Assembly: GCF_041260155.1 (NCBI RefSeq)
Contig: NC_091934.1
Coordinates: 42,720,898 to 42,784,897 of the forward strand
Length of the DNA: 64,000 nt
Direction: 5' to 3'
Origin: Ptychodera flava
Lineage: Eukaryota; Hemichordata; Enteropneusta; Ptychoderidae
The notes under the pieces are model-generated. The model did no database searches. It was not told where the DNA came from and was given only the letters and a program-made list of their open reading frames with translations. This document shows, piece after piece, positions 1-64,000 of the stretch. Made by a program: the position numbers and the translations under genes. The stretch's first letter is position 1. Each line of letters opens with the position of its first letter.

Positions 1-786
1 TTGCAACAGCTGTACAAGTTGGATTCATGATGATGTTTGGTAGCATTGGACCTCTATGAAGGGAAATGGGAGGGCAAGGGGTAAGTTTATTGTAAATCTA
101 TGTCACATTTGATACAGTGATATGATAATGTGATTTTTTTCATTTTCACATCTTTTCTGACCACTGTTTGACTACTACAACAATTGTTTTCAACATCGAC
201 AAAGAACTTTCTCTTCCTTTTTAGGATTGACTCTAGGGGAATATAGGAAAGGACTCTCCATGCATTCAGTCTACTAATTTTAATGATACTAAATTGTGAA
301 TAATTTAGGTTGTGAACACTATAGCAAGGATTTAATTAAATACACCAATGAATGAAAAGAAAGCATGATACAGTCTCTCAAAGAGTTGCACATGGTGACA
401 GCAACAAATCCACTTTCACACTTTCACAATACCTTTCTGGCCTATGACTTAGGAGGGCTCATTTTGAAGCTCATGGAGAAAATAAAGTAATCACTTGCTT
501 ATTTTTGTGAAAAACAAAAAAAAATTTACTTTTCGCTAAAGCGTTAACAGAGGGATGGTGTTCATTTTGAATTTCAAATGTCATCAATATTGGGTAATTT
601 GTTTCTTCGATCCTTTTTTTTTCATGATTTTGAACGGTGATGTCCTTTGTAAAAATTTTAGCAAAAGTAGAAGTCTTTCAATTTTTGAGGGATGCACATG
701 ATGACCAGGAACAAATCTATTTTTACCTTCTGTGTACTACTGCACAAGTGACAATTATCAAGAAAATGCAACTTGAAAATCTTTAC
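1..786. other. enolase intron 2 (window edge), no exon seen
   Basis: This stretch lies downstream of the first enolase coding exon on the minus strand. I searched the minus strand for the next enolase exon (the part after the first 28 residues) and did not find it, so the intron runs past the left edge. Two loosely similar stretches, near 365-430 and 680-740, both contain a phrase like GCACATGrTGA followed by AACAAATC. They may be an old local duplication. Nothing else is recognisable. Confidence 0.5.
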
Positions 787-871
787 CTTTGGCTGTGCGG
801 AGATCAACCTCAACAGTTGGGTTGCCACGGCTGTCAAAAATCCTACGGGCGTGAATGCTTTCAATGGACAT
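787..871 (-). CDS. ENO: enolase, first coding exon (partial gene)
   Basis: Enolase interconverts 2-phosphoglycerate and phosphoenolpyruvate in glycolysis in the cytosol. Read on the minus strand from ATG at 871, this exon gives 28 residues beginning [16 protein letters not shown] and continuing [12 protein letters not shown], plus one base of a split Gly codon. This is the enolase N-terminus (human ENO1 starts [20 protein letters not shown]). The exon ends at a GTAAAG donor just below 787. Upstream a TTTCTTTCAG acceptor places the exon boundary at 896, so 872-896 is 5' UTR and a noncoding first exon must lie at higher coordinates, probably near 3.1-3.2 kb. The coding part, 28 codons plus one base, matches the equivalent vertebrate exon as I recall it. 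The remaining exons, including the active site, are outside the window. Identity is firm; which paralogue is not meaningful in an invertebrate. Confidence 0.9.
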
Positions 872-896
872 CCTGGACAATTTCCTCTAGACTTCA

Positions 897-3121
897 CTGA
901 AAGAAACTGAACATATACAAAGAAGAGCGAGTATAGGAGAGTTGTCAAAACTTGGTATATGCTGCACTCAAGAAAGTAGCAGCAAATGTACAATTCGTTG
1001 GTAAAACCTGATGTAATGTTAGTCTTTCTTATGCAAATTTAAGGTAACCCACATGCTGAACCTTGGCATTACTTTGTACAATTTGTAATAGCTACAGTAG
1101 GTCTGTTTACCTCCAATCTTATCACTATATCAGTACGTGTTCTGTATAAATTTTCTCATATCACACATATGTATTGTGTTGTCACCAAAGTACATCTATC
1201 AAAATGATTTATCCAAAAATCAGAAGTGGAAGAATAGGCCAATCAACATTGAACAAACAACATGTAGACCAAATGTTTTACGTAACCTTGTTGAATTCAC
1301 TGTAACCATATAAACTATGATATCATGGATGATGATATTTGTCCTTTGAACTTTGTGTAGAAGCATTTCAGGCATGTGCCAATGATGCATGATAAATTGC
1401 TTGCAATCCGTCTGCAAAGGACAAGAACCCACAGACCTACTTCTGCAAATATTGCAAATTACTGTGTGTAAAGAATTGTGTCAATTTGAGAATATTGGTT
1501 TCTTAATTTCTGACCTTGTATCTTCAAGTTAACGTGAAGTTCAATGTATGCATTGGCCAAAAGCACACTAGCGTTTTCAACTTTTCAGATTTTTGAAGTT
1601 GTACATTTAGGATATTTTCATAAGGACAAATTTTGAAATTGACTCAATTGACAAAGGTTTTGATAAATACTATCTCTGAACCAGCATTATTATATTGGAA
1701 GCTGTCATTTACCAAAGTTTTTCACAAATTCCAGTCTCTATCAAGCAACCTCTTTGTATTGAGATATTTCCTACCTTTGTACCCATATATGAAATCTGTA
1801 TGCAGAGCAATGCAATCTGAATCAAGCCATTTCGCAGGAGCTTAAGAAAAATTTGTCAAACATCACCTTTACACATATCGTTGATACATACTGTGTACAC
1901 AAAATGATCAATCAATTGAGATAATTTACCTAAACCTGAGAAAGTTACATAAGAAATACATTTAGGGATAGTGAAAATTGCAGATAACTACCAATTTTAC
2001 TTTAAGAAAACGAACATCTTTAAGAACAGATTCACTTAGTCAAAGTTCTTGTTATGAGCAGTACATGAATGTTAATTAATGTTAATGTTAATGTTAATTT
2101 TATGTGTTTCCCAGTCTCACGTGATAATACCAAAGTTCCTCTATGAATAACAAAACAGAGTAGGAACGTCACCAAAAGTCACCAAAAACTGCAAATCACT
2201 TCCCTAAACCTTAGAAAAGGTGCTACATTTTCCACTCAGCTACATACTCAACTAAAAATGTCATGATAACAGATATTTTTCCACTCATATTGCACAGAAT
2301 ATGACCTTGGGAAAGCCTTGAAGGTCATGTCATGTCTGATATAAATCAATACTGGGGACCTAACATCATACAATAGAAAATTTAAGCACATTGACTGTAT
2401 AGATTTTCAGGTTGTTAGACTGATAATGTCATCAACAAGGATGTTCATGTGTTAGTGCAAGATTTACTTCGTCACTTTTCCTTTTCACAACTTATGCACA
2501 TGAACTACATGGATGAATGCTCATTTAAAATCTTCAACAGTATTCTCTGATAATTTAAATAAGAGTACTTCAGTAATGCTATAAATTACAGTCCAAATAC
2601 CGTGTTTGGAAAATTTCTGTTAATTTGATACGATGGAAAACAACAAAGTAACACTAAGATTTTAGGCTCGACATAACACTCTCGTTTGCACTTCGGCTAA
2701 ACCCAAGGTCAAAGGGTCATGCTGGACTGCACGCACACCAATATGACCTCAGACAAGCAAACCACAACGCCTCTGCATCAGTAACTCTATAACGCTATCA
2801 GAAGTGTGACTAAACATGTTAATTAACAGGATAAACTGAAAATATCATTGTTGGATTTAAAATGAACTATCAGCTCGTTCTATGGAATATGACACTGGCG
2901 GTCAGTGACCTCCACATGCACGGAACATGTCTGTAAATTGTGCAGACGACTCAGCTGCAGTGCAAATTGACAAGTCGAAAATCCAGCCTTTTCCTTCTAA
3001 CTTAACCATCAAATGTTGTTTAGTGGGTCACGAAAACAATACTACCAGAATTTCTGAACGCTTTAAATTTATATAGTCAAAGGTTAGATCAGACTTTAAA
3101 AAGTGTACAGGAAGAGATTAC
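897..3121. other. enolase intron 1, no gene seen
   Basis: This is the intron between the proposed enolase 5' UTR exon and its first coding exon, on the minus strand. It is AT-rich and has no open frame with coding character. Near 2070-2100 there is a short run of GTTAAT repeats. I see no transposon termini in it. Confidence 0.45.
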
Positions 3122-3760
3122 CTTTGTAACTTGCAGGATCGTGTGCCGAGCAGCGCAGAGAATGGTGAACGGCGACCCCAGCGATGACGTTGGGGATATC
3201 TATCCTCGCTCAACATTAAAAATCTGTAAATTAATTCAAATGAAAATATTTGCAATACAATCCATAAAAGTCTCAATATTTGTAATAAATTTAGGAAATC
3301 TTGATCATTTTGTGGTAATTGATATATTTTAAGGTCATATCGAAAAACAGCATAGGTCACAAATAATTTTTTACTGATCCGAGGATGCTGCAACGTGGCC
3401 GCCATCTTTGCACTCACACGCCGGTAAGTACTGAAGCGAATTTTAATCCGTATCAGCAACATATGTGGCGATGTGTTATGGCAAGCGTTGTCGATTTGTA
3501 AGTAGGCTATAGGCTCTCTATTGGACCAGTTTGTGTCACCGGTACAATCGATCTGTTCGATGAAATCACTGATATTGTGCTCTTCCGGGTACAAGAGTTG
3601 CTATTTCTTATCCAGTTTACACGTATGTAGCTCTTCGGATCTGATCGTGAGTCATTCTCTCTCAGGCTTTCCTAACAGTGACGTTGCATACTCTTAGAAA
3701 GCGTATCGTGCGAGTTGCAGTCTTGCCTTCAGCCCTCCTAATTCAGCCGGTAAGCGAATC
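3100..3760. promoter_or_regulatory. probable bidirectional promoter, enolase / RER1
   Basis: Enolase reads left and RER1 reads right from this GC-enriched region, which stands out from the AT-rich surroundings. At 3398-3410 the sequence GCCGCCATCTTTG is the reverse complement of the YY1 core (AAGATGGCGGC), typical of metazoan housekeeping promoters. TGACGT half-sites (CRE-like) occur near 3185 and 3677. Two strong plus-strand splice donors, CCG|GTAAGT at 3424 and CCG|GTAAGC at 3750, mark alternative candidate 5' UTR exons for RER1, whose coding exon is preceded by an acceptor ending at 4868. No TATA box is evident. Confidence 0.5.
3122..3223 (-). other. candidate enolase 5' UTR exon
   Basis: Read on the minus strand, this GC-richer segment ends in CAAGTTACAAAG followed by a GTAATC splice donor. 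It is bounded upstream by an acceptor-like TTAATTTACAG. It would supply the untranslated exon demanded by the acceptor at 897-903. Three reading frames are partly open, but none gives a start joined in frame to the enolase ATG, so I treat it as UTR. The upstream limit could instead be a transcription start anywhere up to about 3.4 kb. Confidence 0.45.
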
Positions 3761-4895
3761 TCAAGCAAACGCTTTGGGTTCCATGGCAAGTGATATGTTT
3801 ATATTAATATTAGCCGTGATTGTGTATACAGCCAATACAGCCATACATTGTGGGTCACGAAGATAAGGTTGTAGTACTGAACTTTAGACTCGTACATCGT
3901 CCGTGTTTTGTATTGAGTCTGTGAAAATCATGACAGTGCACTCTTTTGAAAATGTTTTGAGAGGTAGCGCATCACTTTATCATATGTTTTTGCATACATG
4001 AAGACGTTCTCTAATGGCAGAATGACCGGACTATTTTCTTGATGCAGGGTCACTGATGCGAAACGGTTGAACAGTTTCACGGTTGTTTCTTATTTCACCA
4101 TCGAGTAAACGTCTTAGGTTGTAAATTCTTTTCTTTGCTAGTTTATGGCATCAACTTGCTATCTGTAGAGCCATGGTTCAGGAATTTAAAAATAGTCCTT
4201 TGAGTTGGTTCCATGGTACATCCATCCCTGTAGTATGCCAACTCTTTGATCAATCTTGTTGTGAGCACTTGGCCAGGAGAGAGACTAGGCACAAAGGTAC
4301 ATTGTGATACGGTTGACAAGTTGTGGTGATAGCATTTGCTGTGTCTCTTTCAGTTTCTGGTCATATTCAGAACGCCAATGGCCCAATCTGATTTTGGGCC
4401 ATGTGTAAACGCATACATTGCAAAGAGTGGTTGTACAGCTTTTGAATCTGTGAATGGACAAACATTTCAGCATATTGTAAAGTCACAAGTTACAATGTTG
4501 AATGCTGAAATATTTCCATTGCAATTCTTAAACAATGCCATCATGAGGGTTGGTCTTCCTGCTTGTCAACCTTGCATCAGGGTCAGTATTAGCCCTCCAA
4601 TCTGGGTTCACTCAGGGAACCACTGTATCAAAGACAGATAGTGTTTTTGCTTCTTTAGATCTCGAGTACACTTGATAATGGACTTTGAACTACAGTGATT
4701 AAGTCTTCTGTACCCTCACAGTGGTTTTAATCTGCCAAAGGGTGATTTCCAAGCTTACAGAAACCTTGTGGCAGGTACTATGGTACAAACTGGATACCAG
4801 CAACTCTCAAAATAATGAAATTGTCATTAACATTCATTCGATTGTCTCTATTATTGTAATTCTACAGGTACTATAAACAGTGTTGAGAACAAAAG

Positions 4896-7800
4896 ATGGA
4901 TGATTCGGGGCCAGCACAACCATCATTAATCAGTAGATTCTTTACCAGATTAGGACAGGTGAGTTTGTTTTTACAAGACTATCAGTTGTACGCTAGATGC
5001 CATGTTTCAGGATTATGATCCAACTATCACTCAGAACTCAATGCTTAATATTATGACCAACACTTCAAAGTCATTATTGTGTTTTATTGTGTCACCCTTT
5101 CACATCCCATTACCCCAGACTGAGGGATAACCGTTTCATAGAAAAGCATCATTGTTTTGTACCAGCATGCATCTGTTAACACAATGTGCTTCTAATGATA
5201 TGAACCTAAGTGGATCGATTCAATTTCTTCAGTGACAGTCCCTCTATCACTTCAGTCGATACAAAGTCAATAGAAAAATTGAGATTTTAGAGCATGTTCA
5301 TTGGACAACAGGTCACTGAAAATAAGTCTCTTTCTTTCCCTTTTCCTGTCAAGTTCATCCATTTGTTATCAGTTCAAGGCTGACAAATACTATAAAATTT
5401 CCCATGTGATGTTATTTTACAGACTTGACCATTTCAAGCCTCATCACTGACATGTACTTAATACTAAAATACAAGTATACATGGTAACTGTGTTAGCGCT
5501 GGGTTTGGAAAGCTGTTAGCCACTGTGGCGAATAGTTTCAAATTTTATTAGCCACAGACAAATTTTATTAGCCACACATTTTTACGAAAACAAAGCTTTC
5601 TATAATGCTATAATCTCCAATGTTGGTTGCATGCACAAGAATAAACTATCAACACATCAACCTTATATCCAATTGTCTTCATTTTAACACTGGAAATTGC
5701 TTGATTTTGGACCCCGATGCAAATCGACAGCAGCACGCAACATTGAGACCACGATTAAAATGAACTGCAACACGGAAGGTTGGGACCGCGAGGCAAATCA
5801 ACAGCATGACAGCAACATTGAACGTTCGGACTGCGATTAAAATAGAAGTTTGGTTACACGTAATTACGTTACATCAGTACACGTAGCCACAGAGTAATAT
5901 CATAGACAGAGTGGCAACAGCTATTGTTTAAGGCGTGAAGCGGTTACGTAAGCAATCCATGTTTGCCTCGCCTCACGAAGCTCTTGGCTCTCTTTTCCGA
6001 AGAGTGCCAACCATGCACCCTTCGGTAATTTTCGGATTTTCACCAATTGTTCAGCGAAAGTATGTTCGACAAAGCTTGTGTTGTTGTTGTCGTGTGGTGC
6101 TGATCGGAATTGATGTGCTGGCGAAAACGGAGTGTTTTGAGCTTCAGGAAAGTGGGTTTTAACCGTTTTAAAAATTCCTCTCATATTTTTATGAATATAT
6201 AATGAGTGTGTTTGAACCAAATTTGAAAGTCTTTTATCTATACTGTCTGGTTTTACTCAATGGTTTACGGTCAGTCATACCGTCTTTTACACGTGCGCCA
6301 AGAAAGGACATGTTTATGAAACTGCTGGCGTGTTATGTTTTGATTGGCGTGAGGCAGTGTTTCTGGCCTGAGAGCTCACAAAGTAACCATGGTTGCTACG
6401 CGACTGGCAGTACGATGCCATCTCGTCGTATGTTTCGCATAATCTCGTGTAATTATCAACCACAAACCAAGCCTCCAAAAAGTTTAACACCTTTTAAGCT
6501 CATTTTAATATGAAAAGCCAATAGTCTACAGAGACGACCATGGAACAAAAGGCATGCAAGTGTTGCCACTCTGTCTGATATTACTCTGTGACGTAGCGTC
6601 TTTGTCACGTCATACAAGACGTCGCGTAAATGTGGCACAGACGTTCGGAACATCATCAAATGACACTTCTACATGTAGTCTTAATTATGTGTAGTAATTT
6701 TTAGATTTTCTTGGTGATTTGCGGGAATTTAGACAGGAAATCTCGTTAAGTACTAGTATCATTGTAAATTAGCAAACATCTTTGATATCAGAAAATTCCG
6801 TAGAGTACACCTGTACAAGACGTACGTGCTATGATTTCCTGATATAAATGAAATGTTGTCTAATTCAACTTTCTACCTGAAGCTGTCACAAAGATTTTCG
6901 TAAACCACATAAATAACTGTATTACAGAAAATCGGTAAATTTAATGCGAGGATACAACGAGCTTGAATAGTCCTCGCGTAGAGAAATTAATTGTTTCTTA
7001 AAACTTAGACGAATTTCGTATGTTTCTGAAAAAACAATACGACAAAATCAACCAAAAAAATCACAACTGAGCATGGATACGCGTACGCCACTGTGTGCCT
7101 TCAGACGTACACGTAATTAGATTATAACCTCTCTAATGAACAACAACACGGAACGTCGAGACCGCGATGCAAATCGACAACAACACGGAATGCGTCGCTG
7201 GGAAGGCGATTTTTATGAACATCAATACGGGACCATGAGGACCGCGATGCAAATCGACCACCATTAAAATAAGACCTCGATTAAAATGCGCAACACGGAA
7301 CGTCTAGACCACGATGCAAATAAATTTCAACACCGAACGTTGTGACCACGATTAAAATGCGTATGTCTGCTGTAGCAAAAGTTTCAATTCTCGCGAGTGT
7401 TCGCTTTGCTTGCTGTACACTAGACAAAATGACGTCAAATTTATGGCGAGACTAGGGCTCGATTGCGTCTGCCTGCATTTTCAATTCTCGCGATAGTCAT
7501 TTATGTGCATGCTGTACACTATACAATTTGACGTCAAATCTCTCGCGAGACTTGGCTCGATTGCAATTGCGTACGTCAGAGAGATCAATACGGAAGTAGA
7601 TATAGTTTTTTCGCGAATCGCCGAAAGAGAAGCGCAGATCAACAAACAAAAAAACCCACGTTTTTGCTTATTTTGCGGAATTTTTTCAACAAAAATCACT
7701 TTCGCCACTGTGGCGAATTAGGATCGATTTTTCTTCGCCACTGCTGATTTCAATTCGCATTTGCGAACGTGGCGAATGGGCAGCGCGAACACAGGGTAAT

Positions 7801-10800
7801 TTTAGTGACTTGACTTGATATGACAGTGTCTGTTGAAGTGATGGTTTTAACCCTTTGCACCCTGACCCCCTGGTACTCTATGACGTCGTCGGACATTTAT
7901 GACCGAGCCGGGTTCAAAGGGTTAAAATGATCTTCCTGGATGTCATCACTAACTGTAGATGACATGACCTGAATCTGAAAAGACATGAAGTTGTCTGTAA
8001 TTTCATTATGGCATTGCTGATCTTTACGAATCAAACGGTAAAGTTTGACTTTTGTCATTAGGGGAAGACTGCATTAACTTGCATGGTACCTGAAACCCGA
8101 GTCCTTGACTGACCAACTCGGGTGACAAACAGAAGACTTTTAATCCCCAAGGTGTGAATGTTCCATTGTTATGTTTATCTAATCCAGCTGGTGCCATTGT
8201 AGTGCCATTGTAGTGCAGGCAGGTCTGTGAAATCGATCCTCTAGGGAAGTAGGGTATTCCTAAGTTAATGGAGCTCTCCCGTTATGTATGGTGGCATAGA
8301 TGCAGGGTTATATAGTGCTCAATCTTAGGCCAATGAATTTATGATACATTGATAACGACTCATTATTTGCATATTCTAACTATGCTCATCAGTAAACTTT
8401 GGATAAATGAATACATTTATTGAGGAAATTTAACATTAGATGGTGTATGTAAGCTATGATGCTAGAGAACATTAATATCATTCTTAACTTCTAAATTGAG
8501 TCATGATCCTAATTCTGTCCTTCACAGTGTCAGTTTCATGAGACATTGAATGTAATACTTCAGAGAATTTTTACGTTTTCAAATTATGTTGTCAGAGATG
8601 AACTTGGTTATACTCACAGGAAATAATTGCATCTACTGATTTCCTGTCTCCATTCATAAAACATGATCTCATTGAGAGTTTCACTTTCACTTTACTAACA
8701 TTTATGCTTGAGTAAAATAATCTACCACTCTTTTATCATAGAGGATGTCCCTAAAGATCATGTGCTGTTGAAATTGTATACGATGCAGAAATTTCTAATT
8801 CTATCAGCATTCCATGTTTTCTTGAGAAAAATTATATCACAGAGGACCCGATGTAACATGTGAAATGATAGAAGATGATGGAAAATAACAAATGATGCAT
8901 TGAAATGAAAACCAGTAAGGTTTAAAATAGTTTCTCGTTTACTCTGAGATATCTGTCCGCGTGTTATGAATGACAGTGATAAAATTTTCATCCCTGAGTT
9001 GTGTCAAATGCTTATCTACTGGTCTAATAACTTAAAAAAATATTTCATATTTACAATATTTAGTGTTGTCTTGATAATCAGATTACATATGGCACAAGAT
9101 CACTAATTCACTTCCGCGTTCGTTACGCACGAAGATAGTTCGGAAGAAAAATAGTGCAGACCTTGAAGTTTGATATCTGCATGGATGCTTGTTTAGTTTG
9201 AACTTTAACTTCAAGAATTTTTGTAAAGATATTTTTCTGCCTGAATCAAAATGCAGACTGTTGTGAATAATGGCTGAAGCATTTGGTGGTATTATGAGGA
9301 GTTCTAGGGCTAATAGAAATCATAACAATAAGCCTGAATTTTGTCAAAAACACCACTGAGGGCGCTATTTTCATCACTATCTCAAAATTTCCGTGGGCTT
9401 GCCCCACACGAAAAATTAATCAGTAGTCAAGCTGACATTGACCTAACACCTGTTAAGAGGATTAGTGCCACTGAATGTTTTAAAATAGGAAAATCGAGCT
9501 CAACGCTACTGTGGTGGCATATGGGAAATTAATTAGTGGTCTTGTGCCATATACTTTAATCAATGACATATTCAGTCAAACAGAACTTTGTGGTGGAGGT
9601 AGCTTCATCTGTAAGTTTAAGCATTGGATTTAATTGCAATAATATATGACTTCTTTACAGAAACGGAACATTTTTGCGGAAACTGAATGATGTTTGAGTC
9701 TCCAAAACTTTTTTTGTTGTTTCTCAACATAACAAAATTATGCAATACTAAGGCCAGAGTTTCGCTATTTGATTGCATAAAGTACAAATAATGAATTCAT
9801 GTAAATATCAGATATAACTGCAACAGACTGTACAGCACAGCAATTCCTGTGGTAGCATAAAGGGCATGAGTCAAGATTACTTGACGCAAACCTTTGATTA
9901 CGAATGAAAAAGGTTTTCCTGGAGGGCCTGTGCTGAACGCAAATGATAGACTCCCTAGCTTACTGGTGTTTAATGAAAAGGCTGTCCTTAATCCAGCGTA
10001 TCTATACAAACGGAAGTCTCTAGATATACCAGTGAAGGACCACAACATTTATCTACAATTCCAAAATAAAAATTACAGGATTGCAATGTCATGATGAGAA
10101 TTTGAAATTGTTTTTTATTTTGTTTCAGATTTATCAAAAGTGTTTAGATTCATGGACACCTCATGTTGTAGCCAGATGGGTAGCATCACTTGTATTATTT
10201 CTAACATATGGAGTCAGAGTATTTTTTCTTCAGGTGAGTAAGTATTTTTCAAATTATCAGTGTCTATGTAGGATATGTTGAAGTAAGTGTAATTATAAAA
10301 ATTCAAAGATGGATACTGATATGTAGACTGTTTTGAGTCAGTGTGGACAAATACTAAACTGGGTTGAACTTGCAAGAGAGTTTGTACTACTACATTATTC
10401 ATTATTAAACTCACTAGCAACTTTACCTGTTCACCCCGGATTTCCTTAAAATGTCCCTCAATAGCCATGGATAACAAAAGATTTGGGCCAAACCATGGTG
10501 GTGAAGGGGTTGAATCTGCTTTGTCTGATTTGAGCTCTCAGAGAAGATTTTAAACTCAATGCATGACAAAATGCACTTTTTCATACATTTGATTTTACTG
10601 ATAATAAATGTTACAAAATTTTAATATTCAAAATATGATCTCTTGTGCGATATTTCAATATTTCTGTGGCTTACACTTTGTAATTTCTGTTGCAGGGTTG
10701 GTACATAGTAACATATGCATTGGGAATATACCACTTAAATCTTTTTATAGCTTTTCTCTCACCGAAGATAGACCCAGCACTAGTCGATGAAACAGGTAAT

Positions 10801-13800
10801 AGTCAATCTCAATGTTTTAGACACCATTGTGACCTATTTGACCTTGACATATCCACTGTTACCAGATCCTAGATTAACCCTTTGAGCGCAAAAGTGAATT
10901 TTTTCACATTCATAAAATATGCCCTAGTCAATTTTTTCAGATTTTTACTAAAATTTTTGATTAAAAACTGTAGTCAATGAAATATGATCTCCTTTTGGTC
11001 CAAAATTATCAAAAAACTATTAAAGAATTATTCATAAAAATTGGTAAAATGTTGCATTAAAATTATGGTGGGAAAAATTACAGCACGCAAAGGGTTAAAG
11101 GTATACAGTCACCTGTAATCTAACTATGCCCGTATATGGTCAAAGGGGCGTTCCTTGGTATTCAAAATGCCCATGTGAGGGCGCTGTTTTTAAAAAGCGG
11201 CCACCCGCTTAAAATCTGTGATTGGTTGGATTTTCTCTTTCCATGGTAACTGGGGCAAAATTGGAACAGGTGACAGTATACCTTTAATGTTGGTGAACAG
11301 TCATGATTTTGTGAAAAGAATAGTCAGAGCATAAATGAAACGATCTTGAATTTGAATTTCAGACGATGATGGCCCATCACTTCCTACAAAAGCAAATGAG
11401 GAGTTCAGACCCTTCATTCGAAGGTTACCCGAATTTAAATTTTGGTAAGCATGATTTATTTTACTCCTTCGGTAGTAAAACTGAAGGACCTCTTCATTGT
11501 CTTCCGCATATATATAGAAAGAATAAAAATCAGTCATAGAGGCGTAGATTTTTAGATGAAAAATTGTCTTGTTTTCCTTAAAACAAGATGGAGAAATCTT
11601 AATTTAGTCGGCATTTTTCAAAATGAGGCTGCACACATGCTGTACACCAGTTATGAAAATGTGAGGTTTCAAAATGTGCTCTCTCTTCCCCCCCCCCCCC
11701 CCAATACTACAGACTTGTCTGATGAGAGGTGTAGCTAGGGTTTTAATTCAAAATATGGGCAAATTGTCGGGCACACCTGGAGCTTAATAAAAACGCCCAG
11801 CAAATCATTAATTTGGTAGGGTAAATAACACAAACTATATGGGGGCCCGTTCTGGTCAAAATTATGTTTTTTTTTTAATTTTAGTATGTTAGAATTAATT
11901 TTATGTAGACTAGAATTAATTTACTAGCACCTCGAATTAATTGTATGTTTCTTTTAATTAATTTTTATATGCTTTAATTAATATTGTGTAGTCATGCCGA
12001 GTTAATTTTGTGTGTTCCAATTAATTATTCTGCTTATCTTGGGTGTAATTAATTTTATGTAGTCTAGAAATAACTTTGCTAACATTTCAAATTATTTGTA
12101 TGTTTTTTATGTGCCGGAATTAATTTTATGTAGTTTATATTTAATATATTAATTCCTTCAATTGATTTTGGGTTCAAAATGTTTTCGTGCGCTGCAATTA
12201 ATTTAATGTGTGCTAGAATTATTTTCTACAAGTGTCTTGAATTAATTTTGTGTTCGGTCAAAGTAATTATGTGTGTTCGGTCGAATTAATTATGTGTTTG
12301 AGCGAATTAATTACGTGTGTTCGATCGAATTAATTATATGTGTTTGCTCAAATTAATTATATGTGTTTGCTCGAATTATTTTCGGCCGATCCCACAGTCC
12401 TTTGCGCACGCTTTCTTAAATCAATACGGCGGCTCCCGACCAGAGTGGTATAGTTATTCAGGCGCTCGAACCGTAATCTGTGAAAATGGAAATCAATAAA
12501 CTGATCACAAAACTTTGTAGTGTCTCCTGTCTGAGAGATCGTGTATGTGATTGCCCATAGAGCAAAGACTGACCAATTTTGTGTTTACGTCAGACGCGAA
12601 CGTTCACCCTTTCTATCGGGCTTTGCCAAGCATCGTGTAGGCCTACTGTAGTGTAGTGCAGTGTACTGTAAGCGTATGTGTGTATGTATGTATGTATGTT
12701 TAGTACAGTACTGGTGTCTGATGTGCCTCAATACTTTTGTTCTGTTCATCACACACAACAGTCATTTTATTACAGCTCATTGGTAATGTTTAGTGTAAGT
12801 GTGAGGCAACTTGAGATCAGCAAAACTAAAATCCAAAATAAGCGCCCATCCCCGAAATCGCCTGTGGGCCTGTATGTGGATGGGCCTAATATCAGAAAAC
12901 TCTGGTAATTAAAACTTCACTGGTTCATCTATCTTATTCATAATGCCATGAACTGTACAAACAGTACTATCCAACATTTGATGCTTACAGAGTGATAACA
13001 CTTTGCATTTTCTTTCTTACAGGTATTCTGCCACAAAAGCTATAGTAATAGCATTTGTGTGTACGTTTTTTGAAGTGTTTAATGTACCTGTATTCTGGCC
13101 GATATTGGTAGTTTATTTCATCACTTTGTTTTGTATAACCATGAAGAGACAGATTAAGGTAAGACAATTAGCTGCTAGTTAGTCCCCACGGACACCGTCC
13201 GGGGGACTTATAGGTTTGGTCGTGTCCGTGCGTCCGTCCGTCCGTTCACGCAGATATCTCAGAGATGCCCGAAGCGATTTCATTCAAACTTGGTACAAGG
13301 ATTACTTCATATGTCATACAGATGCACGTCGATTTGTTTTGTGATACGATCCAATATGGCTGCCAGGCGGCCATTTTATTACGATTTTTTCATGTACAGA
13401 GCCATAATTCAGGCATGTTTCAAATGATTTTATTCAAAGTTGGTACAAGGACATTGACCAATGTCATAGATATGCACGTCAATTCTTTTTGTGATACGAT
13501 CCAATATGGCCGCCGTGCGGCCATTTTGTTACGATTTTTTCATGTACAGAGCCATAACTCAGGCATATCTCAACTGATTATATTCAAAGTTGGTACAAGG
13601 ACATTGACCTATGTCATACATATGCACATCAATTTGTTTTGTGATACGATCCAATATGGCCGCCAGGCGGCCATTTTGTTACGATTTTTTCATGTACAGA
13701 GCCATAACTCAGGCATATCTCAACCAATTTTATTCAAAGTTGGTACAAGGACATCGACCTATGTCATACACATGCACATTGATTTGTTTTGTGATACGAT

Positions 13801-16515
13801 CCAATATGGCCGCAGTGTGGCCATTTTATTACGTTTTTTCATGTCCAGAACCATAACTCAGACATGTATCAAGCAAATTTATTCAAAGTTGGTACAAGGA
13901 GATTGACCAATGTCATACATATGCATGTTAATTTGTTTTGTGATACGATCCAATATGGCTGCTGTGCGGCCATTTTGTTATGATTTTTTCATGTACAAAG
14001 CCATAACTCAGGCATATTTCAACCGATTTTAATCAAAGTTGGTACAAGGACATTGACCTACCGTATATCATACATATGCACATTGATTTGTTTTTGTGAT
14101 TCGATCCATTATGGCCACCATGTGGCCATTTTATTACGATTTTTAGCTACTATAGACTATAGTCTATAGAAGCTATTGGGATGGGTATCCGTCCGGCGTC
14201 CGTCGTCAGTCTGTATGTATGTATGTATGTATGTATGTATGTATGTATGTATGTCCGTTTGTGAGGCGTCCGTCCACTCAAATATCTTGAGAACCTCAGT
14301 ACTTACTGATTTGATATTTGTTGTGTAGATGAAAAATATGATTTTGAGAAACTATTTTTTTTAATTTTTTGATATTGTTGAAAATAGGCAATTAATGCCA
14401 AAAAGGTGTTTTTGGTAAAAAATCTTCTTCTTCATAACCGCTGGTCAGACAGCTTTGTTATTTGGTATACAGGTCCCTAGGGATAACCCAACTTAGATTT
14501 GTTCAAATTGTAATGAAATATGCAAATGTGTATTTTTAAGGAATTTTTTTGTCATTTTTTATCAAAAAATTTGACTTACATTGTATGTAATTCTTGTACT
14601 GTATAAACCCTATCAATTCACCCAGAAAAAAATAATTAATATGATTTTAAATAATTGAATTAATTAGGAAATCATCAAAGCCAAAATAATTTTAGTGTGG
14701 AATTATCAGAAAGTTCACCTTTTTTTGACAGTTCATAGTGAAATGCTTACCATCTTGGAGGATTAAAACATTTAAAGGCAACTTTCCTGAATCCCAACTT
14801 TGACATATTCTGAACCGTCATTTATTGTGCCCTGTATGTTATCTAAAAGAAATCGCTCATAATAGATTGTCATGATAAGGTGGTCAAGTAAATAGAGATA
14901 GAGAAAGTTCTAATTTCCATTTATGGTTGACTTGGTAAGGATAAAATAAGATTACTTTTTGAGGAAAAAAATAGAGTGGTCAATTAAAAGAGTGGTCAAA
15001 GTGATAGGGTTTTTATGGTAAAGCTGGGCTGTAAGATTCCTTGTGCTATTTATAGCAATAATGCAATCTGTGTAAACAGTGCAATGAAAGTGTAACATGA
15101 TTCCTTATGCTTTTGATGACCTTGAACTTCTTAAGTTACAAACATTTGTCTCTTCAGTGTGCTTTCTCTGAGTATGTACAGTCTCAGCTTATTCAACAGA
15201 ACTTACTTACAATGTTAATTTGAAAGTTAAAATGTGCTTGGTTAATAGGATGAAAATAAAAAGATAACCAGCTCAAGATTCTTTATAACCTGACAGATAT
15301 GCTTTTTTATTATGACGTAAATCTTGATTTAAGCAAGTCTTGTTTACTTTAATTAGAATGTAATTAACTCTCGTTTATTTGCTATTATAGACTAATATAG
15401 TCTGATGAAATATGCAAATCTGTATTTTTACGGAATTTTTTTCCATTTTTGGTCAGGCCATCGTGAAATGAGCTATCAAAGATATCCACCTTCTTCATCA
15501 ATACATGTGTCACAAAAGGTTATTCTCTACATAACACAGCAGAGCTCTGTCAACTGTTGAGTCGCTTGTTTTTTCAAAACCGCTGGTCAGACAGCTTGGT
15601 TTACATGTCCCTAGGATGACCTTAGTGAGATAATTTCATACAGTCAGGAAATACTTAATTTTGTATCCATGTCTATAGTAGCTTCAGGGACTTTGGCCCT
15701 ATGTTTTCATGTCCTGAACTACAACTCAGACATGTATCAAGCGAATTTATTCAAAAGTATTTTTATCACAGACCTAATGAAGAGGACTCTATCCTCTCTG
15801 AGGACCTGTAATCAAAGTACCCATTAACAAGTGGGGACTGTGTCATCAACGATGACTTGTTTTAATTAAGGTAGTACACACCACAAAACTCAAAGACTTT
15901 TAATAAAAAATTCCCCAATGAAACTTTCAACTATTCTGTGAACAAAGCAAGAATAAAAATCAGGGAACACCACAATTTTTTGGTGTACAGAAAACAAATC
16001 CCTAAAATTTACTGAAATATGAAATTCAAAATGGCCGCCATTCCTGTGTTAACTATATGGGAAAAAATTCAAATTTCGTTTTTCACAAAACTAAGACTGT
16101 GAAAACTTAACTTACTCAAACACCTTCAAAATGAGCCCCACATGCTGTACACTAGAAAGAATTGTAAAAATTTGAGTCTAAATGTCTGTCCCCAAGACTC
16201 TACAATTTTGTGGACTGTACAAGTTTGGAAATATTAATGATGAAATTATTCATGACTAGATTTTTTAGGCTAATGTTCTGAACTACTGAGTTTGTTGTTT
16301 TATTTGAACATTGCAATCACAATTTTTCTCACTTTACTTTCAAATAAACCAGCCTGTCTTTGTATCAGTTATGCTTCACACTTCGTACTGACTGATTTGT
16401 TGTTTCTATTTTCTTGTTCTCACAGCATATGATCAAGTACAGATACCTTCCCTTCACGCACGGTAAAACAAAATACAAAGGCAAAGAAGACAGTGGAAGT
16501 GTCATAGCCAGTTAA
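4896..16515 (+). CDS. RER1: RER1, ER retention/retrieval receptor (6 coding exons)
   Basis: RER1 is a four-span Golgi membrane protein that sorts ER membrane proteins and unassembled subunits into retrograde COPI carriers. Coding exons: 4896-4958, 10129-10233, 10696-10795, 11363-11444, 13023-13158 and 16426-16515, all with GT donors and AG acceptors and joining in frame to 191 residues (human 196). Diagnostic segments are [11 protein letters not shown] (residues 14-24), [17 protein letters not shown] in exon 3, [14 protein letters not shown] in exon 4, and [18 protein letters not shown] followed by [20 protein letters not shown] across exons 5-6. The N-terminus ([13 protein letters not shown]) is divergent, as usual in this family. 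An acceptor at 4868 shows the 5' UTR is spliced. The introns are loaded with transposons: 5488-7794, several short inverted-repeat elements, and a family A element starting only about 19 bp after the exon 5 donor. Nothing in the coding sequence looks broken. Confidence 0.97.
5890..6590. mobile_element. nested 701-bp inverted-repeat element, TSD ACGTAGC
   Basis: The left terminus CACAGAGTAATATCATAGAC and the right terminus GTCTGATATTACTCTGTG are inverted copies of about 30 bp, with a two-base indel. The 7-bp direct repeat ACGTAGC flanks the element at 5883-5889 and 6591-6597. It lies wholly within the larger transposon and so inserted later. The minus strand has a 99-residue open frame at 5921-6220 that I do not recognise; it may be a remnant of the parent element's gene. 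The 7-8 bp duplication would suit hAT- or P-type transposases, but the superfamily is not decided. Confidence 0.8.
7375..7590. repeat. two tandem copies of a ~110-bp unit
   Basis: Within the right part of the 5488-7794 transposon a unit is repeated twice. Both copies have TTTCAATTCTCGCGA, then TGCTGTACACTA, then TGACGTCAAAT, then GGCTCGATTGC. The second copy starts near 7477. Each unit carries a TGACGTCA palindrome (perfect CRE) and CTCGCGA/TCTCGCGAGA motifs, which are unusual in this AT-rich region. Confidence 0.65.
7847..7925. mobile_element. short TTAACCCTTTG-ended MITE
   Basis: The 79-bp segment begins TTAACCCTTTGCACCC and ends GGGTTCAAAGGGTTAA, an inverted repeat with TTAA at both tips. 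TTAA plus CCC ends are typical of piggyBac-type elements. It is the shortest member of the family also seen at 10874, 18983 and 21524, sharing termini but not the interior. Confidence 0.6.
8063..8290 (+). repeat. interspersed repeat D, copy 1
   Basis: About 225 bp, starting GACTGCATTAACTTGCATGG and ending near CCTAAGTTAATGGAGC. The ends are weakly inverted (CATTAACTT / AAGTTAATG). The same sequence occurs in opposite orientation at 28358-28580. It contains GTGCCATTGTA twice in a row. It is likely a MITE; no target duplication was recognised. Confidence 0.65.
9087..9552. mobile_element. 466-bp MITE with ~28-bp inverted ends (TA-type)
   Basis: The left end ATATGGCACAAGATCACTAA and the right end TTAGTGGTCTTGTGCCATAT are inverted copies continuing for about 28 bp with few mismatches. 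The terminal TA on each side could be a TA target duplication of the Tc1/mariner type. There is no transposase frame. It lies in RER1 intron 1. Confidence 0.7.
10426..10511 (+). repeat. short repeat F, copy 1
   Basis: An ~86-bp segment starts CCTGTTCACCCCGGATTTCC and ends TTTGGGCCAAACCATGGTGG plus TGAAGGGGTT. A second copy in the same orientation is at 37311-37396. It is likely a degenerate small MITE. Confidence 0.5.
10874..11098. mobile_element. 225-bp TTAACCCTTTGAGC MITE (piggyBac-type ends), copy 1
   Basis: Starts TTAACCCTTTGAGCGCAAAA and ends CAGCACGCAAAGGGTTAA, with TTAA at both tips. Internal landmarks are ATATGCCCTAGTCAATTTTT and GGTGGGAAAAATTACAGC. These landmarks recur at 18983-19204 and 21524-21743. 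The right-hand TTAA (11095-11098) is shared with the next element. Confidence 0.8.
11095..11287. mobile_element. 193-bp TTAAAGGTATAC MITE, copy 1
   Basis: The ends TTAAAGGTATACAGTCACCT and AGGTGACAGTATACCTTTAA are inverted, with TTAA at both tips. A second copy of exactly the same length, same orientation and nearly the same sequence is at 20619-20811. It includes GTGAGGGCGCTGTTTTTAAA. It directly abuts the preceding MITE, the two sharing one TTAA. Confidence 0.85.
11868..12385. repeat. AT-rich minisatellite built on GAATTAATT
   Basis: About 500 bp in RER1 intron 4 consists of degenerate ~20-bp units of the form GAATTAATTnTATGTGTkTk. The last units (12240-12385) are the most regular, with GTTCGnTCGAATTAATTAT. 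The core AATTAATT is a homeodomain-type palindrome present dozens of times. A TATG microsatellite follows at about 12673-12700. Confidence 0.8.
13285..14140 (+). repeat. 150-bp tandem array (family A core)
   Basis: About six units. The phrase TTGGTACAAGGACATTGACC recurs at a spacing of 150 bp (13440, 13590, 13740, 13890). Each unit has TTTGTTTTGTGATACGATCC, then the palindrome ATGGCCGCC-n-GGCGGCCAT, then CATGTACAGAGCCATAACTC. Because 150 is a multiple of 3, one frame stays open across several units. I regard that as a by-product rather than a gene. Confidence 0.85.
14145..15683 (+). mobile_element. family C element nested in family A
   Basis: The ends AGCTACTATAGAC and GTCTATAGTAGCT are perfect 13-bp inverted repeats. 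Inside the left end come GTCCGGCGTCCGTCGTC, a TATG microsatellite (14212-14252), GAGGCGTCCGTCC and CAAATATCTTGAGAACC, the same order of modules as family A. The phrase AACCGCTGGTCAGACAGCTT occurs twice (about 14437 and 15580). No coding frame is seen. It interrupts the family A array, so it is the younger insertion. Confidence 0.7.
15868..16270 (+). repeat. interspersed repeat E, copy 1
   Basis: Starts AAGGTAGTACACACCACAAA, two bases after a TTAATT just past the end of family A. It shares its opening, and GGAAACTTTCAACnAT-type phrases further on, with 20588-21480. It contains AATGGCCGCCATTC. The right border is uncertain. Confidence 0.45.
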
Positions 16516-18982
16516 GGTGTAATTCTTCAGTGTATGGTGTCATATCTCTTGTTCTCATGCATGTGCCAGGCTTTGGTCGTCTCGTACTCCAAACCACCAT
16601 CTGTCTTTGTAAATCGTCACCTTATACTTTAGGTGTTATGTTACTGCTTAGAAGTTCAAGTCAGTGACATTACTTGCGCAAATTTGTTTGATAATTCTTC
16701 TCCCCATTTGTAATTCTGAGAAGAAGAGAGTCCACCCCTTCATTCTCATAGATTGGTACATTCCCATTGATATCAATGGGGTCAGTAGACCAATATATAA
16801 GGAAATGGGGTGAAAAGGAAGAACAGTTTGAATCGTCAGCCAAACAAAGGCAGGCCAAATTTCTTGGGCAGCTTCATATATTTTTAACTGAAATGTAAAT
16901 TCTTATGATCAGGGTGCTATTGGTTCGACTGCATTTGTAAAAACGAAAATGTTTCTCACATCATAATTTTTGCGAAAAACAATATCCACTTTGGCAGTCA
17001 AACCATAGAGTATTACCCACACATCTTTATGTGAAGTACTAATAATAGAATTACGACTGGATTTTAATTTTTTGCCTTTTTTGCTTTCGATAATGCTTTC
17101 ATTGTCATTGTACATAAAATCAGTGCCACAACCCTTACTACCAACGGAAAACTAAATTTACCCAGAAACCAAGCAGTTTGTTAGATTTTTGTCAACTGTT
17201 ATATTTTTGTAACATTACTCATTAGGTCTTACCTTCAAACATTTATTGCATATTTTATATTTGCTTACAGAACTTAATCAAGCATTCCAAATTTTATTCA
17301 TGTTAGCACCTTCTCTAAGGATAAAACAGAGTCCATTTGCTCCTTGAAGGTCCTGGAATTTGAGTCTCCCGGAAAGTCTTGGAAATTGATAAGCAATCCA
17401 AGATTACGAAATGATTAGTGATGACATTGTGAAAATGACATAAAATGATATGTAAGGATTATATTTTGCAAAAATGAGACTCTTAAGCGGCACTTTTGAC
17501 CCCATAAGTCCTTGAAAAAAGCTGAAAAAGTCCTTTTAGTGTATGGACCCTGATGAAAGAAAGCATAGCGTGTCACTCCTGTTTTTAGAAGTATGAATAA
17601 TTTATACATGTATGGTTTGCAAGAGTAAGCTGTCAAGTAGCGGTAGTGGTGCAATAACAATTTGCCATCGATATGAATACAGTTTTATTACAGTGATTGC
17701 AGACATGTTTGGTTGCAAGTTTAATAGGAAATTGTATGTTTAGAATCCACATTGGCAGTATCATAAATGCTGTTACAAGTGAAAATCGTTCAGTGTTTCG
17801 TCGACTGCTTGTCATTATGGCACACACAGTCTATTATTGTGGAGTTTAGCCCACCTTGTTATGTATCACCGTGCCCCGAGGTCAACCATGCAGATTGGTT
17901 TCTGTATTTCAATGGGAATTGGCATAAAAATTATGCACCTGACCAAGCTTACAGTATACCATCATACACATTACTCACTCGCTGTTTAATATTTTTTTGC
18001 CAAAAATTAGAATAATGTCTCACATGTACAGATTATGTTAAAACAGATGCTATTTACTCGCTGGATTGGACTCACAAATCAATGATGTCACTGAAGAAAT
18101 ATAAGTGTTCGGTTCAAGTTCATATAAAACTTGTTGCCCAGTATGTCTAATATATGCCTACACATGCATGAGAACATATGAACTTTTGTACTATGTTGTA
18201 TATCTCACATCTCATCCGTTGTGTTCATTTTGTCAACTTCGCACACTTCTGTAAAACAACACAGAAGGAAAACTGTACTGTGAATTATGTAAATTTTGAC
18301 CTTGTCAGACTTTGATGATGTCTGTGAAAAGAAATTTCTCTGTTTTCCTTCCTTTCATTGTTATTTCACAACAAGATAGAAAGAAACTACTGACAAAATT
18401 TCCTATCTTTCAGACTGTATATGATACACATTCTAATACCAAAATCTGATTCTGTGTAAAGTCAAGATCCTTTCAAACATAGTTGTCATATTTTTGTGAT
18501 TTTAGTTATTCAATAATGCTGCTTTTTTATGGACCCATTTACTTTTTTCTTTGATTTATGCCTTTGACTTACTCCTTGTCCAAGTATCAAAATCACTTAA
18601 GTGGATTCTCACATGCAGGGGTTGAAAATGTATGAATAAATCATTTTTTGTCTGATGAGAACCAATAACCAGATCATGTCCTTTTATATTACATCTTTGA
18701 CTGGTACCGTGAAAATGTATGTAAATTATTTTACAATGGGTTGTCTTAAAATTTAGTTACTCAATAAGTAAATGTACTCTGATGTAATATTTAAACAATG
18801 GTGTCATTTGTCTTAATTTGGAACTCACTGACATGACAGTGTTCAACCTTTAACATCAATGATTTTACACAATCAAGTTGTACTCTGGACTTCTTTTTGT
18901 ATTGGAAAGTGGGGTCAAAGGGTCAAAGCCTTTGGTTTGTTAGTTGCCGAAGTCAAAGTTTTTTATCTTACAAAGTGATTAA
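16516..18982. other. RER1 3' UTR and downstream intergenic DNA
   Basis: AT-rich, with no coding frame of quality and no transposon termini that I could pair. RER1's 3' UTR must begin here. AATAAA-type signals occur (for example near 18637), but which is used cannot be told. Confidence 0.4.
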
Positions 18983-19204
18983 TTAACCCTTTGAGCACCG
19001 GTGTATTTTTGTTGCCCTTATAAAATATACCCTAGTCAATTTTTTGAGAATTTTGCAAAAATTTCGATTGAAAAACTGTATTCAATGAAATATATTTTCT
19101 TTATGGTCCAAGATTATCAAAAAAATTGCAGAAAAATGTATACAAATTGGTAAAAGGTTGCACAAAATTTTGGAGGGAAAAATTACAGCGCTTAAAGGAC
19201 TAAA
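18983..19204. mobile_element. TTAACCCTTTGAGC MITE, copy 2
   Basis: Starts TTAACCCTTTGAGCACCGG and shares ATATACCCTAGTCAATTTTT and GGAGGGAAAAATTACAGC with the 10874 copy. The right end is decayed (CTTAAAGGACTAAA). Confidence 0.75.
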
Positions 19205-19487
19205 TTATATCAAAACAGCCAAAGTATGGATAAGATGACAGATTTACGTATACACTGCTTTTCATTTCCAGAAGGAAACTGGTTCCCTGTCAGCCTATCA
19301 TGAGGGAAGAAATTTAAGCAATATGACTGAGCCTTATTTTACCTCATCTCTACACAAATGCTCGACATTACAAATTGCACAATGCGTCTGACTCAATTGT
19401 TGCTCTCTTACCAGATGTTTCATTGCTATGAATGCTAGATGCCCCTCAAGCCGTATTAATCATCTCACACAAGCATACAAACAGCCA

Positions 19488-20094
19488 CACAGTAAGTGAG
19501 GCTACCCACAACTCCCCTTGATTTGTTTACCCAGACATTTTTCACTAAGGCTTTTTCAATTTTATCAGTTTCTTAACAATTTTTAACTTACAATTTAAGT
19601 TCAGGATTATTTGTTGAAACTATGTTCCAAAATTATTGATTATGTTTAAAATTCAAGAGTAAATTGAATGAGAAGTCGATGTTTGGAGGTGCTAAAAATT
19701 GCACACTTGTCAAGATAAAGTTATCAGCAACTAAGATGGTCACATCATACCACCTGTCAGACATGCAAATTTCCTTTGCTACGAACATTGAAAAAAATCA
19801 ATACCCTTTCTTTTGCCAACGCAGATGCAACTTATTCCCTTAGTTTCCTTGAAAATATTGTGTATGGCTGTCAAAAATCTACGTCGACAAAATTACAAAA
19901 TTGCTATCTTTTCCGCAGAAAAGGGGTTGATCTTCTCATTCACAGTGAGAAATCAGAAAATTATGATTATCAGAACTATGTTGCCAGAACTTTGAAATAT
20001 GGACCGAGTTGTTCTGTGTACAGAAGAAATTTGCTTCAGTTCAGTGAATGATCTCCGTGATCATGGAGAATTGTGGGTAGCCTCACTTACTGTG
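19488..20094. mobile_element. 607-bp MITE with 24-bp inverted ends, TSD AGCCA
   Basis: The left end CACAGTAAGTGAGGCTACCC (continuing ACAA) and the right end GGGTAGCCTCACTTACTGTG are inverted. The direct repeat AGCCA flanks it at 19483-19487 and 20095-20099. A 91-residue plus-strand frame at 19776-20051 is not recognisable and may be incidental. Confidence 0.8.
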
Positions 20095-20587
20095 AGCCAG
20101 TGCAGTAGCTTTGAAAGTGTTACTTACAGTAGGTCATTTTCATAAAACACCCCCCTGCCCCTCTGCCTGACATTATCTAAACTCCAGTTGATTTTTGGTG
20201 TTCGATGGATTTCAAAATTCAACATTTTTTTCCAAGTCAAAAGCAATAGTGACGTACTGGTAGTTGCAGAATTCCATGAGCCATGGTCAGCTGTGATCAA
20301 TTTATGAATCTGGTGGATTCATATCTATGTAAGAATAAATACCAGAAAGTAAGGTCACACAGAGGTGAAAATTACCCATCATTCGCAAACACACAAGCCA
20401 GATTCATCACAAATAGGCAAAGTGTAAAAATGAAAAGGAAGACATTGTCAACAGTCATGTGCTGCGTAAGTTTTAAATTTTCAAAAAAGCACAACTTCTT
20501 CGGGTATATGCCAAGTGTTGATAGTAGTGATGTTCTAACATCTGTTGAGTGCAGTGAACCCTCCAACTTGCCACAACAAACTCTTTT

Positions 20588-21480
20588 AAGGTAGTATGCA
20601 CCTCAAAATTTAAGGACTTTAAAGGTATACAGTCACCTGTAATCTAAATATGCCCATATATGGTCAAAGGGGCGTTCCTTGGTATTCAAAATGCCCATGT
20701 GAGGGCGCTGTTTTTAAAGAGCGGCCACCCGCTTAAAATCTGTGATTGGTTAGATTTTCTCTTTCCATGGTAACTGTGGCAAAATTGGAACAGGTGACAG
20801 TATACCTTTAACTTTGGCTGATTTTTCCATGAGGAAACTTTCAACCATGCTCTTTCAAAAATCAATATGGAAAAATGGGGTTATCTGTATTTGTTCTTTT
20901 ACCTGGCTGGTAGGTAGGTTTTCAAAAATCCAAGAAAAACAAGAAAGGAATTTTCTTTAAATGGCCTTGTGGCACTTTATGATGAATTTTAACCTTCTTA
21001 GGGAGTTTTTCAAACTTGAAGTGTTCTAATTTCCTGTGAGTGAATATGTATTCAAAACGTCCCTCCGTAAATGACTTTCAGAAGTTAGAAGGAACAAGTG
21101 TGCCATTGACCATACAATGAAAATCCATGATGACACTATCCAAAGGACTGAGGAGAAGGAAAAAGCTGAGTCAGCATTTTCCACAAGTCCTCTTGTAAGA
21201 GAAACATGATCTTTTAATCTGGCACTGTAACACCATTTTTTGAATCCATTTTCTTCAAAATACCAAATCTGTCATGAAACTTTCAAGAAGATGATAATAT
21301 TATAATAACTTTTGTTGTATTATATATGCCAGTCAATGGAAAAAACCCAAAATTACCCATAATCCTCTGACGTAATACTTGAGTGACTAGCGTTACAGAA
21401 TGCCTCCCTGTCATGTTTTGAATGTCTATTGTATACTAAAGTTGCTTGATACATATAGGAAAAAAACTGTCGAAAGGTTT
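20588..21480 (+). repeat. interspersed repeat E, copy 2, split by a MITE
   Basis: Opens AAGGTAGTATGCACCTCAAA like the 15868 copy and resumes after the MITE at 20619-20811 with CATGAGGAAACTTTCAACC. The insertion makes the nesting order clear. The right border is uncertain. Confidence 0.4.
20619..20811. mobile_element. 193-bp TTAAAGGTATAC MITE, copy 2
   Basis: Same ends, length and orientation as 11095-11287, differing by only a few bases. This suggests recent movement. TTAA at both tips. Confidence 0.85.
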
Positions 21481-21523
21481 GTTGTTCAAAAACTTTTGGA
21501 ATGAAAATGCTCATACTCATAGT

Positions 21524-21743
21524 TATTCACCCTTTGAGTGCAAAAGTCAATTTTTGTTACCTTTATTGAATATGTACGCCAACTTTTTTTTCAGATCTAG
21601 ACAATTTTTTTCAGATTTTTCCTAAAATTTGGTTCAGAACAAAGCTTTTTCCATTTGGTCCAATACTATAAAAAGATACAGTCAACATGGTAAAATGTTG
21701 CACTGAAATTTTGGTGGGAAAAATCACAGCAATAGAGGGGTTA
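21524..21743. mobile_element. TTAACCCTTTGAGC MITE, copy 3 (degenerate)
   Basis: Contains CACCCTTTGAGTGCAAAAGT at the left and GGTGGGAAAAATCACAGC near the right, in the order of the family. The terminal TTAAs are eroded. Confidence 0.6.
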
Positions 21744-21849
21744 TGAGTACTAAAAATGTATTTTGATTGGACAATTTTGTAGAAAGTTTTTAAATTTTGC
21801 ATTTTGTAGGACAGTCCCTCTACTAGATAGGACGACGCACAGAAATGAG

Positions 21850-21864
21850 AAAAAGGGGAAAAAA
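21850..21864 (-). terminator. Pol III terminators of tRNA-Pro
   Basis: Immediately after the tRNA 3' end, the minus strand has a run of six T (21859-21864) and then five T (21850-21854), the usual Pol III stop with a backup. Confidence 0.7.
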
Positions 21865-21870
21865 GGTGGC

Positions 21871-21942
21871 GGGCTCGTCCGGGAGTCGAACCCGGGACCT
21901 CTCGCACCCTAAGCGAGAATCATGCCACTAGACCAACGAGCC
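21871..21942 (-). tRNA. tRNA-Pro (anticodon AGG)
   Basis: The minus strand gives a 72-nt intronless tRNA. The acceptor stem GGCTCGT pairs with ACGAGCC, followed by discriminator C. The D arm has the A box TGGTCTAGTGG. The anticodon stem CTCGC/GCGAG encloses the loop TTAGGGT, so the anticodon is AGG (Pro). The T arm has the B box GGTTCGACTCC within CCGGG/CCCGG. It matches the vertebrate tRNA-Pro(AGG) almost base for base, with small D-loop changes. It lies about 430 bp upstream of the SLC35F6 start and is transcribed away from it. All stems pair, so it looks functional. Confidence 0.97.
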
Positions 21943-22368
21943 GCTTGGTGGTGGGAGAGGCCATTCAATAGAATAGGTAGTTTTGATTTGCTTGTCAGGA
22001 CGGTTTTGTTTTCCGACATTGCACTGTTACATTTGCACATTTTATTCGTTTATTCTTAATAGTTTCTTCATAAACAGTCACACTGTACATGATTAACCTA
22101 GCTTGAGGTACTGCATGACAAAGCTGACCGTGTTATCTCCTTACAAATTTCCCCCTCGCCTTTTTGCTTGTGCGAGTCGCCCGGTGACAACAATAGCTAT
22201 CACATGACTCTCCTGTCTATAGCTGGCGCGGCCCGTACACAAACACGGTTGAGAGCGCCGCCGCGCCGTAACGTTACGCCAGCACTACTGGCAGGTCGCA
22301 TAGATATGACTTGATACCTGCCCTAGTGGCCACCCTAAGTATCAGATTTTTTACGTTGACATCTTGCC

Positions 22369-25300
22369 ATGGCTTGGACAAAATACCAGATATTTCTGGC
22401 AGTTTTAATGGTTGTTACTGGCTCTATCAACACACTTAGTGCAAAGTAAGTACGGTCTATTGCGCTTACTTTTATTTAGTTTACACACTTCAAAACAACT
22501 TGTTGATCTCAGAGGATGCCACCAGCTCTTGCACTGCATGAAATAGTTCTTGCTTCAAGTGATCTGGAACACTTTCTTACCTTCAGTGCTAAGTGGGTAT
22601 TTATAGCCATGTTTGACTTTGATATACATAAATATTTTCCGTTTGGCATTTACGACAAACTCCTTGCTGAAATGAGTTAGGGATGATTCTTGCGTGGGTT
22701 AAAATTCTCTGGCACGACGCACTTTCACCCGGGCCGGGAACGTTTCAGCTCTAATTCCATCCAAGTCTCAGCAGTTTAAATCTAAAAATCCGACATAGTA
22801 CAAGAGGCAAGCTCATCGCCGCTTTAAAATTTTGAACACAATTGCTTCCTGAGAACCATCAACACCCTAAAACTTTAATTCTCCGGTGTACCTTGTCATA
22901 TCAGTTAATTTTTCCTGTGTACTTTTCCGGTCATTGTAATTTGTGTCGATCGCGCGATATCGCACAATGTGAAACGCCCCTCACTTGTAAAATTATTTAT
23001 GACCGACTACCTTTCCCAGTGCGTCGTCGGAACTTTTCTCACTGTCACTAAGCTGGCGCTGGCTTACATGCTGTCTGTTGCGAAGAAATGCCTGGCCCAA
23101 GAAAGTTCGACAAAATCAGTATTATTATCCTTCATTTCAGGTCGATGACCTGAACAATAAAAATATCCACTCAGAAAACTAATTTAAAATATTAAAAAAT
23201 AATATCACAAACCATTAGTCATTGCACAAATACAAGCTTTAAAATTCAAAAATATTATTTGTAGATGATTCTCTAAATTTCGACCCGGAAAAGTTACGAA
23301 AACTTTTATTAATACACAGCCCCTCTGGACCGTGATTAACGTGAACGTATTAAGTTCAATCAGATTACGGTGTAGGGAAGTTTCAATTGACCGCCCAGCC
23401 CTCAGTGCAAACATATCTGAAAATCTTGACCCTTCTTCAAACATGGTACACGGATGTAAAAATATCCATGCAGAAGCGTACTGACACGCACTGCTTGTAA
23501 TATGTGCTGGCTCTTTGTACCTGTTTGACATGAAATAACCTGTCATTGGGGGGGGGGGACTTTGAACTGGTATTGTGAGCTTTGATGTACCTTGTCTACA
23601 CCAATGCAATTAGGTATCAATTAAAGTTCAACAATGGGGATACTCTGTGACAACAAAAGTCACATGTGCTGTCTTTGATATGTAAATTACCATCGCAAAC
23701 AATGGGCTAAGTTAAGGGACACACCATCTGATATTTAGAAGAGAGGTTCAAAGAAACTATACTTGAGGAAAAGTGGAAGTAAAATATATATACTTTCCAA
23801 CTGAAAATTTCCTCATTTTACTTACACAACCATAAATTAACTTTCACTTTTTTATTTTTTTTTTGCATGAAAGCCTCCCATATTCAGTGTCAAAGAATCA
23901 AAACTTAAGAGGGTAAACAGTATTAACCGAGACTTAAATATGCTACTACAAACATCTCTTTTGATATTTATTAAGAAATTTTATTTTCCCTTTTTAGAAT
24001 TTTTGTGGACATAAAAGTGCTTTGTAGTATTTGTTTTTATTTTCATATTTGCCGCTTGATATTGGTGTGTAAGTTCTGATTCCAATTATTTACCTCTCAC
24101 ATTTATAAATTCTTCAGATGGGCTGATGAACTGTCAGCGGTTGGTGATCCTAAATATCATGATCAAAAGCCGAGAAGTTTTGATCATCCATTCTTCCAGG
24201 TGAGTTCCTCTTATCTTTGACAGCAATATAACATAAGTGGTGCCCACAATGCATTGCAGTTAGTGTCCCCATTCGGGACTACTGTGCTTTGTCTATGGTA
24301 ACCATGATGTCATCAGTTTGCAACCATTGCGATACCACTTCTGGAATGTTGCCATGTTGACCCCACCCAACTCCACCTTCCCCATTAAAATTTTTCTCAT
24401 CTCACCTCTCATGTAATGACAAGTTCAACTTCATATGAATTATTCAAAAGTTCAAGTTCAAAAGTGAGGAAAATCAAGTCAAAACATGACTCACCTTCAG
24501 GAAAGTCTTTTCATGTCAGTAAACGTGTCAGATGTCGCAAGTCCCAACCTTTATTTTTTCCCATTCTCTTTAAATTTGATTACAGAAACTGCAGTTGTAA
24601 CACATGATGACATTTGAGTGCCAAGAATTGTCAACTGAACATTTCACATTTCTCAGAACAAGTTTTATATTATGCGTTTTGTTGTATTTCTTTATTAAAA
24701 TTATTTTCGGTATTCATCCTCGTAGGCTGTCGGAATGTTTGTCGGGAAATGTCTTGTCTACTTGCATTCAAGATAATGGTGTATTATAAGAAACACAAAA
24801 ATATACCAGTAGATATCGGCCCTCAGCAGTTTTCACCATTGGTGATGGCACCAGCTTCATTGTGTGATATGACTGGTACATCACTTATGTACCTTGGTGA
24901 GTTCAACATAGTTTCCCTCAAAATTTCTCATTTTATAGTGACCATATATATAGTGATATTTTCAGTCAAAAATCCCAGATCCGAAATCTGTAAAAGCTCA
25001 GACCCCAGTGGTGGACACTGATATATGGTGGGTTTTTAGTCAAGTAAATCATGAATTAAGACTTGATGGAGTAGTTTTGGTAGTCTTGGACCATTTGGCC
25101 AAATCATGTAACTTGCCTTTATCAGCTACACCGATGTTGATGTTTAGAACTGATTTGCACATTAAAGAAATTGCTCATAGAAAGATACATATTGATATAA
25201 GAAGCAAGATCACACTTTTACTTCTCTGCTAGAATCAGTGTTACCATATTCAGTAGTACTGATATTTAATATTTGAAGACTTGGTTCATATTCTGTTTTT

Positions 25301-28014
25301 CCACAATGCCTGCTGAGGAGTTTGATGATTGCACTCTCATACACTGTAACTTTCTGTATATTTTCATTTTTTTTCCCTCTTCTTTGGATTAGTAAGCTAC
25401 ATTCAAGAAATCACATTGAAGTACAAAATGCTCATATTGTCAACACACTCTCAGTATGTAACATGTCCAATATGTTAAAGCGGATATGTAAAATTTTAGT
25501 CCAGAAGAAGAGGAAGAAAATGTACCCGTTTTCAAGAAAAATAATAAAGTGTTATTAAAAATTAATTATTGCTCATTTAATATACACAAACAGTGTGAAA
25601 TACAAATACATCTTCTAATAATTGATTTTGATCGATGTACAGGTCTGACTTTGACAACAGCATCAAGTTTTCAGATGTTACGAGGCGCTGTCATCATCTT
25701 CACTGGACTTCTCTCAGTAGGTTTTCTCGGTCGAAAACTTTTCTGTTTCAACTGGACAGGCATGTTTACTGTTGTGGTGGGACTAGTTGTCGTTGGAGTG
25801 GCAGACATTATTTTTGGCACTGACGATCATTCTGACATCAATGGTGTCATTGCAGGTAATTTTATGTGCATTACTGTTTACTGTGTTTATGTTTGAAAGA
25901 CTTTAGGAAAGGAATTTTGATATATAATTTTTCAGAATTTTTTTATCAACTTTTAGCAACGGCAATGTTTTGCCACATTTTTGTGTAGCTGTTGGATCCG
26001 TTGTGTCTTAAAATGGGAGAAATGGGTGACAACCTCAAGATGCCTTGTTCTTTACAATCACATATATTGTCAGTGGAGAGTTATAAAGAGAACAAAAATA
26101 TAAGTGAGAAAATGTAGTTTTCCCACAATACTATCGTACATACATTTTATATGATAATACAAAGCTGTGAAAATTGGTCTAAAGCAAATAATTTTACCAT
26201 CTTGATATTTTGTCATTGCTTCAAAGTAATTGTATTACTTCAAAGTTTTACTTTTTTGTCTGGTTTTGGCAAAGCGAATCTTAGCACAAACAAATGTAAT
26301 CATGGTTCAATTGAGCTTTTTAATATTTAATACTGCATTTACACATGCATGTAAATTGAATAACAAATGTACAGGATGTTCTCTCTGAAGTAGCCCTTCA
26401 CTGTCATAGACATTTTTACCATATTTTTCATACTTTTTTTACATCATTTCCACCAAATGTTTTGTAAAATTACCAATGACACCACAAATTTCATAATCTT
26501 TTCATGGTTTATTTTGTTTCCCAGGTAACCTTTTAATAATAATGGCTCAGGTAATTGTAGCCATACAAATGGTTTATGAAGAGAGATTTTTAAGCAAATA
26601 TAATGTACCCCCTCTACAGGCAGTTGGCTGGGAAGGTAAGACGTTTCATAACTATAGTTTTCTATTTAGTCATTGCAGAGCGTGTAACCTTTTTACAGAT
26701 GAGTAAAGACCGGCTCTAATCGCTTGGCTCTTCTTTGGCATATGCATGCAGTTTAAGTGCTGGCTGGCCGAGAGACTGGTGAACTTGCAAACGCCCTCTA
26801 GTGTTACAATAATTGCATGTAATTCAATGGCCATGAAAAAGTCCTGTGGAAACTCTGCCTGTACTTTCATGCATATTTATAAGCCAAATGTCATTATGAA
26901 TTATTCACATAGCAACCCAAACCCTGCAAAGTTCACAAGTCTGTGGGTCATTGCCTTCACCCCATGATCTAGGCAAAGGTCTACCTGTTGCTTCAGTTTC
27001 TTGTTTTGATATTTGTATGCCCACAGACTTTGGCATTTAAGTCTAAGATGTTTACAACTCTCCAGATTTTAAAATGTTCTAAGTTACCTGGAATGTGTGG
27101 TGGGAATATTTAAATTTTGGACTCATCAGTTTATTTTGAAACTTTATTTTGTTCAAATTACTGTTGTTTCTATTCTATTTGTCCATAACAGGAACAATTT
27201 ACACAAGCCAAAATTTTTGTTTACAGCCTGATAAGTTCAGCGTTGAAAACAATTTTGTTTGAAGTACAATGCAGTTTTTGGGAAACTTATGGCAAGTGTA
27301 ATAGCTTTGGTTTTTGGAACATATCAATGTACATTTATAATAAAATTGTGCTCACCATCAAAATGCCTAAGCATTTTTTTTTATAATTGATTACCTGTGA
27401 ATTGGCCAGTTTGGAGAATTTTGAGATGAAATTGTGTCAAACCTATTTATCATAAAAAGTCACTTTTAATTTCTTCTTTTCATTGTGTCACAAACTTTGC
27501 AGGTGTCTTTGGTTTCACATTTCTAAGTATCCTTCTGATACCGTTTTACTACATTAATGCTGGTCAGCTACGAAAGGATAACCCCGGCCACCGACTGGAG
27601 GACGCAATCGATGCATTGTATCAGATGGGTAATAATCATCTCCTCATCCTCTCGTTTCTCGGCAACATGGTCAGCATCGCGTTCTTCAACTTTGCCGGTA
27701 TCAGTGTCACCAAGGAGATCAGTGCCACCACTCGGATGGTTTTGGACAGTGTGAGAACTGTCATCATCTGGGCTATTAGTTGTCTTCTGCGATGGGAGAC
27801 GTTACTCTGGCTTGAAATCATAGGTTTTATCATTTTGATCCTTGGACAGTGCATCTACAATGACATCATTTTTACACCCTTTTTGCGAAAGAGAGGTGTC
27901 TGCCTGCGATGTCTTGTCATCAGTCAGCAAGATGAAGATGACAAAGAAAGACTAATTAATGGTGAAGTGGATCAAATGCCGCCTGAACCAGATTTCAAAT
28001 CAATCAATGCCTAG
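22369..28014 (+). CDS. SLC35F6: SLC35F6-like drug/metabolite transporter (6 exons)
   Basis: A DMT-superfamily multi-pass membrane protein; the human protein is reported on lysosomal and mitochondrial membranes and its substrate is unsettled. Exons: 22369-22445, 24118-24199, 24726-24896, 25643-25855, 26525-26635, 27503-28014. The start MAWTKYQIFLAVLMVVTGSI and the later LSAKWAD, LCDMTGTSLMYLG, ASSFQMLRGAVIIFTGL, IIMAQVIVAIQMV and FFNFAGISVTKEISATTRMV match the human protein in order. About 388 residues are expected (human 371). Oddity: exon 3 needs one more base. It opens in the frame AVGMFVG, but the conserved continuation EMSCLLAF is one frame off, exactly at a GGG run near 24741-24746. GGGG would restore the conserved VGEM. 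A homopolymer base-call error is the simplest cause; a real disabling change is possible but unlikely, as all else is intact. Confidence 0.94.
22446..24117. other. SLC35F6 intron 1, nothing recognised
   Basis: Contains a G homopolymer near 23550 and some GC-richer sequence just after exon 1, probably promoter-proximal. No paired transposon ends or convincing exon were found. The remaining SLC35F6 introns (24200-24725, 24897-25642, 25856-26524, 26636-27502) are likewise plain AT-rich DNA. Confidence 0.4.
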
Positions 28015-28357
28015 TAAAGCTGGGCATCTTTCTTTCCATACTATTCAGCATTATGTCACACACATTACTTTCAAAGATGCAGGAAATATGAAATAGGTTC
28101 TTTTGAAAGTTATTTCAATCTGTCTGCATCTAGACTTCTTCATTGCATTGCTACATGACATGCATCTTTGAAAATGTTTGAAAATATCAATGTTTCCCCA
28201 AACCTAAGCAGACATGCTGGAAAGCTTCAAGACTTACAATTTGCATCTTGGCAAAAATTGATATGTAATTCTACAATACCTAGCCTCTACCTAATATTGA
28301 AGTCAGTATAGTTATCATTCTCAAATCTGAAAATGCCAAGCTAAAAGCAATAGAGCA

Positions 28358-28580
28358 TTACGGGAAGGCTCCATTAACTTAGGAATACCCTACTTCCCTA
28401 GAGGATCAATTTCACAGACCTGCCTTTCCTACAATGGCACTACAATGGCACCAGCTGGATTAGATAAACATAACAATGGAACATTCACACCTTGGGGATT
28501 AAAAGTCTTCTGTTTGTCACCCGAGTTGCTCAGGCAAGGACTCGGGTTTCAGGTACCATGCAAGTTAATGCAGTCGTCCT
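28358..28580 (-). repeat. interspersed repeat D, copy 2 (inverted)
   Basis: The reverse complement of 8063-8290, with shared phrases CCCTACTTCCCTAGAGGATC, CACCAGCTGGATTAGATAAA and GGACTCGGGTTTCAGGTACC. It lies just downstream of SLC35F6, perhaps in its 3' UTR. Confidence 0.7.
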
Positions 28581-28749
28581 CTAAAGTAGTCATTTGTCTT
28601 GCTAATTGCCACTTTTAAAATCAAAGTATAAGCCTTTGAAATATTGTAGCAAAACATCTTTTTTTGAATATACTTCTTTTTCTTAAGGAGCCTATTTTGT
28701 ATATACCATGCTGTGGTGAAGGAAATTTTATTTATTCAGCTTTAATAAG

Positions 28750-30434
28750 ACAAGCGACCTAGCGGCCGATATAGCTCCGCTGTGTTTATGTAGAGAATAA
28801 CTATTTTTGACACATGTTGATGAAGTAGGTGGAAATCTTTGATAGCTCAATGCAGTGGCCAGAAAAAAGTGGCTAAAATAGCTGCAAAAATACAAAATAG
28901 AAGATTTCATTGTACTTCGAATATATCACATTGGGTCATCCCTAAGAACATGTCAACTATCTGATGAGTATTTTTTTGGAGAATAAAATTTTCTGACCAA
29001 AAATGGCAACAATTGCCCCAAAAAATAAAATTTGCAGATTTCATCATAATTTCAAAAGATCAAATTTAGTTCATCTATAGAAACCTGTATACCAAATTTC
29101 AAAGCTGTTGAACAGTACTTTTTGAGAAACACATTTTTTAACCAAAAATGGAAAAAATTGACCCAAAAATTCAAAATTGCAGATTTCATCATAATTTCGA
29201 TAAATATTATTTAGTTCATCTATAGAAACCTCTATACCAAATTTCAAAGCTATCAGATGAGTAGTTTGGGAAATACTGGTACACATTTTTTGACCAAAAT
29301 TGGCAAAAATTGCCCCAAAAATACAAAATTACAGATTTCATCAGAAATTCAATATATATTACTAAGCTCATCTGTAGAAACCTGTATACCAAATTTCAAA
29401 GCTATCAGACCAGTACTTTTTGAGAAACACATTTTTTGACCAAAAATGGCAAAAATTGCCCCAAAATTACAAAATTGCAGATTTCATCATAATTTCAATA
29501 AATATCATTAAGGTGATCTGTAGAAACCTGTATACCAAATTGCAAAGCTATCAGATGAGTAGTTTTGGAAATACACATTTTTTGACCAAAAGTGGCAAAA
29601 ATTGCCCCAAAAATACAAAATTGCAGATTTCATCATAATTGCAATAAATATCATTTAGTTCATATGTAGGAACCTGTATACCAAGTTTCAAAGCTATCAG
29701 ATGACTATTTTGGAAATACACATTTTTTGACCAAAATGGCAAAAATTGCCCCAAAAATACAAAATTACAGATTTCATCAGAAATTCAATATTTATTACTT
29801 AGTTCATCTCTAGAAACCTGTATGCCAAATTTCAAAACTATCAGACCAGTACTTTTTGAGAAATACATTTTTTGACCAAAAATGGCAAAAATTGCCTTAA
29901 AAATGCAAATTTGCATATTTCTGCACAATTTGAACAAATCTGAAATAGATCATCCCTAGGGACATATGTACCAAATATCAAAGCTATCTGACTGGTAGTT
30001 TTGAAGGAGAAGATTTTTAAAAATTTTTTTACCAAAAATGACAAAAATTGCCTTAAAAATACAAATATGCAAATTTCCCCACAATTTGAACAAATCTGTC
30101 TGAAGTCACCCTAAGTAAACTGCATATCAAATTTCAAAGCAATCAGACAAGCGGTTTCAGAGAAGAAGAGTTTTTTACCAAAAACACCAAAAAATGCCCC
30201 AAAAATACAAATATGCAAATTTCACCTACATTTGAACAAACTTAAGTGAGGTCACCCCAAGTGAGCTGCATATAGATTTTCAAAGAATTGGACTTGCGGT
30301 TTCCGAGGAGAAGGCATTGTTGACGGACGACGACGGACGACGACGACGACGACGACGGACGACGACGACGACGGACAACGACGGAAAATCAACCTATTTG
30401 ATAAGCTCAGCGTCGCTGACAGCGGAGCTAAAAA
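28750..30434 (+). mobile_element. family B element, copy 1
   Basis: Begins ACAAGCGACCTAGCGGCCGA followed by TATAGCTCCGCTGT, and ends GCTGACAGCGGAGCTAAAA. TAGCTCCGCTGT and ACAGCGGAGCTA are inverted. The body has about ten units of ~145 bp with ACCTGTATACCAAATTTCAA, GAGTAGTTTTGGAAATACAC and the near-palindrome ATGGCAAAAATTGCC. Near the right end is a (GACGAC)n/GACGGAC stretch (30316-30385). A stem CAGCG/CGCTG precedes the terminal GCTAA. No coding frame. A second copy is at 61905-63578. Confidence 0.8.
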
Positions 30435-33400
30435 CTGGGTTTTTTGAAAATTTACAAGTATACACATGAGATTAAAATCAAAATGTGATTTACCTATTGA
30501 ATGTATTAAAGTCAGGCAATATAATTTTTTTAATCGATTTTAATTTTTATTTTTTAAATGAAATATATCAGTGAATTTCAATAGTGAAGCCATACAGATA
30601 TGTCGGCTATGTGTATCCAAAGCATTCATTCCTGCAGTCGTGTAGCTGGAAAGTTCCTCAGAGCTAGGTTAGCTCTTCAGAGGAGGAAGGATTTAGTTAA
30701 TTGTGTCAGCAATCCTTTTTTGAGGGGGGGGGGGGGGGGGGTTGACTATTCAAATTAAGTCATCAATGTCTAGTTCTACACATGCCTTACAGCCAAGTAG
30801 GATATTGGTATGGTTTATTTTATGTATTTACAAATACAAAATTGTATCAAACAGGGCTCACTTAAGGCCGCAGAAAACACTCAGCCATCTCGTTATTTTT
30901 AACCACATTCAAAACTGTCCCAGCCAATTTGAGTAACTGTTAGATGAAAAGAGGAAAAACGCATCTTAGTATAAGACATACAGAAATGTGAGATTGAGTA
31001 CATTCTGCAGGGAAAAGCTGTTCAATATTTTACTCATGAAACCACACATTATCAAGTAACTGATAGGTTTACGTATTCATTAGTAAGCATTTTAGACTGG
31101 AATATAAGATTGTCTTCCAATGGAGGTACATATATGATTATTGGGAAGGGGAATTTTCCACTAAAAGTGGAATCTTTTTGTTGAACATTTATTGAACAGT
31201 TATTTTAATATCAAGTATCAATGTTTTATTACAGTCCCTCTGTGACACCTTAAACAATAGGTGTTTGTAGACTGGTGATGGAGAGACTGTGGTTTGATAC
31301 TACAATTTTATGTGTAGACATCGCAAATTGTGTTTATGGTTGTGAGGGAACACACTTTCTAACCTACATCACAGAATAAGGGAATGTACAGGAAAGGTAC
31401 ATGTGGCTACAACACTGATCAATCATGCCATATGCTCTGTAATTTTTGAATGCATCCAAACTCCCTAATAACTCAGGTTGTAAGCATGTCAGTGAGGAAC
31501 ATTAAATGTTTGGAACTTAAAATCACAGAGGAAATGAATTACATACATTTTGTACTTTGTCAAAAACAGCTATTTTTCATCAATTTTCATAATTGTATTT
31601 AGCTTTGCTAAATAGCCAACAATGCATTTTTTTAACCCAAAGCAGTATTGTCAATCATCTGAAGCTTTGATCTTAAATCACAAATTCATTATCATAATTA
31701 CCATGTACCCTTCAGTTTTTGTAAGTTTTTTCAGTCAATTTCAATTTCTTAGTTACATAAAAACACATAATATGTATTCAGATAAGCATACAGTTTTTGT
31801 AAGCTTTTTAAGTCAATTTCATCATAGACATTAAAAGTTTTTTAAGGTCTATGATTTCATAGATATGTTGAAGTACATATTTATTCAGGTAAGCATTATT
31901 ACAATCAGTCATATGGCCCGTTATCATAAAAGGTGGTCAATTTATTGCCAGCAATCATATGTCTTGGCAAATGACTAGAAGTTGCAATATGTTTCATATC
32001 ATAAACTAGATTGGATCAAAAGTTTAATCTTTTGATTTCATTTGTTATGTATACACTTCAACAAGAGTGGTTATTCCTCAGGTTTATATGTATCATATAT
32101 AACATACGAACTTCCGTTTATCCTAAAACGATGACTCTTTTGAATGCAGAAGCTAACACCAGTAAACTGGCAGTACATTCTGAAATATTCCAGTGTTTCA
32201 CTTACTAGTATTGCCGGTACTATCAAATGACATGTTTCAAAGATAAACTTTGTAATTGTTTTACTGTATGTTATATACATTCAATTAAAATCATTTTTCA
32301 GTCTTCATCAGTCTTTTTACTGTTTAATTTTGTATTTCTCAGTAATATTCCGGAATATCCTTGCAGCAAGGTACACTGTCTTAAAGATTAAAGAAATATC
32401 AATGAACTAAATTGCCTGTTACTTGGGCAATGTCACTTTGAATCCCTGTACTTGCTAGATGCTTGAATGCTGGGTTTGAAATTCATCTACGTTTTACAAC
32501 CAAAATAAATTTTAATTTTGGACCACCAAAAAAGTTGTTAAGTTGTGTTGGACTGAACTGGTCAAGGATTTTGAAACTCGCAGAAATATTGATAGACCTT
32601 GGGAATTGACTGAATCAAAGCACCTCCATCACTGCAATTGAGATACAAAATTTTTTACATCGAGGTTTCAGACAGCATTTCCAGACTACAATCTGTTCAA
32701 GCCATTTAGACGAATCACTTGCCTCACAGTTAATCTAAATTTTATCCAGCATCATGCAACATTTTTACAACAACACATCCAATGTGGTGTGAGTTCCATT
32801 TCAAAACAGAAAAGCTGAATATGACCTGAAATTCACCCCATTCTTTTTACTTCAACAACCGAAATTTAGGCCCACATTTACTATTGACCAAACAAGCTTT
32901 AAGGTTTATGCTTTGCATTGCATGTACTGTACTTGTATTAGCCTATTAAGTGAGACTGTGCACAAAGACAGTCACTGACACCTAGCCAATTAGTGTGATG
33001 CTGACATCCTATAAAATTACAATACATTCATTTAAAACAGTGTCCAGTGTTTTTTTCGGTCACGTGAAATGTACTTGTATTTGTCTATTAAGTGAGACTG
33101 TGCAGAAAGACAGTCACTGGCACCAAGCCAATTATGTGTGACGCTGATATCCTATAAAATTACAATACATTTATTGAAAACAGTGTCCAGTGTCTGTTTC
33201 CATCTCATGAAATGTACTTACACTGACGCTACATGAAATGTCAAAAAGCTACTGGGCAAGTTTACTAGTATGTCAACAAATTTCCTTGATTCTGCTTACC
33301 ATGCCATGAAAACCTGTGGAACAATGTTTTTTTAGCCCTGGCATCAGTGTAAACATTGTTTGCGATGCCATGTAACATGCATATGCACTAACAAACTCCT

Positions 33401-35539
33401 ATTTGGAATGAAAACTTAAATTACTCAATAACTTTTTTGCCATCATGCAAAGTACCGTACACCAAAAAGATCTTTTTGCATACAGCACAAACAACAGTCT
33501 TGGACCAAGACCATACAGTAATGAATGCATTCACAATGGGACACATATTATCAGGAATGTCTTGAAGGTTATCCACAGGCCACAGTATAGTTATGATTAT
33601 TCAAATCAACTGTGGCAAGAGAAGAAAAAGCACAGTCACTTGTGTCTTGTGACAAAGTACAATCTCGCAGTTCTAAATAGTTTTCAAGACAACTTTGACA
33701 ACATTTCACAATGCTATTTTATTCAGTACACATATTCACATGCTTAGCAAGCAAATTGTAACTACAACACAACTGATACAAACATCTTGATTTCAGTTTG
33801 GCTTTTCTTTCAGAAAAAAATTTCACCGTTTTCTTGACTTCGAGACCAGTCAAGTATGTACTTTTATTTCACGATAACATTTTCTTTGTTTCATGTTAAA
33901 CTTCATACTACAAAATTGACATCAATCATATTTTAATCAATTGAAATACTGAGTTCTCCATCAGTGAACTTATATTTGTCCTATTATCCTGTTGCCTGTT
34001 ATTCCAAGAGTTGTGGCTATACACTTCACTGAAAACACCAGTATTTCAACACTGGAACCACCAGCACATTGTTGCTCGTACCAGGTTTATTTGGGTTATT
34101 CAAACCCTGATTGCAAAATTTGAATCAAGCTGAAAATAGTAACAAAACAGCAATCAAGCAGTTAAAAGCACAAAATTAATTTAAAAACACTAACACACAA
34201 AGTGGTCGATGTTTTAAGGGATACTTTACTGTAAAAGCATGATAAAATGGGTACCTAACTGTACAAAGTTCAATGTCTGATCTGGAAGTTTCATGAAGTA
34301 AGGATCTTTGGCATTAAAGTTTCAAAGTGTTGACATTAAGTCAGACAGTAAAGCCGAATGCAGTGACTTTATAACATACAAGTATAGGCATCCCACACAC
34401 GCACAATGCAACAATTAAGTTTATATTTAAACAACTTTCCGCCAATCACAGTTTAGTGTCAGTAAAAATCACAATGCCAGAGTATATGTGCATTTTGCTC
34501 TACTATTGCTCAATAGAGTACCTAGTATGTATCTGATTGGTAGAGAAATAACAGAGAAAAAATTGCAGTAAATTCACCATACTATGGTTAGCTTTAGTCA
34601 ACCTCTAATAATACCCTATAAGACCAGATAAAAGGGGTGACTGCATTGGGCAACATTACTCTTGCAGTAAAAATAACTGTACTGTAGATTTGTACAAGCA
34701 GCAATGGGTTTACCTTGTTACCTGAAGGCTGAAAACTGACTATGTTAAACACAATGGCAAAGTAACAGAGTCTGACATGGGTTGCACACTGAGTGTCTTG
34801 TGCAACTGAACTGATATCAACATTTTGTCACCAATTGCAAATAAAATCCTCTTATGTAGTTTCAGATGAAGAATAAATACATTGTGATAAGAGGAGTCAT
34901 GCCAAGATTATTTAATTGCCACTTCTTTCATTTGTGAGGGTGAAATTCACATTTGCATCTTCATTTGCACTAGGATGGATTGTTTCTTGTAAGAACCAGT
35001 TACGCCGATGTGAAAAGTTACCGATATTAACTTTCCTCTAACCTTGGTCACTCCATAACATTAATGAAGGTGCCAAGCACCTTTCACAAATCTCTGATGA
35101 CTTAATTTTATTAATAAAGTTGCACGCTAGCTTGACATTTCCATGCAGGTGAAGTATCATGAATGAAACACCTGGGAGTGTACAGCACATACTAGCTTCT
35201 GAAAACTCAATAGCCAGTGGTTTGTCATGATTGATGGATTGGCTACATGTAAAATGAATGCTGCATGATATAAAACAAGACTCCCTAGCTTTTTGTGAAA
35301 AATTAGAAAGGAATTTTGATGTTGATATGACAAGACAGTGTAATTTCTTTTTTACAAGAAACCTTTAAACTCAGTGTGGAACCCATGTTACAACTACTGT
35401 ACTGTGATATAATTATTTCAGTTTCTGTTTCACCTTTGCTCTCTGTTTTTCTCCAATCATCATTAACAAAACTACAATTTTCATAAGTAGGTCATTCTAA
35501 TTATGTCCGAAAAAAGCAGGGTTTGTATTCTTTGACCTT
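30435..35539. other. intergenic DNA between convergent SLC35F6 and TPI
   Basis: No gene found. It holds a G homopolymer at about 30724-30741 and the tandem duplication at 32928-33212. The phrase CAGTTTTTGTAAG occurs twice near 31715 and 31793. The minus strand has AATAAA near 35106, some 430 nt past the TPI stop, a possible TPI polyadenylation signal. Confidence 0.4.
32928..33212 (+). repeat. two tandem copies of a ~142-bp unit
   Basis: Both units begin TGTACTTGTATT and contain CTATTAAGTGAGACTGTGCA, AAAGACAGTCACTG, CCTATAAAATTACAATACAT and AACAGTGTCCAGTGT. The second starts at 33070. No function is apparent. Confidence 0.85.
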
Positions 35540-45164
<9,625 letters not shown>

Positions 45165-45998
45165 CCTTGTGAAATTTTCTTTCGATGTACACAGGAGGAG
45201 TATTAGCTGATTTCACGATATGTTGAATATTCCTTGCAGTGGCACGTTGTTCCGATGTGGCGACCCCGGGACAAGAGGCCGACTTTTCCAGATCGGCAAT
45301 TCGAAAAAAAATAGCTTCAAGCTGAGGGGTCAAATTCAAAGTAGTAAAATCGTAAAATTTTATTGATATTTTAAATTTACTTTAAAATGATTACTTATCA
45401 TCATTAACCGGAAAAAGCACAAAATATCCCTGATTCGAATTTGAGACTGCGATAGTAGTGTACGTTGGCGCCCTCATAGTCTGTGAGCAAAAATGTACCA
45501 TATGCTAATTTCGCGCTAAAATTGAGTTACGAAACGACGGCCAGCAACACACGCGTGCACATAGGTACATATTGTGCAACACTGCAAAAGTGCATAGGCG
45601 CAGGACCACTCAGATGAGAGACGCGACTGACAAGTGACGGCATTCTCCAGTACCACCGTGTCGGACAATTCAGTAGGTCAGAATTCATAATAATACTTTC
45701 CAGTAGGGGTGCGCGGGTCCTTGCAAAACACTCACACGCGTAGACTATTTAATGTACACGATATTTAAACTCAGTGTACAAGATTGGATGCGTTTGCAAA
45801 TTACAGTCGACGGCGATCAACTGTTTTGACAGTGCGGATCATTCAATGCCAGCCCCAAGCACAGTTTTCGGGCTGCGGTTGGTCTGTAGTTATACCAGCT
45901 ATTGGATGACCTACACCCACATAATCACAACACAGGGAAGAGGACGCCTGCAAAATATGACCCTGTCGATAAACAGCTGTGTACGTGTGTTCCCGACT

Positions 45999-46117
45999 AG
46001 CTGCAGGACAGTAGCTCGAGGTCTTTCCTGGGTTACGGTATTTAGGTAGGACGGTTGGCGTTGGTTTTGCCGTCCAACTCATACCCAGGCAAAACCTCCA
46101 GCTACTGTACTGCAGCT
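45999..46117. repeat. inverted repeat, ~35-bp arms
   Basis: The left arm AGCTGCAGGACAGTAGCTCG plus AGGTCTTTCCTGGGT pairs with the right arm ACCCAGGCAAAACCTCCAGC plus TACTGTACTGCAGCT. The loop is about 45 bp. No target duplication was found. Confidence 0.7.
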
Positions 46118-46494
46118 TGTTGCTGACAATGCGTACCACCTGCATCACTACTTGGAATATGTTACAGACGTGTGTAGTACTCGTGGTCAACAAGGCTGCA
46201 CTGAGCTGTGATAATTCACAATCTCAACCGAATTTGTAAATCATAGACCCTAATAACGGATCCGTGGGGTCTATGTGTAGACGCAGTTGTTTGTGTTTAT
46301 CCAAGCGAAACAAGTCGTTGAAATCATGGTCAATAACTTCTTTAAAGTCATGAAATGTGACGAACTCAATATGCTTGACTGGCTCCCATATTAAAACCAT
46401 CCTTTTTTAGCTCCATGTTCATACTGACCATGTTCTCTGCTACCTCCATGTACTGACACACACTCATTCATCACCCTATCATACTATCATTATA

Positions 46495-46675
46495 CACATA
46501 TTGACTGGCCATGAGGGCAACAGCATACGTCTGTACCCGAGGGACTGTGAGTCACCCCAAAAACAGACTGTTTCCCGAGGCCGTAGGCCGAGGGAAACAG
46601 TCTGTTTTTGGGGTGACTCACAGGCCCGAGGGGTTAAAGACGTATGCTGTTGCCCTCATGGCCAGTCAATATGTG
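46495..46675. repeat. 181-bp near-perfect palindrome
   Basis: The arms begin CACATATTGACTGGCCATGA and GAGGGCAACAGCATACGTC and read back as their inverse to GGCCAGTCAATATGTG. The centre is GAGGCCGTAGGCCGAGG with AACAGACTGTTTCCC arms round it. Only a few mismatches near 46540-46548 and 46624-46636 break the symmetry. It abuts the transposon-like element starting at 46674. Confidence 0.9.
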
Positions 46676-47155
46676 TTTTGTAACACACCTCATCCGTAGT
46701 CATACATAAGCACGTACCATACACAAAAGTTGTCACATGATGTAATATGTTGGAGTGGTTCAGCAAGAAAAAGTTTTTGCCGACAGGGTCGCAATACTTC
46801 TGCAAAACGTTCAATGCACCATTGATTATCGTCTTCGTTCGTTTCGAGTCCTTGTTTGAAACCAGAGCATTCAGTTCTTCTTCAGAAAGTAGGATAAACC
46901 GAGAAATTTCTCGACTATCGTTTCGCTTGTCCGCAGACGGCATCTTTGTTTACATTCCAGTTCGCGCATGCGCCAATGTTTTTTTGACGTCAGCGGGCAT
47001 CATTTTTCGGAACTGATGCCTGGCAGGCAACAGTTCCGACAAATGATGCCTGATGACGTCGTTTACGTGGATCAGCACAAAAAGAATGCATCCCACGTGA
47101 CTGTCAATTGGCGAATTAGAACACAGACTGCGGATGAGGTGTGTTACAACACAAA
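46674..47155. mobile_element. inverted-repeat element with a recombinase-type N-terminus
   Basis: The ends TGTTTTGTAACACACCTCAT (continuing CCG) and ATGAGGTGTGTTACAACACA are inverted over about 28 bp. On the minus strand an ATG at 46943 opens a frame containing SRFILLSEEELNALVSNKDS and KRTKTIINGALNVLQKYC. This pattern (acidic 'EEE', then 'KDSK-TK--I--AL-V---Y') resembles the N-terminal part of Crypton-derived tyrosine-recombinase-like (DUF3504-type) proteins abundant in marine invertebrates. The rest of such a protein is absent. A further palindrome lies at 46986-47060 with GACGTC at both tips. It looks like an internally deleted derivative. Confidence 0.5.
46963..46992. promoter_or_regulatory. 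NRF1-type and CRE motifs upstream of DDB2
   Basis: CGCGCATGCGCC at 46963-46974 fits the NRF1 consensus, and TGACGTCA at 46985-46992 is a perfect CRE. Both lie about 300 bp upstream of the DDB2 start, inside the inverted-repeat element at 46674-47155. Use by DDB2 is inferred from position only. Confidence 0.45.
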
Positions 47156-47292
47156 AAGGTGGCACCTCTATATAAAAGCTACACTTCCATAGCAGGGAAC
47201 ATACTGACCTTCAGTGCATGGCAAATCAAATCACAGACTCCATATGATCAAACTGTTTTTTCTTTCCATCAGCAGCTAATTTCACCATCAAC

Positions 47293-50200
47293 ATGCCTAC
47301 TTCAAGACAAACCAAGAGAAAGAGGCAACAATACAAAAGCACTGATGATGTCACGCCAGCGATTGAGATTCAACGTAAAAAGAGACATGTCAAGAATGAT
47401 GTTAACTGCAACACCGATAAAGAAAATTCAGAAACTGACTTATTATTACCAAAGGTATTTATCCAATCTGCTAAATACATACTTTTTCTCAGTCTTTTTT
47501 GAGACACTCATTTCCTTGATTTATAGGGACAATAACAAAAACTATCGATGACATCATTGATTTTTTTTGTTTGATTAAACAGGTATTTTGTTCTTCATTC
47601 CCATTAAAATGGGTCGCAAAACAATGTATCAGCCCTTCAGAAAAGAGCTTAGTATACGACATGTAATTTCTTTCAGACAAATGATTTATGTATTTGGACT
47701 GAAATTCATTTTTTGAAATGGGTCATCAAACACATACATGTACAAGCTTTATTGACAGATTAAATGCATTTATTTCATTTTGCTCGACTGGTAAGACAAC
47801 AAAAACTAAATTTTACAAATAGAAAGATTTCAGCCATTTTATGAAAGCACTTTGTGATACACAAATCTTTTTTTCTCCAACAGTTCTCATTCTGTGGAGG
47901 AAAGGAACGGAGGGTGCCAAACATTCCCATAATTCCCCCTGTTGGTAAGAACAGTAACAATCTAATGCATCACATGTACAACACAGTACTTGGAAGATCA
48001 ACTCAAAGTAACTTGAGAAAGGTATGACTGCTACATTGCCCATGTATTTTATTATTTGTTCAACACAGAGTCAATGTGAGTCAATGATTGGATTGCAGCA
48101 GCTGTGTTTTAAACTTCTACCTTCATATGAACCTCAACCCAACTTTTACATTCACACAGAAACTTTAAATCTAGGATTAAGCTATAATAATGCTTCTTCC
48201 ATGGCAATTAAAATTTATCCAGTGCCATAATCTAAGGTCAGAGGTACCATATGTTTTGCTCAAATCAGACAATATGATATTATCATAGAATTAGGAAACA
48301 TTTGATTTATTAAATCCTTTGATAAACACATAAAGACCTCATGAGACTGCACTATCACTAGCAGATTAATCTCAGTAATTGCCCGGGGGAACTATACTCA
48401 CTGGATTTATTATCAGAACTATCACTGCAAACCTAGTTAAAAAGATCACTCCTGACCTCTGTAGTAGTGACAATCCATTTCTGATTGTTCACAGAAATAT
48501 TACAGTTGTGCAGATCAAGACTTGTTATATCCAGAAATATTTCTTTGATGATGTAAATATTGACAGTATATCTGAAAATCTTAGTTTTATCAGACAGAAG
48601 AGGAGATGATAATAATGATCTTCATTGCATTTAGATGCAGCAGTTTCCTAACTCCCCATTGTATGTCATTTACAGTGTTTAGCACAGCCATTCATCCGTA
48701 TGTTGTCCAATTCACGACTCTTCCGCACTGCCAGCCCCTTTGACAGGAGAGTGACTGCCCTGGAATGGCATCCCACAGAACCCAACACGTTGGCTGCAGG
48801 GTCAAAGGGCGGTGACATCATCCTGTGGAATCATGCCAGGGTTGACAAACAGGAATTCATCTCAGGGGTAAGCTGTAAAAGATATACATGTAGTTTTACA
48901 ATTCTATTGACTTACATGCTAAAAGCTCTAGTGATATGATTTCGTGGAAAATACCATGTAACAGGTGTTAAATTTGCCAAATCAGCACAAAAAATAGACT
49001 TATGCCTAAAACCTTCCTATGATCTTACCCTTGTTTTGCCATGACAGTGGACATGAGTGAATTATTTATTTCAAGCAAAGTTAAGGAATCATTCAATTTT
49101 AGTAGAAGAGAATTTCAGCTGTGTCTGAGTACTGATGATAGATTCTTAAAAAAAGATATAAAAGCAGATGCCCCTTGCTTTTTCAGATTGGACCAGGTGG
49201 CAATATTTCATGCATCAAATTCAACAAAGATAACCCAACTCAGATTTACACTTCATCACTAGATGGGGAAGTTAGATTGCAAGATTTTAATGGCAATTAC
49301 AAGAAAATATTCCTTCAGACAAATGACTGGGGGTAAGAAACAAAGGGTTTCAGGATCAGAAACATGGTTTTGTCACAAGACTGGTGTTTCTAGGATATTT
49401 CAGAGTAACTTTTTACCTGAATTGAGAGACACAAGTGTCGTCCTCAAAGTGTACTTGTGTATTAATGGGAATCGAAAGTCTGTCGTTCAGAAACAAAAAC
49501 AAAAAAATCTTCATATATGGCCATAGAGGGCAGCAAAATTTTTCGTAGCTAAAGTTAGCCAGATGTGTGTCATCTGAAAATGTAGCGAGGGTGAGTATAG
49601 AACCACAATCAACTTTATTCAAGAAAAAACAAATGAACTCGATACATGGCAATAGAGGGCAGCACAATTTCTGGTAGATATGCAGTGACTGAATTCAGGA
49701 ATTGAGATATCATGCAGTGATAAGCAGTGCACATTTTTGTGTAACGGAATGATCCATAGAGTTGCACTTGTCAGCTGACAAGACCATGGTTCACAGGTCC
49801 AAATTTTACTGTACTTTACAAGTTGCATGTGACATCTTTCATTTAACTCCTACTTTATCCTGCTTAGATTGGCAAGGGAGGATCCATCACTGCCATGAAA
49901 TTTAATCTGGATGATCCTTGTAGTGTCTTCACTTCTTCCATAAATGGCACAGTCAGCTTACAAGATTTCAATGGCAAACATAATCAGATACTCCTCGACA
50001 CGTGTGACTGGAAGTGAGCACCACTTTTTCCTTTTGCACTGTTTAATGACACATGTGTCCACAGACATGCTGTGTCATCAAAAGGCCATTTCATGACCCC
50101 TTTTGACCTGATAGATTAACCTGAAAGACAAGCACAACATGCAATATTTTCATATTTCATATTTTCATATTGGCATGTAGTTTGAAAAGAAAATATTGTC

Positions 50201-53200
50201 AACTTGAATTGTGTATGCATGAATCTTGTGTAAGGGAACATGTGCCATTTCTGTAATTCAGTTTGAGGCAAGAGGCAAGGAAATGTTTTTTATTTTGTAT
50301 TTGCTTTTGGTGCATGGATGTACACAGTTTCAAGATAAACCATTCCTTTCAGTCTTAAATGAACATGTAAGATACACTGAGACTCAATAAATTGTTGTCA
50401 GGTACATTTTAAGTTCGTAGTTCAGAGGCCTATCTGTTTGCATGAGCTGAAGATTTATAACTATCACTTATCAAACGTTTTTACCCAAATTTATCCGTTC
50501 CAATATATTCTCTGAGATTTGAAGTCAGCAACTGCTTAGTCATTCTATGGTGCAGAATAAAGCACCCCAATTTTACCCAACCTTACTTATTTTCATTTTA
50601 GTTACTGGTACTGTAGTGTAGATGTCTCCTACACTGCCAATCTCATAGTGACTGGTGATAACGTTGGTAACACTGTATTGCTGAGTAGAGATGGCAAAGA
50701 GGTGAGTGTGAATAAGCCGATGTGTATGGATATGTGGATTTTCTAAAAGCAAGTTTTAAAGTCGTTTAATATGCAAGCCAGTGAAACGGTCAATTTCCAT
50801 CATGTGTGATGTCAGCTATTTGATATATTTGGTAGAAGAATAGTGCCTGATCAAGAGAGGGGTAACTACTTATTATGAAGGTTCTGTCATCGAAGAATTG
50901 ATTACAGTTAATGGCAGTAGCTTAAATAATATGCAGGCAGAATTCTTACCATGTTACAGAGCAGGCCTGCGGTACCGACACAAGGCAAGCTTAGCAAATC
51001 ATAAATTATTGGAAAATAGTTGAATTCCGTATCTTTTCTTATGTTTCTTTTCAAGTAACTTTAACAAAGAACAGTTGTTGCAACAAAGTAAAGTCAGCTT
51101 TTGAAATTTGTCTTCATAACTATTTTTTGTTGCACATGGCAGCTGTGGAAATACAGGCTTCACAAACAGAAAGTCAGCCACTGTGAGTTCAATCCGCAAT
51201 GTGATTGGCTGGTGGTGACTTCATCAGTTGACAAGACAGTGAAATTATGGGATATACGGATGGTGAAGGACAGGAAGAGCGCCCTCCATGTATTGGAGCA
51301 TCAGAAACCAGTCAATTCAGGTAGGCTAGCCTCTGCAGCTTTAGACAAATTTTCCTAAAACAATTCATGAAGAGATAAATCTATTTACTGACATGATAAA
51401 TTTGAAATCACTTCTATACGTACAAGCAGGTTAATCATAAATATTACAGATAACTGCACTGATAATCAGGCCTCCATAGTGTTAACCTGATAACTACCTC
51501 AGATCTTGGTGTACAAAAAAAAATCGAAATAAGTTAAATATAGAGCAGGAAGGTAACTGCAATGCGCACCTGCCTGGTTGAAAATTGATCTGCCAGGGGC
51601 TTGAAGATAGGCAGGTAATTTTGACTTCGTTATTTAGATTTATGAGCTCTTCAGTATGCCATGACCTTGCGCCGAAAACTTTTCACAATGAAGGTACATC
51701 AGGTTAACACTGCCAATGATCCCTAGGTTGTCAACACTGTTTGTAGTTACCGTAGTGTATTCTTTGTATTACAGCTTACTTCAGTCCAGATAGTCACCAG
51801 TTGCTTACAACAGATCAACACAATGAGATTCGTATCTATCAATCACCTGATTGGAGTAGAGTGAAGCAAACAATCGCACATCCTCACAGGTTCTTCCAAC
51901 ACATCACGCCAATCAAGGTCAGTGAAATATGCCAAAGGAGGGAAATCTTAATCCCAAGACAAGGCATGACTTCAAGATCTTTCGAGTAAAAGATGTTTAG
52001 GATGTTCCAGTCTTTCGGTGATGTCTGGTATATTTGTGTTGATTACTCAACACATGTCATCCAACCTCTGCAATGCTATGGGAGTCTTTTTGCTCAGTAC
52101 TTGACATTTCAACTCTATGTGTTGTAGATCTCGTGTTAGGTCTGATGTACAGTAATCATAACGCGTTTCAGTTCTGGTCAAATTTCTGTGTACAGTAGGT
52201 ATACACAGTGCTGCAAACATACCTGTAGAGCAACATTTGTAATTGTCTCAACATTTTTTTATAAATCTGTACAGGCAACATGGCATCCAGTGTGTGATTT
52301 GGTGGTTGTGGGACGATACCCTGATGAGAATTTCCCAGGATATGTCAAGAATGAGGCAAGGACTATTGACCTATTTGATGCAAATACAGGAGAAATTGTC
52401 TGTCAGCTTCATGATCCTAAAGCTCCAGGACTGATTTCGGTAAGGAAAACTCTAGCTGCATTCTGATTTGCATAAATTATATGCTTAACAGATATTGGTC
52501 AATCTAGGGTTAGTTACAATAACAAATTGCAATTTCCTGAATTTGTATGTCGTGTTACAATTATACAGAACTTAACATTTCATTATTTATGAATGAATGA
52601 ATATTTATTGCATTTGTGTGGGCTTCCAGCCCCTATACATTATATTTCATATATTTATGTTCTGCAATATTGTTCTCTCTTTAGGTAGACATGGACTTAT
52701 ATTCCATAATTTCTTTCCCAGTTTAACTAATCATGCATAAATGTACCATATTGTTCACTGGAAATCTTATCAGGATTAGAGTTCTTTGACAGTTTCTCAA
52801 CTTACTCAATCCTCGCGACTCAAATACCTGACAGTCAACAAACAAAGTAATATGTTTTTTTTCTCTTTCTTTGAAATAATAAAAATAGCTCAACAAATTC
52901 AACAAGAGTGGTGATGCACTAGCCTCTGCCATGGGTAAGTTGTAATGTGATTGTAAAGTTCATTCTTAGGAAGTAATTATAATTATACTACGGATTTGAA
53001 ATACCAAAAAACTAGATTCTTCTCATCTCACATTGGAAAAGGTTTGTGGCATGTGCAGGTTGAGTGGCAAACATGTGTAACTTCATTGCAACACGTTTGG
53101 GCTGACAGCTGACATACTAGGGACGAGTATTATAACAGCTAAACTTTACCTGTTGTAGGATAGGATAGGATAAATAATTTATATACATGTAACAGTGTGT

Positions 53201-53732
53201 CAACATTGGAAGACGTTCACTGCCTGGTGCTTGACAAAAAAATTTTACAGATAAGATCCCTTAAAGAATTGATACTTCGTCTGGAAGCAGATAGTAATCT
53301 CAAAAACCAGATAAGACCGGTCAGAAGAATTGACTCATGCATTTGGTTGAGTTCTAATTCTTGTAGAAAGCTGTTGAATGGTCACCCTTCCTCACTTGCC
53401 AAGTACAAACAAACATTTTTGACAAAGATTACCATGACAAAATCATCACCATATTCTTTCTCTTAATGACAAATTGTATTCATATTGTCAGTGCCAATTC
53501 AGGGGTAATTTACTAGTCTATCTTATTTCACATTGAAGGCTACAACATTCTCATCTGGCTTGAAGACAAAGATATTGAACAAAGACAGCAGGAACTGGTG
53601 GAGAAGATGAAGGCTCAAGGCATTGCGCCAAAAAGCAACCAATCACAGAGCAGGAGAAGGCAGCGAAAGACTGACTCAAAGATTGATGCAGCAACTAAAG
53701 CTAAAATTGCTGCTAAGCTGCAGCAGAGATAA
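47293..53732 (+). CDS. DDB2: DDB2, UV-damaged DNA-binding protein 2 (10 exon positions, one duplicated)
   Basis: DDB2 is the WD40 lesion-recognition subunit of the UV-DDB/CRL4 ubiquitin ligase in nucleotide excision repair. Exons: 47293-47454, 47884-48021, 48676-48867, then either 49187-49332 (4a) or 49868-50013 (4b), 50602-50701, 51143-51320, 51775-51917, 52275-52439, 52889-52934, 53539-53732. With one exon 4 this gives 487 residues (human 427). The N-terminus is Lys/Arg-rich ([13 protein letters not shown]). Exon 2 corresponds to the DDB1-docking helix-loop-helix. WD-propeller segments include [45 protein letters not shown] (Arg285 equals human R273) and [10 protein letters not shown]. The lesion-probing FQH hairpin is at 346-348 within [13 protein letters not shown]. 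The C-terminus has a basic, Gln-rich extension as in fish proteins. It is head-to-head with TPI. Confidence 0.96.
49187..49332 (+). other. DDB2: DDB2 exon 4a (alternative propeller segment)
   Basis: 146 nt, acceptor TTTTTCAG, donor GG|GTAAGA. It encodes [20 protein letters not shown], then [20 protein letters not shown] and IFLQTNDW with a split Gly. It is homologous to human GAGGSITGLKFNP...SSMEGTTRLQDF. It is fully open with good splice sites. The length is 2 mod 3, so it cannot be joined to 4b without losing frame. Confidence 0.88.
49868..50013 (+). other. DDB2: DDB2 exon 4b (alternative propeller segment)
   Basis: Also exactly 146 nt, acceptor CTGCTTAG, donor AA|GTGAGC. It encodes [20 protein letters not shown], then [20 protein letters not shown] and ILLDTCDW with a split Asn. 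It covers the same human segment as 4a and enters exon 5 in the same phase (DWGYWYCSVD from 4a, DWNYWYCSVD from 4b). The two exons differ clearly at the protein level but keep GG-I, KFN, TSS and LQDFNG. Confidence 0.88.
52587..52640 (-). mobile_element. possible LINE 3' tail scrap
   Basis: On the minus strand the segment reads GGCTGGAAGCCCACACAAAT, then GCAATAAATA and (ATTC)n. An AATAAA followed by a tetranucleotide run is typical of CR1-like LINE 3' ends. It is very short, in DDB2 intron 8. Confidence 0.35.
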
Positions 53733-55814
53733 TCTGTCTCAGTTGTTGCCATCAAGTGACATTTTGGTAAAGAAACACGGAAAGCCACACACTGCCAACT
53801 AAAAGATTCCAAGTGAACTAACTCATGATGGAATGGTGTTTTGTTTAACAATATGCAAAGCCAGTCACTGCCTGTTTAAAAAATTTGAAACCGTAGACAA
53901 TAAGGTCTACAAATTTATAATAATTTCATCTTTACAAGCACATCACATCAGTATTCTATATTGTCAAATTGCAGCACTGAACATATCCATACTTTTCATT
54001 CCAAGTTAGATTGCATTTCTTTAATTCAAAAGTTTTGCCTGTCCAAAGATGAAATATGCCAGAACTCTTTCAGTTTTATTGAAATTATTCATGCCATAAG
54101 GCTATGGAGTTTCAGGTTTATACTTAAGTATTGGCATTTCAATTTCATTTTCTTGAGCTCATTTTCCATCAGACAGATACAGTGTCTTCTTATAATAAGT
54201 CTTGGCAACATGATCCAATTCACATGTATTTCTCAGCTAAACGAAGAATGTGCATTGAAATTGAGACTTTCACTCAAGCTTTCCTCAAAAAAAAGTTTAA
54301 GGTCTACACTGAACAGGTTTGGTGTGACAGATACAAATTACCCAACATTTACGTATACTCGAAATTCAAATGGTAGCCATCCCCATTGAATTTGATTTAC
54401 TAATCAAAAAGACAGAGTAAACGCATGTTATTCTATGTGATTCAAAGACGTCCACATAAGCAGCACACAAGCAAAGTGCTGCTGAAATTTGAGTATGAAA
54501 ATGTTGTGAAGTGCATTCTGTGTGTAGTAGGTGCACACTCTTTAACTCTTGAAGCAGGAGGCAATTTTTTTCCGTTCACACACCAAGAGGATGTAAAGAT
54601 ACCTTTTGAAAACCAAAGGGCGGAAGAGGTAGTGCTACTCTTCCCTGCAGCATTTCCATGTACTTATGATAATGAAGATTTAAAAAAATATGGAGAGGTA
54701 ATCCATTCCCACAAATCTGAGACTTGTGTAATGTACTGACCACAAGTGTGATGAACCGGAAGATGATTCATTGTAAAGTCAGTTTAGGTCAGTTTTGTTT
54801 GCAGTGGCCTTCTGCCACAGATTTCCCACCTACACTTAAACCTCTGAATCAAGTGTAAATTTCTGTCACTACTGTTTGTCACAGATTTCCCACTTTTACT
54901 TAAACCTCTGAACCAAGTATAAATTTCTGTTATTACTGTTTGTCATAGATGATTTGGTTTTGGGAGTCTTTTGTTTGGGAGTTTTGTTAAGCTTACTCTT
55001 ATGTTAACTTTATATTCATTCATATTTGTAAATTGTTCTTACTTGTAGCTTAGTAGACAAAAAGTACAATATACTTGACATTTACTGTTTACCAGAAACA
55101 TATATGTAATAAATTTATTTTACAAGATAAATCACGTTTTATCAAAAGCTGTGCCTCCTAAAGCCTTTTATTCTGTGACCTTCCAGATATCATACGCATC
55201 ATAAACAATTTGTTTGGAATTTTAGTGACATATGATGTGATGAGTTCACTCAAAATTCCACAAGATATATTTGTATAACATCTGTGGTTGCCAAGACCTT
55301 TGAAAGGCCTAGTCTGATTGTGGTAATCTTTTTTGCAAGAGATACATCCAGGTATTATATCAGTATCTAAGAAATGTTTAAAATGAAATTAAAAATACTG
55401 TCTTCAATAGTGGAGAAAGCGGCTACTTGTCAAGAGAGTTTCTCAAGTAGCCGCGTGTGTAAGCAACATTTTTTTCAGTGCAGGAAACAACAAAGCCATA
55501 AGTCCATGGTAATTAAACTGCAAATAGAAATGTACAAGACTCAAGTTCTCTTGGAAATCAATGTTTGCGAATGTTTCAGAATCAGATGCTCAAACTGACC
55601 ACGACATGGAAACTATTGGGATTGGATATTACCAAGGTATCAGTGGACATTAACAAATTACATTTCGCCAAAACTGATTAGGAAGCGGGAAAGCTTGGCA
55701 CCATGAAGTCCGTGTTTCCATTTTGTGTCCAAGATGCAAAGTGTGGTGTTTGACGTAAACCTTGAAGTGTTCCATGTACTCTGAACCTAGTGAATACATG
55801 TACTTATCATGGTT
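53733..55814. other. DDB2 3' UTR and intergenic DNA
   Basis: It contains two tandem 64-bp units at 54816-54943 (CACAGATTTCCCAC then TTAAACCTCTGAA). A plus-strand frame at 54425-54739 (104 residues, including EAGGNFFPFTHQEDVKIPFE) has some protein-like character, but no family, splice partner or copy supports it. Otherwise nothing is recognised. Confidence 0.4.
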
Positions 55815-57635
55815 GTTAGTCCCCACGGACACCGTCCGGGGGGACTTATAGGTTTGGTCATGTCCGTGCGTGTGTGTGTCCGTGCGTGCGTGCGTCCGTC
55901 CGTTCACGCAGATATCTCAGACATGCCCAGGTCAATTTCTTTCAAACTTTGCACAAGGATAGTACCCTACCCCATACAGATGCACGTCGATTTGTTTCAC
56001 AATGCGATCAAATTTGGCCGTGTTAGAGGACTTTTTAGTTTTCACCTCCATAGACTCCCATGTATAGGCAGTCTCCATAGACTCCCATGTATAAGGCAGT
56101 CCATAGACTCCCATGTATAAGGCCAAGAAAAATAAAAATTTAGTTTCTCATTGTATTCATATTGCAAAAAGGATGCAGTGACACAGTTTTTAGTCCCAAG
56201 GGGGCTTATAGATTGGGTCATGTCCGTCCGTGAGTGGGACAGCTTATGACGCCACATATTGTACCTCATTAATTATGTGCATATCTAATTTTGAGCGAGC
56301 CAATAGAGCTAGAGGTCTGACTTTTGGTATGTAGGGATAACTAAGCCTACAATTTTTTTTGACTAATGTCATGTGACCTCGGTGACCTTTGACCTCAAAT
56401 ATACATATTTGTCTATAACTCCGTAACCACAAGTGCTACACCCTTCATATATGGTATGATGGGACAGCTTATGACGCCACATATTGTACCTCATTAATTA
56501 TGCACATATCTAATTTTGAGCAAGCCAATAGAGCTAGAGGTATTATTTTTGGTATGTAGGGATAACTTAGCACTACAATTTTTTTGACTAAATGTCATGT
56601 GACCTCGGTGACCTTTGACCTCAAATATACATATTTGTCTGTAACTCAGTAACCACAAGTGCTAAACCCTTCATGGATTGTATGATGGGACACTTTATGA
56701 CGCCACATATTGTACCTCATTATTTATGTGCATATCCAATTTTGAGCGAGCCAATAGAGCTAGAGGTCTGATTTTTGGTATATAGGGATAACTTAGCAAT
56801 ACAATTTTTTTGACAAAATGTCATGTGACCTCGGTGACCTTTGACCTCAAATATACATATTTGTCCATAACTCAGTAACCACAAGTGGTACACCCTTCAT
56901 ATATGGTATGATGGGACACCTTATGATGCTTCATACTGTACCTCATTAATTATGCGTATATCTAATTCTGAGCAACCCATAGAGCTGGATGTCTGATTTT
57001 TGGTATATAGGGATAACTATAGGATAGAAATTTTTTGACCAAATGTCATGTGACCTCGATGACCTTTGACCTGAAATATACGTTTATGTCGATAAATACG
57101 TAACCACAAGTGCTATGTCCTTTATATTTAGTAGGGTGGGAGACCTTATGACAACACACGCTTTACCTCATTAATTATGCACACATCTAATTCTTGGCAA
57201 GGGAATAGAGCTAGAGGTCTGATTTTTGGCATATAGGGATTAATTAGCAATACAATTTTTTTTCAAAATGTCACGTGACCTTATGACCTTTGACCTTGAT
57301 TATACATATATATGCATAACTCAGTAACCACAAGTTCTATACCCTCCAATTCTGATAGGATATTAGACCTTAAGATGTCACATCTTGTACCTCATTATTA
57401 TGTGCATATGTATTTCTTGGCTGGCCAATACAGCTAGAGGTCTGATCTTTTTTCCCGATTTAGAACCATAACTTAGACATGCCTCATGTGATTCAAATTG
57501 GGAACAACGACATATGTGCCCATAGATCTCAACATATACACTCCAGTGATACTTCTTAATGACCACATTTCCCTGCCCCATCAAGACTAATACTCCTATT
57601 ACAAGTGGGGACTATGTCATAGTCAATGACTTGTT
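55815..57635 (+). mobile_element. family A element, copy 3 (composite, different core)
   Basis: It has the family A left end (GTTAGTCCCCACGGACACCG) and right end (GTGGGGACT ... ATGACTTGTT). The right hairpin here is GTCAT-n5-ATGAC, changed in sequence from the other copies but still able to pair. The 150-bp array is replaced. After a short A-type opening come three copies of CCATAGACTCCCATGTATA (56046-56122), then a second, variant A-like opening near 56190 (TTAGTCCCAAGGGGGCTTAT), then the 228-bp array. Confidence 0.75.
56228..57425 (+). repeat. ~228-bp tandem array with hormone-response-like half-sites
   Basis: Six units (the last partial), starting with GGGACAGCTTATGACGCCAC-type phrases at about 56233, 56460, 56687, 56914, 57141 and 57367. 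Shared phrases are TGTACCTCATTAATTATG, GAGCTAGAGGTCTGATTTTT, AGGGATAACT and CACAAGTGCTA. Each of the first five units carries TGACCT-n3-TGACCT-n-TGACCT, preceded by ATGTCATG. Confidence 0.9.
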
Positions 57636-58969
57636 GAGAGAGAACTTGACCTCGTAACGGTTTGATAATCTTGATCGCCCATTGTTTTGACATACATGAT
57701 CCCTTAGGGGAGACACCAAATTGCAGTTTGTCACAACAGCTTCCAGTCCCTCCTCCCACACAACTCTTGTCCCAAGGCTCTTTATCTTACTGATCATTGT
57801 CTGATAGTAGTGATAGGTGATAGCCTTGGCATATCAGGAGCAGCCAGGTACCAGCCTATTTCTAGAAATCATGAAATGTTTCGAAAGTAAATACAGTATC
57901 AGAAGAATTTGGTCAAAACGAAATCTTTGAGGGAAGGGTGAGAGCTGTTTGCAAATACCCGAACCATCATGGTTGGAAGAGCTTCCCCTCCCATCTACAA
58001 TTTTCCTCTCCCCGCTCCTAAACTTCCCAGTGCCATCTATCTGTAGCAAAAGTTCCCTTCTGCCTTCTCATCAACATTATACTTTCTTCCCCACTGACAT
58101 AAAAGGACACCCACTTCCCACCTGACAGAATAATGTAAATGCCAAATCCCCCTCCCCACCGCCAAACAACTCGCAAACACTTCTTTTTCATATTAATTAT
58201 CCATTTACTGGGACTGCATAGGGGTTTCAGCAAGACAAATACTAAACGGATGCTGCATACAAATATGGCCGCCTACATATTACTACATGATAAACAGCGT
58301 AAATGGTGCATGTACACATTTGAATCTTTACAAATACAACAGTGCAATGCACTGAAAGGACGGGAAAGAGATTTCCTCCACTTTGACAAAAAATCCTCAG
58401 TTTTCCTCATAATACGGGAAGATTTTGAAAATGGCAGGAAATTTAAATGAACAAAAATGAGTTCAATTTCTTGCCTATTCTGCCACAAGCAATGTTGTTG
58501 AGGCACTATGGAATATCGTTCAATTTGTAGATTTCGATGAATATCTGAGGAAATTGGCGGTACCTTGAGGTTGGACAAATTCACTCACACAGTTTGAAGC
58601 TCCATGTGTCATTAAAGGTGAGCAAATATTTACATCAAATGACTAGAAAATTCACTTCATGGGCAGCAATCTTGAAAAATAGCTTTTTCTTGTCTGTTTA
58701 ATGAAAAAATTATCCCTGAACTAAATTATGCATGGATTACCAGCTATTGTCACTGGGCTACCAACTTCAGAAAATGGTAGCCCATTAGTAGAATACCAGG
58801 CTAAAAACAGAATTCTGACCACTGCTGAGCAACAAAATTGACAATCGTAAGGGTTATATGTGGATTACTATCACAAAAGTTGACACATTGCCAACTGAGG
58901 GTGAAAACAAATTATTTTGCAATGTTTACTTACTGTTCAGCGCTAAATGCATACCAAATATGGTAAAAA
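57636..58969. other. intergenic, nothing recognised
   Basis: Several overlapping open frames occur on both strands near 58139-58584, but none has a recognisable motif, homologue in the window or splice context. No paired repeat ends were found. Confidence 0.35.
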
Positions 58970-61256
58970 TTTCCACACCGAGAGCCACATTAGAACAGAA
59001 TCAGTCAAACAGCCAATCACACTCCTGCTCCTTTATACCTATATTATAACATACAAGTGACAGAGACATCAGTTCACAATTTGACACCAGTGAATGCACA
59101 CCATATAGTCCAATGGCTCCAAAGTACCATGTCGCAAATGCTTACCATGAAAGATCTACCTAAAAGCTGACAGAGATAAAGCATTAGTAAACAAAATGAG
59201 TGTTGCAGCCAATGCTGAATATGCCAAATTTGCTGGTGGGATGAATGCCTCTGTGGAGCTCCAGCACATACTGATACCAAGAGGCTACGCTGCGCTGAAT
59301 TCCATGGACGTCATAGAGGTAGCTGGCAATGTTATATCTGTGGTGACTGAGAGTGGAAAATTCGTTGCCAACTCTCATGAACTCCCAAACGACAGATCTG
59401 TGATCATCACTGAAGATGCAACTATAGTACTGAGCAAGTATGGAAAGCTGTGGAAGGATGACAGAAATCGCTATCATGGTCACTTCGTCTGTCCCAAATG
59501 TTCAAAGAAGGAATGTAGTAAGCACTGAGCAGTCAACAACCTGAAGGAGGAAGACAGCAGTAGTTCCAGTAGTTTACGTCTACAGTTCGTATAGCTTGGG
59601 ATTTTCCATTTGTGGAACTTTAGTGAAATTAATCAGAGCTTTTCACTTTTACAGCTTTGCTAATTTGGCAGTTAAAGGAGCATCATAATAATTAGGAATT
59701 CTGAACTCTGTGATAATTGACTGTCTTATTAGCTTCCATGAGAGAAACTGCATATAGATTTGGTCTGGTCTACTGTGGAGGTTAAAGAATAAACATTAAG
59801 ACCATGTTCTCAGAGGGCAATTACAGTTGGTTCAAGAAGACCTTACCGTCATCATTGTGTTAAAACATGTGATTTGCATACCGTAACACCAAGCCCCTCT
59901 AAGCCTGTCCTTATACAGATTTTAACTTACATGTAGCCATTACAAGCAGAAGAGCACTTCAAGCTTTCCCATTTTAATAAGGATCATAAAACTGCTGCAA
60001 GTCAAAATTCAAAGAAATGTAAAATAGTGAAATCAAAATTCTCTTATTGGATTCCAAGACACACAACTTGATAATTTGAACTGAGAGTGACAGTCCTATA
60101 TGTACCTTATTTTCAGACAAACTTTGATAGGGAATTGTGTGAAATCATAGTGAGTGGTCTCTTTGTTTTGAATAGTTTTGTAAGAATTGACTCTTAAACA
60201 AGAAACTGATTTTCAATGACATTTGAGCTATGCTGTACTGTGATTAGTAATGTGCCATACTTTTTAATGTGTTTTAGCTTTCGCTATGTAGTAGCTGCGA
60301 AAAGTTCAATAAAATACAGTTCAACGCTGTATTTTTGTGTAATTGGCAACTGGTCTTATTTTATGTATCTATGAATGTGTGGAATTTTGTTGAAGACGAG
60401 GGGTGTGGCCACTTTTACATCTTGATTGAACGAGTCAACGCAAACATATCCAGAGTTTAAACATAACGTTCATACATGTATATAGCTAAACATCAATCTT
60501 AGTACAAAAACCATCAACTTCTTAACAGATCAAACCTGAACATATATCTCATGAAGAGAGGTGGCAATTGAGTGATCCTGATGTATGAAACTTACAATGT
60601 GTTGCTTTCCAATAGAAAAGCAGGGTAAGTGGCTACTTTACATCTTGATTGCACAAGTCATAGCACATTTACAAAGAACAAACATAACTAAACATCCATC
60701 TTTGTACAACAGCTGTTCACCTCTGGAATGTTCTAACCTGACCACCTTCATGAGGATCGACAGGTGGCAATGAGATAAAAGACTATAGTCCAAAGTTCGT
60801 GAAAAAGTGCCTTTTCAATCGCTATATGCTTGGTGGGACTTGGTAGCCATTGTGAACCTCATTCTAGAATGAGTTTACCCAGTAGCCTTTCTGACTTAGG
60901 ACTGACGCTAGAATCAAAAGTACATCAACAAGCAAAAGTGCTCAGTAAGCTTTTGCGACGAGAACAATATCTGAGAGTTTCATTACGTGACTTGAGAAAG
61001 CAATGACCATTCAAAGTACACATGTGAGGAAGAAAAGCTGAAACTTTTCTCTTGATAGGAAACTTCATGAGGTAATATTTACGAATTCCCCTTACAGGCA
61101 TCAGCATCCTTTGCAGTTTTGTCTTTTTAATTGTGATGACCATGTCGTTTCCTGTCAGACAGTATCTTTTCCCGATCTGCTAAGTCAGTAAAAAGTGGTA
61201 TGGAGCAAATTAACCATACAAGTTTTCACCTGCTTTATAACACGAATGTTATAGCA
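58970..61256 (+). repeat. segmental duplication, copy 2 (holds gene X2)
   Basis: The counterpart of 40545-42706. In this copy part of the 3' flank is itself repeated: AACATAACTAAACATCCATC (60683) and ATAGCTAAACATCAATC (60483) each follow a CATCTTGATTG-type phrase. Its right border is the start of a family A fragment at 61257. Confidence 0.75.
59113..59528 (+). CDS. small gene X2, paralogue of X1, one base short
   Basis: It begins MAPKYHVANAYH at ATG 59113, and from 59196 reads MSVAANAEYAKFAGGMNASV through NSMDVIEVAGNVISVVTESG and KYGKLWKDDRNRYHGHFVCP to KCSKKECSKH. Compared with X1, one A is missing in the GAAAG run near 59148-59151 (GAAAAG in X1), so the first 12 codons and the rest are in different frames; with that base the product would be 138 residues. 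It may be a base-call error in a homopolymer, or this copy may start at Met 59196 or be decaying. The C-terminal half is nearly identical to X1, and the C-x2-C-x4-C tail is kept, so selection or recent duplication is likely. Confidence 0.65.
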
Positions 61257-61533
61257 GGGGGACTTATAGGTTTGGTCATGTCCGTGCGTGCGTGCGTCCA
61301 TCCGTCCGTTCACGCAAATATCTCAGATATGCCTGGAGCGATTTCATTCAAACTTGGTACAAGGATTACTTCATATGTCATACATATGCACGTAGATTTG
61401 TTTTTTGATACGACCCAATATGGCCGCCAGGCGCCCATTTTATTACGATTTTTTCATGTACAGAGCCATAACTAAGGCATATCTAAACCAATTTTATTCA
61501 AATTTGGTACAAGGACATTGACCTTTGTCATAC

Positions 61534-61534
<1 letters not shown>
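61257..61534 (+). mobile_element. family A fragment, copy 4
   Basis: Starts GGGGACTTATAGGTTTGGTC without the outermost hairpin strand, then (CGTG)n, CAAATATCTCAGATATGCC and just over one 150-bp unit. It is cut at CTTTGTCATACAT by the LINE tail. Confidence 0.75.
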
Positions 61535-61564
<30 letters not shown>

Positions 61565-64000
61565 TTTTATTACTCAACACACACTGACAGAGAGTGTGGT
61601 ATGGTACATTTCAGATGAAAGAACAACATGTCCAAACTGAACACCATCAAATGGATATTAAAATCCAAGTAAATGGAATTGAAGTACACATATAACTCTA
61701 ACTGTAACCAGCTAACTGTAGGCAGGTACTGGAGGGATCAGCAAACACCAGAATTCCTTATAAGTATAGCAAGGTTTAGAAAATTCTGTTCCATAATCTT
61801 TTCATCTCTTCTACTTTTTCTTCGACACTCATAGTGATAGAAAAATCTGTTCCGCTTTTCTGGCACAAAATTGATCTCTCAGAAATATGACACTTGCATG
61901 TGAACAAGCGACCTAGCGGCCGATATAGCTCCGCTGTGTTTATGTAAAGAATAACTATTTTTTACACATGTTGATGAAGAAGGTGGAAATCTTTGATAGC
62001 TCAATGCAGAGGCCAGAAAAAAGTGGCTAAAATAAGCTGCAAAAATACACAATTGAAGATTTCATCATACTTTGAATATATGACATCCGATCATCCCTAA
62101 GAACATGTCAACCAAAGTTATCTGATGAGTAGTTTTTTGAGAATAAAATTTTCTGACCAAAAATGGCAACAATTGCCCCAAAAATGAAATTGCAGATTTC
62201 ATCATAATTTCAAGAGATCAAATTTAGTTCATAACTTAATCTATAGAAACCTGAATACCAAATTTCAAAGCTGTTAGACCAGTACTTTTTTTGAGAAACA
62301 CATTTTTGACCAAAATGGGAAAATTGCCCCAAAAATTCAAAATTGCAGATTTCATCATTATTTTTTAATAAATATCATTTAGTTCATCTATAGAAACCAG
62401 TATACCAAATTTCAAAGCTATCGGATGAGTAGTTTTGGAAATACACGTTTTGACCAAAAATGGCAAAAATTGCCCCCAAAATACAAAATTACAGATTTCA
62501 TCAGAAATTCATTATATATTACTGAACTCATCTGTAGAAACCTGTATACCAAATTTCAAAGCTATCAGACCAGTAATTTTTGAGAAACACATTTTTTGAC
62601 CAAAAATGGCAAAAATTGCCCCAAAATTACAAAATTGCAGATTTCATCATAATTTCAACAAATATCATTAAGGTGATCTGTAAAACCTGTATACCAAATT
62701 GCAAAGCTATAAGATGAGTAGTTTTGGAAATACACATTTTTTGACCAAAATTGGCAAAATTGCCCAAAAAATACAAAATTGCAGATTTCATCACAATTTC
62801 AATAAATATCATGTAGTTTATCTGTAGGAACCTGTATACCAAATTTCAAAGCTATCAGATAAATAGTTTTGGAAATACACATTTTTTGACCAAAAATGGC
62901 AAAAATTGCCCCAAAAATACAAAATTTCAGATTTCATCAGAAATTCAATATATATTACTCAGTTCATCTATAGAAACGTGTATACCAAATTTCAAACTAT
63001 TAGACCAGGACTTTTTGAGAAATACATTATTTGACCAAAATGGCAAAAATTGCCTTAAAAATGCAAATTTGCATATTTCTGCACAATTTGAACAAATCTG
63101 AAATAGATCATCCCCAGGGACATATGTACCAAATATCAAAGCTATCTGACTGGTAGTTTTGAAGAAGAAGATTTTTAAAGATTTTTTTACCAAAAATGAC
63201 AAAAATTGCCTTAAAAATACAAATATGCAAATTTCACCACGATTTGAACAAATCTGACTGAAGTCACCCTAAGTAAACTGCATGTCAAATTTCAAAGCAA
63301 TCGGACAAGCGGTGTAAAAGAAGAAGATTTTTTACCAAAAACACCAAAAATTGCCCAAAAATACAAATATGCAAATTTCACCACGATTTGAAAAAACTTA
63401 AGTGTGGTCACCCCAAGTGAACTGCATATAAAATTTCAAAGCAATTGGACTTGCAGTTTCAGAGGAGAAGGCAATTGTTGACGGACGACGACGGACGACG
63501 GACGACGACGGACGACGGACGACGACGGAAAATCAACCTATTTGATAAGCTCCGCATCGCTGACAGAGGAGCTAAAAAAAGTGAAACTCATCACCTATTA
63601 CATTACTATCACATCTCAAGCAAATTCTTTCATTTAAAGGTAAATGAGGTTTACATTTCCTACCAATTTCAACACGCAAATTATGATCACTCAGTCTTTC
63701 ATGGAGAACATCTTATCAATAGCAGTCCTTTAACAGAAAACACAGTCTGATGTACGTCTGTTTTTTCGAAAACCAAACTGGAAGTTAGAAAAAAGATTAT
63801 TATCCTCAAGATACTTAATAAGCCTCCTATATATATATTCATCACTGATGTAAAAAGTTTTGTAAAACAACTTGAAAGAGCAATTGCTCTATAATTATTC
63901 GGATCACACTTATCCCCCGACTTGTGAAGTGGAACTAATAAAGTGGATTTCCAAACTGCTGGAAATTGCCGCTTTGTAAAATGTGATTAAATAACTTAAG
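61535..64000 (-). mobile_element. LINE fragment (RT start and C-terminus), split by family B
   Basis: On the minus strand, 64000-63745 encodes WKSTLLVPLHKSGDKCDPNN and YRAIALSSCFTKLFTSVMN, then (one frame over) YLEDNNLFSNFQFGFRKNRR, the opening motifs of a non-LTR reverse transcriptase. The catalytic core is missing. At about 63740-63580 follows HNLRVEIGRKCKPHLPLNER and ICLRCDSNVIGDEFH, a CR1/Jockey-like C-terminal zinc region. After the family B insert, 61904-61560 gives the end of the frame, AATAAAA and a (GATT)n tail at 61534-61562. The clade is a guess. It continues past the right edge. Confidence 0.75.
61905..63578 (+). mobile_element. family B element, copy 2, inserted in the LINE
   Basis: The same layout and orientation as 28750-30434: ACAAGCGACCTAGCGGCCGA start, ~145-bp units, GACGGACGACG stretch (63479-63530) and GCTGACAGAGGAGCTAAA end. 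GTGAA occurs at both junctions with the LINE (61900-61904 and just after 63578), a likely 5-bp target duplication. The two copies align end to end. Confidence 0.8.

What the first reader, a model, noticed from the sequence alone, without database searches (positions are those of the whole stretch)
49187..50013. DDB2 has a duplicated 146-nt exon that must be spliced as a mutually exclusive pair
Exons 4a and 4b are both intact, both exactly 146 nt, both start in phase 0 and end in phase 2, have good splice sites, and both align to the same propeller segment of human DDB2. Using both would shift the frame and using neither would also break it, so exactly one can be used. They differ at many surface residues (for example [13 protein letters not shown] against [13 protein letters not shown]). 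The animal could therefore make two damage sensors with different lesion or partner preference. I know of no described mutually exclusive exon in DDB2.
Basis: partly seen in the sequence, partly recalled or inferred. Interest (0 to 1): 0.87.

Follow-up and report, generated by a model that had tools for sequence, protein, structure and literature searches.

The report
Swappable lesion-contact exon in DDB2
The DNA-damage sensor gene DDB2 of an acorn worm holds two intact versions of one exon, and the reading frame lets a full-length protein use only one of them; sea urchin gene models carry the same pair, and because this exon matches the part of human DDB2 that touches UV damage, the animal would likely make two sensors that read damaged DNA differently.

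Summary
Exons 4a (49187-49332) and 4b (49868-50013) are both 146 nt, phase 0 to phase 2, with GT-AG sites; either gives a 487-aa DDB2, both together stop at 222 aa, neither at 168 aa. The gene matches Ptychodera flava DDB2, whose RefSeq 'isoform X1' uses 4b. The pair is not local: sea urchin RefSeq isoforms X2 and X3 differ only in this segment plus one residue; X2 groups with 4a, X3 with 4b, which points to a duplication older than the echinoderm-hemichordate split. The exon is predicted to form one propeller blade and matches five of six human residues reported to touch a pyrimidine dimer (PMC12606344); two of the five differ (human A155: Pro/Lys; N201: Gly/Asn). Some vertebrate DDB2 models carry a second blade-2 version with a CxHxxHxVC loop; its origin is unresolved. 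No transcript using 4a in P. flava was seen, and different lesion preference is untested. No paper describing the pair was found. Mutually exclusive exons are a known kind, apparently undescribed in this gene.

The parts
47293..47454 (+). DDB2 exon 1 (start codon)
   Evidence: gene model; same N-terminus in RefSeq model P0001
47884..48021 (+). DDB2 exon 2
48676..48867 (+). DDB2 exon 3 (residues matching human R112 and K132, backbone contacts)
49187..49332 (+). exon 4a, 146 nt, mutually exclusive with 4b by frame; a-type blade 2 (Pro at human A155, Gly at N201)
   Evidence: groups with S. purpuratus X2 and L. pictus X2, support 99/96
49333..49867 (+). intron between 4a and 4b, 535 nt; holds a diverged 60-nt direct repeat (49492-49551, 49621-49680, 77%)
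49868..50013 (+). exon 4b, 146 nt, mutually exclusive with 4a by frame; b-type blade 2 (Lys at human A155, Asn at N201)
   Evidence: used in RefSeq isoform X1 P0001; b-type clade 85/79
50602..50701 (+). DDB2 exon 5 (supplies third base of split codon 213 = human N201; holds W215 = human W203 and K256 = human K244 lies just downstream or here by count)
51143..51320 (+). DDB2 exon 6
51775..51917 (+). DDB2 exon 7 (ends after ...[12 protein letters not shown], so it includes the F-Q-H hairpin residues 346-348)
52275..52439 (+). DDB2 exon 8
52889..52934 (+). DDB2 exon 9
53539..53732 (+). DDB2 exon 10 with stop codon

Best explanation
Exons 4a and 4b are a tandem-duplicated pair in DDB2 whose reading frame allows only one per full-length protein, and choosing one would likely swap a whole blade of the damage sensor, including most of the residues that touch the lesion. 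Shown here: the pair, its frame logic, coding constraint on the pair, and two matching segment types as alternative RefSeq isoforms of one sea urchin gene. Inferred from the tree: one duplication before echinoderms and hemichordates split, both copies kept since. Inferred from homology to human UV-DDB: the exon supplies human positions 153-201 (five of six reported CPD contacts), while the residues that grip the DNA backbone and the F-Q-H hairpin come from constant exons. Predicted and untested: the 4b form, with Lys at human position 155 and Asn at 201, and the 4a form, with Pro and Gly there, differ in lesion or chromatin preference, and wrongly spliced messages (both or neither exon) are frameshifted and degraded.
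For: Frame: both exons 222 aa, neither 168 aa, either 487 aa. RefSeq P. flava isoform X1 uses 4b, 4 differences in 487 residues, none in exon 4. S. purpuratus X2 and X3: 33 differing columns of 542, 32 inside the exon-4 segment and one single-residue gap at column 96; the 100 residues before and 150 after are identical, exon segment 19 of 51. L. pictus X2 is 4a-like. Both types are conserved between urchin genera: a-a 47/50, b-b 48/50 against 83/99 upstream and 131/150 downstream. Tree of 37 exon-4 rows: a-type clade 99/96 joins P. flava 4a with both urchin X2; b-type clade 85/79. AU tests reject 4a+4b as sisters (p 0.020), urchin a+b as one clade (p 0.0012) and all echinoderm forms as one clade (p 0.007). 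AlphaFold models: the exon is one four-stranded blade in the b form (P0001, strands 171-176, 183-188, 192-197, 203-208; ten-residue pLDDT means 83 for 161-170 and 91-95 for 171-220) and in an urchin a form (P0121, means 91-96 for 181-230); the eleven best PDB matches of the P0001 model are DDB2. CPD contacts G154, A155, G156, I200, N201, W203 in human DDB2 (PMC12606344, passages read) map by an alignment without gaps here, offset 12. Of 51 positions, one met my strict type-diagnostic rule: human 155, Pro in 3 of 3 a-type rows and Lys in 7 of 8 b-type rows used, 9 of all 10.
Against: No P. flava transcript or model using 4a was seen; the region search with 4a returned only P0001, and the Glandiceps and Saccoglossus models listed are b-type, so a single hemichordate row carries the a-type. 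RefSeq isoform models are predictions whose read support I could not inspect. The tree rests on 52 columns; the b-type clade is not starred, and one clade of all hemichordate forms (a lineage-specific duplication) is not rejected (p 0.168). Joining the a-type with cephalochordates (p 0.27) or with canonical vertebrates (p 0.098) is not rejected either, so the duplication could be older than supposed. Groups were named after seeing the sequences. Contact residues are not enriched among the differences: 2 of 5 against 23 of 49. At human 201 some b-type rows have Ser like the urchin a-type. No RNA-pairing signal was found that would enforce exclusion.
Confidence: 0.82

Rival explanations
1. Only 4b is used in P. 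flava; 4a is a rarely spliced or recently retired copy whose coding constraint is historical.
For: RefSeq isoform X1 uses 4b; the 4a region search found no separate 4a protein; the two other hemichordate models listed are b-type.
Against: 4a is open over 146 nt with intact splice sites, shares 26 of 49 residues with urchin X2 across phyla, sits on a zero-length branch in the a-type clade, and its urchin counterpart is a current isoform model. The name 'isoform X1' suggests at least one further model for this gene, which may be hidden in the 90% cluster of 4 members.
Confidence: 0.12
2. The exon was duplicated independently in hemichordates and in sea urchins (convergence).
For: One clade of all hemichordate forms is not rejected (AU p 0.168); convergent evolution of tandem exon duplications across animals is described in PMC9741552 (passages).
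Against: a-type clade 99/96; 4a+4b as sisters rejected (p 0.020), urchin a+b as one clade rejected (p 0.0012), all echinoderm forms as one clade rejected (p 0.007).
Confidence: 0.1
3. The pair is mainly an on/off device: splicing both or neither gives truncated, degraded messages, so exon choice tunes DDB2 amount and the two proteins do the same job.
For: Both and neither give premature stops; the lesion-contact positions are not enriched among the differences.
Against: Amount control needs no second, divergent and separately conserved coding copy; a-a and b-b conservation between urchin genera is higher than in the flanks.
Confidence: 0.1
4. Assembly artefact or chimaera of two DDB2 genes.
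For: None found; the window's own genome is not held, so depth could not be checked.
Against: Both exons fit the same frame and flanks; two matching types occur as isoform models of one gene in S. purpuratus; no other DDB2 exon has a second copy in the window.
Confidence: 0.02

Closest known systems
Mutually exclusive / tandem duplicated exon substitution (PMC5740500 and PMC9741552; passages read)
   Same: Adjacent homologous exons of equal length and phase; a length that is not a multiple of three, so that joint inclusion or skipping shifts the frame; one homologous region swapped inside a domain; an old pair.
   Different: 'DDB2' does not occur in the main text of either paper (supplements not read). 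PMC9741552 stresses ion channels and tissue-specific genes; here it is a DNA-repair sensor and the region holds most lesion contacts.
Human DDB2 (XPE)
   Same: Same protein; no gap over the exon in the human chain shown; DDB2 entries are the best structural matches.
   Different: The human chain shown has one blade-2 sequence, with Ala at 155 and Ile-Asn at 200-201. Human isoforms were not searched here.
Second blade-2 version in vertebrate DDB2 models
   Same: Same position; flanks near identical to canonical models of related species (Chelonia/Dermochelys: 99/100 and 150/150, exon 19/46); both versions in tandem in 5 gene models.
   Different: About 7 residues longer, with a CxHxxHxVC stretch that ends at the positions of human 200-201; separate clade 98/98; common origin with 4a or 4b neither shown nor rejected.

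Membership tests
Mutually exclusive tandem-duplicated exons | neighbouring homologous exons in one gene | tested here: met
   E = 2.6e-16 over 48 residues, 535 nt apart, no other exon duplicated
Mutually exclusive tandem-duplicated exons | same phase and length; either one keeps the frame | tested here: met
   146 nt each, 487 aa with either
Mutually exclusive tandem-duplicated exons | a route that leaves one exon per product: site incompatibility, branch-point proximity or frame shift (routes named in PMC5740500) | tested here: met
   frame shift: both 222 aa, neither 168 aa. The other routes are not seen: all sites GT-AG, intron 535 nt, no inverted repeats across the exon-4 introns, intron-intron duplex energies not beyond shuffles
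Mutually exclusive tandem-duplicated exons | transcripts with each exon alone | tested here: inconclusive
   4b in the P. flava RefSeq model; both types in S. purpuratus models; no reads available, no 4a model seen in P. flava
DDB2 | WD40 propeller closest to solved DDB2 | tested here: met
   480.8 bits to 4a08_B with 4a, 476.4 with 4b; Foldseek ranks 1-11 are DDB2 for the P0001 model
DDB2 | lesion hairpin F-Q-H and backbone-contact residues | tested here: met
   R124, K144, K256, Q320, F346, Q347, H348 match human R112, K132, K244, Q308, F334, Q335, H336
DDB2 | binds DDB1 and damaged DNA | not testable with these tools
   needs protein work

The most novel reading that the evidence does not exclude
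DDB2 is a two-headed lesion reader: in ambulacrarians and in many non-mammalian bony vertebrates, splicing swaps the blade that reads the lesion while the DNA grip and the ligase arm stay fixed, giving two sensors with different lesion spectra. The second vertebrate head carries a conserved Cys/His loop that binds metal or senses redox next to the lesion pocket, and the single head of human DDB2 is a later simplification.
Probability: 0.25. Interest if true: 0.93.

Novelty: new member of a known kind. Interest (0 to 1): 0.78.

Why it matters
DDB2 is a main sensor of UV lesions in chromatin and is usually treated as a single protein. A conserved exon pair that exchanges most of the lesion-contact segment gives natural pairs of sensors that differ only in the reading surface, so lesion specificity can be tested directly with recombinant proteins. 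It would also mean that invertebrate deuterostomes, and some vertebrates, can set damage recognition by splicing, a layer that work on human cells would have missed if mammals lack the second form (five mammal models of four species in the list lack the vertebrate motif; human and mouse genomes were not searched).

Tried and rejected
Own-genome search: no genome is held for this window. A first reference with a wrong frame was returned as an error and not pursued. A region search with the 4a isoform found only P0001, so 4a-type relatives were sought with the urchin X2 segment instead, which gave 4 proteins. RNA pairing that could enforce exclusion: for the three intron pairs 19, 21 and 59 of 60 shuffles were as low in energy as the real sequence, and no inverted repeat spans the exon-4 introns; this is a weak test. 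dN/dS between 4a and 4b: dS could not be computed (saturated), so only codon-position counts and a simple simulation are used. Common origin of the vertebrate second exon: AU p 0.21 when joined to the a-type, 0.21 to the b-type, 0.27 for a vertebrate-only duplication, so undecided; a-type with cephalochordates p 0.27 and with canonical vertebrates p 0.098, not rejected. The idea that lesion-contact residues are enriched among the differences was dropped (2 of 5 against 23 of 49). The bacterial-type promoter scan has no bearing on a eukaryotic gene.

Papers: ten searches. None listed a paper on a DDB2 exon pair, judged by titles and starts of abstracts, except where passages were read: PMC9741552 and PMC5740500 (no 'DDB2' in the main text), PMC8391564 and PMC3700808 (DDB2 only in passing or in references), PMC9858704 (a human DDB2 splice event in stomach cancer data, figure not held, its type not seen) and PMC11264951 (retained intron 2 in mouse Ddb2). 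PMC8629891, PMC12594552 (passages) were read for DNA contacts.

Selection of rows: of 623 protein hits only the best 120 are listed. The tree uses 37 rows: the two window exons and 35 segments from 33 of 122 fetched proteins, chosen by me to cover types and phyla; P0053 and P0066 gave two rows each; misjoined models such as P0036 and P0105 were left out, as were most of the near-identical vertebrate rows. The type-diagnostic count used 8 of the 10 b-type rows: the two sea stars (P0033, P0039) were left out because their segment is one residue longer; they also have Lys at human 155, but Glu and Asp at 201.

Full report
What is there. The window carries a complete DDB2 gene on the + strand, 47293-53732, with exons 47293-47454, 47884-48021, 48676-48867, 49187-49332 (4a), 49868-50013 (4b), 50602-50701, 51143-51320, 51775-51917, 52275-52439, 52889-52934 and 53539-53732. 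With either exon 4 the protein is 487 aa; with both it stops after 222 aa and with neither after 168 aa. The finding's coordinates, lengths, phases and example residues are correct.

Organism. The best protein match is the RefSeq model 'DNA damage-binding protein 2-like isoform X1 [Ptychodera flava]', with 4 differences in 487 residues, none of them in exon 4. The window is therefore from this acorn worm or a very close relative. X1 uses exon 4b. A second model (4a) was not seen; the cluster holds 4 members that the tool does not open.

More than chance. 4a and 4b find each other at E = 2.6e-16; no other DDB2 exon has a second copy in 64 kb (next non-self hit E = 0.045). They are 89 of 144 nt identical, with differences 17/9/29 by codon position. 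A copy with 55 random substitutions never kept 26 of 48 residues in 20,000 trials (uniform model, one copy free).

The same pair in sea urchins. X2 begins [16 protein letters not shown] and resembles 4a (26 of 49, against 19 for 4b); X3 begins IGKGGSV..SSIDGMVS and resembles 4b (26 of 49, against 22 for 4a). L. pictus isoform X2 (P0121) is 4a-like, L. variegatus isoform X1 (P0104) is 4b-like. Between urchin genera both types are conserved better than their flanks: 47/50 and 48/50 against 83/99 and 131/150.

Tree. In a tree of 37 exon-4 segments (52 columns) P. flava 4a groups with the urchin X2 forms (99/96) and P. flava 4b groups with the other hemichordates and the echinoderm b forms (85/79; within it hemichordates 96/85 and echinoderms 96/84). 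AU tests reject 4a and 4b as each other's closest relatives (p 0.020), the urchin forms as one clade (p 0.0012) and all echinoderm forms as one clade (p 0.007). They do not reject one clade of all hemichordate forms (p 0.168), nor the a-type with cephalochordates (p 0.27) or with canonical vertebrates (p 0.098). The groups were chosen after seeing the sequences. The simplest reading is one duplication before echinoderms and hemichordates split, possibly earlier.

What the exon encodes. AlphaFold models of the b form (P0001) and of an urchin a form (P0121) give a DDB2 propeller in which exon 4 is one blade with four strands (P0001: 171-176, 183-188, 192-197, 203-208) plus the loops on either side. 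Ten-residue pLDDT means are 83 for residues 161-170 and 91-95 for 171-220 in P0001, and 91-96 for 181-230 in P0121. The eleven best PDB matches of the P0001 model are DDB2 entries. The P. flava 4a protein itself was not modelled.

Why that matters. In the human UV-DDB nucleosome structure, G154, A155, G156, I200, N201 and W203 directly contact the pyrimidine dimer, R112, K132, K244 and Q308 hold the DNA backbone, and F334-Q335-H336 bind the orphan bases (PMC12606344, passages read). The human alignment has no gap here, so human number = P. flava number minus 12; R124, K144, K256, Q320 and F346-H348 fall in place. Exon 4 covers human 153-201, thus five of the six dimer contacts, and its last codon, split with exon 5, is the one for N201. 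Between 4a and 4b A155 is Pro or Lys, N201 is Gly or Asn, and I200 is Trp in both. Human 155 is the only one of 51 positions that met a strict type-diagnostic rule of mine (3 of 3 Pro, 7 of 8 Lys; 9 of all 10 b-type rows Lys). Contacts are not enriched among the differences overall (2 of 5 against 23 of 49). The backbone and hairpin contacts lie in constant exons. So the choice would alter the lesion-facing wall and leave the grip unchanged. That the two forms prefer different lesions is a prediction.

How exclusion could work. All sites are GT-AG and the intron between the exons is 535 nt, so site incompatibility and crowding are unlikely; no pairing RNA was found by a weak test. Frame, presumably with decay of wrong messages, is enough to leave one exon per full-length protein; PMC5740500 describes this route for human exons (passages).

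Vertebrates. Among the 122 proteins fetched, 20 carry a different blade-2 version with a CxHxxHxVC stretch whose last two residues take the places of human 200-201 when anchored on W203, and five of these models hold the usual version followed by the second one: Chelonia, Pitangus, Albula, Gymnothorax and Salmo trutta X2. The motif was the search criterion, so its constancy within these 20 is by construction; it is however also unbroken in the 9 second-version rows of the tree. Models of related species have near identical flanks but different exons (Chelonia/Dermochelys 99/100 and 150/150, exon 19/46). The second version forms its own clade (98/98), from sturgeon to birds. Its relation to 4a and 4b is open. 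The Cys/His loop could bind metal or form a disulphide; this is a guess from the motif.

Known or not. No paper on an alternative DDB2 exon of this sort was found: DDB2 with 'mutually exclusive exon' 9 papers, of which passages of two were read and the rest judged by title and start of abstract; DDB2 with 'exon duplication' 0 papers; DDB2 with 'sea urchin' 5 papers; at least four of five terms on DDB2, splicing, isoforms, vertebrate evolution and UV-DDB 5 papers. 'DDB2' does not occur in the main text of two studies of human exons of this kind. Most subscription journals are not covered. Other DDB2 splicing is in print: retention of intron 2 in mouse (PMC11264951). The isoforms described here exist as database models.

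Verdict. Real and conserved; a new member of a known kind, in an unexpected gene and at an unexpected place in the protein. Confidence 0.82 for the exon pair and its conserved exclusive use; clearly lower, about 0.4, for different lesion preference.

Noticed in passing
P0014, P0030, P0040, P0043, P0046, P0047, P0048, P0049, P0052, P0053, P0055, P0057, P0059, P0066, P0067, P0071, P0073, P0080, P0114, P0115: Second vertebrate DDB2 blade-2 version with a CxHxxHxVC loop at the lesion-contact positions, 20 of 122 proteins fetched; both versions in tandem in 5 models.
   Followed up: partly
window 46494-46676 and 46674-47153: Nested inverted repeats (45-nt arms 96%, 47-nt arms 89%, 37-nt arms 89%, 28-nt arms 93% complementary) just upstream of DDB2 exon 1, like fold-back or miniature transposons.
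   Followed up: no
window 13275-14144 and 37936-38972: Two arrays of a similar-looking 150-bp tandem repeat that hold or adjoin ORFs on opposite strands (213 aa at 13265-13906, 182 aa at 38539-39087) with the same repeated residues.
   Followed up: no
window 28974-30313 and 62113-63450: Two arrays of a similar 144-146-bp tandem repeat about 33 kb apart.
   Followed up: no
window 56235-57451: Tandem array of a 226-bp unit, 5.4 copies.
   Followed up: no
window 49492-49551 and 49621-49680: Diverged 60-nt direct repeat (77%) inside the intron between 4a and 4b.
   Followed up: no
P0033, P0039 (sea stars): Sea star isoform X2 models have a strongly changed blade 2 (CRHCLG.. where other rows have forms of LQDF) on a long branch of the b-type clade.
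   Followed up: no
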